The notes under the pieces were generated by a model. It was not told the DNA's origin, searched no databases, and saw only the letters and a list, made by a program, of their open reading frames with translations. Below are positions 1 through 61,797 of a stretch of 61,797 nt of DNA, in pieces. This DNA is from Methanobrevibacter sp. (GTDB taxonomy: Archaea > Methanobacteriota > Methanobacteria > Methanobacteriales > Methanobacteriaceae), in contig JAGCBE010000509.1 of NCBI GenBank assembly GCA_017652345.1, forward strand, positions 1 through 61,797. The letters run 5' to 3'. A program made the translations under genes and the position numbers. Every line of letters begins with the position of its first letter. The first letter of the stretch is position 1.

Positions 1-133
1 AAAAACAGAACCGATGTATACATCAATTCTTGGAGACTGACCTGCCTCACAGTCTTATGCACTTATGCATAATATTATTGTGCCTCGAAAAGGGCTGTAA
101 AGAAACAAGTTTCGATATTTTGACAATAATATT
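1..133 (-). ncRNA. Candidate structured RNA downstream of tRNA-Leu
   Basis: Read on the minus strand, the RNA leaving the tRNA CCA end begins with a perfect 10-bp helix (124-133 pairs with 71-80) enclosing a 6-bp helix (110-115 with 85-90). Then come a 5-bp hairpin with a 4-nt loop (57-70), a 6-bp hairpin (50-55 with 34-39), and a palindromic hairpin (7-30, core 13-24) followed by a T run at 5-1. The last hairpin with its T tract looks like an intrinsic terminator. No convincing ORF lies here. The ordered series of helices suggests a processed small RNA or tRNA-operon trailer; no known family is recognised. The left window edge may truncate it. Confidence 0.45.
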
Positions 134-135
134 TA

Positions 136-222
136 TGGTGCTGGGGAGGGGATTCGAACCCCCAATCCATTAAAGGCGGTAGATTTTAAGTCTACTGCAT
201 ATCCCAGTTCTGCCACCCCAGC
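136..222 (-). tRNA. tRNA-Leu (anticodon TAA)
   Basis: A 7-bp acceptor stem GCTGGGG/CCCCAGC is followed by an encoded CCA (ACCA at 139-136). The anticodon loop CTTAAAA sits on a 5-bp stem, giving anticodon TAA. There is a long class II variable arm, as expected for Leu, and a canonical T arm with the loop TTCGAAT. It is the only canonical tRNA in the window. It decodes UUA, which suits the AT-rich codon use of this genome, and might be a spare copy of a tRNA attacked by host anticodon nucleases (inference). Confidence 0.95.
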
Positions 223-248
223 ATATCATTCTTAAATATTATACATTA

Positions 249-446
249 TTATTCACTGCATTCGACTGTTACTGGAATCTTCTCTACTGAAATAATCTGA
301 TAAGCACAGTCAGTTCCAAGACCATACCAAACCTTGCACTTCTCAACAGCATCGTGTTCATTATTTGCAGAGAATGAGCCAGATTGGCTACTCCATTTTC
401 CATTAGAATAGCTATCCTTATACTTGAACTTTACAAGATATTTCAT
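249..446 (-). CDS. Small hypothetical protein (65 aa)
   Basis: The start MKYLVKFKYKDSYSNGKW, a beta-rich opening and the EHDAVEKCKVWYG helix resemble the small one-domain proteins built as 'MKxYxVxYxG...A.s.eeA...a' that recur in this accessory zone (compare the 51-aa protein at 856-1011). It is the last gene of a three-gene cluster driven by the promoter at 812-839; its ATG directly follows the TAA of the previous gene. Function unknown. Confidence 0.7.
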   Translation of the reverse strand: MKYLVKFKYKDSYSNGKWSSQSGSFSANNEHDAVEKCKVWYGLGTDCAYQIISVEKIPVTVECSE

Positions 447-596
447 TTAAGCTTCCTCCACAAAAAGCTCATCAGAATCATACTCACCGAACAAACCAAT
501 TACAATCCTTTCAGCCTTTTCATAAGCTTCATAAACAGAAGTAGCTGGAATAATAGCAATTTCATCATCCCAATAATACACAATGTACTTTTTCAT
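447..596 (-). CDS. Small hypothetical protein (49 aa)
   Basis: Begins MKKYIVYYWDDEIAIIPATS and has the same short beta-beta-helix look as its neighbours, with VYEAYEKAERIVIG as the helix. The start ATG overlaps the TGA of the preceding gene (ATGA), and its own TAA abuts the ATG of the next, so it is translationally coupled on both sides. The acidic C terminus ends FVEEA. No family recognised. Confidence 0.7.
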   Translation of the reverse strand: MKKYIVYYWDDEIAIIPATSVYEAYEKAERIVIGLFGEYDSDELFVEEA

Positions 597-757
597 CTGT
601 TATCCTCCTCAAAATATGGACAATTGACAAGAAAACCATTTTCTTCATACTGCTGATATTCAATATCTGTCATATAATTCTGTTCAGCACACTCAGAATA
701 CCCAACAGAATTATCAACAAAATTATGGATACACCAATGACATAAACATTTGGTCAT
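593..757 (-). CDS. Small Cys-rich hypothetical protein (54 aa)
   Basis: Starts MTKCLCHWCIHNF, with four Cys/His candidates for a small metal site in the first ten residues and further Cys later (C23, C46). A good ribosome binding site (AGGAGG) lies about 8 nt before the ATG. First gene after the promoter at 812-839; it ends in an ATGA overlap with the next ORF. Function unknown. Confidence 0.7.
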   Translation of the reverse strand: MTKCLCHWCIHNFVDNSVGYSECAEQNYMTDIEYQQYEENGFLVNCPYFEEDNR

Positions 758-811
758 AATATTTGTTTCCTCCTTGTTTAATCAGCAGTTGATTAATTAC
801 TTACATTATGT

Positions 812-839
812 ATTATAACATACTACAATGAGAATTCAA
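812..839 (-). promoter_or_regulatory. Promoter P1 (TTGAAT-N16-TATAAT)
   Basis: The -35 box TTGAAT (839-834) is preceded by the conserved TAG, and the -10 box TATAAT is at 817-812, with a 16-nt spacer. It matches the other promoters of this window and lies 54 nt before the ATG at 757. The start site region carries TAATGTAAG (808-800), shared with P2 and P3. Confidence 0.8.
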
Positions 840-855
840 CTACTATGGGGCATTT

Positions 856-1011
856 TTAGAAAAAACTTTTTTCTACACGGACATCTTTGCGATCACATTG
901 TCCGTTGCTAAAGATAATCTGCATAGTTGCCTTATCAAAAGCTTCTTCTTGTGATTCTGCTTTTACAAAACCAATATATGTACCTTTGTAGTAGATATTA
1001 TAGGTTTTCAT
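856..1011 (-). CDS. Small hypothetical protein (51 aa)
   Basis: MKTYNIYYKGTYIGFVKAES is followed by the helix QEEAFDKATMQIIF. This is a short alpha/beta domain of a kind common in Clostridial phages; no biochemical role is known to me. An AGAGG ribosome binding site precedes the ATG. It follows the 83-aa gene at 1029-1280 and so belongs to the unit started by promoter P2. Confidence 0.7.
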   Translation of the reverse strand: MKTYNIYYKGTYIGFVKAESQEEAFDKATMQIIFSNGQCDRKDVRVEKSFF

Positions 1012-1028
1012 ATATATATACCTCTTTA

Positions 1029-1280
1029 TTAATAAATTTCATCATAATTTCTTCCATTAATATAACTATAAAATTCACTACAGAAAGGAGTCTTTGCCTC
1101 AAGCTTATTATCAAGCCAAAGCTTTGCCTCATAATAACTCTTAAAGAAAGCATAATCATAATCAAGACCAAATTCCGGACTTACAGAAAACCAAACCGCA
1201 CTATGAAGATTTGTACCATTCTGAGTTTTAGAAATATCTTCCATAACATTATTGGCAGTAAATCTCATCTTATCAGTCAT
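1029..1280 (-). CDS. Hypothetical protein (83 aa)
   Basis: The frame is open from 1295, but GGAGG lies about 8 nt before the ATG at 1280, so MTDKMRFTANN is the chosen start. The protein is a single small domain with many aromatics (VWFSVSPEFGLDYDYAFFKSYYEAKLWLDN) and no recognised motif. It is the first gene downstream of promoter P2. Confidence 0.65.
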   Translation of the reverse strand: MTDKMRFTANNVMEDISKTQNGTNLHSAVWFSVSPEFGLDYDYAFFKSYYEAKLWLDNKLEAKTPFCSEFYSYINGRNYDEIY

Positions 1281-1327
1281 TTTTAAGTCCTCCATATCAG
1301 AAAGTTATGATTTATCTTACATTACAT

Positions 1328-1355
1328 ATTATATCATGTATTACAGAGAATTCAA
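1328..1355 (-). promoter_or_regulatory. Promoter P2 (TTGAAT-N16-TATAAT)
   Basis: TTGAAT at 1355-1350 (preceded by TAG) and TATAAT at 1333-1328, spacer 16 nt. The initially transcribed region again holds TAATGTAAG (1324-1316). It drives the two genes at 1280 and 1011. Confidence 0.8.
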
Positions 1356-1368
1356 CTATTTTAATCAA

Positions 1369-1590
1369 TTATTTTAAAATATTTTTTGCACAATCAAAAC
1401 CAAGATAATACTCTTCAATATCGGTTTCTGGATTTTGAAGAACAATCATTTTTCTCTTAATTGGTTTATTACAGCAATCACAAAACATATAAGGAACTTT
1501 AGCAGGAGTCTTTTCTTGATATTCAAGAACACTGAAATCTTTATTAAGCTTATTACTGTGCCTGACTCCATAATATTTTACATATTCCAT
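1369..1590 (-). CDS. Small zinc-ribbon-like protein (73 aa)
   Basis: A CDCC motif (MFCDCCNKPI) in mid-protein and a later single Cys (GFDCAKNI) suggest a metal-binding knuckle. Basic residues between (KPIKRKM) are compatible with nucleic acid contact, which is inference. It is a one-gene transcript under promoter P3. No family recognised. Confidence 0.65.
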   Translation of the reverse strand: MEYVKYYGVRHSNKLNKDFSVLEYQEKTPAKVPYMFCDCCNKPIKRKMIVLQNPETDIEEYYLGFDCAKNILK

Positions 1591-1634
1591 ATTAGTACCT
1601 CACACAGAGAAGAAATGATTTAACTTACATTATC

Positions 1635-1662
1635 ATTATACCATATACTATAAAAAACTCAA
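1635..1662 (-). promoter_or_regulatory. Promoter P3 (TTGAGT-N16-TATAAT)
   Basis: TTGAGT at 1662-1657, preceded by TAG, and TATAAT at 1640-1635, spacer 16 nt. TAATGTAAG follows at 1632-1624. It lies between the terminator at 1713-1751 and the gene starting at 1590. Confidence 0.78.
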
Positions 1663-1712
1663 CTATTTTGATAAAGAATATAGATAATTTAGTTGGTTTA
1701 TTTTTATTACTA

Positions 1713-1751
1713 AAGAAAAAAATACGGAAGACAATCACTTATCTTCCGTAT
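1713..1751 (-). terminator. Intrinsic terminator
   Basis: A perfect 10-bp stem (1751-1742 pairs with 1731-1722, ATACGGAAGA arm) with a 10-nt loop is followed on the minus strand by a T-rich run (1721-1713). It closes the operon that begins near 4962. Confidence 0.85.
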
Positions 1752-1835
1752 CATAATAAGTCTTAATCAAAAAATCACATGGTTCTTCTGCTGTCATAGA
1801 TTTATACTCTACATCATTTATTTTGACTAATTGTG

Positions 1836-2294
1836 TTACTTTTTATCTTCTTCAGTAGTGTTATTTTTATTTTCTTTGACTTCTTTCATGTGCTTATTTT
1901 TCTCTGCCTTACGAACATCCTTTACAGAAATACACGCTCGTTCAGAGTAAGCCTTTTCAGGAATCCATTGGTGGAGCAAATCATGTACCTTTGTAGAGCC
2001 ATACAGCTTCTTCAAAACACACATAATAAGACCTACTTCGGGATTGTAAACATCTTCACCATGTACCTTGGTGACTGTCTTAGTCCCATCAGACCACATC
2101 ACAATAGTAGCAGGATTAGAATACATTACCTTATCAATATAAACGCCATGCCACTCATCAGTTTCAAAATCATAGAAATTAAAACCACCAGCAAAACTAA
2201 AATTCTTAGGTATACTTCTCATGTCCTCCCAATAATCACTATCATCACAGCAATTGCTACAAGTAGTATAGTACTTATAATCAGTAAAATCCAT
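1836..2294 (-). CDS. Conserved phage protein (152 aa)
   Basis: The central stretch VMYSNPATIVMWSDGTKTVT followed by NPEVGLIMCVLKKLYG is a block I recognise as recurrent in hypothetical proteins of Firmicute phages (NPPATIVxWxDGTKT...PEKGLAxAxxKK); the role is unknown. The N terminus has paired Cys (CSNCC). The C terminus is Lys/Glu-rich and ends DKK-TAA. A -1 shift at the A-run just before this stop would add 34 residues, ending at 1735 inside the terminator stem (see findings). Confidence 0.75.
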   Translation of the reverse strand: MDFTDYKYYTTCSNCCDDSDYWEDMRSIPKNFSFAGGFNFYDFETDEWHGVYIDKVMYSNPATIVMWSDGTKTVTKVHGEDVYNPEVGLIMCVLKKLYGSTKVHDLLHQWIPEKAYSERACISVKDVRKAEKNKHMKEVKENKNNTTEEDKK

Positions 2295-2309
2295 AAAATT
2301 TATCTCCTT

Positions 2310-2786
2310 TTACAATTCGTTTTTAATAATATAATTCAAATAGAAATTTGCTTTCTTTAAGTCTTCATCGCCATTTTTCTTATAACATCTAAAAAGATAC
2401 TTAAAGGCGTTGAGAACACACCAGGCTTTAAGCTTTTCATCTCCAAATGTATCTCGCATTACCTCAATACATTCATACTTTCCAGATGTGTAATGATATG
2501 GATTATTTACATTATCATAATCCTTATCTTTATTGAGCTTGTCAATAAGTGCTTCATCTTTAATTCTGTTATCTTCTTTTAAATTTGTCAAAATTTTATA
2601 TTGTTCTAATATGTAGTCAGTGTTAATTGGTTTAAAATTAACTGAATACTTATTATTTAAATATTCTGCTATATCTAATCTACTCTCCAAATTTTCTATA
2701 AACTTTTCAATATCATAATTATAATCTACTTCAAGCTCTTCAAATGTTCTTTTCTCTATATCATTTACGCAGTCATTCATCAACAT
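2310..2786 (-). CDS. DUF3310-type protein (158 aa)
   Basis: The C-terminal third has the DUF3310 signature: VNNPYHYTSGKYECIEVMRD, then LNAFKYLFRCYKKNGDEDLKKANFYLNYI. This domain is widespread in phages of Gram-positive bacteria and is sometimes labelled nucleotide-kinase-like without proof. The N-terminal half is a charged helical extension. The ATG overlaps the end of the preceding Cys-rich gene by 7 nt and has an AGGTGG ribosome binding site. Confidence 0.8.
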   Translation of the reverse strand: MLMNDCVNDIEKRTFEELEVDYNYDIEKFIENLESRLDIAEYLNNKYSVNFKPINTDYILEQYKILTNLKEDNRIKDEALIDKLNKDKDYDNVNNPYHYTSGKYECIEVMRDTFGDEKLKAWCVLNAFKYLFRCYKKNGDEDLKKANFYLNYIIKNEL

Positions 2787-3184
2787 TTATCACCACCTTT
2801 AGAAAAATTTTTACACCAACAATATTCTGACATATTTCCTTCACAAGATTTTTTATCACAAGTTCCGCCATTGTTATATTTGCAGAATAAGCCTTTAATT
2901 TTATTATCGCATTTTACTATATATTTGGAACACATTTTACAATATTTCTCAATAAACCAATTACCAATATCATTATAGTCAAAGAAATCGTCTTCGCAGT
3001 CATTAAGATATTCGTATAGCACATTATAACAATCATTATGGAGCTTTCTATAGAAGAAATCACTATCATACTTTCCAACTTCAACAGAATATTCTTCATC
3101 GGGATATATAATCTTTCCGCACATTTCACATATATGATTTTTCTTAGCCTTACGAGTTAGATGTTCATAAAATTCCATTCCCAT
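2780..3184 (-). CDS. Cys-rich zinc-binding protein (134 aa)
   Basis: The N terminus has a CEMCGKIIYPDE knuckle followed by HNDCYN, a likely Cys3His zinc site. The C terminus has a second dense cluster (CKMCSKY, CKYNNGGTCDKKSC, YCWCKNF). Two zinc modules separated by an acidic Asp/Glu/Tyr region are evident; no enzyme motif is seen. It sits 6 nt after the radical SAM gene in the same operon, so it could be an accessory or binding partner (inference). Confidence 0.7.
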   Translation of the reverse strand: MGMEFYEHLTRKAKKNHICEMCGKIIYPDEEYSVEVGKYDSDFFYRKLHNDCYNVLYEYLNDCEDDFFDYNDIGNWFIEKYCKMCSKYIVKCDNKIKGLFCKYNNGGTCDKKSCEGNMSEYCWCKNFSKGGDKC

Positions 3185-3189
3185 AAAAA

Positions 3190-4116
3190 CTACCCCTTAT
3201 TGTTCACCAAATAAGCATACATTTCCTCTGCTGTATCAAGCAATTCATATCTATCACTTTCTGGAGCACAGGAATTTCTTGCAAACTTTCTTTCTACCAT
3301 ATCAACAAACATAGATGCACTTGTTTGTTGCCCATCTTGCCCATCATCACCCATGTAAAATTCATTCCACTTTTCATCAGTGAAAAGGTTTCTAACATTA
3401 AGTTGCTTAATAGCAAGGTTATCAAAACTAATTACACTAAACCATTTTTCATCAATCATATTTTTAAGATAATATGACAAATCACGGATAAGTCTATCAA
3501 TGGTATTATGAAAATTTTTATAAAGCTGTTCACCTCTACGAACTTGCTTATACCCAAGAATAAGAATTTTCAAATCATTTTGTGCAAGAAAATTAAGCTC
3601 ATTCATTTTAACAATTCCTGCAATAACATGAATCACAGAATTAGGAATTTTCTTAGCACGTTCAATAAGGTCATAAGATGGTTCTGTGTATGAAATACCT
3701 ACACCATAAACAAGTTTATTATCTACCCAATTTTTAATTCTATCATAATTTGCAATGAAATGGTTTTGGTTTACAGTAATATTGCAAATATGATTTCTTT
3801 CCTTACACCTTTTAAGAAATTCATCAATATCAGGGTGCTCAAGAATATTTCCACCGCCTAGTGCAAGTTCAGTATAAGGGTGGAGCTTGTCAAGGAAAGA
3901 TGGAGAAAGAATATCACCATGCTTGCCATTTGGGCCACTTCCTTCATGACAATAAGCACAATTACTCCCAAGAGTACATCTATTTGTCAATTTAATGTCC
4001 ATGCTTTCTACCGTATTTGGAATAAGGCAATCTTCATCATTCTTCCGAATCTTTGTGCCATTATCTAAATCAATGTAAACATTATAATTACCGTTCCTAT
4101 ACTGAACCCAATTCAT
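3190..4116 (-). CDS. Radical SAM-like protein (308 aa)
   Basis: The motif NRCTLGSNCAYCHEGSG places three Cys at residues 47, 53 and 56 (CX5CX2C) at the end of a first beta strand (MDIKLTNRC), as in radical SAM barrels, where they hold the 4Fe-4S cluster. ALGGGNILEHPDIDEFLKRC matches the glycine-rich SAM-contact strand and the following helix. The spacing differs from the classical CX3CX2C. There is no SPASM domain; the C terminus ends after a lone Cys (NSCAPE). Co-transcribed with two FETNSSS proteins from promoter P4. Substrate unknown; peptide modification is one possibility. Confidence 0.8.
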   Translation of the reverse strand: MNWVQYRNGNYNVYIDLDNGTKIRKNDEDCLIPNTVESMDIKLTNRCTLGSNCAYCHEGSGPNGKHGDILSPSFLDKLHPYTELALGGGNILEHPDIDEFLKRCKERNHICNITVNQNHFIANYDRIKNWVDNKLVYGVGISYTEPSYDLIERAKKIPNSVIHVIAGIVKMNELNFLAQNDLKILILGYKQVRRGEQLYKNFHNTIDRLIRDLSYYLKNMIDEKWFSVISFDNLAIKQLNVRNLFTDEKWNEFYMGDDGQDGQQTSASMFVDMVERKFARNSCAPESDRYELLDTAEEMYAYLVNNKG

Positions 4117-4127
4117 ATTAAATCTCC

Positions 4128-4421
4128 TTATCCATCAAACCCAAATTCACCGAATGCTACCATCTTATCACCAGATGGGGTTGTAAAATGCTCTTCATAG
4201 AATTCAAGCCACTCACCCATATTTTCATATGACTTATATCTATGCTTGTATTCTTCTAATTCCTTATCAGAAACAAATTGAAGCTCTTCACTATAATCAT
4301 CGTACATCATACTACCATTTTTAAACTTCTCATAATCTTCTTCTGTACAAACACAAAGGGAATGAGTAGAGCTACTATTTGTTTCAAATACATTCTTTCT
4401 AACACTAATCAATTTAATCAA
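4128..4421 (-). CDS. FETNSSS-motif protein B (97 aa)
   Basis: The N terminus RKNVFETNSSSTHSLCV is nearly the same as that of the upstream gene product (RSNTFETNSSSSHSIVL), while the rest is unrelated. The body is acidic and Tyr-rich and ends in a Gly/Phe tail (FGEFGFDG). It overlaps the upstream paralogue by 8 nt and is followed 11 nt later by the radical SAM gene. I recognise this N-terminal motif from many uncharacterised phage and Clostridial proteins; no function is known to me. Confidence 0.75.
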   Translation of the reverse strand: MIKLISVRKNVFETNSSSTHSLCVCTEEDYEKFKNGSMMYDDYSEELQFVSDKELEEYKHRYKSYENMGEWLEFYEEHFTTPSGDKMVAFGEFGFDG

Positions 4422-4962
4422 TCCTCCTTTCTACTGTACTATTTCCGATAAGACCACAATCAAACATCTTATCAAAAATTTGATACTCATCACCATCTAT
4501 AATAACAATGTATCTTGAGTTAGCAAGAAATTCTTCAAGAGAAATACCCAACTTATTCAAAGCACTATCAAGTAGCCCAAAAGATTGATGGTCTATATCC
4601 CCATAGTATATTCGATTAATCCATCTATTGATTGGAAGTTCAATTCCAGTACAATATTCTACATCTCCTGGTTCAGGATATACTGGCACAAGATACTTTA
4701 TACACAAATCTTCAATTTCCTTAAATCTTGATTCACCATAAGATGCAATAGCATATCTTACTTTATCCGCAAATGTGCTAAGAATATTAAAAGGGTAACG
4801 ACCAAATTTAATGTCTTCATCTCTATAAATCTCATATATACCTTCTTTAGTAAGGAAACACTTAAAATAATCTTCACTATCTGGTGTTTCCTTATTAAGC
4901 AAAACAATAGAGTGAGAACTTGAACTATTGGTTTCAAATGTGTTACTTCTAATTTGAATCAT
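4414..4962 (-). CDS. FETNSSS-motif protein A (182 aa)
   Basis: First gene after promoter P4. It opens MIQIRSNTFETNSSSSHSIV, the conserved motif shared with protein B. The remainder is an alpha/beta domain rich in Tyr/Ile (YIVIIDGDEYQIFDKMFD near the end). No catalytic motif recognised. The conserved Ser/Thr-rich leader-like N terminus and a radical SAM neighbour are the main clues to its job. Confidence 0.75.
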   Translation of the reverse strand: MIQIRSNTFETNSSSSHSIVLLNKETPDSEDYFKCFLTKEGIYEIYRDEDIKFGRYPFNILSTFADKVRYAIASYGESRFKEIEDLCIKYLVPVYPEPGDVEYCTGIELPINRWINRIYYGDIDHQSFGLLDSALNKLGISLEEFLANSRYIVIIDGDEYQIFDKMFDCGLIGNSTVERRID

Positions 4963-4985
4963 CTATATTATCACCTCTTATTAAT

Positions 4986-5014
4986 ATTATACCACATATA
5001 CTTATAAAATTCAA
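4986..5014 (-). promoter_or_regulatory. Promoter P4 (TTGAAT-N17-TATAAT)
   Basis: TTGAAT at 5014-5009 (preceded by TAG) and TATAAT at 4991-4986, spacer 17 nt. It starts the operon FETNSSS-A, FETNSSS-B, radical SAM, Cys-rich protein, DUF3310 protein and conserved protein, which ends at the terminator near 1722-1751. Confidence 0.8.
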
Positions 5015-5020
5015 CTACTG

Positions 5021-5266
5021 CTATTCATTTTCTTTATTACTATCAGTTTTACCATCTCTAATTTCAAGAGCATGTTCAAGAGTATATTTATCCCAGCAGC
5101 CATTTTTCACAAGTTCAAACAATAGAAACATATCGCTTCTAAGTTTACCTGTTACTTTAGATTTACACAGTAAATTAGAAATGTCTCTAATTTCATCGTA
5201 ATCTAAAGTAACAGTTGCCTGCTTAATGGCACATTTTGGATTATGAATAATTTCACGAATTGTCAT
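5021..5266 (-). CDS. Hypothetical protein (81 aa)
   Basis: Start chosen at MTIREIIHNP, whose ATG overlaps the 3' end of the RNA ligase gene by 14 nt. A longer reading back to 5323 would run through ligase coding sequence. The protein is a small helical domain (LDYDEIRDISNLLCKS...LFELVKNGCWDKYTLEHAL) with an acidic tail. Its place at the end of the RNA-repair transcript is the only functional hint. Confidence 0.65.
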   Translation of the reverse strand: MTIREIIHNPKCAIKQATVTLDYDEIRDISNLLCKSKVTGKLRSDMFLLFELVKNGCWDKYTLEHALEIRDGKTDSNKENE

Positions 5267-6590
5267 CTTCAACAACCTCCTGTGCTTCTTCCATATCTGG
5301 CTCAGTTGCAATATCCTTTGCAAGTCCTTCTAAAACCTTAAAGCTAAAATTCTTGTGTTTATATGCACAAAACTTAGGACGATTTACAATACGAACTACG
5401 ACACCTTCACGAACATGGGTCTTTCCAATAGGATCAGGCCCATCATAGTATTCTTCTGCCTTTTCCTTAATCCAATCGCCAGCAGTCATATTAAATGTGT
5501 CAAGTATATCTTGTGACGGAATATAAGCTTTTTCAAGCATAGGAACACACTTCACACCCATCTGTTCGCAACGATAACGCATAAAATCTGGGCTATACTC
5601 TACAACAAATCCATCTTCATTTGTCATAGTCATACGATAAACATAAAAATCAGAGCCATTTCCAGAGCACCCATAGGAGAACACGGTAGTGTCACCATAC
5701 TGCTTAGTAAAAGCTTTATCAGAAATCTTACTATTGGAGACAGAGGACATGATGGGAGTTCCATTTGTAGTAAATCCTACTACTTCATAATATACAGTTT
5801 CTCCCTTATTTAGCTTTCCCTCAAATGCTTTTGCATGGATAGCTCTAAATTCATTATTTCCATAGTAACCACCATCTTCAAAATCATTAAGAACTACTCG
5901 TCTTGTGCCAGTAACATAACCCCAATCATATACAGGAGCACCCTGTTTCCTCAGAATTTTATCAAGAAGTGTTCTCTTATAACCAACAAATTTAGGTAAG
6001 TAACCTGTTCTCTGGGAGGTTCCGTGCATCTTGAGAGTGATTTCAATTTGGTCATTTGGCTTAAAAGCACCAAGATTATATGCAAGTTGTTCAGTATCTA
6101 CATGCTCAGCAAACAAAGGTGCAATAGGTTCACTATGCTTTCTTGTTCTATTTCCACTGCTTACCTTACCAACTCTAATATTACTTCTTGGAATATATTT
6201 ACAGCAAATTTCATGCCCATTTAGAGTTTCAATCTTTTCTCCAACTTCAAACTTCGTAACTCCTGTATAAGCAAGAGATTCAAGAGGCATAAAAAGTCCA
6301 TCAGACTTTTCACCTCTGAGCTTCATTGCACGAATATTTCTCTTATCTGGGTCAAGATAACCTCCTACATTATTCCCATTCTCGTCCTTCTTACGAACAA
6401 GATTATTGTTTTCACAATATTCCTTACTAAGCTGAATGTCAGTAGGAAAATATACTCCAATATCATCAATTTTAATATCAAGCCCAACAATTACAGATGT
6501 ACCAAAAATAGTTGCAATTTGAAGTCTATCTGCATTAGAATGGGGATGAAGTTCGTTAATTTTTACTACATATCCAACATGCTCACTCAT
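5253..6590 (-). CDS. RNA ligase, Rnl5-like (445 aa)
   Basis: The nucleotidyltransferase motif I is LKMHGTSQR with the AMP-accepting Lys at residue 187, the KxHGT/S variant typical of Rnl5 ligases such as Deinococcus RNA ligase. An N-terminal OB-like module (HPHSNADRLQIATI, similar to the tRNA-binding domain of tRNA synthetases, then ...RAMKLRGEKSDGLFMP) precedes it, as in that family. Downstream motifs include EVVGFTTNGTP, DGFVVEYS and REGVVVRI. It likely seals nicked RNA. It shares an operon with the kinase-HD protein at 7193-8275. AGGAG precedes the ATG. Confidence 0.85.
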   Translation of the reverse strand: MSEHVGYVVKINELHPHSNADRLQIATIFGTSVIVGLDIKIDDIGVYFPTDIQLSKEYCENNNLVRKKDENGNNVGGYLDPDKRNIRAMKLRGEKSDGLFMPLESLAYTGVTKFEVGEKIETLNGHEICCKYIPRSNIRVGKVSSGNRTRKHSEPIAPLFAEHVDTEQLAYNLGAFKPNDQIEITLKMHGTSQRTGYLPKFVGYKRTLLDKILRKQGAPVYDWGYVTGTRRVVLNDFEDGGYYGNNEFRAIHAKAFEGKLNKGETVYYEVVGFTTNGTPIMSSVSNSKISDKAFTKQYGDTTVFSYGCSGNGSDFYVYRMTMTNEDGFVVEYSPDFMRYRCEQMGVKCVPMLEKAYIPSQDILDTFNMTAGDWIKEKAEEYYDGPDPIGKTHVREGVVVRIVNRPKFCAYKHKNFSFKVLEGLAKDIATEPDMEEAQEVVEDDNS

Positions 6591-6602
6591 AATTTTTCTC
6601 CT

Positions 6603-6749
6603 TTAAATATTCTGCAATATGAAAACATATAGGCTTAAAATAATACAGCCAAATGTTATCAATGCTCTTCCTAATTGCTCATCATCTGTGCGAGAGCTTG
6701 CAATAAATAATCCAGTACTCAAACCCCAACATATAAATCTAATAATCAT
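6603..6749 (-). CDS. Small membrane protein (48 aa)
   Basis: MIIRFICWGLSTGLFIASSR gives a first hydrophobic segment; ALITFGCIILSLYVFILQ gives a second, linked by the polar loop RTDDEQLGR. The ATG lies directly after the lipoprotein stop codon. Two short membrane passes with no motif; function unknown. Confidence 0.6.
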   Translation of the reverse strand: MIIRFICWGLSTGLFIASSRTDDEQLGRALITFGCIILSLYVFILQNI

Positions 6750-7019
6750 TTATTCTCCATACCACAGCATTGGTGTTCCATCTGAATTTAAAAGCACTGT
6801 AATAGCTATTTTATGGTCATACTCTATAAAAAGATATTCAACATTTGTTTGAGTGTCAATAATTATATAAGCATCACAGTAATGGTCGCCACTCCCTAAT
6901 TTCTTTACAATTTCAAACCTTTCAAATTTATCTACCGTGTCACCTACTTCTCTTTTGCATCCAGTAAAAATTATACAAATAAGCAAAACAATCAAAATAA
7001 CACAAATGTATTTCTTCAT
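6750..7019 (-). CDS. Lipoprotein with DUF6440-like domain (89 aa)
   Basis: A lipoprotein signal peptide is clear: MKKY, a hydrophobic core (ICVILIVLLICIIF), and lipobox FTGC with Cys21. The mature part (FERFEIVKKLGSG..CDAYIIIDTQTNVEYLFIEY..ITVLLNSDGTPMLW) matches the beta-rich DUF6440-like pattern of Firmicute proteins. It would sit on the outer face of the host membrane. Neighbouring tiny membrane proteins on both sides suggest a surface-acting set; superinfection exclusion is a reasonable but untested guess. Confidence 0.75.
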   Translation of the reverse strand: MKKYICVILIVLLICIIFTGCKREVGDTVDKFERFEIVKKLGSGDHYCDAYIIIDTQTNVEYLFIEYDHKIAITVLLNSDGTPMLWYGE

Positions 7020-7058
7020 TTAACTTTCCCTCCCACTTGCTTTATTATCATACTCCAT

Positions 7059-7196
7059 TTAACGCTGAACTAAGAACACATACATTATTAAAATAGCCAA
7101 ACCAACATAATTAAACCACTTTGATATACGAACATTATCTACAAAAAGTGCTACAACAAAACAAAACAAGCATATAACATAGAAGATATATCTCAT
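7059..7196 (-). CDS. Small membrane protein (45 aa)
   Basis: MRYIFYVICLFCFVVALFVD forms one hydrophobic segment and WFNYVGLAILIMYVFLVQR another, with the short loop NVRISK between. The ATG overlaps the TGA of the kinase-HD gene (ATGA), which supports real translation. Function unknown. Confidence 0.6.
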   Translation of the reverse strand: MRYIFYVICLFCFVVALFVDNVRISKWFNYVGLAILIMYVFLVQR

Positions 7197-8275
7197 TCTT
7201 TTTCACCAATGCCTTTCATATAAGCACCACAATTTGGACAAAAGTTATAATTAATATATTCCTCAATACTCCATTTACAAACAGGGCATTCTGTCACTCC
7301 ACAATCACCATGAGTTTTCCATTCCGAAACTCTTCCACTTGCTTTATTGTCATATTCCATAAACTCAACAAGTTTATCAAATGTTTCTCTTCCCCAAAGC
7401 TTTTTATACCTTTCAATTGCTTTTTCAGATTTAATAATATCCCTGATATGCATATGCTGATTTACAAAGAAAATTACTTTAAGAAAAACATTCTCAAAAT
7501 TTTCATTGGGATACTTTTCAAAATCTATAATATGTGGATTACATGCTATGGTGTAAGCTGAATAATTTGCATGTTGATAATAATGACTATATCCATCTTC
7601 TCCCTTTGTTTCTGTCATCATTTTACCAATATCGTGCAACTTAGCAACTTCCATCATCAGCTTATCATGCTTTTTAAAATAGAATTCAGATAAAATAATA
7701 CTATGACCAAGTAAGCTATACTCGTGATATTTACTATTTTGGTCAAAGTATGCCATTCTATTGAAGACATCCTCTCTTTCTATGCAACTTCCATAGTTAT
7801 ATGTATACCTTTCAATAGAAGAAAATCCCTCAAAATACTGTGGATATTCAAACCTGCTTACAAACTTATTGATCACATATTGCCCAACTGTTCTTTCCCT
7901 GTTCTTATCAAAGTAAATACAATTGGAAATGCTTGTGCAACAAACAACGGCCTTCTTCTTGTAAGAAGGTTTTACATGATAAACTTTATTGATTATACTA
8001 TCAATAGAGTCAAAAGCTCTTTTTCTATCCTTATAGCAAATATTAGTTGCATCAAAAATGCAACTTTCTCCGTTTACAAGACTTTGTGCAATATCAATAT
8101 ATAGTGTTCCAAATACCAGATTATTATTTGTTTGGTCATTTTCATTCCCAAGAAGTTTCTTTCTATACTCATCAGAGGAAAAGATTTTAATATTGTTGTT
8201 TGTTTCTGAAATCCATTTAGCCATACGAGACTTACCGCTTCCTGGAATACCTACCATCATAATCAAGTCACTCAT
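7193..8275 (-). CDS. Polynucleotide kinase-like / HD domain fusion (360 aa)
   Basis: The N-terminal P-loop kinase has Walker A GIPGSGKS (residues 9-16), SSDEYR, FDATN, and the lid pattern NRERTVGQYVINKFVSRF with FEYP, as in 5'-polynucleotide kinases of RNA repair. A central HD domain follows (H191 in LGHSIIL, H214-D215 in KLHDIGKMM), likely a metal-dependent phosphohydrolase. A C-terminal zinc ribbon (CPVCKW, CPNCGAY) ends it. Kinase and HD together could heal 5'-OH and 3'-phosphate ends before sealing by the ligase at 5253-6590. Confidence 0.82.
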   Translation of the reverse strand: MSDLIMMVGIPGSGKSRMAKWISETNNNIKIFSSDEYRKKLLGNENDQTNNNLVFGTLYIDIAQSLVNGESCIFDATNICYKDRKRAFDSIDSIINKVYHVKPSYKKKAVVCCTSISNCIYFDKNRERTVGQYVINKFVSRFEYPQYFEGFSSIERYTYNYGSCIEREDVFNRMAYFDQNSKYHEYSLLGHSIILSEFYFKKHDKLMMEVAKLHDIGKMMTETKGEDGYSHYYQHANYSAYTIACNPHIIDFEKYPNENFENVFLKVIFFVNQHMHIRDIIKSEKAIERYKKLWGRETFDKLVEFMEYDNKASGRVSEWKTHGDCGVTECPVCKWSIEEYINYNFCPNCGAYMKGIGEKE

Positions 8276-8487
8276 GCTTGAAAATACTCCTTTTCTTCTT
8301 GTGCATCAATTTCTTTTAAAACATCTTCAATAATCTTTTTATCTCTATCTACCATATTCATGCACAATTTTTTCTTGTTATCAATTTTAAGCATCACATA
8401 CGGACAACATGAACAAACATTCTCACCCATACCACACAAGCCATAAGCAAGTAGAACTTTATTAAATATAGATGTTAGATATTTCAT
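8272..8487 (-). CDS. Small hypothetical protein (71 aa)
   Basis: The N-terminal half has a Cys cluster (GLCGMGENVCSCCPYVML) and the C-terminal half a charged helix (DRDKKIIEDVLKEIDAQEEKE). It overlaps the start of the kinase-HD gene by 4 nt and is likely coupled to it. No family recognised. Confidence 0.65.
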   Translation of the reverse strand: MKYLTSIFNKVLLAYGLCGMGENVCSCCPYVMLKIDNKKKLCMNMVDRDKKIIEDVLKEIDAQEEKEYFQA

Positions 8488-8499
8488 AAAATATTTCCC

Positions 8500-8697
8500 T
8501 CAAATCCAGAACTTGTATACAATTCTGCTATCTTCAAAGCATACTTTAAAACTTTCAAGACTTACATAGAGAAACTTAGAAGGAATCTTATAAATAGAAC
8601 CATTATATACTTCAATGTTGTTTTGATAAATCTTTACAACAGAAGATACAGCAAACAAATCAAGAAAATCATTAATATTCTTCATATCAGTATTCAT
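8500..8697 (-). CDS. Small hypothetical protein (65 aa)
   Basis: MNTDMKNINDFLDLFAVSSV then a beta-rich part (VVKIYQNNIEVYNGSIYKIP, LYVSLESFKVCFED). It looks like a small beta-barrel domain. Located mid-operon between other short unknowns, with an AGGAGG ribosome binding site before the ATG. Confidence 0.6.
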   Translation of the reverse strand: MNTDMKNINDFLDLFAVSSVVKIYQNNIEVYNGSIYKIPSKFLYVSLESFKVCFEDSRIVYKFWI

Positions 8698-8711
8698 AGC
8701 TACAATCCTCC

Positions 8712-8960
8712 TTATGCGCGATAAATTTTTCCATCAACTACATAGATAATAGTTTCCATACCATCGTAGCCCCAAATATCCCAATCAGTTGCCTCATCTG
8801 GAATAGATAAAACTTTAAGGCTTGAAGCATGAGTATTGACATATTCTACAAGCTCTTCATCGGTACGGTCAATATCGGCATATACACTAAGGCCACGCCT
8901 ATCAGCAATTTCTTTTGGAATACGAAATACGCCCCAAGTACGATTAACAACAATATCCAT
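8712..8960 (-). CDS. Conserved small phage protein (82 aa)
   Basis: WGVFRIPKEIADRRG, then DIDRTDEELVEYVNTHASSL, and WDIWGYDGMETIIYVVDGKI at the end. The pattern resembles uncharacterised small phage proteins; I cannot assign a function. It follows the Cys-rich gene at 8964 with a 3-nt gap in the same transcript. Confidence 0.65.
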   Translation of the reverse strand: MDIVVNRTWGVFRIPKEIADRRGLSVYADIDRTDEELVEYVNTHASSLKVLSIPDEATDWDIWGYDGMETIIYVVDGKIYRA

Positions 8961-8963
8961 AGC

Positions 8964-9398
8964 TCAATCCTCCTTAACTTCAAAGTTCATGTGAAGATAA
9001 ATATTATACATACAATGGTTACAAGCAGAACTTGAGGCCCCATCGTCACAAAGAGGAAACTCATTAACAGCATCACAATAGTCACATGGGTTAATTACAT
9101 TTTTATCAAGCATATCATTCCATGTAAAATTCTTTTTTACAGGTTCCATACAAAGCTTTTCTTTGATGTAGTCATTAAGGTCATTATAGAAACGAAAATT
9201 CCTAATATTGATGTGGTATTCTTTTTTCAAAAAACTATCAATACAAGGACCACAATCACAAGGACCACAATTACTACAATAATTTGGCTTAATAATAGGA
9301 CAAAAATAACCAATAGCATAAACAATTCTACCAATATCTTCGTATGACATTGTAAAAAGTTTATCGTGCAAACTACGAATATATTCAAGATTAGTCAT
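8964..9398 (-). CDS. Cys-rich hypothetical protein (144 aa)
   Basis: Start taken at MTNLEYIRSLHDKL because GGAGG lies about 7 nt upstream and the ATG overlaps the stop of the preceding frame (ATGA); the frame is open further upstream. Two Cys clusters are seen: CSNCGPCDCGPC in the middle and CDYCDAVNEFPLC...CNHCMYN near the end, likely zinc sites. The N terminus is helical. Function unknown. Confidence 0.68.
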   Translation of the reverse strand: MTNLEYIRSLHDKLFTMSYEDIGRIVYAIGYFCPIIKPNYCSNCGPCDCGPCIDSFLKKEYHINIRNFRFYNDLNDYIKEKLCMEPVKKNFTWNDMLDKNVINPCDYCDAVNEFPLCDDGASSSACNHCMYNIYLHMNFEVKED

Positions 9399-9654
9399 AC
9401 ATATACCTCCATAGCATCTCGCACACACAAGAACTTCTTTAAAATCTCGTTCCTGTCAATCAAATCCCCATGTCCTTTCAGCAGAGAGATAGAGGGAATG
9501 GAAAAATTTTTATATCATTGTCAGCCATCTCAATACATAAAGGAATATCGATGTCCATAATGGTGCATTTACCATTCTCATTAATAGCTACATAACTACT
9601 GCAAGAACAATAGCCATCTTCATTATTGTAGCATTTAAAACAATAACATCTCAT
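9395..9654 (-). pseudogene. Frameshifted small phage gene (Cys-rich + LIDR segment)
   Basis: One frame from the ATG at 9654 reads MRCYCFKCYNNEDGYCSCSS...DNDIKIFPFPLSLC and stops at 9478. The -1 frame continues without a stop as SIPSISLLKGHGDLIDRNEI..., ending in TGA at 9395 with an ATGA overlap into the next gene. 'GHG-LID' segments are familiar in small gut-phage proteins, so both halves look like one gene broken near the A/T homopolymers around 9500. This could be a real lesion, -1 recoding, or a sequence error. Confidence 0.55.
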
Positions 9655-9661
9655 AGTATAA

Positions 9662-9862
9662 TTAATTCCCCTTATACTTAAAAGACTTAAGCCACAACGG
9701 ACTTCCAACAATTTTAGGCTTAATATTACACTCATTAAAGAAATCTTGATTTTTCTTAATAAACTTTTCAGCAGACTTCGCTGTGAAGAACACTTCATTT
9801 AGAACAATATCACAGACATTATCATCATCTTGGAAAAGTTCAACTACATAGACTTTAATCAT
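9662..9862 (-). CDS. Small hypothetical protein (66 aa)
   Basis: MIKVYVVELFQDDDNVCDIV, then FFTAKSAEKFIKKNQDFFNE: a short beta-hairpin plus helix, similar in build to the other mini-proteins of this region. It precedes the frameshifted Cys-rich gene in the operon from promoter P5. Confidence 0.65.
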   Translation of the reverse strand: MIKVYVVELFQDDDNVCDIVLNEVFFTAKSAEKFIKKNQDFFNECNIKPKIVGSPLWLKSFKYKGN

Positions 9863-9867
9863 ATTTG

Positions 9868-10074
9868 TTACTCCAAAGTCAATGTTGCATCTACAACAAT
9901 TACAAAATCATCTCCAGAAATATGGGCAAGATGACCATTAGTTAGATTTACACAATTGCTGCTATCTGGTTCAGTTGTCCTCATATAAACATTTTCCCCG
10001 CCTGGAAACTTGAAAACAACACCAGGATTCAACTCACCAAAAATGGTATTATTGCTATTATCAATGATTTTCAT
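9868..10074 (-). CDS. Small hypothetical protein (68 aa)
   Basis: The chosen ATG (MKIIDNSNNTIFGELNPG) has GAGAGG about 9 nt upstream; the open frame extends to 10095. The protein is all beta by appearance (GVVFKFPGGENVYMRTTEPD, NGHLAHISGDDFVIVVDAT), a compact barrel-like fold. First gene of the operon from promoter P5. Confidence 0.68.
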   Translation of the reverse strand: MKIIDNSNNTIFGELNPGVVFKFPGGENVYMRTTEPDSSNCVNLTNGHLAHISGDDFVIVVDATLTLE

Positions 10075-10106
10075 ATTGTAATACCTCTCTTTCATTTTAT
10101 AATATT

Positions 10107-10134
10107 ATTATAGCATATAATTTTCATAATTCAA
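10107..10134 (-). promoter_or_regulatory. Promoter P5 (TTGAAT-N16-TATAAT)
   Basis: TTGAAT at 10134-10129, preceded by AATAG, and TATAAT at 10112-10107; spacer 16 nt. It heads the longest accessory operon, running through the RNA-repair genes to about 5021. Confidence 0.8.
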
Positions 10135-10151
10135 CTATTATAGAAAGATTT

Positions 10152-10358
10152 TCATAATGTAGTTACTTGCAATGCCCACATAATTATAGATAAAAAAATT
10201 AAAAGCAATCCAAGTAAATAGACAAAATGATAGACTATGCTATGTTTTCTATACCACTTTTCAAGCATTGTCTCATGCTTTATACTTCCAACATCAATAA
10301 AGCATAAAAATATTCCGATAACTATACAAACAGCATAATAGATTGTTATATACTTCAT
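10152..10358 (-). CDS. Small membrane protein (68 aa)
   Basis: Two hydrophobic segments (YAVCIVIGIFLCFIDVG and FVYLLGLLLIFLSIIMWAL) flank a basic loop (MLEKWYRKHS). No signal peptide cleavage site or catalytic motif is seen. It follows the SprT-like gene and ends just before promoter P5. Function unknown. Confidence 0.65.
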   Translation of the reverse strand: MKYITIYYAVCIVIGIFLCFIDVGSIKHETMLEKWYRKHSIVYHFVYLLGLLLIFLSIIMWALQVTTL

Positions 10359-10372
10359 AAAAATTTCCCCTA

Positions 10373-10870
10373 TTAGAAAATTACTTCAAGATGATTCCCA
10401 TTACATACGCCGCATCTATATAAGTTAGGTCTTTCAATAACACCACACATTCTATAGTGCTTATATTCATGACCACAATCTTTGCACTTAACCAAATGCT
10501 TCACTTTTCTTTCCTTAATGCTATTATTAGAAATTCCAAGACTCTCTTCACTGTTACATCTACTAATAGAGTATCCAATCTTATCACACATAGAAGCATA
10601 CTTCTTCCAAGTCTTACCATGATTCATACAACCAGGGCAAGTATGAATAAGCTCGTGGATAATAGTCTGCTTAAGTCCATATTCAGAGTTATTTTCATCA
10701 AGGAGAACAGAGCTAATCTGAATAATGAAACTGCCATCTCTCTTCAAAGAGCATTGACCCCATCTCTTTACTGCTCTACTATTAATAACAAATTCAGCTT
10801 GACGATAAGGAACACCAATGCTGTTAAGTTCAGTCATACACTGATTAGCAAAAGCATTAAGATTTCTCAT
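10373..10870 (-). CDS. SprT-like zinc metalloprotease (165 aa)
   Basis: The motif TIIHELIHTCPGCMNHGKTW contains HExxH followed by a downstream His (HGKTW), the SprT family zinc site. Earlier, RWGQCSLKRDGSFIIQIS is the typical strand before the active site. A C-terminal zinc ribbon (CKDCGHEYKHYR..CGVCNGNH) matches the SprT-like layout. Such proteins degrade DNA-bound or other proteins; a target here is unknown. First gene after promoter P6. Confidence 0.85.
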   Translation of the reverse strand: MRNLNAFANQCMTELNSIGVPYRQAEFVINSRAVKRWGQCSLKRDGSFIIQISSVLLDENNSEYGLKQTIIHELIHTCPGCMNHGKTWKKYASMCDKIGYSISRCNSEESLGISNNSIKERKVKHLVKCKDCGHEYKHYRMCGVIERPNLYRCGVCNGNHLEVIF

Positions 10871-10927
10871 AATTGTTCTCCTTATATAATTCTTTTAAAT
10901 TACCTCTTAAATAATTTTTACAATAAC

Positions 10928-10955
10928 ATTGTATCAAACTTTTCTAGAAATTCAA
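10928..10955 (-). promoter_or_regulatory. Promoter P6 (TTGAAT-N16-TACAAT)
   Basis: TTGAAT at 10955-10950, again preceded by AATAG, and the -10 variant TACAAT at 10933-10928; spacer 16 nt. It lies between a terminator and the SprT-like gene. Confidence 0.75.
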
Positions 10956-10961
10956 CTATTA

Positions 10962-11007
10962 TAGAAAGAAAAAATAAAAAAGACCTGCCGATTAAAGCAG
11001 GTCTTTT
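10962..11007 (-). terminator. Intrinsic terminator
   Basis: An 11-bp stem (11007-10997 with 10988-10978, core GACCTGC/GCAGGTC) with an 8-nt loop is followed on the minus strand by a long T-rich tract (10977-10962). It ends the nrd transcript just after the gene at 11012-11203. Confidence 0.9.
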
Positions 11008-11011
11008 AATC

Positions 11012-11203
11012 TTAAATAGCTTGGTACAAACCGCAGTAACAAAACCCTGGTTCATTTCGTGCAACTTGATCTTTAAATTCTTTGCACATGCATTTAGTGT
11101 CCTTATTTCTAACTAATTTACAAGGACAATAACCACCATTTTGTTTTAACTGTTTCTTAAAATTTTTTACAAATTCACTGTCTTGATTTATTTCAATTTT
11201 CAT
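11012..11203 (-). CDS. Ferredoxin:thioredoxin reductase-like protein (63 aa)
   Basis: Three CxC pairs, GGYCPCKLVRNKDTKCMCKEF and FCYCGLY, reproduce the cysteine pattern of the catalytic FTR beta chain domain, which binds a 4Fe-4S cluster and an active-site disulfide. At 63 residues it is a minimal version. It is the last gene after nrdD and nrdG, so it may pass electrons to the glutaredoxin or reductase (inference). Confidence 0.75.
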   Translation of the reverse strand: MKIEINQDSEFVKNFKKQLKQNGGYCPCKLVRNKDTKCMCKEFKDQVARNEPGFCYCGLYQAI

Positions 11204-11217
11204 TTTGTTTCTTTCTT

Positions 11218-11703
11218 CTAACTTATTCTTTTAGCATACTGGTTATTTGAAATAAGATATACACCAAGTACTTCATCATAGTGTTTTTCCTGATTTGGAA
11301 TATATCTTCCAAACTTTACTATGATGTTTTCAAACTGTTTTAACTTATTAGTATATTCAATAGATTCTTCTTCTGTATAACCAGTATATATTACAACATC
11401 ATCTAAACAATTATATTCTTTTCTTAATTTTTTTATAAAATAATATATTTCATCAAATTGCTCAAATGGCTCCAAACCAGCAAAAATTATAGCCTCTGTA
11501 ATGGGATTTGATAAATATTTTTTAATTATATCATCATCACTTACTTCAACTATTTTAGATTTTCTCCAATCATTATTTATACACACTTCTATTGGGAGGC
11601 CAGCCTCTATACAGCATTTACCGCTGCATTGAATACATCCAATATACATTGATGGGGCTTTGTAATCTTGAAATCGCTCAGTTTCAATTTTAATTACTCG
11701 CAT
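11218..11703 (-). CDS. nrdG: Anaerobic RNR activase, NrdG-like radical SAM (161 aa)
   Basis: CIQCSGKCCIEAGLPIEVC carries the cluster cysteines of the phage/Clostridial NrdG type. AIIFAGLEPFEQFDEIYYFI is the Gly-rich SAM-binding strand with following helix, and DDVVIYTGYTEEE matches the NrdG TGY motif. It installs the glycyl radical on NrdD. The start overlaps the NrdD stop by 10 nt, so the two are coupled. Confidence 0.88.
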   Translation of the reverse strand: MRVIKIETERFQDYKAPSMYIGCIQCSGKCCIEAGLPIEVCINNDWRKSKIVEVSDDDIIKKYLSNPITEAIIFAGLEPFEQFDEIYYFIKKLRKEYNCLDDVVIYTGYTEEESIEYTNKLKQFENIIVKFGRYIPNQEKHYDEVLGVYLISNNQYAKRIS

Positions 11704-13451
11704 AGCTGATTTCTATCCTTAAATTCAGCAAATTTTCCTGGATTAAAATTATCAACACATCTCAAATACCCAGTAATTCTTTGATACATCTTTAATTTTT
11801 GCTTACAATATGGACACTTATCTACATGCTCTTTTATATATCCGTGTTCATCACAGTATCTTGAAATAGGGGAAAGACTCATATAAGGAACCCTGTACTT
11901 TGAAAACATTTCTTTCACAATTTTCTTTGCATGTTCTCCAGGAATAGCTCCCTCAAGCCAGCAATGAATTACTGTTCCACCAGTAAACTGTGTTTGCAAA
12001 TCGTCTTGATGGGCAAATGTACTATCAATATCTTTTACTAAACTAACAGGAATATGACAACTATTTGTATAGTAAACATTTTTACCGGAACCCTGAGTAA
12101 TAATATCTGAATAATATTTTTTATCATTTAATGCAAATCTATAACAAGTAGATTCAGCAGGAGTAGCTTCATAATTATATAAATTACCAGTTTCTTCTTG
12201 GAATACTAGAAGTTTATTTCTAATGTACTCTCCAACATCATGACAGAATTTATGAGCTTCGTCATCTAAAATGTTCTTGCCCATAAAATTCTCACACATT
12301 TCATTCATACCAACAATACCAATTGTTGAGAAATGATTCCTTAAAGTACCAACATATTCCATATAAGCAGGAATAAAATTAGTATCTATAACATTTTCCT
12401 GTAGCCACTTTCTCTTTATCTCAAGACTATCTTTAGCAAGGATTAAGTAATAATCAAGAACTTCATAGAATTTATTAATGTTACCTTTTGTTTCATAAGC
12501 AATTCTTGGAAGGTTAAGCGTTACAACACCAATAGAACCTGTTGAGTCACCAGCACCAAAAAGTCCACCATTTCTATGTCTAAGCTCACTGAGGTCTAAA
12601 CGGAGCCGACAGCACATTGATCTGACATCACTAATATCAAGATCACTATTCACAAAATTAGCAAAATATGGAGTACCATATTTACCAGCCATTTCCCAAA
12701 GCAGCTTATTATTTGGATTATCCCAATCAAATCTACTATGAATATTATATGTAGGAATAGGATAGGCGAATAATTTACCATTAGAATCCCCATCAAGCAT
12801 AACTTCAAAAAATACTTTATTAAGCATATCAATTTCCTGCTGACAAGAACCGTAGGTGAAGCTAACAAGCTCGCCACCTACAACACAATACTCATTGAGC
12901 ATATCTTCTGGTGGGGTTAAATCAAAAGTTAAATTGAAAAAAGCTGGTTCTGCACCTGCCCTACTATTTGAATTAACACTAAAAATGAAGTTCTGCATCG
13001 ACTGCTTTACTTCTTCGTATGATAAATTATCCTTTTTAATAAATGGAGCAAGTAATGTATCAAAACCATTAAATGCTACAGCCCCCATAATCTCATTTTG
13101 AAAAACTGTCACGAGATTTGCACACTGATTTAGCACAGAATCAAAATGCTTAGCTGGTGCTGAAGAAGGAATATTCGGAACTCCCTTAACACCTTTATAA
13201 AGAATATCTTTTAAAGAATAACCACAACAATAAATTGTTAAACCACCTAAATCATGAATATGTAAATGACCATCTACATATGCTTGTGCTATTTCTTCTG
13301 GATAAACTTCTCTTAGCCAATAATCCTTACTAACTTCTGCACCTATATACTTATTTAGTCCACCATAACAATAAGGTGCATTTGAATTCTCCTTTACTCT
13401 CCAATCTGACTTTTTTAAATATGACTCAACAATTGCCTTACTACTCTTCAT
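11694..13451 (-). CDS. nrdD: Anaerobic ribonucleoside-triphosphate reductase NrdD (585 aa)
   Basis: Class III reductase making dNTPs without oxygen. Diagnostic segments: HIHDLGGLTIYCCGYSL, SVNSNSRAGAEPAFFNLTFD, RHRNGGLFGAGDSTGSIGVV and the C-terminal glycyl-radical loop QRITGYLR. The usual four-Cys zinc site is partly altered (YCDEHG then CPYC). There is no ATP-cone, so it is shorter than the bacterial enzyme. ATG at 13451 chosen over a GTG 12 nt upstream because of the ribosome binding site spacing. Confidence 0.93.
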   Translation of the reverse strand: MKSSKAIVESYLKKSDWRVKENSNAPYCYGGLNKYIGAEVSKDYWLREVYPEEIAQAYVDGHLHIHDLGGLTIYCCGYSLKDILYKGVKGVPNIPSSAPAKHFDSVLNQCANLVTVFQNEIMGAVAFNGFDTLLAPFIKKDNLSYEEVKQSMQNFIFSVNSNSRAGAEPAFFNLTFDLTPPEDMLNEYCVVGGELVSFTYGSCQQEIDMLNKVFFEVMLDGDSNGKLFAYPIPTYNIHSRFDWDNPNNKLLWEMAGKYGTPYFANFVNSDLDISDVRSMCCRLRLDLSELRHRNGGLFGAGDSTGSIGVVTLNLPRIAYETKGNINKFYEVLDYYLILAKDSLEIKRKWLQENVIDTNFIPAYMEYVGTLRNHFSTIGIVGMNEMCENFMGKNILDDEAHKFCHDVGEYIRNKLLVFQEETGNLYNYEATPAESTCYRFALNDKKYYSDIITQGSGKNVYYTNSCHIPVSLVKDIDSTFAHQDDLQTQFTGGTVIHCWLEGAIPGEHAKKIVKEMFSKYRVPYMSLSPISRYCDEHGYIKEHVDKCPYCKQKLKMYQRITGYLRCVDNFNPGKFAEFKDRNQLCE

Positions 13452-13468
13452 CCTGACTTCCACCCTAA

Positions 13469-13669
13469 TTAAATTTTACTTAACCATTCTAAAGCTTCAT
13501 TATAATTCAGCAGTTTTTCCCCATTAAACAATTGTGGGGCAGAAATAATATCAAGCTTCTCCATCTCATCAACATCATCAACTATTTTAAAATCAATACC
13601 TTTTTGCTTAAGCTTGTCCTTTAAAATATTACAGTGAGGACATCCTATAGTATATAAAATAATTTCCAT
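13469..13669 (-). CDS. Glutaredoxin/NrdH-like protein (66 aa)
   Basis: MEIILYTIGCPHCNILKDKL has the redox CPHC motif after the first beta strand; ISAPQLF gives the cis-Pro region and LLNYNEALEWL the last helix. It is likely the thiol donor for the reductase, whose gene follows 17 nt later. Confidence 0.85.
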   Translation of the reverse strand: MEIILYTIGCPHCNILKDKLKQKGIDFKIVDDVDEMEKLDIISAPQLFNGEKLLNYNEALEWLSKI

Positions 13670-13727
13670 CCAACATTTAACCTTTCAATATATAATAAAA
13701 TAGGAGACACTTATAAAATGTCCCCTA

Positions 13728-13937
13728 TCACTTTTCAGTAAAGAGCATAGAAGACTGGTCGCCTTTATATAGCATTCTACCAACACGGTCTTTAGTAACA
13801 TCTAAATGACTATCATATTTACCTAAATATCTATTAGCTCTATCTCTTACTTCCTTATCTCCGTTTGGTAAAGTGTCTATATACCCAATTACTCTCATAT
13901 CATATGCTCTTATCGTTTTTCTGCCTACATTAGCCAT
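13728..13937 (-). CDS. Hypothetical protein (69 aa)
   Basis: Basic N terminus (MANVGRKTIRAYDMRVIGYI), then PNGDKEVRDRANRYLGKYDS. No motif recognised. It shares one nucleotide with the preceding gene's stop region (13937). Its location between the SSB-like and glutaredoxin genes gives no clear function. Confidence 0.6.
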   Translation of the reverse strand: MANVGRKTIRAYDMRVIGYIDTLPNGDKEVRDRANRYLGKYDSHLDVTKDRVGRMLYKGDQSSMLFTEK

Positions 13938-14293
13938 TACACAAAATCTGCTAAGTTTAAAAAGTATTTCTTAGCTTCCTCCACATCAATTTCTTGTGCT
14001 TGTGTTATCTTTCTACGACCATCATTTAAAAAATTATCAATTATTTTAGATATATTATTTTCTGAATACTCTATTCGTTTATACGACCAATTACAGGACT
14101 TCAATAATTCGTTAAGCTCCAAATTTATTGGGCCTACTTCAAACACCTCTGTCCACCCTAACTCAGTTTTTATTATTAAACACCAAAACTGACCTAAATC
14201 ATTATTAGCCTCGATAGCACAGTTGCCTATATCTTCTATATTTATAGATGATTCTACTACAACCCTTGCTAAATATTCAAATTCTCTGTTCAT
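13937..14293 (-). CDS. Hypothetical protein (118 aa)
   Basis: A small alpha/beta domain with CLIIKTELGWTEVFEVGPIN in the centre and a helix-rich C terminus (ISKIIDNFLNDGRRKITQAQ, VEEAKKYFLNLADF). Starts at the last base of the SSB-like gene's stop. Unrecognised family. Confidence 0.65.
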   Translation of the reverse strand: MNREFEYLARVVVESSINIEDIGNCAIEANNDLGQFWCLIIKTELGWTEVFEVGPINLELNELLKSCNWSYKRIEYSENNISKIIDNFLNDGRRKITQAQEIDVEEAKKYFLNLADFV

Positions 14294-14898
14294 TACTCAC
14301 TAATTATATCTATAGAATCAACATAGACCTCATGGGCTACTTTAATGTCAAATTCATTTTCAGCATAGAATTTCTTGTATTCTCTACTTTGAAGCTTTCC
14401 ATGTATTTTAATCTTGTCATTGACTTTCATATTTCTAATCTGCTTTGCAAGCTTTCCCCATGCAATACATGGTAAATAGCTGTTAAGCTTTTGTCCATTG
14501 TCACCGAACTCAAGATTATTAGCTAAAATAAAGTGAACATTAGATTTACCATTTTTTAATACTCTAATATCGTCAAGCTTACAGATTCTTCCATCTGCTT
14601 CAAATTCATTATTATTTGTAGGCTCATTATCAGGTCTATCAAAATAAGTAAAAACATAAATATCAACCTTATTTTTACCATTATCCATTTGCTGAGAATA
14701 TGATCTAACATTTCCAATTAAATCAATCTCTTGATTTTCTCTATAGAAATTAGAAAATTTTTTAAATCTTATATTAATAACATCTTCAACGCCATTCTCA
14801 CGGGGAACAATCAAATTAGCTTTGTCATACTCTATTCCATTTATTACATGAGAAGGTTTAATATCTCTTATAAATCCTTTTAACTTTATCTCATTCAT
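14293..14898 (-). CDS. SSB-like protein with two OB folds (201 aa)
   Basis: The C-terminal half reads GRICKLDDIRVLKNGKSNVH, then LPCIAWGKLAKQIRNMKVND and IHGKLQSREY, the order of strands found in bacterial SSB/PriB-type OB folds (LPC-AWG, GD-I-I-G-LQSREY). The N-terminal half (INLRFKKF-like strand, LIGNVRSYSQQ) looks like a second, diverged OB fold. It lacks the acidic SSB tail. It probably binds single-stranded DNA, separate from the gp32-like protein at 43515. Confidence 0.75.
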   Translation of the reverse strand: MNEIKLKGFIRDIKPSHVINGIEYDKANLIVPRENGVEDVINIRFKKFSNFYRENQEIDLIGNVRSYSQQMDNGKNKVDIYVFTYFDRPDNEPTNNNEFEADGRICKLDDIRVLKNGKSNVHFILANNLEFGDNGQKLNSYLPCIAWGKLAKQIRNMKVNDKIKIHGKLQSREYKKFYAENEFDIKVAHEVYVDSIDIISE

Positions 14899-15112
14899 CT
14901 ATTTTATTTTCCTCTTTATTAGAACTCTTCAATATTGATTCTAAACTTTTTCTGTCATTTATTGCTGCTTGCCTTACTTGCATCTTAATGTCATTTAACA
15001 TCTCATCAATAAGAATAAATGATATTCCATATTTATTTGGAATATTATTAATGAAATTAGCAAGCTCTTCTTTAGCTTTTATATAGTTAAGCTCAAAAAC
15101 ATAGTTATCCAT
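14891..15112 (-). CDS. Small helical hypothetical protein (73 aa)
   Basis: Predicted all-helical: NYIKAKEELANFINNIPNKY, IDEMLNDIKMQVRQAAIND, ESILKSSNKEENKIDE. It overlaps both neighbours by 8 nt. No motif; it may be a chaperone or adaptor for the fibre-like protein encoded just upstream (weak inference). Confidence 0.6.
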   Translation of the reverse strand: MDNYVFELNYIKAKEELANFINNIPNKYGISFILIDEMLNDIKMQVRQAAINDRKSLESILKSSNKEENKIDE

Positions 15113-16895
15113 TACTTATCGTTAATACTCCGTTATTATTCCACAGTTGTCCAGCAACATTAGGGTCACTTGTTGGTAAACTTGTCATAAATACTTTAGA
15201 ACTACGTATACTAGTAGATGCGTTTGAGTTGCTACCATTTCCTAAAAGTATGCTACCAGATGATTGATTTGTGTTTATTGAGATCGATCTTGAAGCACTC
15301 ATAACAAGTCTGCCATCTGACTCTGTTGTTCCACCTTCAATTTCCCAGCCACGGATATACCCATTAGCAAAATTTATACCAAAACCTGCATTAGTTATAG
15401 TTATATTACAGTTTGGGTCAGAGCCATACATCATAACACCTTTAGTTGTTGCTGAAGTAGTTGAGCCATCATAATGACTAAAACCACCATAATTTGTTAA
15501 AACCCCATCACTATCTGGAGACCAATAGCTCAGCGATATTCTACTCGCATCAATATAACCAGCATCTAACTGTGCACAAGAAATTCTACCTGCAATAATA
15601 GAACCGCCTTGAATAAATGTCTGATTGTTCTGTAAACACCAGTCAGCAGCTCTTCTTAAATACCCGGAAGGAGGTTGAATAATCCAATGAGCACCATCAT
15701 AAATTAAGACTCTTGTTTCATCATCAGTCCAGTTTAAATCATTACCAGATGACTCTTCGCTGTAAACCAATCCATGGAATATATTATTACTATCATAATA
15801 TCCAATAGGTGGTATCACATTTACTGGGGCAGGGAATTGCTCTCCATTAAGCCATAATCTTAAACTACATCCCTCTGTTGATTTATTTCCATGTGTGAAT
15901 TTTATAACGAGAGATGTCCCGTACATCAGAGAACCATCAGAAATACTCATAGCAAGAGCACCTTCATCTGTTAAATACACATCTTTAATAATTGCTTCCT
16001 CACCAGAATCGCACTGACACACAACTTGCTTAGATGAAGCGGCTTGCTGTTCGATGAAATTAAGGTTATTTAAAGCTGCTGAAAACTGTTGACTTAAAAC
16101 ACTTGCTGGTAATGAACCAACTGCTATTTGATCTGCTGTAATAGACCCAGCTTGTATCTTGTCAGCAGTAATAGAACCTGTTGCAATCATACCACCGTTT
16201 ATCAAGGTAGCATCATTTTCTGAGCACCAATTAGCAAGTCTTTGTGAGGCAGAAGTACCAGCCATATTCATTTTTTCATCATAGTATGTAAGTATTAATG
16301 TGTCCCCAGAGACCCAATTGAACACACCAGACAATGGCTGATTTCCTATATAAATTGGACCACTAATAATAGAATTATTAAGTAAATCATTTACTTGCAG
16401 TATTGGATTTTCAGCAGCATTTGCATAATTAAATTTTACTACGAATGAAACACCTGTAAAATCAGATGTTCTTTCTTCCTCAGAAACATTTATCTGAATA
16501 GTTTTAGTAGCTACATTGGCTGTTGTATCACAGGTTGCATAAAAAAGCTTAGATGTATCTATCTTGGAATCTAATTGACCTAAAGCTGTATTTATGTTCC
16601 TAATACTTCCATTTATTTCTTCCTCTAACTGCTCTAACTGAGCTATAGTAGCAAGCCCTTCTGGTAAAGCACTCGCTGGGATAGATAAAATTTGGTCTGC
16701 TGTTACAAAATTTGTAATTGATACGAATTTTCTATTTTCGTAAAAATTTGAAAGAACAGTTTCACCATCACCAATAAATAATAATTTTCTATCTTCTTTT
16801 ATGAGTAAAAAAGGCTCTCCTTTTTCTAAAACCAATGAACCTATAGAAGAATCACTTATTGATTTTTCTGTTCTTTTTAACTGTAAAGTTATCAT
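15105..16895 (-). CDS. Tail fibre / receptor-binding-like protein (596 aa)
   Basis: The N terminus ITLQLKRTEKSISDSSIGSL..LLFIGDGET resembles the first segment of phage fibre proteins. A repeated two-step pattern of NGGMIATGSITADKIQAGSI, then TADQIAVGSLP, and later GGSIIAGRISCAQLDAGYID is typical of tail fibre/appendage proteins. The C terminus closes with GQLWNNNGVLTISNG, a common fibre tip ending. Two similar blocks (around residues 110-230 and 290-430, both ending ...NW/DWC-NDATLI/NQTFIQGG) suggest internal duplication. It is away from the tail operon. Confidence 0.75.
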   Translation of the reverse strand: MITLQLKRTEKSISDSSIGSLVLEKGEPFLLIKEDRKLLFIGDGETVLSNFYENRKFVSITNFVTADQILSIPASALPEGLATIAQLEQLEEEINGSIRNINTALGQLDSKIDTSKLFYATCDTTANVATKTIQINVSEEERTSDFTGVSFVVKFNYANAAENPILQVNDLLNNSIISGPIYIGNQPLSGVFNWVSGDTLILTYYDEKMNMAGTSASQRLANWCSENDATLINGGMIATGSITADKIQAGSITADQIAVGSLPASVLSQQFSAALNNLNFIEQQAASSKQVVCQCDSGEEAIIKDVYLTDEGALAMSISDGSLMYGTSLVIKFTHGNKSTEGCSLRLWLNGEQFPAPVNVIPPIGYYDSNNIFHGLVYSEESSGNDLNWTDDETRVLIYDGAHWIIQPPSGYLRRAADWCLQNNQTFIQGGSIIAGRISCAQLDAGYIDASRISLSYWSPDSDGVLTNYGGFSHYDGSTTSATTKGVMMYGSDPNCNITITNAGFGINFANGYIRGWEIEGGTTESDGRLVMSASRSISINTNQSSGSILLGNGSNSNASTSIRSSKVFMTSLPTSDPNVAGQLWNNNGVLTISNG

Positions 16896-17566
16896 TAACC
16901 ATCTTCCTTCACTTCAATATCTTTATTGTCAATTTTAACATTCTCAATTGAAGCTACTGTCTCACCCTTTTGCACACTCTCCAAAAAGTCTATAGCATCT
17001 GACACTTGTTTAAGCTCTGGGTTTTCTTCAATCTCTTTTTCTATTTCTTTTCTCTTTAAATCTAAAGATTCAAGATACATATTAATAAGCTCAACTCTTT
17101 CATCATCAGAAGCTTTATCAAATTCCTCAGTTATCTCAAGACCAACATCTCTTAAAGTTAAACCATCTAAATGGTCAACTGCATGCTGAAAAACAATAGC
17201 AGCTTGTCCAAGCATTTGACGAGATTCTATCTTTCCAAGAGGTGTTTGATACATAACTCTAACATCATTAGCCCTTGGTCTAATATATTCCCCATCTAAG
17301 CTATTACATTTTTCTCTGGATAATTCGAATCCTTTTGTTTCTGAAATAACAGGATTTACAAAACTTCTGAGATTGCCATTAAAGTTAATGACAAAAACTC
17401 TAATAGGAACATCAATTTGTGGGGCAGTAAGATAAACTAAATTCTTTTCTCTAATAGTATCTTTCAAAGATATAATAGTATCTCTGACTAATTTATTATC
17501 TTTCTTTAAATCAATTTCATCTGCTCTTTGTCCGAGCTTATCTAAATCTTTAATAATTTCAATCAC
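16895..17566 (-). CDS. Peptide deformylase-like protein, catalytic Glu missing (223 aa)
   Basis: Three deformylase signatures can be aligned: LVYLTAPQIDVPIRVFVI (motif 1, normally GxGxAAPQ), REKCNSLDGEY (motif 2, Cys kept), and VFQHAVDHLDGLTL (motif 3). Motif 3 should be HExxH but reads HAVDH: both metal His are kept and the catalytic Glu is Ala. An extra acidic coiled tail of about 75 residues follows. It is therefore probably not an ordinary deformylase; a binding or structural role next to the fibre gene is possible. Confidence 0.78.
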   Translation of the reverse strand: MIEIIKDLDKLGQRADEIDLKKDNKLVRDTIISLKDTIREKNLVYLTAPQIDVPIRVFVINFNGNLRSFVNPVISETKGFELSREKCNSLDGEYIRPRANDVRVMYQTPLGKIESRQMLGQAAIVFQHAVDHLDGLTLRDVGLEITEEFDKASDDERVELINMYLESLDLKRKEIEKEIEENPELKQVSDAIDFLESVQKGETVASIENVKIDNKDIEVKEDG

Positions 17567-17863
17567 TTATTTATCTTCCTCTTCATCTTCAACATATTCG
17601 TATTCTGTTACTACTAATTTATACAAATCTTCATCAAAATCGGCAATTAATGTTAATTGATAGTCATCATAGAGATATGATATATTAGCACTGTGCTGAT
17701 TCAACAGAGAACTATCATCTAACTCCTCAACACTGTTATTATTATCAAGAAGCGAATAAATCCTGCCAAAATCGTCAGAATCATATATATCTACAACATA
17801 TGACCCATCTTTAGAATAACTGCCCTCTAAATAAATATTTAACTTTCTTAACACACTTTCCAC
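17567..17863 (-). CDS. Acidic hypothetical protein (98 aa)
   Basis: The start is GTG (VESVLRKLNIYLEG), about 10 nt after GGAG; no ATG is available in frame. Beta-rich and strongly acidic (DIYDSDDFGRIYSLLD, DDYQLTLIADFDEDLY, VEDEEEDK). It abuts the deformylase-like gene by one base. Unrecognised. Confidence 0.6.
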   Translation of the reverse strand: MESVLRKLNIYLEGSYSKDGSYVVDIYDSDDFGRIYSLLDNNNSVEELDDSSLLNQHSANISYLYDDYQLTLIADFDEDLYKLVVTEYEYVEDEEEDK

Positions 17864-17921
17864 AAATTTTCATCTCCATATTACAATATAATTTAGCTAT
17901 TTCATAAGAAATTGAAGAAAT

Positions 17922-18242
17922 TTATTTCAAAGTTCTAAGCGAACTTAAAACTTTCTCATTATCTTCTACATTTTTACATGTGGGCACTTTATTTTTATTT
18001 TCTCTTCGTTTAACAATTTTTACCTTCTTCTCTTTATTTGGAAGATTAAGGAGATACATCATATAACTCCAAGTCATATAGTTATTTTTTAATGGTTCTA
18101 TGATTTTCTTAAAATTATCAAACCTCTCAGGTTCAACTAAACCCTTGTTACACTCATTTTCAAAATCTTTCAACTCATTCAGCATATCCTTATACTGATT
18201 TGCTACTTTATCAAAATATTCTACAACATGTCTTTTAGCCAT
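17922..18242 (-). CDS. Basic helical hypothetical protein (106 aa)
   Basis: MAKRHVVEYFDKVANQYKDM begins a long helical protein; the C-terminal third is lysine/arginine-rich (EKKVKIVKRRENKNKVPTCK), suggesting nucleic acid or acidic partner binding. Its ATG overlaps the stop of the preceding small gene. No family recognised. Confidence 0.62.
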   Translation of the reverse strand: MAKRHVVEYFDKVANQYKDMLNELKDFENECNKGLVEPERFDNFKKIIEPLKNNYMTWSYMMYLLNLPNKEKKVKIVKRRENKNKVPTCKNVEDNEKVLSSLRTLK

Positions 18243-18442
18243 TATTCTAAATCCTTTACATCAATTTCTTCTGTGTCTTCTGTTCTATACCACCTAAAAC
18301 TAACCTCTCCACATCTTTTACATTTAACAACCTCAACATCAACATTTTTGTAATATTCCATTGTTTCAAAAAGACATGGACTAAGCTCATTTACTCCATC
18401 TGGGAATATTTTAATACCCCCATCAAACTTACATCTACACAT
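18242..18442 (-). CDS. Small zinc-knuckle protein (66 aa)
   Basis: MCRCKFDGGIKIFPDG, then VVKCKRCGEVSFRWYR: two CxC/CxxC pairs suited to a single zinc site. Acidic tail (TEDTEEIDVKDLE). It overlaps the 3' end of thyX by 8 nt and is probably coupled to it. Confidence 0.65.
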   Translation of the reverse strand: MCRCKFDGGIKIFPDGVNELSPCLFETMEYYKNVDVEVVKCKRCGEVSFRWYRTEDTEEIDVKDLE

Positions 18443-19412
18443 TTCTATATTCCCTTGAATTTATGTCTATGTTCAAAATATTTTCTATATTAAGCGGATG
18501 ATTTCTCATCTGAGCCTTAATTAAATAGTTAATCTTTTCTGCAACTACTTTTATATCTGGGTGTGGATTACCAGTTGTACCCTTATATCGTAAATTAAGG
18601 ATATGTATATATTCTTTTAAATTTGTTGTTATAATAATTTCTGTCTTTAAGGCTGTTGGAAGAACTGCTCTTGCTTGTTGTGGAGACTCACCACATTCTT
18701 CAATAAGTTCTTTATAACATTTCTCTGCATGTTCAAATGCATCTTGATATATTTCCTGTACATAATGTGGTTTTGCATAATAACCACTTGGCAGTGCTAT
18801 AGAAATTCCATCTTTGTAATTTACATATCTTGTGCTTTCTTGTGCAAAACTACATGGTCTATGTCTTACTAATTCATGCGTAACACCTCTGTCAGTTATA
18901 ATTCTGAATGTGAAATAGATGTGCTCAATAAGTTCTTTCACATTAAAGTTAATATATTCCTTTTCAACATCTATAATTCTAACATCAACGTAATCAAATA
19001 ATTCTAAAGCACTTGGATTAATATTATAACACACATCTGGGTATTCCTTATAAATAGCTCTATAAATAGGGTCATTTATTCCCCTTTGACAAATAGCTCT
19101 AACACTTGCAGAGGCAATCACTCTATTTCTATAACCCTTTTTATCCTTTATGATTTCAGAAGTTACATGAAAATAATTATCTCTTCTTAAAAATTCAGTA
19201 TATACAGCAGAATCATCGTAAATCTCAAACACAAATACCTTATGCTCAAGCATAGCTGTATGTGTGCTCTTTATAAGTCCTCTCACAAACTTCTTTGCGC
19301 TATCATCTGTAATTTTAGACTCAGACTTATAACAAACACGCCCAGCTAGTTCTATTTTCTTGTATGGGTCTTTTTCTTCAATTAAAGTAACATTTGGCTC
19401 AATAAACTTCAT
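18435..19412 (-). CDS. thyX: FAD-dependent thymidylate synthase ThyX (325 aa)
   Basis: RHRPCSFAQESTRYVNY is the ThyX motif (RHRxxSxxxxSxRY); upstream HTAMLEHKVFVFEI and downstream RAVLPTALKTEIIITTNLKE, NLR and AQMRNHPL complete the family pattern. It methylates dUMP to dTMP using FAD and methylene-tetrahydrofolate. At 325 residues it is longer than the usual 220-250, with an insert around residues 95-160. It sits in the nucleotide metabolism block with nrdD. Confidence 0.93.
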   Translation of the reverse strand: MKFIEPNVTLIEEKDPYKKIELAGRVCYKSESKITDDSAKKFVRGLIKSTHTAMLEHKVFVFEIYDDSAVYTEFLRRDNYFHVTSEIIKDKKGYRNRVIASASVRAICQRGINDPIYRAIYKEYPDVCYNINPSALELFDYVDVRIIDVEKEYINFNVKELIEHIYFTFRIITDRGVTHELVRHRPCSFAQESTRYVNYKDGISIALPSGYYAKPHYVQEIYQDAFEHAEKCYKELIEECGESPQQARAVLPTALKTEIIITTNLKEYIHILNLRYKGTTGNPHPDIKVVAEKINYLIKAQMRNHPLNIENILNIDINSREYRNV

Positions 19413-19413
19413 G

Positions 19414-20148
19414 TCAGTTCTCCTCTAAAACATATACATTTATTTTCTTACTAAAACTTGTGCAAGCATCCAAAGCAACTATTCCAGTATCTATAAAGGG
19501 CCCAAAATCTGCTGTTTTCCCAAACTCACAATCACCACTTTGATGGTATCTATAGTTGCCAAAACTAGTATGCCAATGCCCACAGAAGATAGTTTTATTT
19601 TTTTCTCTTATACCGCTTTTCCAAGCTTCCATTCCATTTAACCATCTATACGGTTTCCAGTCATGCACTTCTCTCCATTTTTCATTTTTAGACCACTCAT
19701 GACTAACACCGCTCCAACTTTCCCAATAAAAACAAGGAATCCAACCATGGACAAAGATAGCAGTTTTTGTTTCAAAATAATCTATTATAGATGATATATA
19801 ATCATTATAATCTTTATCATTTTTCATAGCTTCAAATTCATCGTCTATGCTATTTCTTTTTAAATCAATTATTGTATCATATGTTCCATTATGTAAGTCA
19901 TGTGCTCTTGGATAACCAGCATCCAACATATCTTCCATTAAATCTTCATGGTTTCCACGAATTAGTATTTTTCTTTCAAGAGAATTTACAAACTGCAAAC
20001 ATTCTCTTGGCTGCTTCCCTCTATCAAGTAAATCACCCAAAGAAACAAAAATATGCCCAGGATTATTCTTATCGAAACCAGCATCATCTAATGCTTCTTT
20101 CAATATATTGAAAAATCCGTGGACATCGGAAACAATGTAATAAGTCAT
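19414..20148 (-). CDS. PP2A/lambda-type metallophosphatase (244 aa)
   Basis: All metal-site motifs are present: YIVSDVHGFF, VSLGDLLDRG, LIRGNHEDL, FVHGWIP and FCGHWHTSFG. This is the pattern of lambda phage protein phosphatase and related Ser/Thr phosphatases. The target is unknown. It stops one base before the thyX ATG. Confidence 0.88.
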   Translation of the reverse strand: MTYYIVSDVHGFFNILKEALDDAGFDKNNPGHIFVSLGDLLDRGKQPRECLQFVNSLERKILIRGNHEDLMEDMLDAGYPRAHDLHNGTYDTIIDLKRNSIDDEFEAMKNDKDYNDYISSIIDYFETKTAIFVHGWIPCFYWESWSGVSHEWSKNEKWREVHDWKPYRWLNGMEAWKSGIREKNKTIFCGHWHTSFGNYRYHQSGDCEFGKTADFGPFIDTGIVALDACTSFSKKINVYVLEEN

Positions 20149-20178
20149 ATTATCTAAACCTCTTCTTCAAAATTTATT

Positions 20179-20256
20179 TGGTGGAGCATGCAGGAGTCAA
20201 ACCTTTATAGCCCTTTTCTATATCGTCATATAGAACTGCTCTCGGAGCTATGCCCC
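20179..20256 (-). tRNA. Degenerate tRNA-like element
   Basis: The minus strand has a 7-bp acceptor stem GGGGCAT/ATGCTCC with one G-U pair, followed by ACCA, and AGCTC...GAGC at the D-arm position. The T loop TTTGACT sits in GGTTTGACTCC. The D loop is only 3 nt, the anticodon arm is a longer perfect hairpin with an even loop, and the T stem has only three pairs. It is probably a decayed or altered tRNA rather than a working one. Total 78 nt. Confidence 0.4.
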
Positions 20257-20262
20257 ATATTT

Positions 20263-20295
20263 GAAGATACTAATTGTGCACTTATTAGTATCTTC
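20263..20295. other. 12-bp perfect hairpin
   Basis: Arms 20263-20274 and 20284-20295 (GAAGATACTAAT and its complement) enclose a 9-nt loop, immediately 5' of the tRNA-like element. No T run follows on the minus strand, so it is not a standard terminator in that direction. It may be an RNase processing site. Confidence 0.6.
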
Positions 20296-20331
20296 TTATT
20301 CATAGTATTAAGTTTACAAAATCTATATTAA

Positions 20332-20823
20332 TCAAAAATATTTATCAAACAGGTCAAAAAGTGAACTAAACCCAGAAAACGCCTTTTCATAAGTTCTAAA
20401 ATATTTATCAGCCTTTTCACCTGTATAATTTACCTTATACTGTCCAAACTTCTTATTAAAATCTGCAACAGCTTCATTATTTTCTTTTTCAGCAAGCTTA
20501 ATAGCTTCACCAGCTTCTTTAAGAATGTCTCTACCATCATTAATAGCTACAGACAAAATTTCCTTAGCTTTTTCATAAGCCTTATCATAAATTTCCTTAG
20601 CTTTCTTTTCAGCTAACTCATAATTGTCATAGGCTTTGGCGAGTCTTTCCATAGACTTTTCAATTCTTTCAGAAGCTTCTTTCTTTTGAGCACTAAGCTC
20701 ATTGACTCTCTGTTTCTTAAGCTCTTCTTCTCTCTTTTGCTTTTCAATAAAAAGCTTCTCAGCCTCAAGGCATTCTTTTTCGGAATCATAAAATTCCTTT
20801 GTAATTTCAGACATATACTTCAT
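20332..20823 (-). CDS. Coiled-coil protein (163 aa)
   Basis: Almost wholly charged heptad-like helix from residues 5 to 125 (EKECLEAEKLFIEKQKREEE, ERIEKSMERLAKAYDNYELA, KAKEIYDKAYEKAKEILS), ending in an aromatic tip (YEKAFSGFSSLFDLFDKYF). No membrane segment. AAAGGA lies about 10 nt before the ATG. Role unknown. It has its own promoter-like sequence upstream. Confidence 0.7.
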   Translation of the reverse strand: MKYMSEITKEFYDSEKECLEAEKLFIEKQKREEELKKQRVNELSAQKKEASERIEKSMERLAKAYDNYELAEKKAKEIYDKAYEKAKEILSVAINDGRDILKEAGEAIKLAEKENNEAVADFNKKFGQYKVNYTGEKADKYFRTYEKAFSGFSSLFDLFDKYF

Positions 20824-20873
20824 TCTATAACATTTCCTTTCATTTGGGACTTACCATATAGGACTTACCCTTT

Positions 20874-20902
20874 ATTTTATTATATTATATATGTAAACTC
20901 AA
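20874..20902 (-). promoter_or_regulatory. Weak promoter P9 (TTGAGT-N17-TAAAAT)
   Basis: TTGAGT at 20902-20897 and TAAAAT at 20879-20874, 17-nt spacer; the upstream TAG of the family is replaced by AGTA. Two copies of GGTAAGTCC (20869-20861 and 20855-20847) lie in the leader before the ATG at 20823, possibly a binding site for a regulator. Confidence 0.45.
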
Positions 20903-21013
20903 TACTTTTATAATAATTGGCTGTTAGTCCTACCATTTAACTAAGACCGTACAAATTGTTTTGAGATACAATCCAATAGCTATCATTGGGCACTCTCTTA
21001 GCACCAACTATCT

Positions 21014-22228
21014 TCAATCTAACACGATTCTGTGGATAGAATCAATAACATTATCTGGTGCAACAATGATGAGATTTTGAGATGGTGTGGACTTCTTTCT
21101 AAGCTTAGTGGCATAAAAATCAGTTCCCATCAAACTGCCATTCTGCAACACAATACAATTAGTATCTTCACCAGCAGCAAAACTATGATTATGTGCTGTT
21201 AAAATCAAATCATAAGTACGCCCAGTCATAAGTGATATTCTTTCAACAACATTTTGCAAAGTATCGTTATCACCATGGACACCCGCAATAAGATGACCAG
21301 CGCAATTAAACTCTACAATATCTCCACCATACTTATCGCTGTTATGGATAATAATTCTACTACTGTTCTTAAATCTTTCAACTAAGTACCAATGAATGAT
21401 TCTAACGAGTGATTCAAGATTTATAGCATCCTTTTTATTCGGATCAAGTCTTGAGTGATTATCTAGACAGTCATAATATTCAATATTGAAGTAAGCAGAA
21501 AGATTATTAATAAACTCAGCTAAGATTTCAGCAACATCCATAGTTTGTGTAACTACATCATATCGATTTTGCAATCTGAGAGAAAGATGAATATACCCAG
21601 AAATTAAATCAGAAAGATTTACAATATGTAGTGTATTAATCTTATCCTTACATTTTCTAATTACTTCTTCTTGAAGCTTATTCACACGCTTAATACAGGT
21701 TTCAGGGTCAAACTTATTCCAATAATTATCAACCTCTATGCCATAGTGCCAATCAGATAACTGCAAAATTGCACTGTTCTTTGAAAAAACTCTTGTATAA
21801 TAATCAGTGGAAAGAATCTTTCCCTTATACATAACTTCTGCATATTCTCTAGCAATCTCTTTAAGGGTTTCTTCTCTTGCTAATTGTCTAATATATGCAT
21901 TATTTTGTACAAGCTCATCTGTAAGCTTTACTCGTTCTTTCTTAATTTTATGTAGAATTTTATCCTCATCTGTAATTTCTTTAACATAACCACGATCATT
22001 ATTTTGTATGTCTATAGTAGAAACAGGTGTATCTTTTATACTATCAAAAGCATCTTTAAGAAGTCTGTTATATCTCTTTCTACAGTAGTCATCTGTCAAT
22101 CCGCTATCATAATTAAATTCTTCCGATAAAATTTCTGCAATCTCTCTCCATGTTCTTAAATCGGAAAACTTTAAGTTTCCTAATTCCAACAGTCTTTTAT
22201 CAAAATCTTTATTATTAATCTTTATCAT
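21014..22228 (-). CDS. Calcineurin-like metallophosphoesterase (404 aa)
   Basis: The C-terminal two thirds carry ILQLSDWHYG, VNLSDLISG, CLDNHSRLD, AGVHGD and LTAHNHSFAAG, the metal ligands of the calcineurin superfamily. The N terminus looks like a winged-helix/HTH module (LRTWREIAEILSEEFNYDSG, DYCRKRYNRLL), joined by a basic helix. This architecture is known from Firmicute phages but the substrate is unclear; DNA or a nucleotide is plausible. Confidence 0.8.
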   Translation of the reverse strand: MIKINNKDFDKRLLELGNLKFSDLRTWREIAEILSEEFNYDSGLTDDYCRKRYNRLLKDAFDSIKDTPVSTIDIQNNDRGYVKEITDEDKILHKIKKERVKLTDELVQNNAYIRQLAREETLKEIAREYAEVMYKGKILSTDYYTRVFSKNSAILQLSDWHYGIEVDNYWNKFDPETCIKRVNKLQEEVIRKCKDKINTLHIVNLSDLISGYIHLSLRLQNRYDVVTQTMDVAEILAEFINNLSAYFNIEYYDCLDNHSRLDPNKKDAINLESLVRIIHWYLVERFKNSSRIIIHNSDKYGGDIVEFNCAGHLIAGVHGDNDTLQNVVERISLMTGRTYDLILTAHNHSFAAGEDTNCIVLQNGSLMGTDFYATKLRKKSTPSQNLIIVAPDNVIDSIHRIVLD

Positions 22229-22706
22229 TTATTTCCTCAACTTCATCATTAATATCTATTACTTGATTGTTATTTTTAGCTCTTTCCAATATAGCTCTAA
22301 CAGAATCAATAATTTTTTCTTTTGATTCTCTGTTAAACCCGCCATCAATATTTACATTTACCTGTGTATTATTTTGAATAATAGGCATATTAATATTTTC
22401 TGGTGATATATCAGACTTATCTATAGCTGTTCTAACAGCAACAAGATAGTCTAACAAATCTTTATTAGAAAATTCACCAGATTTTTTATCTAATCGTTCA
22501 ACCATCTGCAAAGATATTCTGTCAAGCAGCCTACTATAAATATCTGCTCTAACTATATTCTTTTTACTCTGATTTACATTAAATAAACCTACTAAATCTT
22601 TTAATTTATCAGAATCTTCTTCACCAACTATCTTAGTAACAAGCTCTTCTGACTTTTTATCAAGATTTTCTACACCGTTTTTTACAACTAAATCAGTGCT
22701 TTCCAT
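22215..22706 (-). CDS. Hypothetical helical protein (163 aa)
   Basis: ATG at 22706 has GAGGTG 7 nt upstream, so MESTDLVVKNG is chosen over a TTG 6 nt earlier. Helices around residues 15-95, then an Asn/Gln-rich linker (IIQNNTQVNVNIDGGF), then one more helix (RESKEKIIDSVRAILERAKN) and an acidic tail. I have seen similar proteins beside this metallophosphoesterase in gut phages, without a known role. Overlaps the next gene by 14 nt. Confidence 0.65.
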   Translation of the reverse strand: MESTDLVVKNGVENLDKKSEELVTKIVGEEDSDKLKDLVGLFNVNQSKKNIVRADIYSRLLDRISLQMVERLDKKSGEFSNKDLLDYLVAVRTAIDKSDISPENINMPIIQNNTQVNVNIDGGFNRESKEKIIDSVRAILERAKNNNQVIDINDEVEEINDKD

Positions 22707-22717
22707 CGGCAAACACC

Positions 22718-23056
22718 TCAGAACAATTCTTTATATACTGTATTAACTTTGTTTATAAGAGATTTCTCAATATCATCTATAACGGGGCTTTTTCCAGTTA
22801 AAACTGTATTTAATATTCCACTTTCCAGTTTAGATGATGGTTCAAATCTATACTTTATTTCATTATTAGAAATATTGATAAATAAATTTCCTAAGCCAAT
22901 ATCTATACAAGCACAGTCTGATTTTGCAACTTTGAGTTCCTGAATATCGTGGCAAATACAGTTAACTCCTTGATTAACCAATCTGTCTATTGATACTCTT
23001 TGAACAGTTGTTAATTGAGAAATATCATCCAATAAATCACTTTTAATAATATCCAA
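22718..23056 (-). CDS. Hypothetical protein (112 aa)
   Basis: N-terminal helix with LTTVQRVSIDRLVNQG, a central beta part with two Cys (CICHDIQELKVAKSDCACID) and IGLGNLFINISNNEIKYRFE. No family recognised; it may be a small structural or DNA-associated protein. Part of the string of unknowns downstream of gp46/47. Confidence 0.62.
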   Translation of the reverse strand: MDIIKSDLLDDISQLTTVQRVSIDRLVNQGVNCICHDIQELKVAKSDCACIDIGLGNLFINISNNEIKYRFEPSSKLESGILNTVLTGKSPVIDDIEKSLINKVNTVYKELF

Positions 23057-23060
23057 TTTA

Positions 23061-23261
23061 TCACTCCTTAAGTTTATTAGACTGTTTCATAACCCTAAGT
23101 GAATCTCTTTTCATTAGTACATCTAAACTATAGTTCAATTGATTATAATAAACCTCAAGAGACTTATCTAATCTTTCTTTTATATACATTTCTAACAATG
23201 AATTTTTATCTCTTTTATATTTAGATAAATCATTAATCATTCTATTCAATTTTTTTAACAT
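23061..23261 (-). CDS. Small basic helical protein (66 aa)
   Basis: Lys/Arg/Leu-rich with one long amphipathic helix (MLKKLNRMINDLSKYKRDKN, SLDVLMKRDSLRVMKQSNKL). It shares one base with the gene upstream. Nothing more can be said from sequence. Confidence 0.6.
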   Translation of the reverse strand: MLKKLNRMINDLSKYKRDKNSLLEMYIKERLDKSLEVYYNQLNYSLDVLMKRDSLRVMKQSNKLKE

Positions 23262-23638
23262 TAATCACCTCTTGGGCTGAACTTATATTTAGATAAAATC
23301 TCACAAATCTTTATATATCCAGATTTAACAGCCCTTAAATCGACAGAATCTTTACCAACAATTTCGATTGCCTTTTCATAATCCATTCCATCAATATTCA
23401 CATACTGATAAAGAACAAGTGAATGGACAAGAAGCTCTAATTCATCTATTGTTGGAATCTTTATAGTTAAGCCACCAAAATATTCGCACAGTTTAAGTAA
23501 GTTATCTTTATCCAACACATATGCCATTTCACTTATAGTAGAATACTCTGGAATATCTTTTAGCTTATACAAGGCAAAAAATATTAATGACCATATATCC
23601 ATATCATGCAGTGTTAAAAGGTTTTCTTTTATTCTCAT
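23261..23638 (-). CDS. Hypothetical protein (125 aa)
   Basis: Helical, neutral protein (LTLHDMDIWSLIFFALYKLK, STISEMAYVLDKDNLLKLCE, SLVLYQYVNIDGMDYEKAIE). The last third, VDLRAVKSGYIKICEILSKY, is amphipathic. No motif recognised. Confidence 0.62.
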   Translation of the reverse strand: MRIKENLLTLHDMDIWSLIFFALYKLKDIPEYSTISEMAYVLDKDNLLKLCEYFGGLTIKIPTIDELELLVHSLVLYQYVNIDGMDYEKAIEIVGKDSVDLRAVKSGYIKICEILSKYKFSPRGD

Positions 23639-23649
23639 ATAATATACCC

Positions 23650-24492
23650 CTAATCATAATCATCGTCACACTTCAAGTCTGAGTTAATAGACAGTATAAG
23701 CATATTTTTTATGTTTGACTCATAATTTATGCCATCATTTAGAATCTCGGATAAGTCGTGAGAAACCAAGTGCCGTATTTCATTAACAAGAACTTTTATA
23801 TAATCTTTAAAACTGCTATCTAAGTGGTACAAAATAACACAACTATCTCGTTCCTTTTTATAAAGCCTATCTATGTGTTCCTGTGATAACCTTCCGTCTT
23901 TTTTTAGTTGTAAAAGTCTTTTTTCATTTTTTTTACTTAAAACAACAGAGTTTAAGAAACTAAGAATACAGCTTATGTAGATATTCTGTATGAAAATGTC
24001 ACTGTCATGTGGTAGGCTATACACAAAATTTTTCATAGTCTCAATAAAACTATCTAAACAAAATTTAAAATTTGAAACCTGTATACTATTTAAAGACTCT
24101 ACTAAAGCACTGTGAAAATTACAATCAACTATGTCATCTTCCTTTTCTATATAATTTTGAGCAAAAAACTCCCCCTCAAAGGATATTTTTACTGCATACA
24201 GCACACTTTTCATATAGTTAAGAACACTTTTAATCTTTTGTATTTTTCCGTTTTCTTCAAATTGTCTATCATCCTTATATCGCATAAAGATTTTTGTCGC
24301 ACAGTATATAGCAAAATCATCATAATATGCTGATTTCTCAAAAAATCTTCTTTTATATGCAAGCATTTTTGCCAGATGATAAAGATACTCAAAAACTAAA
24401 AAGTCATCACAATCCTCTTTATACACATTTTCATCTATCCATATACACATCTGTGTATATGTTATATCATGTGGCTTTACATAATATGTCAT
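23650..24492 (-). CDS. Hypothetical protein (280 aa)
   Basis: N terminus ITYTQMCIWIDENVYKED, then aromatic helices (FEYLYHLAKMLAYKRRFFEK, DDFAIYCATKIFMRYKDD) and KIKSVLNYMKSVLYAVKISF. The order of helices faintly recalls region 2 of sigma factors, but I see no promoter-recognition HTH, so this is a weak idea. The ATG overlaps the gp46 stop by 4 nt. Confidence 0.6.
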   Translation of the reverse strand: MTYYVKPHDITYTQMCIWIDENVYKEDCDDFLVFEYLYHLAKMLAYKRRFFEKSAYYDDFAIYCATKIFMRYKDDRQFEENGKIQKIKSVLNYMKSVLYAVKISFEGEFFAQNYIEKEDDIVDCNFHSALVESLNSIQVSNFKFCLDSFIETMKNFVYSLPHDSDIFIQNIYISCILSFLNSVVLSKKNEKRLLQLKKDGRLSQEHIDRLYKKERDSCVILYHLDSSFKDYIKVLVNEIRHLVSHDLSEILNDGINYESNIKNMLILSINSDLKCDDDYD

Positions 24493-26426
24493 TTAATTCT
24501 ACTGACCCCTTTTTCATTTTTTTCCACTATAATCTCAGAGTCGTAAGGAATTTCTAAATCTCCTCTATGAGTTACAATAAACACACTATCTATATCTCTT
24601 AATTTTGTCGATATTAAATTTACTACTCTTTGACAACCAATAGAATCAAGGTTATCGAAAATCTCATCAACAATTAAAATATTACAAGAGAAATTAAGAA
24701 ATTTGCAAAGCATATCTCTGATTGAGAATTGAATTATTAAGTCAACCTTTTGTCGTTCACCGCCGCTCAAATTCTCATACTGCTTGCCACTATATGATAT
24801 GTCTATATTATTACCATCTAATGAGAAATTAATTTTATCTGTATTGAAAATACATTCTGAATATTCCTTAGCCTTTTTGTTTATAAAATCAATAACACTA
24901 TTAAGCAGATAGCCTCTAAAATCTCTAGAAACATAGGTATTGAATTTATTTATAATGTCTAATCTTGATTCAATTAATTCTTTCTCTTTTTTATTATACA
25001 TTATTTTCTTGTCAATATCCGCTTTTTCTTTTTCTAAGGATTCAACATCATTAAATAACTGCCTTTTAGTAAACTCCAATGTGTTTATTTCAAGCTGTAT
25101 CTTTGAAATATTATTATTGATACACTCTAAGGATACTTTAAGACTTTCAAGTTCTTTATTAAAATCAGACAACTCATTCTTCAATGTATTGCCGTGCTCA
25201 GTTACTTCCTTTAACTCTTCTTCTACTCTATATAAAGCATCTTTCAATTTTCTATCATAGTTTTTACCAATATTTTCAATATTTATATTATAAACACTGC
25301 TAATATCTTCTATTTCTTTTGTTAACTTTTTAGAAGAATTAACTTTATCATTTAATTCTTCTTTTAAATTCACAGTTGAAGGTTTTTTAACACCAACTAA
25401 CTTCTGCCCGCATGTTGGGCACACATCTTGTATTGACTCAATTTTCTTTATCTCTTTCTCTAATGACTCAATACCTGACTTTAAATATGCTAACCGCTCA
25501 TTTAAATCACCTAATTGGTTAGATTTCCACTTATCTTCTCTTGAAATTTCTTTTAACTTTTCATTAGAGTTTTTTAATGTAATTTCAGATTTTTTCTTTG
25601 AGCAAGTTGAATATTTCATTCTAAGTTCTTGTATAGAAACATTTTTAGAATCTATAGAAGATGTTATATTGGAAATCTCATCATTGAGTTTTTCCTTTTT
25701 ATCTAAAAGCTCATTTAGGGCATTTTCGAGTTCCTGCTTATTCTTTAGGCTATTGAGTGTGGTTTTACATTTTTCTAATTTATCATATACAACGGAAAAT
25801 TTACTATCATTCTCAAGAACGGCATCTTCATATTTTCTTAATTCTTTAGATAGATAGAATTTTCTTTTTGCAACACGTTCTTTTAAATCCTCTATCATGA
25901 AATCAGACTTAGAAAGCTTCTCAAGCACATCTTTACGCCCAGACGGAGTATTATTAGAAAATCTTTGTGGTAATCCTTGACCTAAAATAATAACAGACCC
26001 AATTAAAGAAGGTGTTAAATCCGGCAAATACTCAGATAGAATTTTAGATGAATCTCTAATACCCTTACCAGAGACATCAGAATCGTTTTTAAAGAGCTTT
26101 AAGTTAGTCTTGTATTGTTTATGATCCTTAGTACGAATTATCCTCCACGAGTCACCAGACACCTCCAGATTAATCTCTACATAAGCACCACCAACAGTAT
26201 TGATATTAGATATGTCTGACCTAATCCCTCTAATAGTTTCTCCTGTTAAGCACCAACAAATTGCCTCAAATAATGATGATTTTCCAGAACCATTAGAAAC
26301 TGCTAAATCATCTTCATTCAAGTTAATACCCTTTACTAAAGTATATCCATTATTAGAAAAATCAATAGAGGCTTCTCCAATTGATAAAAAATTTTCTATT
26401 ACAATATTTTTAAACCTAATATTCAT
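24489..26426 (-). CDS. Recombination endonuclease subunit, gp46/SbcC/Rad50-like (645 aa)
   Basis: An ABC-type ATPase split by a long coiled coil: Walker A NGSGKSSLFEAICWCL near residue 45, zinc hook CPTCGQK in the middle, signature LSGGERQKVDLIIQFS and Walker B CNILIVDEIFDNLD near the C terminus, plus a final HRGD switch. It pairs with the nuclease subunit encoded just upstream (4-nt overlap) to process DNA ends in recombination-dependent replication, as T4 gp46 does. Confidence 0.92.
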   Translation of the reverse strand: MNIRFKNIVIENFLSIGEASIDFSNNGYTLVKGINLNEDDLAVSNGSGKSSLFEAICWCLTGETIRGIRSDISNINTVGGAYVEINLEVSGDSWRIIRTKDHKQYKTNLKLFKNDSDVSGKGIRDSSKILSEYLPDLTPSLIGSVIILGQGLPQRFSNNTPSGRKDVLEKLSKSDFMIEDLKERVAKRKFYLSKELRKYEDAVLENDSKFSVVYDKLEKCKTTLNSLKNKQELENALNELLDKKEKLNDEISNITSSIDSKNVSIQELRMKYSTCSKKKSEITLKNSNEKLKEISREDKWKSNQLGDLNERLAYLKSGIESLEKEIKKIESIQDVCPTCGQKLVGVKKPSTVNLKEELNDKVNSSKKLTKEIEDISSVYNINIENIGKNYDRKLKDALYRVEEELKEVTEHGNTLKNELSDFNKELESLKVSLECINNNISKIQLEINTLEFTKRQLFNDVESLEKEKADIDKKIMYNKKEKELIESRLDIINKFNTYVSRDFRGYLLNSVIDFINKKAKEYSECIFNTDKINFSLDGNNIDISYSGKQYENLSGGERQKVDLIIQFSIRDMLCKFLNFSCNILIVDEIFDNLDSIGCQRVVNLISTKLRDIDSVFIVTHRGDLEIPYDSEIIVEKNEKGVSRIK

Positions 26427-27454
26427 TTACAAACCTCTTCTAATTCCTCTAACACTATATCAGATGCACCCAATGTTTCTGTAACATATTTTTTAAATTC
26501 TGATATATGATCTGAAACTAATCCATCTTTAGCACTGTCTACGCTCTCTTTTGGTAAAACTTCTCTCTCAATTAAAATTCTACTTTCAATTATATTAGGA
26601 CAATTTTTAATATCCTCAGCCCAACCATCGGAATCTTTTTCCATGCATCTAAGTGTTATAACCGCATTTTTCTTTAATGACGCAAAATTTGGTGTGTGAT
26701 TTACAGCATCTAATCTATAAAAATTTATAGCGTAAGGATTCTCAATCAACTCATATTCCAAAGTTTTCGTATCAAGAATCATTATATTGTGGGAATATTT
26801 ATATGCATCTTCACTAAAATTCTGACCAGTTAAATTACCAAGATTTATGACTCTATCTGTAATTTTCTCGCCATTATGAAGATGTCCATTAATGAATAAA
26901 TCACAACATTCCTCTATGTCTTTTATATCAAAACCAGATTTAGACACAAATTTACCCATTTGAATACCAGCAATGTCATTATGAGAGAAAATAACTGTTT
27001 TATAATTCGTATCAGAAAAAGTTTTTACATATTCTAAAAAACTTTTATCGGGATTTAATATGTATGGTAAAAACACTGCATTAATTTTCGATTCTTTATG
27101 TTGTCTTACAATAGGCCCATTTTCAATATAAAAATTACTCTTATTAAAAATATAGGTTGACGAATAAAATAAGTCATTTCTACCCATCTCATGATTTCCA
27201 ATAAGAAAGTGGTGCTCAATGTTTGACCAATTTATCTCTTTTAAAGCTGTGATTTCCTCACTGTTTAGTGCTTCCTTATCAAAAAAATCACCAAGACCAA
27301 CTATAAGATTTACTTTGTTATTTTTAGCCTGTTCCTCTACCCAATTCATAGATTGGATAAGATTTTCTAGTCTATATGAAAATAAACTTCCTCTTTTTCT
27401 TAAAATAGAACTATATGTAGACCAATGACAGTCTCCAAAAACTAATATTTTCAT
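26423..27454 (-). CDS. Recombination endonuclease subunit, gp47/SbcD/Mre11-like (343 aa)
   Basis: Mre11 nuclease motifs in order: VFGDCHWS, VGLGDFFD, LIGNHEMG, VIFSHNDIAG and LFINGHLHNGE. The C-terminal region (about 230-343) would contact the SMC-like partner. It overlaps both the clamp loader delta-like gene and gp46 by 4 nt. Confidence 0.92.
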   Translation of the reverse strand: MKILVFGDCHWSTYSSILRKRGSLFSYRLENLIQSMNWVEEQAKNNKVNLIVGLGDFFDKEALNSEEITALKEINWSNIEHHFLIGNHEMGRNDLFYSSTYIFNKSNFYIENGPIVRQHKESKINAVFLPYILNPDKSFLEYVKTFSDTNYKTVIFSHNDIAGIQMGKFVSKSGFDIKDIEECCDLFINGHLHNGEKITDRVINLGNLTGQNFSEDAYKYSHNIMILDTKTLEYELIENPYAINFYRLDAVNHTPNFASLKKNAVITLRCMEKDSDGWAEDIKNCPNIIESRILIEREVLPKESVDSAKDGLVSDHISEFKKYVTETLGASDIVLEELEEVCK

Positions 27455-28278
27455 CCAAAAATCCTCAACAAAAGATAATTTATTGCATAGGAAGAATCAA
27501 CAGTACCGTCTAAAATACCGCAGTATAACTTATAGCTGAGTTTCATAACATCTTTATAAAAAACATTTCTATTCTGTAAAAGCCTCTTTTTGCTCATATT
27601 AAACAAGTTCATAAGTATTGTTACAGGAGAATCATTCACACGCATATGATACATAAATGCATTCTCATCTTTGTTAAGGATAAGATTTATAAAGTCAAAA
27701 ATGTTTGTTTCTCTATAATCAATAAAACCACCATCTAAAAGATACTGTGTTAATATATTTGAATTCTCCTGTTCAAGAGTAAAAATTTTATCTAGCTCAT
27801 TTAAAAGAATACTTAAATCATTATTGCAATACTCTATAAGTTTGATAAGTTTTTCTTGATTTATAGAGCACTTCTTATCCCTGCAAAGCTTTTCTGCATA
27901 GGCAAGCAATGTATATGACCCAAGCTTTTTAAACACAACGATAGATTTTTCGTTTTGTTTGTAAAAACTTGATGACATATCTAACTCCGTATAATAAAGA
28001 ATCACATTTTTGTTTGACCCAGTTATCTTACTAAACACAGTATTATCATTAAACACTGATTTATCATTATATATAATATATAAGCAGTCCTCTTTTAGAT
28101 TGGATTCTATGTCATAGATAGCCTCTTTTACAGAGTAATAAAATCTTATAGGCTTATTTATAGTACTGGAAATGCTGTCTATGTACTGCTTTGCCAACGA
28201 ATACTCATGAACCTCAAATATAAGGAAATTAGGAATATTATTAGACAAAATATCTGTTTTTAAAAGTTTAATATCCAT
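27451..28278 (-). CDS. Clamp loader delta (HolA)-like subunit (275 aa)
   Basis: No P-loop is kept, but the layout fits a delta subunit: an N-terminal alpha/beta domain with EVHEYSLAKQYIDS, CLYIIYNDKSVF and a strand-rich NVILYYTELDMSSSFYK, then ECRDKKCSINQEK-like lid helices and LIEYCNNDLSILLNELDKIF, followed by a helical collar (NIFDFINLILNKDENAFMYH). Position next to DnaX-like and clamp-related genes supports it. Sequence identity to bacterial HolA looks low. Confidence 0.65.
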   Translation of the reverse strand: MDIKLLKTDILSNNIPNFLIFEVHEYSLAKQYIDSISSTINKPIRFYYSVKEAIYDIESNLKEDCLYIIYNDKSVFNDNTVFSKITGSNKNVILYYTELDMSSSFYKQNEKSIVVFKKLGSYTLLAYAEKLCRDKKCSINQEKLIKLIEYCNNDLSILLNELDKIFTLEQENSNILTQYLLDGGFIDYRETNIFDFINLILNKDENAFMYHMRVNDSPVTILMNLFNMSKKRLLQNRNVFYKDVMKLSYKLYCGILDGTVDSSYAINYLLLRIFG

Positions 28279-28599
28279 TTAATTACCCCTGGTGTTTTTA
28301 CAAAAAGCTTCCCACAACTCTATGATAAGATTATCAATAACCATTTTCTTGTTATATTTAAAATCGGAATTATAGTCCCTATCGCAGTTATACAGTGCAA
28401 CCAATACCCTGCTTGCAATTTGCGGGGATATTTTGTTCATAGACTGTAGCTCTGACACATAGTTTATACAGTTGTTTATAAAATCACTCAAACTATAGAA
28501 CTTTGGATTATCCAATTTATCAGCTATGTTAAAAGCATTAACCAATGATGCCCTATGCATATTATCTATAGCATATTTTGCAAATTCCTCTACACTCAT
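28279..28599 (-). CDS. Small helical protein beside dnaX (106 aa)
   Basis: The ATG at 28599 overlaps the DnaX stop (ATGA). The protein is all helix (MSVEEFAKYAIDNMHRASLV, FNIADKLDNPKFYSLSDFIN, ISPQIASRVLVALYNCDRDY). It could be a detached collar or adaptor part of the clamp loader, since it is sandwiched between the two loader genes; that is inference only. Confidence 0.65.
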   Translation of the reverse strand: MSVEEFAKYAIDNMHRASLVNAFNIADKLDNPKFYSLSDFINNCINYVSELQSMNKISPQIASRVLVALYNCDRDYNSDFKYNKKMVIDNLIIELWEAFCKNTRGN

Positions 28600-29591
28600 T
28601 GGCACATCTCCAATAAAACAGTTTTAAGTAAAGCCTCCGCATTAGAGGAATTCATGTACTTCCTCAGATTAATCAGCCTTTCTACAAGAATGCTGTTTAT
28701 CCCTTTATCCGTTATAATCTTGTCCATGGCACTAACTGGCATACCAGAAACTTTATTAGCATCTCCAATGTTTGCAAACAACGCACAATTAATAGAAAAA
28801 TCTAAGAATGAGTCATACACTCTATCAAAGTCAGATGTAAATGATCTGATATGGTCTATTTCACGCATCCCACCGCTTAAATCTTTTTTTATAATAGCAT
28901 TATTTAGTGAAATAAATGAGCTAATTTTTACAAGACCAAGAACAGACTCGACACTATCCAAACTAATACAATCAGAGGAACTTAAACATTTATCGAGTAA
29001 CTTAATAGAGTCTCTAACATGCCCATCAGCTAAAATAGCAATTCTTTCTAGTGCATCATTATCATAAGAAACACCACTAAATTCCTCATTCATAATAAAT
29101 TGGAGTCTGTTCACGATAACATCTCTGCTAACTCTCCTGAACTGAAATGTTTGTACTCTTGATAAAATAGTATTTGGAATTTTTTCAATGTTTGTTGTAC
29201 AAAAGATAAAAACAGCAAATTCTGGAGGCTCTTCAATTAATTTAAGGGCGGCATCCCAAGCGGCCTTTGTTAATTGGTGTGCCTCATCAATGATATATAT
29301 CTTGTAGTTGCAGTCAATCGGACACTGCTGTGCATCATTAATTAAATTTCTAATGTTATCAACACCGTTATTTGATGCACCGTCAATTTCAATAGGTTGA
29401 CCTTCCCCACCATTAATTTCATTTGCTAAAATTCGTGCTGTAGTAGTTTTTCCACATCCCCATGGTCCCGCAAACAAGTAAGTATTTTTCCAAGATTTTG
29501 TGGCAACCTGTCTTTGAAGAATACTAACGATAGCCTCTTGTCCAACTATCTCTGCCCACGAATGTGGCCTATATTTTAATGTTAAGTCCAT
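28596..29591 (-). CDS. dnaX: DnaX-like clamp loader ATPase (331 aa)
   Basis: Starts LTLKYRPHSWAEIVGQEAIV. Walker A GPWGCGKTTTARILA and Walker B IYIIDEAHQLTKAAWDAALK are intact, with EEPPEFAVFIFCTTNIEKIP and the sensor LSRVQTFQFRRV. The four-Cys zinc module of bacterial DnaX is absent. The protein ends after the collar (about residue 331) and lacks tau extensions. It would load the clamp encoded at 37259-38413. Confidence 0.92.
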   Translation of the reverse strand: MDLTLKYRPHSWAEIVGQEAIVSILQRQVATKSWKNTYLFAGPWGCGKTTTARILANEINGGEGQPIEIDGASNNGVDNIRNLINDAQQCPIDCNYKIYIIDEAHQLTKAAWDAALKLIEEPPEFAVFIFCTTNIEKIPNTILSRVQTFQFRRVSRDVIVNRLQFIMNEEFSGVSYDNDALERIAILADGHVRDSIKLLDKCLSSSDCISLDSVESVLGLVKISSFISLNNAIIKKDLSGGMREIDHIRSFTSDFDRVYDSFLDFSINCALFANIGDANKVSGMPVSAMDKIITDKGINSILVERLINLRKYMNSSNAEALLKTVLLEMCQ

Positions 29592-29600
29592 AAAATCTCC

Positions 29601-29921
29601 TTAATATATTTCTTCTATGATGCAACTTTTTTTAGGGCACCAGCCAATCCAAACTTTATCATTTGCTTCTGAATGCACTTCAAATTGATACATTCCTTTT
29701 GTCTCATTTTTTATTTTACCATACATAACTTTAGCATATGGCTTAATTCCATTATTCCATTTTTCATGTAAATCAAAACCTGAAAAAGGATTTATAATAT
29801 AGTCCTCAAATGTTACTTTGATGATACTTTCTTTTTTATCTTTTTTAAAAAACACAATTTCGGAGAAGGATTCCGGAAAATCCTTCTCCTGTTTTCCATC
29901 TACCTCAAAATGGGCAGTCAT
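29601..29921 (-). CDS. Hypothetical protein (106 aa)
   Basis: Start at MTAHFEVDGKQEKDFPE, whose ATG overlaps the end of the HD gene by 17 nt; the open frame upstream is HD coding sequence. Beta-rich with many Lys/Trp (LHEKWNNGIKPYAKVMYGKI, DKVWIGWCPKKSC). Family unrecognised. It directly precedes dnaX. Confidence 0.65.
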   Translation of the reverse strand: MTAHFEVDGKQEKDFPESFSEIVFFKKDKKESIIKVTFEDYIINPFSGFDLHEKWNNGIKPYAKVMYGKIKNETKGMYQFEVHSEANDKVWIGWCPKKSCIIEEIY

Positions 29922-30696
29922 CAGCCTCATCAATTGTTCCTGTAATATCTTGTTCATAATCTTCATCTTCAATATACTTTGAATTCACAGAAGTATTTTG
30001 TTCATCAACAATAGGCTCAATAACAACTTCCTGTTTTTCTGGAACAGCACTAATCTTCTCTTCATCTTTTATCTTTGTATCAGAACCAATCATTTCAAAT
30101 GTTCTGTATACCTCATCAATGCATGTTGCTTGCATATCTGCAATGTGGAGAAGAAGGGCAAGCCTGGATGACCTAAATGCCTCCATAGCCTTGCCGAGTG
30201 AGTTATCGGATGTACACCCACTATGCCATCTAATTGCAAGGGCTTCCTCATAGGAAATATTAAAAAACTGTCTTAGAATATACAGACTATTTTCTTCATG
30301 CTCACCGTAGATAAGCCTGTTGCTCTCGTCTCTCACAGTATAAGTAGGAACTTGAATCCACTGACCATGTTCATCCTTCACATTCTTGGAATAAACATCA
30401 TAGAAATCGATCTTAGACACATCATGAAGAAGAGAAACAAAGGCAATAGTCTCCTTGTTATAGGGGCAGTTTTCAATATCCCCCCACTCCTCTGTAATAA
30501 GTCTGATCATTCTATTAAACACATTAAGACTGTGCTGAATAAAACCACCCTTTTCGCAAAGATGATACTTAGTAGAAGCAGGTGCTTGCCAAGCGTCCGT
30601 ATTATCAAGCCACTTAATAAAATTTTCAATGCCATCTCTTTCAATATAGCTAACAAGATATTTCTTATAGAGTCTATAGTTCTTTTCAATATTCAT
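29905..30696 (-). CDS. HD-domain hydrolase (263 aa)
   Basis: HD metal ligands: LCEKGGFIQHSLNVFNRM, then FVSLLHDVSKIDFYDVY (HD), and later IYGEHEENSLYIL and ALAIRWHSG. The build is like the HD domain of YhaM or similar phosphohydrolases acting on nucleotides or RNA ends. The acidic tail (residues 210-263) ends DEADDCPF, an SSB-tip-like hydrophobic end. First gene after promoter P7. Confidence 0.82.
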   Translation of the reverse strand: MNIEKNYRLYKKYLVSYIERDGIENFIKWLDNTDAWQAPASTKYHLCEKGGFIQHSLNVFNRMIRLITEEWGDIENCPYNKETIAFVSLLHDVSKIDFYDVYSKNVKDEHGQWIQVPTYTVRDESNRLIYGEHEENSLYILRQFFNISYEEALAIRWHSGCTSDNSLGKAMEAFRSSRLALLLHIADMQATCIDEVYRTFEMIGSDTKIKDEEKISAVPEKQEVVIEPIVDEQNTSVNSKYIEDEDYEQDITGTIDEADDCPF

Positions 30697-30734
30697 ACCG
30701 TTATCTCCTTAAAATAATTTCTATAACTGCTACT

Positions 30735-30762
30735 ATTATATCACATGATTGTAAAAATTCAA
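30735..30762 (-). promoter_or_regulatory. Promoter P7 (TTGAAT-N16-TATAAT)
   Basis: TTGAAT at 30762-30757 with upstream AATAG, and TATAAT at 30740-30735; spacer 16 nt. It begins the HD-dnaX-delta-gp47-gp46 transcript. The -35 box abuts the stop of the preceding gene. Confidence 0.82.
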
Positions 30763-30939
30763 CTATTCCATGAGATTTCCTTCTTTATCAAAAATGTCGG
30801 TTATAGCGAACGCTAAGTTATTATTTGTTTTTCCAACGTATATAACAGTCAACATATTTTCACCAATTTCTAATATAAGCCCATTAAACACTTTACCATT
30901 AACATTAACTTTAATAGTATCTCCAATATTAAATTCCAT
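30763..30939 (-). CDS. Small beta-rich protein (58 aa)
   Basis: Start ATG at 30939 overlaps the preceding stop (TAATG). MEFNIGDTIKVNVNGKVFNG and LILEIGENMLTVIYVGKTNN look like a mini SH3/KOW-type barrel. A single small domain; role unknown. Confidence 0.68.
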   Translation of the reverse strand: MEFNIGDTIKVNVNGKVFNGLILEIGENMLTVIYVGKTNNNLAFAITDIFDKEGNLME

Positions 30940-31292
30940 TACCAATTTTCCTCACTAAGTTTATCTATAAGATACTTCATTAATCGTTCATTTATCACGT
31001 AATATCTATCTGTATTTGGCCCAAAATCAAAACAAAGACAAGTATTGTCAAGTCTATTAGAAAATGCTTCTTCTTTTGTTTTCTCAAGAACAGATTTCTT
31101 TATGGAATAGGAATTTTTCTCTGACATAGCTGCTTTGCACTCGCATAGCATTGAAGCAGGTTCTATAACACAATCCCCTTTTCTCCAATGACCAGCACCA
31201 GAATTAGGCTGTTGTTTTGCCCCTAATACTTTACAAACAGCTTTTTCCTGTGCATCTGAATAATAACGAGTAGACTCTTTATTTTTATTCAT
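30939..31292 (-). CDS. PD-(D/E)XK-like nuclease (117 aa)
   Basis: The core KQQPNSGAGHWRKGDCVIEP followed by MLCECKAAMSEKNSYSIKKS gives the SGA...GD...ECK arrangement of PD-(D/E)XK enzymes such as archaeal-type Holliday junction resolvases. It lies between a zinc-ribbon protein and the HD operon in the recombination block. If active it would be a second junction or DNA nuclease besides RecU (34109-34579). Confidence 0.72.
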   Translation of the reverse strand: MNKNKESTRYYSDAQEKAVCKVLGAKQQPNSGAGHWRKGDCVIEPASMLCECKAAMSEKNSYSIKKSVLEKTKEEAFSNRLDNTCLCFDFGPNTDRYYVINERLMKYLIDKLSEENW

Positions 31293-31307
31293 TTAATGTT
31301 ATTTTCC

Positions 31308-31691
31308 TCAGTTTGGGTAACAATCTGGTGAATCAAGCTGACCTTCATGAATCAATATATCATCATAAGACATATGAGCCCCACAAGAAGGACAAAAATG
31401 CCATTTTGCTGAAGAAATCCAAGTAGAGTCAACATAGCAATCTCTACACACGGAACATACACTATATCCATTATATTTATCTGACTTTACCCAACTACCT
31501 TCTTTTGGTGATAAAATTTTATCATGCTCTGGAAGCCAACCTATCTCATTTAAATAATCTATTGCAGCTTCTTTTGTTTTTGGCATAGTATCATCAACAA
31601 ATACGGTTATACTAGTATCTGCTAATTTTATAGCTTTAAGTGAGTCTTCCCATCCATCTATAAATGTTCGTCCGTCTAAAATATAATTCAT
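31308..31691 (-). CDS. Zinc-ribbon protein (127 aa)
   Basis: N terminus: ILDGRTFIDGWEDSLKAIKL, TVFVDDTMPKTKEAAIDYLN. C terminus: a zinc ribbon with CSVCRDC and CPSCGAHM. The ATG overlaps the recA stop. The N-terminal part is compatible with a small alpha/beta fold; no enzyme motif recognised. Confidence 0.65.
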   Translation of the reverse strand: MNYILDGRTFIDGWEDSLKAIKLADTSITVFVDDTMPKTKEAAIDYLNEIGWLPEHDKILSPKEGSWVKSDKYNGYSVCSVCRDCYVDSTWISSAKWHFCPSCGAHMSYDDILIHEGQLDSPDCYPN

Positions 31692-32863
31692 TATAAATCC
31701 TCCGAAGTATTTAAATCAAAACCTAATTTTTCATCTAAATTCATACTTAACATTTCTTCAAAGCTCTTAATAAATGGGTCATCTTTTTGTTTTAACTTTT
31801 CTTCGCACAAATCATAAATCTTTTTCCAAATATCAAGATTGTTTCTAAAATAGTCTACAAGGTTTTTCTTTCCTCTAATCTTAATATCCTTACCGTCAGA
31901 ATCTTTCATAATTTCACCAGTAGATGGGTCTACCACTGTAAATGAACCTTGCGCTGGATTTTGAATATATCCAAAATGAGTAGCTACATCTACTGTGTCA
32001 GCCACAACATCAATTCCACGGGTGTAATTAAGTGTATAGTAAGAAAGTTTCCTATCCCATTTACAAGTCTTTGTTTTAAGAATATACATCTCAACAATGT
32101 GGCCAGCAGGAGACTGTGCGTCTTTCTTTTGAAGTTTATTACCGTCCTCATCAAAGAAATCCCCACGCTTAAACATGATTCTCGAAGAACATGCATGTTT
32201 CCATGAACGCCCACCCGGAGTAACAAGTGGGTCTCCATAACCAGACATATTTTCTCTAACCTGATTGATAGCAATAAGAGTAGCCTTGTGCTTTCTAAGC
32301 AATCCAATTGCTGTATTAGCAAATCTTGTTAATGGCTTAGAAATACCACCCATTTGTTGCTTCTCCATAGATTCTTCTGCAATTTGTTGTGGGACAAGAG
32401 TAGCAATAGAATCAAAGATTAAAAGACCAACTTCTCCTGTCTTTAGCATATCAAGAGCCATATCAAAAATCTCTTCTGCACTTTGAGCTTCCGGTCTAAT
32501 ACAAATAGTGGGCACTTTTGCGCTATCAGACATATCATATCCAAGCACTTTTGCCCAAACTGGGTCAGCAGTACCTTCATTATCAAGAAGAATAATTGCT
32601 CTTGGATTTTCTGGATTTCTCTCTAATTCTTTCTTTTGGTACATTCCTGCACAAATGAAAGCTGTTGTTGTTTTGCCACTTGATTCTGGCCCACTAAATT
32701 CTACAATTCTTCCTTCTGGAATTCCACCGTAAAGAGCAAAATCAGCAGAAGGACTTCCAAGTGATAAAACTCCATCAACTACTAAATTATCAACACCAAA
32801 TTTAACTACAGAATCTCCATATTGTTTAGCAATATCTTTTAATACACTCTTTAATTCTGGCAT
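31691..32863 (-). CDS. recA: RecA/UvsX-type recombinase (390 aa)
   Basis: SLGSPSADFALYGGIPEGRIVEF leads into Walker A GPESSGKTT; Walker B is VGLLIFDSIATLVP, and INQVRENMSGYGDPLVTPGG is the L1/L2 region of RecA proteins. It forms filaments on ssDNA and supports strand exchange together with gp46/47 and RecU. The C terminus is acidic. ATG is one base after the stop of the upstream gene. Confidence 0.94.
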   Translation of the reverse strand: MPELKSVLKDIAKQYGDSVVKFGVDNLVVDGVLSLGSPSADFALYGGIPEGRIVEFSGPESSGKTTTAFICAGMYQKKELERNPENPRAIILLDNEGTADPVWAKVLGYDMSDSAKVPTICIRPEAQSAEEIFDMALDMLKTGEVGLLIFDSIATLVPQQIAEESMEKQQMGGISKPLTRFANTAIGLLRKHKATLIAINQVRENMSGYGDPLVTPGGRSWKHACSSRIMFKRGDFFDEDGNKLQKKDAQSPAGHIVEMYILKTKTCKWDRKLSYYTLNYTRGIDVVADTVDVATHFGYIQNPAQGSFTVVDPSTGEIMKDSDGKDIKIRGKKNLVDYFRNNLDIWKKIYDLCEEKLKQKDDPFIKSFEEMLSMNLDEKLGFDLNTSEDL

Positions 32864-33520
32864 TTAATTTCTCCTATCCACGCTTTCAATATAAGGATGA
32901 CCACTTAAAGTTATAAACTCTTCAACAGGCATTCTATTATAGTAAACTTTATCCTCACCAGTAGATTCTTTATCTCTAACTATTGTAACTGTTGAAACTT
33001 TATTTTGTTTATAAAGTTTGTAAACAAAATCCCAAATAACATCAAACCAATTAAAACCACTAGATGATGTTCTAAAATATAAATCACCTAAACTTCCGTC
33101 TGAATCGTATACCCCACCTGCTCTAACACGACAGAACTCTTGGTTTAAATCATCCATAACAATTTTATTTAAAGTGTTTTCATCTATATTACCATTAGGA
33201 GCATTGTCTATATAGTATTCCATTGTTTCTTCTAATTTATCGGAAATAGATTCTATAAAGCTTAAGTTGATTACTAAGTAGTCTCCATCTTCCTCTAAAT
33301 ATTCTTCAAAAGTTGAAACATCCACACAGTCATTATTGACTGCATACAGTGCAATTAGATTAACAATATCTTGTTTTGTCTTTTCATCTCTTGTGTTATT
33401 ATAGAGCCATTCTGCATTCATCAGAATATATTCGGGGTCTTCCTCATCCCCATATGCATGGACTGGAACTTGAATAGCTTTACCATCTCTTCTAAGCATC
33501 CAAGCAATAGATTTACCCAT
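32864..33520 (-). CDS. Hypothetical protein (218 aa)
   Basis: MGKSIAWMLRRDGKAIQVPV and acidic helices (ILMNAEWLYNNTRDEKTKQD, TFEEYLEEDGDYLVINLSFI), ending with VSTVTIVRDKESTGEDKVYY. I recognise similar large-phage hypotheticals near recA but no function. It abuts recA. Confidence 0.65.
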   Translation of the reverse strand: MGKSIAWMLRRDGKAIQVPVHAYGDEEDPEYILMNAEWLYNNTRDEKTKQDIVNLIALYAVNNDCVDVSTFEEYLEEDGDYLVINLSFIESISDKLEETMEYYIDNAPNGNIDENTLNKIVMDDLNQEFCRVRAGGVYDSDGSLGDLYFRTSSSGFNWFDVIWDFVYKLYKQNKVSTVTIVRDKESTGEDKVYYNRMPVEEFITLSGHPYIESVDRRN

Positions 33521-34107
33521 TAATCTTCCTCCATAAAAGCAGAACTATTTGAAATCTTGCTATTTCCGAAAGAGGCAAGCTGTTGTTCTTGCATTCTTCT
33601 TGAAATAATCTTTCTTAATGTATTTACCATATCTTTTGCAGCGTCAATCTTAAATTTAACCATCTTATAAGCATGGTCATAAATAGAAGATACAACTGCC
33701 TCATATTGAGATTCTTGCTCAGCAACAGCTTGATTTTCTGCAACAGTTGTTTTATTTTTTCTTTCACTATCTTTAATTTGATTTGCAAGATATGCATTAT
33801 TATATACTTCTTTTTCAGATGCTTTTGCCATATCTCCGCTAATGTTTAGTTGTTCAAGCTTATCTCCCATAAAATAGATAGTATTTGTAAGTTCAAGATA
33901 GTATTTTTCCAACTGAGCATCAGTTGCCTCTTTACTAACTACACCACTATAAATCTTTCTCATCAACTTATCAAGTGGCTCAGTGTATTTAATAGCTGTT
34001 TCAGTGGCAACTTTATTAAAATATTCTACATTATTATTAGTGTCATTCATCAATTCTTGAACTTTATCTTCATCTACATTTGCTAAAAATGTTTCATTTT
34101 TCGCCAT
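33520..34107 (-). CDS. Coiled-coil hypothetical protein (195 aa)
   Basis: ATG at 34107 (MAKNETFLANVDEDKVQELM) is preferred; an in-frame ATG at 34119 sits too close to the GGAGG. Mostly long helices (EPLDKLMRKIYSGVVSKEAT, ESQYEAVVSSIYDHAYKMVK) and a basic C terminus (TLRKIISRRMQEQQLAS). Possibly a DNA- or partner-binding coiled coil in recombination. Family not recognised. Confidence 0.65.
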   Translation of the reverse strand: MAKNETFLANVDEDKVQELMNDTNNNVEYFNKVATETAIKYTEPLDKLMRKIYSGVVSKEATDAQLEKYYLELTNTIYFMGDKLEQLNISGDMAKASEKEVYNNAYLANQIKDSERKNKTTVAENQAVAEQESQYEAVVSSIYDHAYKMVKFKIDAAKDMVNTLRKIISRRMQEQQLASFGNSKISNSSAFMEED

Positions 34108-34108
34108 A

Positions 34109-34579
34109 TTATTGACCATCCTCCAAATTCTTTAATATATTATAATCACTATCTATAAATAATCTCTTTGCTTTACCTGGAATTTCCAAGGAAAAATATT
34201 CTTCACTTCCAAGCATTTTTATATTAAAAGATTTTTTACCATATTCTTTTAACTTTACAAAAGTACTAATAGGAACATATACAACTTTTTTGTGATCTAT
34301 GAACCAAATAACTACACCTGCTCTAACACCGGGAATTCCAATTTTTCCTTTTAATTTCTCATACTGTCTTAAGTTAGATAAAGGAAAAGTGTTCCCTTTA
34401 TGTGATTTACATTCTATATAAAAAACATTCGGGAACACATAACCAATAAAATCGCTAATGTTGCTTATACTGTGGAAACCAGAGGTTGGGTCATAAAGAC
34501 GGTCTATAGTAGCCCCATCTACTTTTAAAAAGTCTTCCTTTAATTTTGCTTCAAAAGCTTTACCATAATTTTGTGCCAT
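34109..34579 (-). CDS. recU: RecU-like Holliday junction resolvase (156 aa)
   Basis: Contains DFIGYVFPNVFYIECKSHKG, the D-(x)n-ExK core of RecU, followed by TFPLSNLRQYEKL, GVRAGVVIWFIDHKKVVYVP and a terminal strand. Residues 1-40 (YGKAFEAKLKEDFLKV, RLYDPTSG) fit the RecU N terminus. It resolves recombination junctions before packaging. Adjacent to MTase and recA-linked genes. Confidence 0.85.
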   Translation of the reverse strand: MAQNYGKAFEAKLKEDFLKVDGATIDRLYDPTSGFHSISNISDFIGYVFPNVFYIECKSHKGNTFPLSNLRQYEKLKGKIGIPGVRAGVVIWFIDHKKVVYVPISTFVKLKEYGKKSFNIKMLGSEEYFSLEIPGKAKRLFIDSDYNILKNLEDGQ

Positions 34580-36063
34580 TATATGCCCCAGTCGAACTTT
34601 TCAAACACCTTTTCATCTAATTTTTGTGGTTTTTCAACACTTTTTTCTATGGTGTTTTGTGGTTTTTCAGTATTTTCTTCCAAATTAAATCCTTCTGCAA
34701 ACTTTATTCTTGCCTCTGCTATTGGAATATAATCTTCTGATAGCTCAACGCCAATAAATTTATAATCAGCATTTCGCTCTCTGTTTTCAAACATTACTGC
34801 CTTTCCTGTACTTCCGCTTCCCATAAATGGGTCTAATATTGTTGCTCCTTTTGGTGCTACCAATCTTACTAAATACTGCATTAAGTCTACGGGCTTAACG
34901 CTGGGATGAATATTTTTTCTAACCAAAATTTTATTAAACTTTTTCATCTCAACATCTACATTCCCTCTTGCTATTTCTGCCTTTGCTTGATTACTTGCAC
35001 CAAAATAATTATCATCTAACAGTTCACAACCATCTTCTCTATCTTTCTTTGAAGCTTTCGCACAATAGAAATATCTTGAAGCAGAACCAGTATCATTGTA
35101 CCACTCACGAAACCCACACAGGCTTGTTGAGCTTTCTTGTAAACTTTGGCCCCTATAAATATGACCATTTGAATAGTTGTTTTGAGAACTTACCCCCTTG
35201 CTGTCTGGAAATCCACCGCATACCTCATCATAATCAGATTCATCATAAGTTAGAATTAAATTTGCTGGAAAACGACCATATTGCTGTCCACAAGTTTGAT
35301 GGGTTTCTTGTGGGACACTGTCTCCATAAATACCTTTAGATTTAGAACTTTCTGTACTTCTTGAATGAACAGTAATTGTTTCATCAGTACCTATTCTGCA
35401 CTCATCAATATTTAGTCCACCAACACCATATTTAAGAACATTATCTACTAAACTTCCATCAAAAGGTTTTCTCGCTACTATTACTGGTTCAAATGCTGGT
35501 TTTAAGCAAGTACCCCATCCTTCCCACTCATTCTGTGCTTGTCTAATGTCCGCTGAAACAGTATTAAATCTATTATTTCTTTCAGGTGCCCCGTTATTAA
35601 AACTGTCTACAATTTTTCTTTTCCCTTCTCGCAGGTCTTTAGCTTGTTTCTTGAGTATCTGCTCATTTTGACCAATAACAGGACTCTCAACACCATTTTT
35701 CTTATCAATGGCAAGACCAATATTCATAGACTTAGGAAATCCACTTCCGTAAACCCACATAATAGTATCTCTTATCTCAAACCCGGCATCTTCAATAGCA
35801 CAAGCAATTCTATGATAAGTTCTGCTACCACCAAATGCTAATAAATATCCACCAGGCTTTAGGGCATCATAACAGACTTTCCAAGTTTCTTTTTGAAAAG
35901 ATACTCCTTGATTATCCCAAGATTTCCCCATAAAATTTAACTCATACGGAGGGTCTGTAACAATACAGTCAATGGACATAGGCTTAATATGACCACTACT
36001 AATCATGTCAAGCATATTTCCATTATATAATTCACAAAAATTATCACTATGTATAAGTTTCAT
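34579..36063 (-). CDS. DNA methyltransferase 1, beta-class (494 aa)
   Basis: Motif IV CIVTDPPYELNFMGKSWD lies near residue 35, and motif I LDPFMGSGSTGKAVMFEN near residue 420: the beta-class order of N6-adenine/N4-cytosine methylases. A long central target-recognition region separates them, and an extra low-complexity tail (KPQNTIEKSVEKPQKLDEKV) ends the protein. No partner nuclease is nearby, so self-protection against host restriction is likely. Confidence 0.88.
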   Translation of the reverse strand: MKLIHSDNFCELYNGNMLDMISSGHIKPMSIDCIVTDPPYELNFMGKSWDNQGVSFQKETWKVCYDALKPGGYLLAFGGSRTYHRIACAIEDAGFEIRDTIMWVYGSGFPKSMNIGLAIDKKNGVESPVIGQNEQILKKQAKDLREGKRKIVDSFNNGAPERNNRFNTVSADIRQAQNEWEGWGTCLKPAFEPVIVARKPFDGSLVDNVLKYGVGGLNIDECRIGTDETITVHSRSTESSKSKGIYGDSVPQETHQTCGQQYGRFPANLILTYDESDYDEVCGGFPDSKGVSSQNNYSNGHIYRGQSLQESSTSLCGFREWYNDTGSASRYFYCAKASKKDREDGCELLDDNYFGASNQAKAEIARGNVDVEMKKFNKILVRKNIHPSVKPVDLMQYLVRLVAPKGATILDPFMGSGSTGKAVMFENRERNADYKFIGVELSEDYIPIAEARIKFAEGFNLEENTEKPQNTIEKSVEKPQKLDEKVFEKFDWGI

Positions 36064-37259
36064 TACTTTTTATAAATCATCCTTAGCTTCTCTTCCTTTT
36101 GAAAATAAGAAGGTCTTGGCTGTTCAACTTCATACATTTCATCAACAGTTTTCAGTGTAAAGGGTCTGTTTCCCTTTACTGGCTTACTAACTGGCCCACC
36201 AACTCTCTTGGAAAAAATATTCTCTGCATCGCTTACATTTAATACTTTCTTTCCATCAATATTAAATCTTCTTACAACATCACCAGCACTGTACGCCTCA
36301 AAAGGAGTTGTGCAAACCTCATAACAACCATTTTCATCTTTTACAATAACAGAACTTTGATTATATTTCTTCCCAAGCCTAACCGCTTCTGCCTTTGGAA
36401 TATTAGAAATAAATAAACTTCTTTCGTCAAAAGCTTCTCCGTCCTCAACCCATCTAGAAACAAACTCAACAAACCCATATTTCTTTGCAGTATTTTTAAG
36501 CTCTCTAAGCAATTCCATGTTTTCCTTATACGATCTTTCAGAACGGAATGGAGATATTATTGCCCAACTATCCATGTTTGTAATGTTGTTATAAAGCCTT
36601 GAAGTACTTCCCTCAAACAGCTTATTACCATTTTTACTAAAATATACAAGTTCACCATTTAAACTTCTAACATGTGCACCAGCAATTGTGTGTGGCTGTT
36701 CATTCAAGTAACACTCGGAGAAAGAAAATCTCTGTGAGCTTCCACCTTTACTATTCTTCCCATCCCACTTCTTCAAGGATGTAAAATAGTCTTGCTTAAT
36801 ATCATTAAAAGATGTTTTCCCAGTAAATTCCATATCTCTGTTTTTACTACTAACACCATAATATGCAGGAGACTTATCAGCATACTTCAACAAAATCTGT
36901 TCTTGGTTATACTTATTCCCAAGCTTAAACATATCTTCAACAAATTTATTGAAGTCTTTATTTTCTATGCCACCTGCTCCATCCTTTCTGAATGGAAGAA
37001 CATACAAAGACTTTTCATAAACCGGAACTCTTTCTCCACTTTCAGTTGTTTCTATATATCCACCGAAAACAGGCACATAGGAATATCCAAGACTCTTAAT
37101 ATCCTTTTTCAATTCTTCAAATTTCTTATTATTTTCCTCTGTACTTCTTTCGTTTCTTGAGGCAGATAAAACAGCATAGCCATCTTTATCATGACCACGA
37201 ACAAGCCTGTTTAGACTTGCTTCTGTCAGTTTAACATAATTTTCATTTATAACCTTCAC
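36063..37259 (-). CDS. Tandem-domain hypothetical protein (398 aa)
   Basis: Two copies of one domain are visible: GYAVLSASRNERSTEENNKK...LGYSYVPVFGGY...EKSLYVLPF...KLGNKYNQEQILLKY and SWAIISPFRSERSYKENMEL...YGFVEFVSRWVED...ERSLFISNI...RLGKKYNQSSVIVK. A stretch of about 80 residues joins them, and a basic C terminus follows. The repeated core (S-R-ERS..EN, E-SL, LGxKYNQ) is likely a ligand-binding fold; function unknown. It lies one base before methylase 1. Confidence 0.72.
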   Translation of the reverse strand: MKVINENYVKLTEASLNRLVRGHDKDGYAVLSASRNERSTEENNKKFEELKKDIKSLGYSYVPVFGGYIETTESGERVPVYEKSLYVLPFRKDGAGGIENKDFNKFVEDMFKLGNKYNQEQILLKYADKSPAYYGVSSKNRDMEFTGKTSFNDIKQDYFTSLKKWDGKNSKGGSSQRFSFSECYLNEQPHTIAGAHVRSLNGELVYFSKNGNKLFEGSTSRLYNNITNMDSWAIISPFRSERSYKENMELLRELKNTAKKYGFVEFVSRWVEDGEAFDERSLFISNIPKAEAVRLGKKYNQSSVIVKDENGCYEVCTTPFEAYSAGDVVRRFNIDGKKVLNVSDAENIFSKRVGGPVSKPVKGNRPFTLKTVDEMYEVEQPRPSYFQKEEKLRMIYKK

Positions 37260-38413
37260 TATCTACTAATCTCCCTTACCTCTGGAATCAACTGTTTTAA
37301 CCTGTACGAATTAATTGTGATTGCAGGGCTATCACCATAACTAATGTCAATTTCCTTTCCCTGCACAGCTTTTAGCTGATTTACCAAATCCGCAAATCTA
37401 ATCACGGACTCGTGCTCAATGGTGTTTGTTCCAGAAATGTATTTAACAACTTCATAATTATTGTTTTTAACTGAAACAAGTTTTACACTATCCTCTCCAA
37501 AAACAAGCTTTGAGTAATTAAGGACTGTCACATCAAACTTTTTATCAAAAACCATTAATCTTTGAAGTGCCTTTTCAAAACTTTTTTTATCAATAATAGC
37601 ATGTGTGCTACTAACATTGTTTGCCAATGTTCTAAGCTTTATAGACGGGAACTTATCAACAACAGCCCTCGGCTGAGAAACAACAATTAAGCTTATACTG
37701 TAGTCTTCGTTTTCACAACTTAGTTTTACCTTAATTGGGTCATCATAACCGTTCTCAATAATATTTACATTAACTTTTTGGCATTTTTCAAAAATCTTCA
37801 TGAGCTTTGCCTGTGTCCCATTAAGAAGAAACTTAAATTCATCAGGTGTGTTTTCTTGCCCATTAAAATCATTTATATAAATATTTTCTGTAAATGTCAA
37901 AGACCCAATATTATCTACATAGATATATTGCTGAATTTCCCTTGAAAACAGAGAGTCAAGCAACCCCTTTGCATTAATTGATGCAATACTTGAAATATCT
38001 TCCCCAGACAACAAATTATTGGCAGTATCGATTTCGTCAAATGAAATCTTATCAACACTTTTTACAATTCCTGCCTCTTTTATAATCGGAAATGTATATT
38101 CTCCGCTCTCTGTTTCTACAACAAGAGAGTTCCTAATACACTTAAATTCTGCAATACCACTATCAAGCTTTGACACAAGCGGAACAAATGTGTCAGAGGA
38201 AACAGTTGCATGAAGATAAGAATTGTCATCACCCTCAACACATTTAACAGATGCTTCCATGTAATAATCAAAATTTCCTACAGAAATTAAAAGAATTCCA
38301 TCGTCTTCCTCTACAAGCTCAATCCAACCAGCCTTTGGATTAATTGTAGATTTCTCAATTGCAAGATTAAGTTTTTCAATTACTTTTTTTAAATTCAAAA
38401 TATTAACTTTCAT
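37259..38413 (-). CDS. dnaN: DnaN-like sliding clamp (384 aa)
   Basis: Three-domain clamp pattern: N terminus MKVNILNLKKVIEKLNLAIE, domain 1 strands ISVGNFDYYMEASVKCV, TVSSDTFVPLVSKLDSGIAE, domain 2 GTQAKLMKIFEKC and domain 3 DKKSFEKALQRLMVFDKKFD...RFADLVNQLKAVQGKEIDIS. Length fits a bacterial beta clamp (about 370). Divergent, but the presence of DnaX- and delta-like loader genes supports it. It overlaps the next gene by one base. Confidence 0.78.
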   Translation of the reverse strand: MKVNILNLKKVIEKLNLAIEKSTINPKAGWIELVEEDDGILLISVGNFDYYMEASVKCVEGDDNSYLHATVSSDTFVPLVSKLDSGIAEFKCIRNSLVVETESGEYTFPIIKEAGIVKSVDKISFDEIDTANNLLSGEDISSIASINAKGLLDSLFSREIQQYIYVDNIGSLTFTENIYINDFNGQENTPDEFKFLLNGTQAKLMKIFEKCQKVNVNIIENGYDDPIKVKLSCENEDYSISLIVVSQPRAVVDKFPSIKLRTLANNVSSTHAIIDKKSFEKALQRLMVFDKKFDVTVLNYSKLVFGEDSVKLVSVKNNNYEVVKYISGTNTIEHESVIRFADLVNQLKAVQGKEIDISYGDSPAITINSYRLKQLIPEVREISR

Positions 38414-38422
38414 TATTTACCC

Positions 38423-39253
38423 TCAAATATCAAAACTAAATTTTTCAAAACTCTGTCCATTATGTTTCTTTTCAAAACAATTATTGTTGTTAAACTTTAA
38501 TCTGTTTTCTGCATACTCGCACTGATTTTTTGAAATTTCACTTCCGAAGCAAGAGACTCCAAGCATCTTACAAGCAACCGCTGTTGTGCCTGTTCCCATG
38601 AAAGAATCATAAACAACAAAATCCTCACTATGTTTTCCATACATATCTAAAAGTTTTACAACAAACTCAGTACTAAATGTTGCTTTATTTAACTCATTTG
38701 AAAAATCATTATTATCTGCTTCTATAAAATTATACAATACAGAATAAAATGGCTGTTTTGTTCTCTCATTAACTGTAACAACCTCTTTATTTGCTTTAAA
38801 TGTATGATATTCATTTCTTCTACAGAAAACAAAAACATACTCACAAATTCTCGTTAGTTTATTACTACTTACATTGTTTGGTAAAGCCGATCTCTTTTTC
38901 CATGTTATAATATCTGCACACATAAATGGTGTTCTGCTAATAATGTTATTTATGCATTGCAACATAACATCTGGGTTTTCTGAGCCGTATGATATATTAA
39001 AAAGAACAACACCATTTTCCCTTAATACTCTATCATACCCATGAAAAATTTCACAAATCCAATCACAGTACTCTTGATTTGTTTTATTATCGTCATATTC
39101 TTCATATCTGCAATTTGCAGTCTTCATACAGTACTCCGTATGACTTGTTCTGCTATTATTATATGGGGGGGATGTTATAACTAAATTTACAGACTTCTCC
39201 TGCAAAGTGCTGTTCATAGTATATATACAGTCTTCATTATAAATTTTAATCAT
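38423..39253 (-). CDS. DNA methyltransferase 2, beta-class (276 aa)
   Basis: Motif IV LVITSPPYNNSRTSHTEYC near residue 30 and motif I VYDSFMGTGTTAVACKMLG near residue 225. Compact, with a short recognition region. SPPY suggests an amino-methylase (N4-cytosine or N6-adenine). It overlaps methylase 3 by 8 nt, so the two are co-translated. Confidence 0.88.
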   Translation of the reverse strand: MIKIYNEDCIYTMNSTLQEKSVNLVITSPPYNNSRTSHTEYCMKTANCRYEEYDDNKTNQEYCDWICEIFHGYDRVLRENGVVLFNISYGSENPDVMLQCINNIISRTPFMCADIITWKKRSALPNNVSSNKLTRICEYVFVFCRRNEYHTFKANKEVVTVNERTKQPFYSVLYNFIEADNNDFSNELNKATFSTEFVVKLLDMYGKHSEDFVVYDSFMGTGTTAVACKMLGVSCFGSEISKNQCEYAENRLKFNNNNCFEKKHNGQSFEKFSFDI

Positions 39254-40427
39254 TTAAATGCTCTCCAAAATCAAACCGTTCAAAGCAATCCAATCTGTCT
39301 TGTTGTATAATTTTCTCTTTTCTAAAAAATGTTTTTTCAAACCGCTCATTTGATAAATCTACATATTTTTTGTTAAGCTCAATTCCAACATATTTTCTAT
39401 TATTCATAACAGCACAAATCCCAGTTGTTCCACTCCCACTAAAGGGGTCTATTACTGTCCCTCCCTCTGGGCAACCACTCAATATACAGGGCTTTATCAA
39501 CTCAATTGGGTATGTAGCAAAATGCTCCCCAGGATATGACTGTGTATTCACATGCCAAACATCCCGTTTGTTTTTTCCATCTGGATTTACAAACCTCTCC
39601 ATGGTATCAACTTGTCCAAGGCCAGCATAATTTCCACTTCCATTATCGCCTTTTCCGTGCCACCCATACTTTGACCTCACTATTGATACTTCACTAACCG
39701 GCTCTTTTATTGAATTACTGTCAAAATAATAATTTGGTTCCTTTGATAGCATAAATATATATTCATGTGATTTAGTACATCTATCTTTCACACTCTCTGG
39801 AAAACAATTTCCAGATTTATCCCATATAATATCAGAACGCAGATACCAACCATCTTGCCTCAAAGCAAAAGCAAGCATCCAAGGAATTCCAATTAAATCC
39901 TTTTGCTTTAAGCTATTTACATAGTTTCCTCTCCCACCACATTTTGTTCCATACTCTCCTTGAAAACCTGTATCATTTTTATGAAAATCTTTATGGTTTC
40001 CACCGCTTCCATTATAGCTATCCCCTATATTAACCCATAGAGTTCCAGTGTCCTTTAAAACTCTTTTTACTTCTCTAAAAACTTCAACAAGCTTCTCTAT
40101 ATATTCTTCCGGTGTTTCTTCGAGTCCTATTTGTTCGTCAACCCTTACTGCACCACATTTAGGACAAACTGCTTTATAAATTGCATCACCGACATATTGA
40201 CCCTTTTCTGCCATTGATTTATGCCCAGTTATATTATTTTTACCAACCTTACTATCCCTAACATGGTTACAACACGGGTCCCCGCCAACCCACTCACCTG
40301 TTCCATAATCTCTAAGGCCATAATATGGGGGAGAAGTTACACAACAATCTATACTCTTTTCTTCAAGTGTTTTTAACACCTCAAGACTGTTTCCGTTTAA
40401 AACAATAAAATCATTTTTATCAACCAT
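39246..40427 (-). CDS. DNA methyltransferase 3, beta-class (393 aa)
   Basis: The ATG at 40427 (MVDKNDFIVLNGNS) has AAGAGG about 11 nt upstream; the open frame extends further, inside polymerase coding. Motif IV CCVTSPPYYGLRDYGTGEWV, motif I VIDPFSGSGTTGICAVMNNR. An inserted metal site lies after motif IV (DPCCNHV ... CPKCGAVR), common in one N4/N6 methylase branch. Its gene starts 4 nt after the polymerase stop. Confidence 0.88.
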   Translation of the reverse strand: MVDKNDFIVLNGNSLEVLKTLEEKSIDCCVTSPPYYGLRDYGTGEWVGGDPCCNHVRDSKVGKNNITGHKSMAEKGQYVGDAIYKAVCPKCGAVRVDEQIGLEETPEEYIEKLVEVFREVKRVLKDTGTLWVNIGDSYNGSGGNHKDFHKNDTGFQGEYGTKCGGRGNYVNSLKQKDLIGIPWMLAFALRQDGWYLRSDIIWDKSGNCFPESVKDRCTKSHEYIFMLSKEPNYYFDSNSIKEPVSEVSIVRSKYGWHGKGDNGSGNYAGLGQVDTMERFVNPDGKNKRDVWHVNTQSYPGEHFATYPIELIKPCILSGCPEGGTVIDPFSGSGTTGICAVMNNRKYVGIELNKKYVDLSNERFEKTFFRKEKIIQQDRLDCFERFDFGEHLND

Positions 40428-40431
40428 ATAA

Positions 40432-41319
40432 TCAAATATCCTCTTGTATACAACTATATGCTCCATTGCACATATCCAATAGAACATTCTTTGATATTTC
40501 TGGAAAATCTTTTAAAACAGAAATAAAAGATTCATCTTCGGACATCCCATTAGAAATATTTTCAACATACATTACATTTATTTTATTTGATACATCATCT
40601 GCATACCAATGACCAACTCTATAGGTATCAACTTTCATATTTACAGAACATTCCGGTTTTGCAGATTCTATCATCAATTCAGCCAACCTATGCTCAACTT
40701 CTTCTGAGTTTTCAATTGGGCACTCACCTAATAATTCATCATGCACAGGAACTAAAATTCTAAACCCAAGCTCTCTCATTTTTTCATCATTGAATATCTT
40801 TACCATTGCTTTTTTAGTTAAAGAGGCGGCTGAGCCTTGAATACGTGCATTAGTACACTGTGTTAATGCTCTTGATATAAAATTTCCGTTATCTTTTATA
40901 AAAACATCTGCATTATCAGAATATTCTTCTTTAAACATCTTTTTCCTGTCAAACATCCCCATCCTTATATCAGAAGACTCAATGTTGTTCCATTCTTCCT
41001 GTAAGGATTCTGTTTTTTCTTTATCAATAACGGATATTTTTGAATCATTCACAGAACAGTCTAAAAAGCAATCTGCATCTGTATAGACATTCTTTTTTAC
41101 TGATACAGAGATTTGCGGAAGTGAAGCATCTGGAAGATGTCTTCTTCTTCCCATATAGTCTTCAACATACCCAATGTTCTTTGCATCTTCTTCATTTTTC
41201 AATGTAAACTCTTTTACAGATGGGAACATCTTAAAAAAGTTGTCTAACATTTCTTTGCATTCTTCAATTGAAACACCAAGATTGCTAGACAACAAATTTG
41301 CTCCCATTCCATACAATAT
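40432..41319 (-). CDS. polA: DNA polymerase I-type, 3' exon (palm/fingers, 295 codons)
   Basis: Begins with ILYGMGANLLSSNLGVSIEE, the second half of the O-helix motif B (KxxxxGxxYG), joined at a codon boundary to the preceding exon by removal of the intron at 41320-41612. Later come DYMGRRRHLPDA, ARIQGSAASLTKKAMVKI and the motif C VPVHDELLGECP. An insertion of roughly 85 residues lies between the RRRHLP segment and the NARIQGSAA helix. It ends in TGA at 40432, four nt before methylase 3. Confidence 0.85.
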   Translation of the reverse strand: MLYGMGANLLSSNLGVSIEECKEMLDNFFKMFPSVKEFTLKNEEDAKNIGYVEDYMGRRRHLPDASLPQISVSVKKNVYTDADCFLDCSVNDSKISVIDKEKTESLQEEWNNIESSDIRMGMFDRKKMFKEEYSDNADVFIKDNGNFISRALTQCTNARIQGSAASLTKKAMVKIFNDEKMRELGFRILVPVHDELLGECPIENSEEVEHRLAELMIESAKPECSVNMKVDTYRVGHWYADDVSNKINVMYVENISNGMSEDESFISVLKDFPEISKNVLLDMCNGAYSCIQEDI

Positions 41320-41612
41320 CAATTGTTCACAATGTTTCCATTGTGTTTAGACTATCTCTTCTTCCAAACATGGAAGCGGTGCGCTTCAAACAGCAACAAA
41401 CTCTGCCTTACACTGCTACACTCATCACAGTTAGTCGTTACACCACAAAATGGCACGGTATTACCTGCTATCTATTTCATAGACCGTAGGTTCTCTTACG
41501 AAGCGGATTCGTCTGTTATCAACAACTTATTTAACTTCTACCGTTAGCAGGACTTTATCCCACACCCCATTGTAATCTGGGTTCACACCGTTTTACTTGG
41601 GCAATTGTAGCC
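41320..41612 (-). ncRNA. Group I intron in the polymerase gene (293 nt, no homing ORF)
   Basis: The exon end TTGGGT pairs with GCCCAA about 10 nt inside the intron, leaving the U-G pair at the 5' splice site (P1). Core strands GACTA (R-side) and TAGTC (S-side, AAGAGATAGTC) form the P7 guanosine site. A P9-like 6-bp hairpin with GAAA tetraloop sits at 41329-41344, and the intron ends in G before ATATTG. Removing it joins ...KQIVLG to ILYGMG in frame. Introns in phage polymerase genes are known from SPO1-type phages. Confidence 0.88.
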
Positions 41613-41873
41613 ACCCAATACTATTTGTTTACACTTTTTTCTTATTTTTTTTCCTTCTGGATTAGGAGAACCATCTTCCCACTCCTCCATACATTCCCAA
41701 TAATCTTTATGGAACATAGCAGACCCGATTGTGGCATATAAATCTTTTTTGTTGTTATATGTTTCTATTAGGTTTTTCTCCTGTGTTATATGAGCCAATA
41801 TTCTTGGTTCTTGCTGAGACTAAGAGTAGTCTCCTCCAACAATAGCATATCTTGTTCTTGTTTTTACAGACCT
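41613..41873 (-). CDS. polA: DNA polymerase, middle segment (motif A), out of frame and with in-frame TAG
   Basis: This reads RSVKTRTRYAIVGGDYS, then TAG-TCT, then QQEPRILAHITQEKNLIETY to KKCKQIVLG at the intron. GDYSQQEPR is polymerase motif A. It is in the +1 frame relative to the upstream segment (skip the T at 41874), and the DYS-QQ junction is split by TAG TCT at 41822-41817. No start codon fits an independent gene of sensible size, so it is a fragment of the polymerase. Confidence 0.85.
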
Positions 41874-43509
41874 ACTCAAAATCATCATCTCCTTTTATCT
41901 CATACATAAATACTGTTTTATTTCCATTTCTCTTTATCTTTGTTATTTTACAAAAAACATCTGAATCCAACCCGTCATCATGAGCTTTAAAAATATCACC
42001 AATCTTTAAATCTTTTACATTTTTCCACTCACAATGCCAATAATAATCATAAACTTCTATTTCCGAAACATTGTCTAATTCTACTACATCAAAATCAGCA
42101 TTAACATCTTTATATTCTGTAGAAGCTTTAAACATAAGACGCATTGTTATTTCCTTTGCGGGTAGCTGTTGCATGTTAGGCCTATCACAGCTAAATCTTC
42201 CAGTTACAACATTATTATCTTCTTTTCCAAGCTGATTAAAACTAGCATGGATTTTCCCGTCTTTCTTTGAAATCTGTTCTGGCAAAGTAGAAGTATAGCT
42301 TGTAATCAACTTATTGTAATGCCTAAATTCAAGTAATGCTTCCGAAAATGGTATTTTTAAAGCCTCTAGTGCACTCTTATCAGTTGGCCTTGAAGAAGAT
42401 TCCTTTTTATCTGGCCTTTTATTGTCCTTTGCTCTTTTCTGGATAGGTGCTTTTAATATATCATACAGCACTATCTCAAGCTGTGGGGGACTTGAAAAAT
42501 TTACAGGGTCATCAAGTTTTCCAAGCCTTTGATAGTAAGAAACATCTTTTTCATGCTCGTCTAAAATTCTATACATTTTATCAGAGGCTTTATCCCTACA
42601 TTTTTTAAACTTTTCATCTAATTTTTTAATGAAATCCGTATCTACAGAAATTCCGTCATCTTCCATTTTTGCAACAACTGAAACAATTGGTATTTCAACA
42701 TTAGAAAACAAATTATATAAATTTTTCATATCCTCTTGTAGGAATATTTCCCTCTGCTTTAGGTACAATTTGTATGTATCGTAGGCATCAATAGCGGCAT
42801 ACAGAGCAAATACCTCTGGGTCAACCCACGCATATGGAAGCCCAGTAAAAAGTTTTTCAATATTATATGTCCCAATTGTTGGGTCAACATGTACTTTGTA
42901 TTGATACTTTAATCGTGCAAGCTCATTCTCATTAAGAAGCTGTGATGCAATCATCGTGTCCCAGTATATTGGCAGATATACACCAGTTACATTGAAACAA
43001 ACTCTAATATCAAATTTACCATTATGATAAATAATTTTATTTTCTTTATCTTTTAATTTTTGAAAAGCCTCTTTAATGCAGCTTTCACTAACTTGATTCT
43101 CTAATAAAATATCTGTTCCTGGTTTTGTATGATTTATTGGTATATAAACTGGCCTAGTATTTGGTAGATATAGACATAACCCCATTATCTTACAAGTTAG
43201 AGGATCAAGACTATTATCAGTTTCCGTATCAAGAGTTAAACAGTCTAACCCGATGGCTTTATCTATATATTCATCAAACTCTTTTTCGTCTCTGATTACT
43301 TTAACAAAATTTTTATATCTACCAAGTACCTTAAATACTTCCTCTTGAATATACTCTAATCTTTTTTCAAGAGGCATATTTTCTATCGAATTTTTCTTCT
43401 TTAGATTATGAGATTTACCTAATTTAACTAATTGCTGTTTTACAGCATCATGCGTTATTTCAGGCATCTCAAAATCATCTAAAAAAGAAAACTTTTTATA
43501 GTCAGCCAA
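41872..43509 (-). CDS. polA: DNA polymerase I-type, 5' segment (545 aa)
   Basis: N-terminal 3'-5' exonuclease domain with LTLDTETDNS (D94, E96), YHNGKFDIRVC and AIDAYDTYKLY, then thumb and palm start (HASFNQLGKEDNNVVTGRFS, CDRPNMQQLP). Residues 471-545 are a special insertion (WKNVKDLKIGD) before motif A. It stops at TAG 41874-41872, where the +1 frame carries on with the rest of the polymerase. Full recoded and spliced product would be about 925 residues, a normal size. It is the only polymerase found here. Confidence 0.9.
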   Translation of the reverse strand: MADYKKFSFLDDFEMPEITHDAVKQQLVKLGKSHNLKKKNSIENMPLEKRLEYIQEEVFKVLGRYKNFVKVIRDEKEFDEYIDKAIGLDCLTLDTETDNSLDPLTCKIMGLCLYLPNTRPVYIPINHTKPGTDILLENQVSESCIKEAFQKLKDKENKIIYHNGKFDIRVCFNVTGVYLPIYWDTMIASQLLNENELARLKYQYKVHVDPTIGTYNIEKLFTGLPYAWVDPEVFALYAAIDAYDTYKLYLKQREIFLQEDMKNLYNLFSNVEIPIVSVVAKMEDDGISVDTDFIKKLDEKFKKCRDKASDKMYRILDEHEKDVSYYQRLGKLDDPVNFSSPPQLEIVLYDILKAPIQKRAKDNKRPDKKESSSRPTDKSALEALKIPFSEALLEFRHYNKLITSYTSTLPEQISKKDGKIHASFNQLGKEDNNVVTGRFSCDRPNMQQLPAKEITMRLMFKASTEYKDVNADFDVVELDNVSEIEVYDYYWHCEWKNVKDLKIGDIFKAHDDGLDSDVFCKITKIKRNGNKTVFMYEIKGDDDFE

Positions 43510-43514
43510 TTAAA

Positions 43515-44207
43515 TCAACCCTTTCTTTTAAGTGAAAACGGGTCAATCATTACATCATCATCTTCTTCAAGCTCAGCATTATTATGATGATTTTCATAAT
43601 GCTTTGTTGCTTCTTCAATCTTTTTGTTTTCCTGCTCTTTATTCTTATTCTTAATCCACTGATCTTTAGGAATCCAATCCTGCTTGGGCTGCTTCTTAAC
43701 ATGCTCTGGAAGATAACCAGTCTTTAAAAATTCTGCAAGCTCATCGGCACTTCTATAAGTACAGCATCTATACCCAACATTTTTATCAATATCTTCTTTA
43801 GAAATCTCATTAGGCATTGGATATTTATTAGGATTCTGCACCGTCACTGAGTATTTAGGGAAGCTATCTCCCTCTCTATTAATCTTAATTACGCATTCGC
43901 TAAGATTTCCCCAATTCTCTTCAACATCTTTAAGAAGATTTATAAACTTCTCATTAGTAGTTCTATTCCAAACTTTTTCCTTACCATCTGTGTAATCCCA
44001 CAAATGCAGTGCAAGTCTTTCACTGGCTTGGTCATTCTTACAAAGAGGGCAATTACTCTCAAGACATCTTACCTTTTTCTTTGTACCGCCTCTAAGTTCA
44101 ATTGTATGAATCCCAATTCTCTCAATTTTATCTACTGTAGTAGATAAAATTCTAACAACAGCACTTTCACCATCACGAATGTTAAAAAATTCAATATCGT
44201 TTCCCAT
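43515..44207 (-). CDS. gp32-like single-stranded DNA-binding protein (230 aa)
   Basis: OB-fold-like N half (FFNIRDGESAVVRILSTTVD, IHTIELRGGTKKKVRCLESN) with an embedded CPLCKND and CCTYRSADEL Cys set for zinc, as in T4 gp32. A basic/Gln-rich linker and the acidic C-terminal region (NNAELEEDDDVMIDPFSLKR) resemble the gp32 A-domain that recruits partners. Six nt before the polymerase start. Confidence 0.8.
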   Translation of the reverse strand: MGNDIEFFNIRDGESAVVRILSTTVDKIERIGIHTIELRGGTKKKVRCLESNCPLCKNDQASERLALHLWDYTDGKEKVWNRTTNEKFINLLKDVEENWGNLSECVIKINREGDSFPKYSVTVQNPNKYPMPNEISKEDIDKNVGYRCCTYRSADELAEFLKTGYLPEHVKKQPKQDWIPKDQWIKNKNKEQENKKIEEATKHYENHHNNAELEEDDDVMIDPFSLKRKG

Positions 44208-44219
44208 AAATAAACTCCT

Positions 44220-45206
44220 CTATATTTTTTCTTCTAAACTAAAAAATTCTTCTTTTGTTAAATCATTTATATCTTTATCTTTTGGAACTTCTATGTATGT
44301 TACTATTTTATCCTTTAGTCCTCTTATAAGTCTATTACGACCATTTATACCAGCTTCATCACCATCAAGACAAAGGATATATTTTCTTATATTTACATTA
44401 TTCAACATATCAATTTGATATTTACTGCCCGTACCAAATAATGCTATGGCTTTTAAACCATATGACCATAGAGTTAATGCATTTATAATAGACTCAGTTA
44501 TATAAACTTCTTTTTCATTCTCAACGTAGTCTAACCCATAAATTGGTTTTGGCTCGACTTTAGGCATAATAAATTTCTTATATTTTACTTTTCTTTTTGC
44601 AACAAATAGACATTGGCCATTCACATAAACTGGAAATGTCAAAACTTCTTCTTTTGGATAATAGCCAACTTCAAACTTTTCTATAATATCGTCAGTTAAT
44701 TTTCGTTGATACATATAAGGATGGAAATAATCAAATTCTTTCAAAACATCATTTGTAATAATTGGTAAATCATTATAATTATTATAAATATGTTTTTCTT
44801 TAAATATATTGTCACCTATATCTCTTTGTTCTTCTAATATTTCGTAATCTACAAAACCAAGTAGCCAGTCAACAGACTTTCTATATGAAATATTTAAGCA
44901 ATCAGATATAAACCTGACCAAGGAAGCGTTATACCCACAACTAAAACAATGAACAGTCCCAGCGGGTATAACAATCTTTTCCCCATTACTTCCAACAGAT
45001 TCCCTATCTTGTAATAAAATATCACAAGACGGTGTGTTTTCTAAACCGCCCTTATGAATCGGACAGGTTATCCTTGCATTCATACTCTTATACTGCACAT
45101 GACTAAGCTTATTTATATGGCTAACATATAATTGTTGCTGTAACATGTCAATAATTCTATGAATTGGTGTTACTATAACCTTATTATAATCTATAACACA
45201 GGGCAT
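44220..45206 (-). CDS. DNA primase, DnaG-type (328 aa)
   Basis: CHC2-like zinc site: ITCPIHKGGLENTPSCDI and TVHCFSCGYNASLVRFISDC. TOPRIM core: EVYITESIINALTLWSYGLK with ILCLDGDEAGINGRNRLIRG. The C-terminal helicase-binding region of DnaG is absent. It makes RNA primers for lagging-strand synthesis with the helicase encoded just upstream. Confidence 0.9.
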   Translation of the reverse strand: MPCVIDYNKVIVTPIHRIIDMLQQQLYVSHINKLSHVQYKSMNARITCPIHKGGLENTPSCDILLQDRESVGSNGEKIVIPAGTVHCFSCGYNASLVRFISDCLNISYRKSVDWLLGFVDYEILEEQRDIGDNIFKEKHIYNNYNDLPIITNDVLKEFDYFHPYMYQRKLTDDIIEKFEVGYYPKEEVLTFPVYVNGQCLFVAKRKVKYKKFIMPKVEPKPIYGLDYVENEKEVYITESIINALTLWSYGLKAIALFGTGSKYQIDMLNNVNIRKYILCLDGDEAGINGRNRLIRGLKDKIVTYIEVPKDKDINDLTKEEFFSLEEKI

Positions 45207-45220
45207 TTCAACTACTCCCC

Positions 45221-46525
45221 TTAAAAAACAGAGTCACTTCTTTTAGAATCATCATAATTTCCTAAAAGTACATCAACATCTTCGCCATTTTTAGCATCTT
45301 TTTCAGAAGGAACATAGTGTAATGTTCCATAGTTTATATTCCACAAATATGTAAGCTTATCGCCTGTTTTTGCATTTCTTGATTTTCCAACTGTAAAAAT
45401 AACATTATCATTTTTTCTATCAATGAAAATAACAGTAGTAGCATCTTGGCCAATTCTGTCTGACTCAGCAATGTTTTTAGTGCTTGGGCCATTCTCCGTA
45501 GTGTCTTCTCTATTCAACTGCACAGCTTCAAGAATTGGAATCTTCTTAAGTCTTTGTAATGCTCTCAAATCCTTAGAAATGTTCACATATTGCTCTCTTG
45601 GTGTCCTTGCTCGTCTCTGGTCATCAAGAAGCGAAAGCTGGTCTATGCAAAGCATCTGTAAATCATACTTTTCAATAAATGCCCTTAATTTACTGACTGT
45701 AACAGAGCCATCAAACATATCTGGTGTAATACAATAGATATGTCCTTTAATAGAAGAGGAAATGGAATTTATATAATTTGAATAATCCTCTTTTATATTA
45801 GAGTTTCCATGAGTTAATGAACCATTAGCAATATTACCAGCAAAAGTATCAAGTCTATACCCTATTAAATCTGTCTCCATCTCGCCAGAATAATAGCCAA
45901 CTCTTAGTCCAGACTTAGCTGCCATCAAAGCAAAATAAACAATCGCCCAAGATTTGCCAACCCCTGTTCTTGCACAAATAGCGGCTGTTTCATTTTTCAT
46001 GTCCCACCCGCCAAGAATGTCATCAAGCTCTTTAAGCCCTGTTGTTACAAATGCTTTATCTGGGTTTTCAAGTCTTTCAATATATGATTCATACCGCAGT
46101 GAAGCATCTGATATAAGATCAACACACTTCTTTTGCTCTTGCTTAAGATAGTTTTGAGAAATGCTTGCCATAAGCTCAATGGCTTTATCTGTCTTCTCGT
46201 CCTTAATTAAATTACCAAGCTTCTTATAATCATTTATGACATCTCTATAAAGCTTAGCCTCTTTTAATCCATCAATGATTGCATCCTCAGATTCAGACAC
46301 ACTTATCCACTCAAAACTATCTGGAAACTTAGATTGAAAAGTTTCCTTAGACGGAAGCTGATTATATTTTTCAAAATAGTCAATTATAAAATCAAAATGA
46401 CTTCTATAAGTAGTAAAATAGTCAGATGTAATACCATTAAGAATAAAAATTTGGATTGAATTTTTATTATAAGCATAGTTTATAGCCTGTAGCTCACGCA
46501 TGCTACCATAAAGTCCATTTATCAT
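45221..46525 (-). CDS. DnaB-like replicative helicase (434 aa)
   Basis: RecA-like motor: GGWDMKNETAAICARTGVGKSWA (Walker A TGVGKS), YYSGEMETDLIGYRLDTFAG, LQMLCIDQLSLLDDQRRART (Walker B), and KKIPILEAVQLNREDTTENG. N-terminal helical domain is shorter than in bacterial DnaB. It shares one base with the loader gene. Confidence 0.92.
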   Translation of the reverse strand: MINGLYGSMRELQAINYAYNKNSIQIFILNGITSDYFTTYRSHFDFIIDYFEKYNQLPSKETFQSKFPDSFEWISVSESEDAIIDGLKEAKLYRDVINDYKKLGNLIKDEKTDKAIELMASISQNYLKQEQKKCVDLISDASLRYESYIERLENPDKAFVTTGLKELDDILGGWDMKNETAAICARTGVGKSWAIVYFALMAAKSGLRVGYYSGEMETDLIGYRLDTFAGNIANGSLTHGNSNIKEDYSNYINSISSSIKGHIYCITPDMFDGSVTVSKLRAFIEKYDLQMLCIDQLSLLDDQRRARTPREQYVNISKDLRALQRLKKIPILEAVQLNREDTTENGPSTKNIAESDRIGQDATTVIFIDRKNDNVIFTVGKSRNAKTGDKLTYLWNINYGTLHYVPSEKDAKNGEDVDVLLGNYDDSKRSDSVF

Positions 46526-47226
46526 TAAAAACTCACCCCAACATTCCTCTTATCTTTTCCGACAAATTCTATCTGTTCAGAACTACCAACTATTCTACTT
46601 GCTAATCTTGTTCCCAATTTTTTAGTTATTGTGTCTAAATCATAATTAGTGGTGTATATGTTAGACTTACCTATAGATAATCTTTGGCTGATTATATTTA
46701 ACATATAATCTAACTCAAACTGTGACCAATCCTTATAGTTAATTTCGTCCCAAACTACCAAGTCCGCTTTTACAATATTCCCGTTTATATACTCATAATA
46801 ATCATTTTCTTTTGATATGTTTTCCCTCATGGCCTGATTAAGCCTCGGCATAGAAACAAAAAGTGCCCTACATTCCAAATCTGTAACAGGCCATATACTA
46901 TTTAAATAACTAAGTAGGAGCTTTTTCGACCACTCTGTTTTCCCATTTCCAGTATTCTTACTGTATATCAATAAGTTTTTTCCGTCACCTACAAAAGTCC
47001 CTATATCGTTCTTTATATCCTTTAATCTTGAAAATGCTTGATAGTCCTCTTTACTGGGGTATAAATCAATAGGGTATTTCTGTTTTCCATCCAATGTTGC
47101 AAGATATACAAGATAGTCCATTTTATAATGCCTTAAACAAAACTCATCGCCACATTTGGAACAACTACAGATTTTCTTGTACCAGCATTTTTCTTTTTCA
47201 GAAATATCATATTTATACTCTTCCAT
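46525..47226 (-). CDS. Helicase loader, DnaC/DnaI-like AAA+ (233 aa)
   Basis: N-terminal Cys cluster (CSCSKCGDEFCLRHY) like the zinc region of DnaI, then an AAA+ core: NLLIYSKNTGNGKTEWSKKL (Walker A), ADLVVWDEINYKDW (Walker B), IYTTNYDLDTI and LASRIVGSSEQIEFVGKDKR (sensor/arginine). ATG overlaps the wHTH protein's stop (ATGA). It loads the helicase. Confidence 0.88.
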   Translation of the reverse strand: MEEYKYDISEKEKCWYKKICSCSKCGDEFCLRHYKMDYLVYLATLDGKQKYPIDLYPSKEDYQAFSRLKDIKNDIGTFVGDGKNLLIYSKNTGNGKTEWSKKLLLSYLNSIWPVTDLECRALFVSMPRLNQAMRENISKENDYYEYINGNIVKADLVVWDEINYKDWSQFELDYMLNIISQRLSIGKSNIYTTNYDLDTITKKLGTRLASRIVGSSEQIEFVGKDKRNVGVSF

Positions 47227-47918
47227 CAAAATGCCTCTCCCACTAAATCACTTCCATTTGATGCTATACTGCTGTAGTCTGCAAAATTATTTTTACTGTT
47301 TTGACATGGATTTACTTTATTCATAGCCCACTCTAAATCTCTCCAACAGTTTTTTGTTGCCATATCTACTACTTGAATAGCAATAGTCTGTGAAGAGGTA
47401 TATTTTAACAACTGCTCCACATTAATTTTTATGGATTGAACCGTTAAGTATTTTCCACCATCAATAACGGAATCAACCCAATCACATAGGTGTTGCTCTA
47501 AAACCTCATCGTCAACTTTAATTGCACCCTTTAACTTTTTTAGTAACTGCTCACGCTTTGTTTCCTTTGAAACATTTTTTTCTTTTTTAGGGGGGTCTGT
47601 TAAAAACACATAAGCACAATTAATGTCCTCTTCTCCACTAACAATAGCGTTTAACCTATCATAGTTTATATTATAACTTCTCTTGTTGGAGTTTGTTCTT
47701 GGGCCATTTATTTCCATTACACCATAGCTAACAAGCTCCCTTTCTGCATCCTCTTGCTTACTCTCCGATATACCAGTGTAGTCGTATATCTGTGTTCTTG
47801 ACAGCATAAGCTTCTCATTTCTAATAAGAAGCTTATCAATGAATGATATGTATATAGATGAAAAAACACCTAATTTTTTAGCAACATCAACATTATAACT
47901 ATTTACATTATATAGCAT
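47226..47918 (-). CDS. wHTH replication protein, DnaD-like (230 aa)
   Basis: The N-terminal part looks like a winged helix (SRTQIYDYTGISESKQEDAERE, LVSYGVMEINGPRTNSNKRS). The C-terminal part has the loader-type WRDLEWAMNKVNP (compare the DnaD/DnaB YxxxIxxxW region) with basic linker. Position immediately before the helicase loader supports a role in origin opening. Exact family uncertain. Confidence 0.72.
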   Translation of the reverse strand: MLYNVNSYNVDVAKKLGVFSSIYISFIDKLLIRNEKLMLSRTQIYDYTGISESKQEDAERELVSYGVMEINGPRTNSNKRSYNINYDRLNAIVSGEEDINCAYVFLTDPPKKEKNVSKETKREQLLKKLKGAIKVDDEVLEQHLCDWVDSVIDGGKYLTVQSIKINVEQLLKYTSSQTIAIQVVDMATKNCWRDLEWAMNKVNPCQNSKNNFADYSSIASNGSDLVGEAF

Positions 47919-47926
47919 TGTTTTAC

Positions 47927-48718
47927 CTACTTTTCAAAAGAAAATTTTATACTTTCTGGTTTAATTTTTCTAAATCTTTTTCTAACCCTAAAATCAGAAT
48001 TCTGCAAAAAGATACGCTTTATTGTATTAAAGGACTCTGCTATATCCTCTCTATTCTTTTCCGTACAATCACTCCTGTCTAACCCAAGCACAGTATCGAT
48101 AGAATTTAATCTTACTTGTCTATTAGAACTAAGCATATAGTCAAGCAGCATATTGCCGATTTTATTGTCGCCAAGCTCATTTCTTATAGCTATTTCAATA
48201 TCAAGTTTATTCAAAGACTTAGAGCTATCTTCTAAAAATGGGTCAACAAGCTCCAACGGAAGCATTGTATTGTTAAATACTTCCTTATTACATACAGCAG
48301 TGCACTTTCTATTTGGGTTTTTTAATTTCCCCATAACTTCTTTTATCCTACTATTAAGTGCCATGTTTACATACTTGTTGATAACATCATCGTGCTCAAG
48401 TTTATCTAAATTTATACACCCCATTGTTATAAAAAAGGTCTTATTTATTATAAACACATGATAATCCCGTAAATCTTGATACCTGTTTAATTTTGTAATA
48501 AATAAATTCTTATAAAAAAGAATCCACAGCGCAGTCAGTGTGCTATCAAAACTATTTCTGTAAAGTGTTCTTTCCCTGTTTGTACCACACTTAAACTCAT
48601 ATGTGTCCCTATAATAACCACCGCTTTTTGCTAAGTCAATGGTTAAATCTTTTATACTTTTATATTTTATGCCAGAACCCCTTACAAAGCTCTCTAACAA
48701 TTTAAAATATTCTACCAT
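47927..48718 (-). CDS. Hypothetical protein (263 aa)
   Basis: A helical basic protein: YFKLLESFVRGSGIKYKSIK, TLYRNSFDSTLTALWILFYK, VNMALNSRIKEVMGKLKNPN, and a C-terminal HTH-like RQVRLNSIDTVLGLDRSDCT...FNTIKRIFLQNSDFRVRKRF. A sigma-like or replication-initiation function is possible but I see no firm match. First gene after promoter P8 and the start of the main replication operon. Confidence 0.6.
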   Translation of the reverse strand: MVEYFKLLESFVRGSGIKYKSIKDLTIDLAKSGGYYRDTYEFKCGTNRERTLYRNSFDSTLTALWILFYKNLFITKLNRYQDLRDYHVFIINKTFFITMGCINLDKLEHDDVINKYVNMALNSRIKEVMGKLKNPNRKCTAVCNKEVFNNTMLPLELVDPFLEDSSKSLNKLDIEIAIRNELGDNKIGNMLLDYMLSSNRQVRLNSIDTVLGLDRSDCTEKNREDIAESFNTIKRIFLQNSDFRVRKRFRKIKPESIKFSFEK

Positions 48719-48761
48719 ATAAAGCCTCTCATTAAAAATATAGTCCTACTGATTCAATAAC

Positions 48762-48789
48762 ATAATAGCACATATTTTAAAAAATTCAA
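48762..48789 (-). promoter_or_regulatory. Promoter P8 (TTGAAT-N16-TATTAT)
   Basis: TTGAAT at 48789-48784 with upstream GTAG, and the -10 variant TATTAT at 48767-48762; spacer 16 nt. It lies between the terminator at 48799-48828 and the gene starting at 48718, and heads the long replication operon. Confidence 0.75.
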
Positions 48790-48798
48790 CTACTGAGA

Positions 48799-48828
48799 AT
48801 AAAAAATACGGATATTTCTATCCGTATT
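48799..48828 (-). terminator. Intrinsic terminator
   Basis: Perfect 10-bp stem (48828-48819 with 48814-48805, AATACGGATA arm) and a 4-nt loop, followed on the minus strand by six T (48804-48799). It ends the SNF2-helicase transcript. Confidence 0.9.
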
Positions 48829-48831
48829 AAG

Positions 48832-50517
48832 TTATTCGTTAAATATATTTAAACTATCAGATTCTTCTTTATCGATAAGATAAGAACTAAGAACTCTTTT
48901 ATTTTGTAGAATGTCTAAGACTCGTTCATCATAACTATCTTTTGTGACAAGAGAAATAATTGTTACTTTTTTATTTTGGCCAATTCTATAAATTCTATCA
49001 GATGCTTGTTGAAAATCTGCGTCTGTCCAAGGTGTGTCAACGAAAATGCAATAATTAGCAGATGTAAGTGTGTGGCCAGTACCCATTTTCTGCCAAGTAG
49101 CTATCATTACTTTTTTAGAATCATCTGTCTCAAAAAGTTTTTTATTAAAAGATATTTCTTCATCTGACTGGTCTCCAGTACATAAAAGAGGGCCGAATTC
49201 CTCTAACCTATTAAATTCTTCTTTAGCAGAACCTTTAAATGTATTGAACACCAGCACTTTATCACCCTGAGAAGTTATCTCACTAACCAGATCATAAAGT
49301 CTATCTAATTTAGCTGATTGCTGAACATCAGATGAAAGAATACCTGGATATGCTGTTATTTGTCTTAGTCTTAAATTGATAGCCAATTCCTCTAGAATAT
49401 TTGGCTTATGGTCTAACAAATCAAGTTCAGCCGCTATTCCATCTACAACCTTATCATATAGGCACTGTTGCTCTTTTGCCATTTCTACATAATCTATAAT
49501 GTATGTTTTATCTGGTAAATCAAGAACTTCATCTTTTCTTCTTCTTAATGAACAGCTTGAAATTAAGTTTTGCAGTAAATCCAAATTCTTATAACCTATT
49601 ACCTGAACACCACCAAAACCACCATATACATTGAACATATGCTTAAATTCAGAATATGTGCTATGCACATTATCAGTCCATTTTAAAGGAACAAAAGAAT
49701 TTTCAGGGTTATTCATAATTACAGTACCAGTAAGTGCTATCTTTCTCTTTGCCTTTAACTTCAAAAGAGTTTTTGCGGAAATAGAACTCGGATTTTTTAA
49801 ATGGTGTGCCTCATCTAAAACAATTAAATCTATCTTATTTTTACTTGTCTTATAGTACTTACTAAAATCTTTATGTTGTAGCACTTCCACATTTGTTATA
49901 ATAAAAAACTCGTCTATTTTTTCTTTTAACTGATTAAGTCTTTCTGGGACAGATAATATTTTTTTCTTACCAGTTTTTGTAACTGTTTGACCAAGAATAG
50001 TACACGACAACTTAGAAAATTTCTCTATTTCAGAAGCCCAGTTATACTTTAAACTATTAACCCCACAAACAATAAAACAATGCTCTAATCCCTCTAATCT
50101 TTTCAACTCTTCAGCTAAGTAAATCATTGAAACAGTTTTACCAAGTCCACAATCATCTAAGAGCATCCAACTGTCTTTGTTTAGACCATAGTTTATAGCG
50201 TCTATTTGGTGTTTATATGGCATCACTTTAAAATTTTTCTCACAGCATCTTATGTTGCCACTACAACACTTGTTAACATAACTTATAAACTTAACATCGT
50301 CTTCTCTGGTTAAATAGTCCACCAAAAAATAGAGCTTATTTATAGGAAACTCCATTAAGTTTTTATCCCTAATGTAAACGGACTCCTGCACTTGGATAAG
50401 CACATTAAATATGTCTTTGTTATAAAAAGTAGTTAAATCTAAAAATAGAGATGTTGTACATGGAAGCTTTTCTGACAAATCTTCCCTTATTAATATCAAG
50501 TCTTTAATCCTCTTCAA
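48832..50517 (-). CDS. SNF2/UvsW-type SF2 helicase (561 aa)
   Basis: Walker A LLDDCGLGKTVSMIYLAEEL, Walker B IDLIVLDEAHHLKNP, motif III IALTGTVIMNNPEN, and the second RecA fold VLVFNTFKG, MIATWQKMGTGHTLTSANYC, QASDRIYRIGQNKKV. This is the Snf2-like domain of phage UvsW-type helicases that unwind branched DNA and switch origin use. It overlaps the upstream Cys-rich gene by 14 nt. Confidence 0.92.
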   Translation of the reverse strand: MKRIKDLILIREDLSEKLPCTTSLFLDLTTFYNKDIFNVLIQVQESVYIRDKNLMEFPINKLYFLVDYLTREDDVKFISYVNKCCSGNIRCCEKNFKVMPYKHQIDAINYGLNKDSWMLLDDCGLGKTVSMIYLAEELKRLEGLEHCFIVCGVNSLKYNWASEIEKFSKLSCTILGQTVTKTGKKKILSVPERLNQLKEKIDEFFIITNVEVLQHKDFSKYYKTSKNKIDLIVLDEAHHLKNPSSISAKTLLKLKAKRKIALTGTVIMNNPENSFVPLKWTDNVHSTYSEFKHMFNVYGGFGGVQVIGYKNLDLLQNLISSCSLRRRKDEVLDLPDKTYIIDYVEMAKEQQCLYDKVVDGIAAELDLLDHKPNILEELAINLRLRQITAYPGILSSDVQQSAKLDRLYDLVSEITSQGDKVLVFNTFKGSAKEEFNRLEEFGPLLCTGDQSDEEISFNKKLFETDDSKKVMIATWQKMGTGHTLTSANYCIFVDTPWTDADFQQASDRIYRIGQNKKVTIISLVTKDSYDERVLDILQNKRVLSSYLIDKEESDSLNIFNE

Positions 50518-50809
50518 ACCTTAACTTGTTGAGTTTTGTTATATATTCTTCCCTAAATCTATTATCCTGTTTTGGAAATGTCTTAAATGTAACCTTCGCA
50601 CTAACTTCAAACTCAGAGCCACACTTATCACAAACATAACTTTCCTTTAAATCCATGCTTTTTCCAAAAAATGCTTCTATTGTGCCATCTGTATACCTCA
50701 TAATATTTTTAGACTTGCCTAAAAAACTATCTGGTAAATAAATCTCACAAGGCAAATACTCTCTACCGCATTGTGGACAAAATATTGAAGTAGCTTTTTT
50801 ATTTTTCAT
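50504..50809 (-). CDS. Zinc-finger protein (101 aa)
   Basis: Two CxxC pairs: IFCPQCGREYLPCEIYL and SYVCDKCGSEFEVSAKV, a typical zinc ribbon, with a basic helical C terminus (TKLNKLRFEED region). First gene of the replication-side transcripts, directly after the tail-operon terminator. A regulatory role is possible; unproven. Confidence 0.7.
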   Translation of the reverse strand: MKNKKATSIFCPQCGREYLPCEIYLPDSFLGKSKNIMRYTDGTIEAFFGKSMDLKESYVCDKCGSEFEVSAKVTFKTFPKQDNRFREEYITKLNKLRFEED

Positions 50810-50871
50810 AACATATCTCCATTCAATTTATTTCTATATTAATATATACATTTTAATGGAAGACATAGTAA

Positions 50872-50908
50872 AATAAGGCACACAAAATTTTTCTCTGTGT
50901 GCCTTATT
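50872..50908 (-). terminator. Strong intrinsic terminator, probably bidirectional
   Basis: Perfect 13-bp stem: 50908-50896 pairs with 50884-50872 (AATAAGGCACACA arm), 11-nt loop. On the minus strand it is followed by TTTTA; on the plus strand by a T7-like run. It closes the tail operon 4 nt after its last stop codon. Confidence 0.9.
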
Positions 50909-50911
50909 TTT

Positions 50912-51448
50912 TTAAACAATTTCACCACAATCTATCGGATTAATTCTACTTGAAACAAACTTAACCAAACTAGAGTCTGGAACAAAAGCTGAACTTTGAG
51001 CATTACTTGTAAATTCTACTAACTTTAACTTTTTAATTATCCCTCTCCCACTAGAGTTTGTTAAAGGATTATTAAATGTAAAAATTACTCCGCTGTACTC
51101 TCCGTTTTCATCAGTGCCATATAACTCGTCATAGTCACCAATTTTATTAATAATAATATTAGCCCAAATACAAGAACTTCTTGATATGGTTTCGCCATCT
51201 GTTACAGCATCGACTACATCATCAAAATTACTAATGTTGAAATAATAACCATAGATGTTAAAATCTATAGGTGAGCCACTACCATACATATAACCTCTTG
51301 TTATAACAAAAGACTCAACATCAACTAATTTATTTACTATATCAACAATATTTTTTTCAGTTAATAACCTTGAAGACCTACTAACCTGTTCTCTTTTAGT
51401 AGTAGGAAAAACAAAAATATTTGAACTGTTGGCTAAATAATTTCCCAC
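50912..51448 (-). CDS. Structural protein, hypothetical (178 aa)
   Basis: Beta-rich: VFPTTKREQVSRSSRLLTEK, VESFVITRGYMYGSGSPIDF, NIYGYYFNISNFDDVVDAVT, and a C terminus LVKFVSSRINPIDCGEIV. It is the last gene of the tail operon, where short fibre, chaperone or baseplate proteins are common. No known family recognised. Confidence 0.68.
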   Translation of the reverse strand: MGNYLANSSNIFVFPTTKREQVSRSSRLLTEKNIVDIVNKLVDVESFVITRGYMYGSGSPIDFNIYGYYFNISNFDDVVDAVTDGETISRSSCIWANIIINKIGDYDELYGTDENGEYSGVIFTFNNPLTNSSGRGIIKKLKLVEFTSNAQSSAFVPDSSLVKFVSSRINPIDCGEIV

Positions 51449-51464
51449 TTTCTACACCTCACAT

Positions 51465-51950
51465 TTACGAATTACTTATCTTTAAAGTCCACTCAACTAA
51501 AGCTTGAGTACCTGGAACTAACTTTAATAGGTCTTGTTCGTCAACACTAATATAAGCAACATCAACATCTTTTGTCATTAAATATATTCTAAATTCTTTT
51601 GCATTTAAATAACTTATAGGGGCAACAATTAAAGAAGCATAGGGTATTGTTGAAGCAGCATTTGTAACCCAACTACCACTATTTAATGAATATGTCAACT
51701 GAGTTATAGACTGTTTAGCTGTCAAACAAGATACAAAATCATCTGGACTGTCTATAGTATTATATCTCAAATCTATATAAGATATTTTTTCAGTAGATGT
51801 ATTATATCCAGCCAATGCTTTAGAAATTAATCTAAATAAATCTGGTAATCCGTTATTATGCTTATTTATTATAACCCTATTACCATTAATATTTAGACTA
51901 ACATTAACTGAACCCCTATAATTCAAATTAGTGTTTATATTTCTTTTCAT
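51465..51950 (-). CDS. Structural protein, hypothetical (161 aa)
   Basis: Beta-sandwich-like: NLNYRGSVNVSLNINGNRVI, SYIDLRYNTIDSPDDFVSCL, LTYSLNSGSWVTNAASTIPY, then YISVDEQDLLKLVPGTQALV. It may be a small tail or baseplate decoration protein by position between a tail protein I-like gene and the operon end. Confidence 0.66.
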   Translation of the reverse strand: MKRNINTNLNYRGSVNVSLNINGNRVIINKHNNGLPDLFRLISKALAGYNTSTEKISYIDLRYNTIDSPDDFVSCLTAKQSITQLTYSLNSGSWVTNAASTIPYASLIVAPISYLNAKEFRIYLMTKDVDVAYISVDEQDLLKLVPGTQALVEWTLKISNS

Positions 51951-51961
51951 TCACTGTCTCC

Positions 51962-53746
51962 CTATAATAAAAATAAATTTCCATATCTATCTGTAAAAAT
52001 TGTTGAATTATCTCTAAAAGCTGGTTCTATTAAACTGCTCTCCATGAGATATTCTAACTCATCAGTTCTTATTTCACTGACATTATTAGCTTTCATAAAA
52101 TGCATAACTTCTTCAAGCACACCAGCATCTTGATTATACTTAAATCCGTTCCCAGTACTATTATCTATATATAATACCTTTTCATCTAATGGGCTTACCA
52201 TATCAGAATATTCATCAATAATTGCTGTCCAAGATTTTACCTCATTATACACATGGACATCAATATTTGGAACTATTGTTGCACCAGAGTTTGGATTTCC
52301 ATCTATATGAACAATATTTGCATTTTCCCACATACTTGTAAGAGAACTAAAACACCAATATGAATTATCAGTATATATAAAATTATCTTTATTTGAAATA
52401 ATCTTAGCAGAAAAAGGGTCATTTTCTATTATGGTTGTCGCACTATCTATAACCTCTGGTGTTATATCCCCAACATATTTAGACCACACATAGGTATTGT
52501 CTGGCCCAAACTCAGCTTCCCAAAATGCTGTATCAACCCTATACTCTAGATTAGAATCTCTAAAAATTTTTGAATTTTTATTTGGAATTATTATAACATT
52601 CTCCGTATTTGGGTCTCCACCATAGAACTTTTCACCAAAACTTTTAACATCGTGCGAAACCCAACTTTCTTGGTCTTGGTCAATAGTCCAAATCAAACCA
52701 TTATTTGAATCTATCAAAAATGTCTTTTTATTATCCATCGAAAACTTAGCTGATTCTGGGTTAGAATCGTCAGATATATGAACACCACTATGTATGTAAG
52801 TAGAATCTTCTTCATAATATGAGCTTTTTTCCGAATAAAAATTACCATCTGAACTATTGAAATATCCATACTCAGAAGAATTAAATACATTATAGCTTCT
52901 ACCAGAACTCATTTGGCTCCAAATGTATGTATTATTTACATAATCATACTCATACACATAATATGTGACAGTAAAATCACTGTAAGATGTTCCACTATAA
53001 ACGCCATATACCTCTCCAACATGAAAACTTTCATTTTCAAAATACTGTGGCAACTTTGAAACACTGTCAATAGAACCCATATACACTATATCATATGGTG
53101 AAGAAATCTGTGTCTCACCAACACTACCTAACAGTTTATCCTCAATTTGGTTAGAATATGAAATGTAATTTCCTCTAATTAAAGACGATACAGAATCTTT
53201 CACAATTATAATATTTGCACTAATCTTTGACTCTAAAATAAGATTTGCTTTATCAAAATCCTTATGGTATATGTAAGAAATTGCATATCCCGTTGGAAGT
53301 ATATATTTAAATATTTCATTAAGTATATAAGTATTCTTTATACTATCATCTACACCAATTTCTACGGTATACGGATTTGACAAACTGTTGTTTGTTATAT
53401 TTATATATACATTTGATTTTATTCCATTTAACTTTAAAAAAGTACAAACTGCTTGTTTTATGCTTTTTAAAGAACCTTTATGCTTTATAATTTCTGGAAA
53501 TGCTTTTAAAACATATCTTAATGATTCATCAGTAATATCCTTACTTGAAAAAAATCCAATTTTCGTTTGCAACAGCTTAAGTAATCTGCTGTCTATGCTA
53601 TCAGTATTTATTATGTCAAGTATAGAGTCTGTATCAAACTTTATGCCATTTATTATACAGTCATATAATCTTCCTATTAATTGAAAATCTCTGGAGGTGC
53701 TAGTATACACCTCCGGAGTTTTATCTTGTACTCTAAAAACTGACAA
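51962..53746 (-). CDS. Tail protein I-like / baseplate periphery protein (594 aa)
   Basis: GGGGGG lies just before a GTG at 53755 with no room for a spacer, so a TTG at 53746 (8 nt further) is preferred; either is possible. Residues 1-150 (RLYDCIINGIKFDTDSILDI, LLQTKIGFFSS, RYVLKAFPEIIKHKGSLKSI) resemble P2 gpI-type tail proteins. The rest is an aromatic, Tyr/Ser/Asp-rich beta region with several W-containing modules like those in the giant protein upstream. The C terminus ends RYGNLFLL. Confidence 0.75.
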   Translation of the reverse strand: MSVFRVQDKTPEVYTSTSRDFQLIGRLYDCIINGIKFDTDSILDIINTDSIDSRLLKLLQTKIGFFSSKDITDESLRYVLKAFPEIIKHKGSLKSIKQAVCTFLKLNGIKSNVYINITNNSLSNPYTVEIGVDDSIKNTYILNEIFKYILPTGYAISYIYHKDFDKANLILESKISANIIIVKDSVSSLIRGNYISYSNQIEDKLLGSVGETQISSPYDIVYMGSIDSVSKLPQYFENESFHVGEVYGVYSGTSYSDFTVTYYVYEYDYVNNTYIWSQMSSGRSYNVFNSSEYGYFNSSDGNFYSEKSSYYEEDSTYIHSGVHISDDSNPESAKFSMDNKKTFLIDSNNGLIWTIDQDQESWVSHDVKSFGEKFYGGDPNTENVIIIPNKNSKIFRDSNLEYRVDTAFWEAEFGPDNTYVWSKYVGDITPEVIDSATTIIENDPFSAKIISNKDNFIYTDNSYWCFSSLTSMWENANIVHIDGNPNSGATIVPNIDVHVYNEVKSWTAIIDEYSDMVSPLDEKVLYIDNSTGNGFKYNQDAGVLEEVMHFMKANNVSEIRTDELEYLMESSLIEPAFRDNSTIFTDRYGNLFLL

Positions 53747-53760
53747 TACCAGCACCCCCC

Positions 53761-56700
53761 TTATCTATTACTTGTTATCAAAACGCTTGACTTATTAGTA
53801 TCTATCTGACAAATAGTAAATTCATTATAAATATGATTCTTATCTAAGAAACTGTTAGAATCCAAAGGATTTTCTATATTTATATCTGAATCAACCACAT
53901 TTGTAAAGTTATAAAGGCTATCTTTATCTAAAAGAGACATTTTATTAAGGATAGAATCATACATAGTACTTGATAAAAATTCTGGTTTATCATATTTATA
54001 AACTAAACCAAATCTTATATTTCCAGATACATCATACGAATCTTCCCCTGGCTCAACATTAAACTCCATATAAACCCTCAATAAGAAAGAATCACAGTCA
54101 TTGAAGTGTACATTTTTACTCTTTAAATCCTCAATATTTAAGTCAATATAATATTTTCTTGACTTATACAAATTGGTTAAATCTTTGTTACCTATTTGAC
54201 TTAACACAACACTGTACTCTTCTCCATTAACCGTTACAGCCTCAAAATCTTTTACAGGAATAACAGATAAAGTAAGATTCCTCAAATTAGGAACAGAATT
54301 CATAACATCAAGGAGGTATTTACCATCTGGCAAATTAAATGGCAAGTCTTCACTTAAGGTTGTAGAACCATCCAACTCTGTATCTGTCAAATCTATGTAT
54401 AAGTAGTTGTCTATAACCTTTACTTTATTGCTCTGATAATCAATATTCTCGTAACAATAGAGATTCATATAATAATAATTACCAAGGGAATCTAATCGTG
54501 AAACATCTATTTTATTGCCGCCCTGTAAATCATAACCAAAGTCAGAAATTAATATAATTGGCACATAAACGGATACATATGTATTTGAAGAAGTCACTAA
54601 AGCAAGTCCTTGTTCAGGGAACACACCAGCCTCTATGTTAGAAATAACTTCATCTTGGTATGTTATTTCTGAATCAAAAATCTCAGTGCCGTTTGTTGAA
54701 TATTCGTCATCCTCAATAAAATAATATGACCCACTCTCTGCACTAACCTTCATTGTAACTACACCATTATCTACTGTATAATAGTATATACCAGACTGTT
54801 TTGGTTTAGCTTCATTAAAATCCGAAACAAGAATACAACTATTTAAATCATATTCATTTTCATGCCCCTCATAATCAACAGGGTTTAAGATAAACTCAAC
54901 AACAGATGACCATGATTTTAAAACAACTTTATCATACAGATTTATATTTTCTCCAGGCTCTATAGTACTACATACCATTCTATTAATAGTAGAACTGCTA
55001 TCTAAAACTACATTCAATTGGTTATAATTTGTCAAATCATAACCAATATCTTCTTCTAACCAAGTGTATCTTCCAGAGATAACCCCACTGTTGTCACCAG
55101 GATTAGATTCAATGTAATTTTTATTATACCAAATTAATTCTTGGTTCTCATACATATTAAAAGGAACATTTTTAGATACTTTAAGATTCAAGTAAGAATA
55201 TGCCTCCCAACCATCATCAACAAGAATTTTTGGCCATTCCTCGATTTCACTTGAATCTGCTAATTTTGAGCTAATATAGAAGTCATTTAAAGTATATCCT
55301 TCTGGATTCTTTATAATAGCACCCCCATTAGTAAATGATACATCAATAGGTGTACTAATACTTCTCCACGCTCTCTTTATACTATCTATATTTGTATACC
55401 AAGATTTACCAACATATTCCTGCACAGATGTCCAAGAATCACTTATAATAACAGGGTAAGCTGTCCATGATTTTCCAACTGGAACTCTAACAGAAGTCCA
55501 AGATTTTCCTAAGATAACAGAAACTTGCCACCAAGTATCTGTATCTGTATTATGGCCATATCGTTTAATTTGATAATCTGAATATCTTTTAGTTAAACTC
55601 GCTGGCCATGCTGGTGGTGTTGAACTATTTGGCCCAGAATAAACAAGTGTATTAAAATCATTTGCATCAGAAGGTTTACTATATACTGATACCCACTCAT
55701 ATCCAGATATATAGTTAGGGTTAATCACATGCTGGTCTAATGAATACACACTTAATCCAGCATCATAAGGATTTGTATAGTCGCCATCAAGAACAACTAT
55801 TGGAGATTCCCATGCATTATAACTACTATCTTCTTGCCACACATAATTGTAACTAAAATTAGGATTATATGCTTTTCCATCTTTTGTTGCTGGTATCCTA
55901 TAATCTTCATCATTTGGTGTAACACCAACAACATTAACAGATGAGGCACTTCCTATACTACTAGATGTTTGAGCATCGTCAAAAGCATAATGATAATCTT
56001 CTAACCATGCATACCCACCATATTGATGAACAACATGACTGCCCAAAGACGGTGACATTCCCTCTAAATTCGGGTCTGTATAATAGTCTATATTCTTTAT
56101 CTCTCTTACATTTTGGCTTTTTATAAATTCTATATTTTGTGTCCATGACTTTGGAATATAACTCTTAACCACTCTAAAATAAGTAATCTCATAAGACTCC
56201 ATTCCAGAAGAACTAACCTGTGAATTTATAACAAACTGGCCATCCTTTGGAATTATTGATACATAATTATTAAGTGTTGGATCATTATCAGTTGATAACT
56301 GAATAGAATAAGAACTGCTCTTTATCTCACCTTGGTTTATACCACTTAAATCATCTATAGGAACCCATAAACCATTATCACTTGCTGTATATTGATACCA
56401 TGTTCCTATTTTATTTGTAGCATCTTGATAGCTCTGTGATACTAAAATATACTTTAAATCTGGATTTTCAGATAATGCATTATAGAAGAAGTACTCTATT
56501 TCTTTATCTAGACTGCCTCTAATAGCAACAAATGTGTTACCTTCCTCTGAATAATTATTGGAAGATATTTCAGCATCACTTGGAGCACTGTTTAAAAGAA
56601 CAAAGTCACCAAATTTTAATTCCCATAACTTACTTATTGAGCCTGAACTATTTAATACATAAGAATATATATTATCTATATTTGCAGAATATTCATACTC

Positions 56701-59700
56701 TGTAGAGAGTAAGCATCTTGAAGGAGGACACCCCTCACCAGTTATCCTAATAAACTTAGAAGTATCATAATTATCAACATTCGGTGCAAACTTTTCCCAC
56801 ATATATCCATTTTCCATATATTTAGGATTATATGCATGATAAGTAGTTTTAGGAAGTCTTGATTCATGGAAATCTTTATAGTGATTATTCCTATACCACA
56901 TATAAGGCCCAGGGTCAGTACCAACTCTAAGATACTTGTGATTATATAACTGTGACTTTATCTGCTCTATATCAGAAGCACTCCTGCCTCTAAGATCATA
57001 CCAAAAATTCCAAGCATAGACATTACTGCTGCCGACAAATTCACCGTCAGCATCATCCGGTGTTCCATCCAATTTCTCTAAATCTGGGAAAACATCTTGT
57101 TCATTAACTTGATAGCCAAGTGCTAAATATTCTTCATCTTCCTGCCAACAAGTTATCCACTGAGTTCCTTCTTCTACAGATAAACCATTGTCATCTTCCC
57201 ATAAGACAGAAGAAGAATAATTGGGGTTATAAGCATGGATAGGTCTTTTCCAATAATAATTAGAAAAGTTAGTACTCCAATTAGCTGGCTCCACCTCTAA
57301 TGCTCTATAGTTATCATCATCATAAATATCATTATTTGTTTCATCTATCTTCTCATAGAATATACCAGGTTCAAAATATGGAGCTTCAAGTGATTCAACA
57401 TTAGTATAGCCATACTGTGGCTTTAACCCAACCATATTTGGGTCTTTGCCAGTTGGGTCTATATTTAATAATTTTGTAATATCTATATTATCTGCATACC
57501 CAGACGGGTCATCAATATACACATCATTACCATCCCCATCCGTGTCTGTATGCCATCTACACCCATCCTCAAACTCTGGATTATATGCAGTTTTACCCGC
57601 ATCGGCCTTTAATGAATAGATTTGTGGAGTATTGCCTTTACCTAAAATCTTAGTTCCTCTTAACTGCGCATTTGGTGTAACTTCAAGCAAGGAATCCCTC
57701 TGCCAATCATAAGCACCTAAATAAAGGGCCGCATTTGCCGGAACTGTTTTTATCTGCATCTCAGTAAGGACAATTTTCTCCCCAGAATTTATCTGCCTAA
57801 GAACAGAATCAATGTCCGAAACTCCAACTTCTGGAACAGAATCAATGTCTGCCTCTATACAAACCATTGCTTCTACTCTCTTTGATTTAGAAATTCTTGT
57901 TATCTTTGTGCCAGCATACAAAATCTCAACACTATCTTTATCTGTGTGTATAAAATATTCTCCAGGCTGAAGAATATATTTCTGTACAATTTCTTCTCCA
58001 CTTGAAACTTGTTCATCAGTTAAAACGGCTGAATCAAAAAGTTTATACACATACTGGCCAGAACTATCAAGAGTTTTTTCATTCAAAATCCAATAACAAT
58101 ATGTTGGATTTTCAAGAGTTACTTCAACCTTATCCCTTATCTTAACTGCTTTAGTGGCAGATAAAATATAATCATTACTATATATTGAAGCTAAATATGC
58201 TGATTGCGTGTAATTGCATTGTCCCTTTCCGTTGCCTAAACTAAAACCAACATATTCAATATCATCTAACTCATGTGTCTTGCTAACTCCACTGTTTGTA
58301 TAATACCCAACATCAGACCTAAGTGTGAAGTTAGACTGAATTATAGTACCTGCTCCGTATTTATAATACATATAAGGAGCATTTTCATCATCAGAATTTT
58401 TCCAGTAAAATGTAATAGATTCGCCATCTGACAACTTATAGTCTGCATCAACACCAACCTCATTATACAAAGCAAATTGACATTTTGTATAAGACGAATA
58501 TGAAATCTTATCCACGAGATTAGGTGCATAGAAACTAATACTTTCATTATCTTTTAATATAACGGAAGCTTGACTATCACCATTATCTGTTGTATAAACT
58601 CTTATGTTAGCATTTGTAGAAACATTGTTAATGTCGCTAACTTGTTCTATAAATTTATGATTTAATCTATAATCAAAAACATTATCTGGAACTAATAACT
58701 GTGTTTTACCAGCTAATACTGACTTCGCATATATATCTAATTGAATTTCTGATTTTATGTCATTACTTGACTTCCCATCAGTGTATTTATAGCACATTCC
58801 AGTTGGAATATCCACATATACACTACTTGGAATAATTGTTAATAGATTGGAGTATTCCCCAGTTGCGCTATTGTACTCCCCATAAAACTTGTCATTAGAA
58901 GCATTATAATAACCATTTATAAAATCTGAAAAACTGTTTAACTCAATTTCAGTATAGCTACCACTGCTTGAATCAAAGTATACTGCAAATGTTGTATATG
59001 TCATATCATCAAGCATAATAGCTTTTATTCTCTCATCAGACTTTGTTATAATATCATAAATAACATCATAATCTATACTATCGCCAAATTCAACTTTTCT
59101 TGAATTTAAATTATTGTACAGTGCTTTAACAACATTATTTTTAACATCCTCAGCCTGAACAGCAGTTAAGCTATATTGAGGTATAACCTTACATTTAATT
59201 GGGTACTTATTCTTAATCATGCATATCTCATCACTTAATATGTGCTGAAAATCATGCTGTAAGCTCTTCTTTTCTTCGATTGACTGTTTTATTAAATCAA
59301 CCTTATATGACTCCGCATAATCAGTGTTGTCAACCATTTCAAATGTTTTATTATAAATCTCTGCTGAATTATATGTCTTTGAGTCATTTGAAATAATATT
59401 ACCAGAGGATAAAATATTTTCCAATAAGTAAAGTTTCAAATCAAAGGCATTCATCGCCTTATAATAATTAAACTCACTCTCGTCTGAGTAATCATAACTA
59501 TTTAAATCTTCAACAATATTGTAAACCTTATTAACATCCTCAGAGTCGGAAACTATCTTATAGCTACACTGTATATCATTTGTTCTATCTGTCACAAAAC
59601 CATTTGAAACAATATTAATATTATTTAATTTTGCACTTCTAATGGCATTATTGTAGTCTCTAAGAGTTACAAGAGTATCAAATGTGCCAACAGTTTTTTT

Positions 59701-60639
59701 ATAATTTGAATATGCCTCAGAAATAGACTCTGGATTAGACCCGTTTCGTATTGAATCTAAATTTGTTACATTGACAGTAGAAGTTGTAAGCATGACAGAT
59801 TGCTCATTATCAGTTGTATCATAAACAGTTGGGTCATTATAAAATTTTTCAATAATTCTTGCCGATATATTACCGTCTTCGCCATCTGTCACTATATACT
59901 TGATAGTTAATCCATCACCAAAAATATCAAATGCATCCTCTGGAAATTCCAAATAACAGGAATTTCCATCCTGTGAAACCCCAAATGAATATACAGGTTG
60001 ACCAAATTCCTCTACTTCTAAATTATCTACTTTATGCCAATCACTATAATCAAATAAATTATTTTTAATGAAAATACCATTTTCAGCAACATTTACATTT
60101 GCAAAATAAACTCTATTATTACTATCGAGATTTGCTGTTGTTATAATGGTGTCTCCATTAATCATAAAATCTTGAATCATACCCTGTAAAACAGAACATG
60201 TAACAACAGAACCGTCTGTTGGAATATTTACATCGGATGTGATTGTATATATAACAGAATTATCATCATTTGATACCATAGAAAATCTTGGTAAATAATA
60301 AACATTTCCAGTATCTTCCGTCTTCCACGATATTTTTATATCTGAAGACGCTGCTATATACCAATGCATTATATAGCCAAGCTGTTTAAATAATTCTCTT
60401 GCATTATTATCTTGTGTAACTGAAACAGGGAAACATTCCAAAACATTTTTATCTATATTATAGTTTAGCTTATCAGCTATAATTGCACACAGCTTTAATA
60501 ATACAACACCTGGGTCACTTTCATTTGACTCTGTTGGATTCCATCTATATGATATTTTCTTAGCCAAATCAAGAAGTTCTGGATAAATATCTTGAAAAGA
60601 CTTATTAACATATGACATATTACTTAAATTTTCTGACAT
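53761..60639 (-). CDS. Giant baseplate wedge protein, gp6/gpJ-like (2292 aa)
   Basis: Residues 1-400 hold a baseplate J-like region: YPELLDLAKKISYRWNPTES, ESDPGVVLLKLCAIIADKLN, QLGYIMHWYIA, and TLVTLRDYNNAIRSAKL. The middle third is repetitive, with W/Y-rich modules 'AYNPxYxxxxxWxxD' near residues 1016, 1141, 1273, 1591 and 1640, then five 'GKSWTSV' copies near 1710-1756. The last 200 residues are a beta domain (NVEPGEDSYDVSGNIRFG). T4 gp6 is about 660 residues, so this is about 3.5 times longer. Three nt before the stop it is followed by a tail protein I-like gene. Confidence 0.85.
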   Translation of the reverse strand: MSENLSNMSYVNKSFQDIYPELLDLAKKISYRWNPTESNESDPGVVLLKLCAIIADKLNYNIDKNVLECFPVSVTQDNNARELFKQLGYIMHWYIAASSDIKISWKTEDTGNVYYLPRFSMVSNDDNSVIYTITSDVNIPTDGSVVTCSVLQGMIQDFMINGDTIITTANLDSNNRVYFANVNVAENGIFIKNNLFDYSDWHKVDNLEVEEFGQPVYSFGVSQDGNSCYLEFPEDAFDIFGDGLTIKYIVTDGEDGNISARIIEKFYNDPTVYDTTDNEQSVMLTTSTVNVTNLDSIRNGSNPESISEAYSNYKKTVGTFDTLVTLRDYNNAIRSAKLNNINIVSNGFVTDRTNDIQCSYKIVSDSEDVNKVYNIVEDLNSYDYSDESEFNYYKAMNAFDLKLYLLENILSSGNIISNDSKTYNSAEIYNKTFEMVDNTDYAESYKVDLIKQSIEEKKSLQHDFQHILSDEICMIKNKYPIKCKVIPQYSLTAVQAEDVKNNVVKALYNNLNSRKVEFGDSIDYDVIYDIITKSDERIKAIMLDDMTYTTFAVYFDSSSGSYTEIELNSFSDFINGYYNASNDKFYGEYNSATGEYSNLLTIIPSSVYVDIPTGMCYKYTDGKSSNDIKSEIQLDIYAKSVLAGKTQLLVPDNVFDYRLNHKFIEQVSDINNVSTNANIRVYTTDNGDSQASVILKDNESISFYAPNLVDKISYSSYTKCQFALYNEVGVDADYKLSDGESITFYWKNSDDENAPYMYYKYGAGTIIQSNFTLRSDVGYYTNSGVSKTHELDDIEYVGFSLGNGKGQCNYTQSAYLASIYSNDYILSATKAVKIRDKVEVTLENPTYCYWILNEKTLDSSGQYVYKLFDSAVLTDEQVSSGEEIVQKYILQPGEYFIHTDKDSVEILYAGTKITRISKSKRVEAMVCIEADIDSVPEVGVSDIDSVLRQINSGEKIVLTEMQIKTVPANAALYLGAYDWQRDSLLEVTPNAQLRGTKILGKGNTPQIYSLKADAGKTAYNPEFEDGCRWHTDTDGDGNDVYIDDPSGYADNIDITKLLNIDPTGKDPNMVGLKPQYGYTNVESLEAPYFEPGIFYEKIDETNNDIYDDDNYRALEVEPANWSTNFSNYYWKRPIHAYNPNYSSSVLWEDDNGLSVEEGTQWITCWQEDEEYLALGYQVNEQDVFPDLEKLDGTPDDADGEFVGSSNVYAWNFWYDLRGRSASDIEQIKSQLYNHKYLRVGTDPGPYMWYRNNHYKDFHESRLPKTTYHAYNPKYMENGYMWEKFAPNVDNYDTSKFIRITGEGCPPSRCLLSTEYEYSANIDNIYSYVLNSSGSISKLWELKFGDFVLLNSAPSDAEISSNNYSEEGNTFVAIRGSLDKEIEYFFYNALSENPDLKYILVSQSYQDATNKIGTWYQYTASDNGLWVPIDDLSGINQGEIKSSSYSIQLSTDNDPTLNNYVSIIPKDGQFVINSQVSSSGMESYEITYFRVVKSYIPKSWTQNIEFIKSQNVREIKNIDYYTDPNLEGMSPSLGSHVVHQYGGYAWLEDYHYAFDDAQTSSSIGSASSVNVVGVTPNDEDYRIPATKDGKAYNPNFSYNYVWQEDSSYNAWESPIVVLDGDYTNPYDAGLSVYSLDQHVINPNYISGYEWVSVYSKPSDANDFNTLVYSGPNSSTPPAWPASLTKRYSDYQIKRYGHNTDTDTWWQVSVILGKSWTSVRVPVGKSWTAYPVIISDSWTSVQEYVGKSWYTNIDSIKRAWRSISTPIDVSFTNGGAIIKNPEGYTLNDFYISSKLADSSEIEEWPKILVDDGWEAYSYLNLKVSKNVPFNMYENQELIWYNKNYIESNPGDNSGVISGRYTWLEEDIGYDLTNYNQLNVVLDSSSTINRMVCSTIEPGENINLYDKVVLKSWSSVVEFILNPVDYEGHENEYDLNSCILVSDFNEAKPKQSGIYYYTVDNGVVTMKVSAESGSYYFIEDDEYSTNGTEIFDSEITYQDEVISNIEAGVFPEQGLALVTSSNTYVSVYVPIILISDFGYDLQGGNKIDVSRLDSLGNYYYMNLYCYENIDYQSNKVKVIDNYLYIDLTDTELDGSTTLSEDLPFNLPDGKYLLDVMNSVPNLRNLTLSVIPVKDFEAVTVNGEEYSVVLSQIGNKDLTNLYKSRKYYIDLNIEDLKSKNVHFNDCDSFLLRVYMEFNVEPGEDSYDVSGNIRFGLVYKYDKPEFLSSTMYDSILNKMSLLDKDSLYNFTNVVDSDINIENPLDSNSFLDKNHIYNEFTICQIDTNKSSVLITSNR

Positions 60640-60641
60640 TC

Positions 60642-61016
60642 TTATACCTCAATATTATCGTTTGTGAGATTTATACTGTATAGATTTGTTGTATAATCTG
60701 TCAAATCTAAACATTTTATATTACAAAAGACATCAACACCATCTTGTGTTAGTGTTATGTCGTTTCGTTTAACTTGAATCTGTGGCATAAATGTTACTAT
60801 TGTAGTATATATTTCATCAACTACAAGGTCTAACAAAATGCCATCGTTTTGTTCAAAAATTGCTCTTCTCAAAGATGTACCAAAAAATGGGTCTCCAAAA
60901 AGAGTCATCTTACTTGAATTTAGTAATAAAACTAAATTTGACGCTGTAGCCTTACTATCCTTAAATAACAGTGTTCTTGTATCACTGAACATCTTAGGAA
61001 ACGCTATAGAATACAT
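60642..61016 (-). CDS. gp25-like baseplate wedge protein (124 aa)
   Basis: Start at MYSIAFPKMFSDT, with AGGTG 6 nt upstream; longer in-frame starts exist. The pattern FGDPFFGTSLRRAIFEQND...VDEIYTTIVTFMPQIQVKRND...VFCNIKCLDLTD matches the GPW/gp25 family of T4, P2 and T6SS baseplates. It precedes the giant gp6-like gene, as usual in wedge operons. Confidence 0.88.
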   Translation of the reverse strand: MYSIAFPKMFSDTRTLLFKDSKATASNLVLLLNSSKMTLFGDPFFGTSLRRAIFEQNDGILLDLVVDEIYTTIVTFMPQIQVKRNDITLTQDGVDVFCNIKCLDLTDYTTNLYSINLTNDNIEV

Positions 61017-61078
61017 AAACATCACCTACATTTTGGAAAATATTACTAAATAATTTAGTCTATTTCCAGCCAAAAATT

Positions 61079-61795
61079 TCACTCAAAAATTAGTCTATTT
61101 TTCATACTTTCTTCTAATAATTTAATTTTTTCTAAATAATCATCTACAACATCTGTAAACCTTTTACTAAAATCCACGTTACCTATTTTTAACAAAGTCT
61201 CATCTAAATAGTTAGAAGCAAAATTTAATTGCCCAAAAAGTGTATTATCCATAGCGGTATCATTTTCTTTTCCAATTAAACTCTTTAAAATTTCTAAATT
61301 ATTATTAACATTAGTAATATTATTATTAATATTATTAATATTTATATTAGATATATTATTACTAATATTGTTAATATTATTTACTTTATTATTTACATTT
61401 TCGTTTATCTCATTTATAAAATTTTGAACATTTTTGTCTAACCCATATAGGTTTTTTATATTGTTCTGATTAACATTGCCAATTACAGCATCTTCTGGTA
61501 AAACAACACTATTTTCAAACACCACACTAATTGACTCAGATTCACAATAGCCATTTTTATCATTTTTAATAAAACCAATTATGATGGGTTTTTGTCTATT
61601 ATTATCTTCAAATAGGATATAAACGGTATCACCATTTTTTACATTCATATCAAATTTTGGTGGAACACAAATAGTAGCATCTGAAAGCCCACTGTAATCT
61701 ACACAAAGCGATGCGGAAAAAACCTTATCAAAAATCGGTATTCTCACCTTTGCTTGATTCTTAAAAGTACTTTCAACAATTCCTCTAACTATCAT
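61079..61795 (-). CDS. gp5/VgrG OB-fold-like spike protein (238 aa; 5' end near window edge)
   Basis: The N terminus GIVESTFKNQAKVRIPIFDK and NGDTVYILFEDNNRQKPIII fit the OB fold of baseplate hub/spike proteins. Then follows an Asn/Ile/Val-rich heptad region (residues about 125-170) and an acidic coiled C terminus. The ATG at 61795 is 3 nt from the window edge, so a longer N terminus cannot be excluded. No lysozyme domain is present. Confidence 0.7.
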   Translation of the reverse strand: MIVRGIVESTFKNQAKVRIPIFDKVFSASLCVDYSGLSDATICVPPKFDMNVKNGDTVYILFEDNNRQKPIIIGFIKNDKNGYCESESISVVFENSVVLPEDAVIGNVNQNNIKNLYGLDKNVQNFINEINENVNNKVNNINNISNNISNININNINNNITNVNNNLEILKSLIGKENDTAMDNTLFGQLNFASNYLDETLLKIGNVDFSKRFTDVVDDYLEKIKLLEESMKNRLIFE

Positions 61796-61797
61796 TT

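Follow-up and report, generated by a model that had tools for sequence, protein, structure and literature searches.

A probable short translational bypass across a stop codon in motif A of a split phage DNA polymerase gene

The window analyzed in this study, that is, the whole stretch of 61,797 nucleotides, carries on its minus strand a family A DNA polymerase gene that is divided into two halves and has a stop codon inside motif A; motif B, in the second half, is interrupted by a group I intron. The features of this locus, in the order in which they are read, are the following:

41872 to 43509, minus strand: N half of the polymerase, a separate ORF of 545 amino acids that comprises the 3'-5' exonuclease and the initial portion of the polymerase domain (Pfam PF01612 and PF00476)
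41875 to 42126, minus strand: insert domain that closes the N half, possibly intein/Hint-like (piece used for fold prediction)
41889 to 41894, minus strand: Shine-Dalgarno-like sequence AAGGAG, the putative own ribosome binding site of the leader ORF
41823 to 41888, minus strand: leader ORF of the C half, MMILSRSVKTRTRYAIVGGDYS, containing the motif A Asp, the catalytic residue in family A polymerases; its start is possibly the TTG at 41877-41879
41823 to 41825, minus strand: Ser codon TCT, the putative take-off codon, which closes the leader ORF (...VGGDYS)
41820 to 41822, minus strand: stop codon TAG, adjoining the Ser codon on its 3' side
41817 to 41819, minus strand: TCT, the putative landing codon, immediately 5' of CAG CAA GAA CC (QQEPR)
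41818 to 41831, minus strand: predicted hairpin GACTA-CTCT-TAGTC with the take-off codon and stop inside (5-bp stem, loop CTCT, -3.8 kcal/mol)
41613 to 41816, minus strand: C-half coding segment after the putative hop (QQEPR...QIVLG), up to the intron
about 41320 to 41612, minus strand: group I intron in motif B (Rfam RF00028 match at 41328-41584; fold z -2.2)
40432 to 41319, minus strand: last exon of the C half, with the end of motif B and motif C (VHDELLGE)

The last 80 or so residues of the N half form an additional domain, and the end of its ORF overlaps the start of the leader ORF. Numerous N-half homologues terminate at a similar position, and for the window N half itself three member sequences were found, spread over 10 contigs, the longest of which has 148,713 bases. 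No ORF of at least 70 amino acids lies between the two polymerase halves in the window. The leader, translated as (MMI)LSRSVKTRTRYAIVGGDYS and then closed by TAG, comprises 19 codons if counted from the TTG at 41877-41879 and 22 codons from the ATG at 41886-41888. A basic leader (K-x-R), which might have served as a nascent peptide signal, is also present in relatives without a hop, and the homologue P0125, which is 74% identical to the last-exon ORF, has a similar leader, an uninterrupted motif A and no intron. Exon continuity with P0125 and a P1 pairing with U.G guided the placement, by eye, of the motif B intron borders; its RF00028 match (26.9 bits, E 1.1e-4 in an 801-nt search) lies below the family gathering score of 50. 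This intron (41320-41612) has no ORF, and the relatives L003 and L006 are apparently interrupted at the same point by longer insertions.

Across the interrupted motif, the minus strand reads GGA GAC TAC TCT TAG TCT CAG CAA GAA CCA. Motif A is thereby spelled GDY-TCT-TAG-TCT-QQEPR at 41817-41831, the landing codon is identical to the take-off codon (both TCT), and the frame would resume at CAG, from 41816 downwards. The preliminary description of this DNA had placed TCT-TAG-TCT inside motif A and had drawn a hairpin GACTA/TAGTC with the loop CTCT over it; both were confirmed on the minus strand, the former at 41817-41831 and the latter at 41818-41831, and a hairpin was also predicted at most of the sites in relatives. 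The gene split just upstream and the group I intron downstream in motif B were absent from that description. Among 300 shuffles of the window hairpin, the share folding as low was 0.00, and a search of the window for GACTACTCTTAGTC with at most one mismatch gave a single match, the inverted repeat at 41818-41831 (0.02 expected). At the window hop site, where the insertion is only 6 nt, a group I catalytic core is absent. Elsewhere in the window, two adjoining ORFs at 38423-40487 match the same part of the phage DNA methyltransferase family phrog_67, and a protein with S-adenosylmethionine lyase and DUF3293 domains is encoded at 36063-37259.

The recurrence of the interruption was surveyed in 245 loci gathered by protein-guided scans of a viral collection, two pattern scans, one genome-contig scan and a phage collection. 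Motif A was sought by script downstream of the TGR motif, with an expression that required D and then two residues before E and allowed inserts, and this yielded 126 unique contexts. No site was obtained from 48 of the 245 loci (fragments, introns, other motif spellings and non-relatives; one of the 48, L001, stood outside the search). L057 and L132, in which a 10-nt 'insert' was a wrong-frame match, were removed by hand before counting, and L032 and L060, which have the insert and an intact motif, were missed by the search expression and entered only the tree. The distance from the TGR motif to motif A was short, indicating no insert, in 95 of the 126 contexts, all of them intact; at least six of the 48 loci without a site (L173, L183, L186, L223, L229 and L245) are also intact and uninserted and stand outside these 95. 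The distance was long in the other 31 contexts, which consist of 26 split genes with an insertion at motif A (below, hop contexts) and five intact ones, including L089, which was counted as split and intact yet shows no insert.

In each of the 26 hop contexts, 5-16 nt are inserted exactly between the Ser codon and the following Q/A codon, giving 27 sites with the window. All 26 lie in split genes, and no such insertion was present in the 95 genes without the insert. Among these relatives the inserted lengths are 6 nt (nine contexts), 7 (eight), 5 (three), 8 (two) and 9, 10, 12 and 16 (one each), and the length is not a multiple of 3 at 15 of the 27 sites. The insertion starts with a stop codon, directly after the Ser codon, in 25 of the 26 relatives (26 of 27 sites with the window), its first triplet being TAG in 19, TGA in four, TAA in two and GCC, which is no stop, in L095. 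A TCN triplet precedes the resume codon in 20 of the 26 relatives (21 of 27 with the window), divided into TCA (12), TCT (five), TCC (two) and TCG (one); the remaining six have GCT (two), GCG, CCG, TTG or CTC. Identical letters at the site were found in L003, at a DNA identity of 74%, and MT839691 (L002), a human gut contig, has TAG at the equivalent point. The leader frame of L080 contains no ATG, GTG or TTG. Nearly all sites originate from metagenome assemblies, and no near relative of window positions 36000-46000 was found in the phage collection. As a specificity control, the stop pattern was sought in the DYSQIE version of motif A, which gave three stretches in viral_contigs, none of them polymerase (by eye), while all nine stretches with the QQEP stop pattern were polymerase.

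L166, which stands outside the 26 hop contexts, and L099, which shares its site, read GAC TTC AGT GCT CAG GAA TAG AT CCT CGA, that is, the stop lies three codons further on, directly after GAA (near 8978 in L166 and near 8852 in L099), and the frame resumes at CCT. L166 is intact at the Ser codon and is a split gene whose halves are separated by an ORF that, judged by eye, resembles GIY-YIG. Judging from these letters, a +5 hop from GAA to GAT is likely, in which take-off and landing codons would have changed jointly from Ser to GA-codons. The phage contig L087 provides a natural test. At positions that are Gln in relatives, its polymerase carries TAG (SQ*EPR, YS*DKN, AD*IGS), a codon that therefore probably does not act as a stop in this phage, and its hop stop is TGA. 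This contig seemingly reads TAG as Gln; TAG also occurs in a primase-like ORF.

Codon choice around the site differs between hop contexts and intact ones. TCT serves as the take-off Ser codon in 17 of 26 hop contexts and in 13 of 95 intact no-insert contexts, AGY is found in 0 of 26 versus 32 of 95, and GAC encodes the Asp in 25 of 26 hop contexts versus 63 of 100 intact contexts. The Fisher test used four intact insert loci, L089 being excluded, and, like the hairpin test, counts related sequences as independent. These codon preferences support a signal that would act at the RNA or tRNA level. Additionally, a hairpin around the take-off codon and the stop was predicted at 23 of the 27 sites, starting at the G of GAC in 22 of them, and was absent at four (L080, L095, L103 and L176). 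The predicted stems pair different letters from phage to phage (GACTA/TAGTC, GACTT/AAGTC, CTTCTC/GAGAAG). Over the 27 sites, hairpin energies were lower than those of mononucleotide shuffles (p 1.3e-6, with related sequences treated as independent); for L002, L035, L059, L064 and L196, 12-48% of shuffles fold equally well.

Selection was estimated in 13 pairs of interrupted genes, some members of which recur between pairs. Downstream of the stop, dN was 0.135-0.369, and dS was 0.77 between the window and L003, while in the remaining 12 pairs it exceeded 1 or was saturated. The comparison of the window with L003 (dN 0.22, dS 0.77 for the segment after the hop) was made over 77 codons of open frame, including about nine codons into the intron. 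By these estimates, the downstream coding part is under purifying selection. Synonymous constraint in the leader gave no general signal, as pS was 0.09 for the window and L003 and 0.41-0.93 in the 12 other pairs. The leader value for the window and L003 (41823-41867) compares with 0.69 in the N half, and a recent exchange between both phages may be asked about here.

In all 13 hop-bearing records (57-214 kb, possibly fragments), every family A match belonged to this single locus, and searches for a family B polymerase were negative. A second, intact polymerase was considered and was not found in these possibly fragmentary records. The catalytic Asp is kept in the leader in 26 of 26 hop contexts (Asp being required by the search), and the flanking motif is also present in every hop leader. 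Since the leader keeps this residue, the leader would have to end up in the enzyme. As far as such patterns can tell, the interrupted polymerase genes look alive.

All 26 hop contexts were in genes split at the insert domain. An ORF lies between the halves in half of 20 mapped hop genes and is mostly GIY-YIG, and a GIY-YIG match above the cut-off was obtained for seven of 10 inter-half ORFs scanned in relatives. L196 has a PAPS-reductase-like ORF (by eye) between the halves, where other phages have the endonuclease. The insert and the hop are scattered over the polymerase tree, a distribution that looks like that of a mobile cassette; L168 and L169 are 97.9% identical upstream, and the cassette and hop are the difference between them. 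In L091, a group I core (61.8 bits) lies between the Ser and Gln codons; in L067, where a group I intron was expected at the site, an Rfam search at E 0.01 found none. Six loci (L032, L033, L051, L060, L096 and L165) have the insert without any hop, and at least nine of 34 aligned C-half proteins have an intact motif (by eye), so the split gene does not need the hop. A split intein that splices the halves was also considered. The fold of the insert domain may fit, but the candidate was rejected on inspection by eye, as the catalytic Cys/Ser1 and the final Asn are unconserved in the 17 aligned inserts and in the leaders and the leader end has no conserved Asn before Cys/Ser/Thr. The relatives P0041, P0080, P0087 and P0104 have a second, classical-looking intein in this polymerase, located at the TGRFS|C motif.

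The anatomy of the site, its recurrence, the selection downstream of it and its scattered distribution can be seen in the DNA itself. On this comparative basis, we think it quite likely that the site is a programmed ribosomal stop-hop, i.e., a short translational bypass, in a mobile homing cassette. The ribosome would initiate at the C half's own Shine-Dalgarno site and make a leader of about 17-22 residues that ends in the catalytic D-(Y/F)-S. It would then reach the stop codon with Ser-tRNA in the P site and stall, and some ribosomes would release the Ser-tRNA from its codon, slide 5-16 nt past the stop and the gap (2 to 13 nt between take-off and landing codons), re-pair on the triplet that precedes CAR/GCN (in most cases a further TCN codon) and resume translation. 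The small hairpin around the take-off codon and stop probably assists. The product would have the exact D-Y/F-S-Q/A-Q-E motif, and both halves would then join into one polymerase. The hop, the insert domain and often an endonuclease gene would form one mobile homing cassette; the hop insertion would lie at or near the cassette's right border, at a point that a group I intron occupies in one relative, and plausibly shields the host gene from cleavage. We infer not only the hop but also its efficiency, the assembly of the halves, homing and the protection from cleavage.

A stop-hop at this site had been put forward in the preliminary description, and the proposal gained support from the recurrence, the variable gap lengths, the mostly near-matching codons and the predicted hairpins. 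That description had also looked to homologues, and in these the stop recurs at the same codon in 25 of the 126 unique relative contexts. It had further weighed the case that homologues keep an intact motif while this locus is inactive: homologues with the intact motif do exist (P0125 and the 95 no-insert contexts), whereas we saw no sign that interrupted loci are inactive.

The best rival is mixed recoding, in which inserts of a multiple of 3 would be read through, those of 7 or 10 nt passed by a +1 frameshift and those of 5 or 8 nt by a -1 frameshift, leaving at least two extra residues in motif A. Each of these insert lengths could be brought into frame in this way, and +1 slips on the codon before a stop are well known (prfB). 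However, three mechanisms would be required at one site, the 16-nt insert of L196 runs into a second stop in the +1 frame, and the D-x-S-x-x-E spacing is constant in 100 intact contexts although the search expression allowed inserts. We therefore regard mixed recoding as unlikely.

A lesion that abolishes the C half or allows only a truncated product, possibly with translation restarting further on without motif A, is a very improbable account. Start-like codons do occur within about 10 codons after the site (TTG in the window, ATG in L003), and many database C halves begin at them. Against this stand the purifying selection downstream in 13 pairs, with dS above 1 in 12, the lack of any other polymerase in the 13 hop-bearing records and the Asp retained in all 26 leaders. 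The identical site in L003 and the downstream selection also speak against the lesion or error that the preliminary description had allowed for. Somewhat less probable still is removal at the RNA level, with 5-16 nt excised from the mRNA and the ends rejoined, even though the window encodes an RNA ligase-like protein at 5253-6590 (Pfam PF09414, 27.3 bits, cut-off 27) and L091 has a group I intron at this very point. Such excision leaves the stop-first insert unexplained, and we know of no system that excises such short, variable pieces from phage mRNA.

An amino acid inserted at TAG by a suppressor tRNA or a reassigned stop, as the preliminary description had also considered, would keep the frame in the six-nt cases but is hardly credible for the whole. 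Because 15 of the 27 lengths are not multiples of 3, stop suppression or reassignment cannot explain the set; TGA (four) and TAA (two) are used as well, L087 has TGA as its hop stop although TAG is apparently read as Gln, and tRNA-Leu is the sole tRNA in the window, with most of the phage genome lying outside it. A stop-hop that leaves the Ser codon and lands on the triplet preceding Q/A, unlike suppression, would restore the same motif at all sites by a single mechanism. Sequencing or assembly error, which metagenome data might suggest, has next to no chance and is refuted by the recurrence in relatives, namely the identical site in L003 (74% DNA identity) and 25 further contexts.

The textbook example of programmed bypassing in phages is gene 60 of T4. 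Passages of three articles describe that mobA splits gene 39 and that gene 60 carries the bypassed insert, which is possibly derived from a group I intron and possibly guards against cleavage (PMC5009743; also PMC3014915, PMC2988022); a further passage gives a UAG after the take-off GGA, plus a stem-loop (PMC11194080). The sites described here share with gene 60 a downstream half that would be translated from its own start, a stop directly after the take-off codon, a predicted take-off stem-loop at most sites, and a possible group I intron origin with protection from cleavage. A gene split by a cassette with a free-standing homing endonuclease, as in T4, is seen here in relatives, and the landing codon matches the take-off codon in the window and is mostly TCN in the relatives. 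They differ in the insert (5-16 nt versus 50 nt), the leader (17-22 codons versus 46), the matched codons (Ser versus Gly), the gene (DNA polymerase versus topoisomerase), the endonuclease (mostly GIY-YIG versus HNH) and the number of sites (27 versus one). The analogy to gene 60 that had been drawn for the window is upheld, on comparative evidence, by the recurring stop, the near-matching codons and the predicted hairpins.

Gene 60 bypassing was termed unique in a passage of a 2010 review (PMC3014915), and passages of a 2016 review state that shorter counterparts with matched codons had long been presumed and that no occurrences of natural in-frame stop hopping were known (PMC5009743). Synthetic stop-hops in E. 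coli, with matched codons around a stop, decoded 9 nt as one amino acid (Weiss 1987, cited in a passage of PMC5009743). At the sites reported here, mostly matching codons likewise lie on either side of a stop, and the hops would be natural. In Magnusiomyces mitochondria, many bypassed inserts are described in the same review, some with imperfectly matched codons (PMC5009743, in part). Many inserts and some imperfect codon matches are shared by our sites, which differ in that bacterial-type ribosomes and one position in one gene would be involved. The gaps here are presumably much shorter than the Magnusiomyces mitochondrial elements. A search of the open-licence literature found no report of bypassing in a phage DNA polymerase.

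Altogether, the 27 natural sites, which lie in an essential gene and have 2 to 13 nt between the two codons, provide a ready-made series for testing what a hop requires, and the observations suggest that gene callers may cut such polymerases short. There is a good chance that short stop-hops recur as a mobile trait in the DNA polymerase genes of phages, bypassing as little as 5 nt and spread by homing through many lineages, in which the cassette's own hop signal would keep an essential gene working and its target uncuttable. The sites also suggest that bypass signals may travel with homing cassettes generally, rather than being an oddity of T4.
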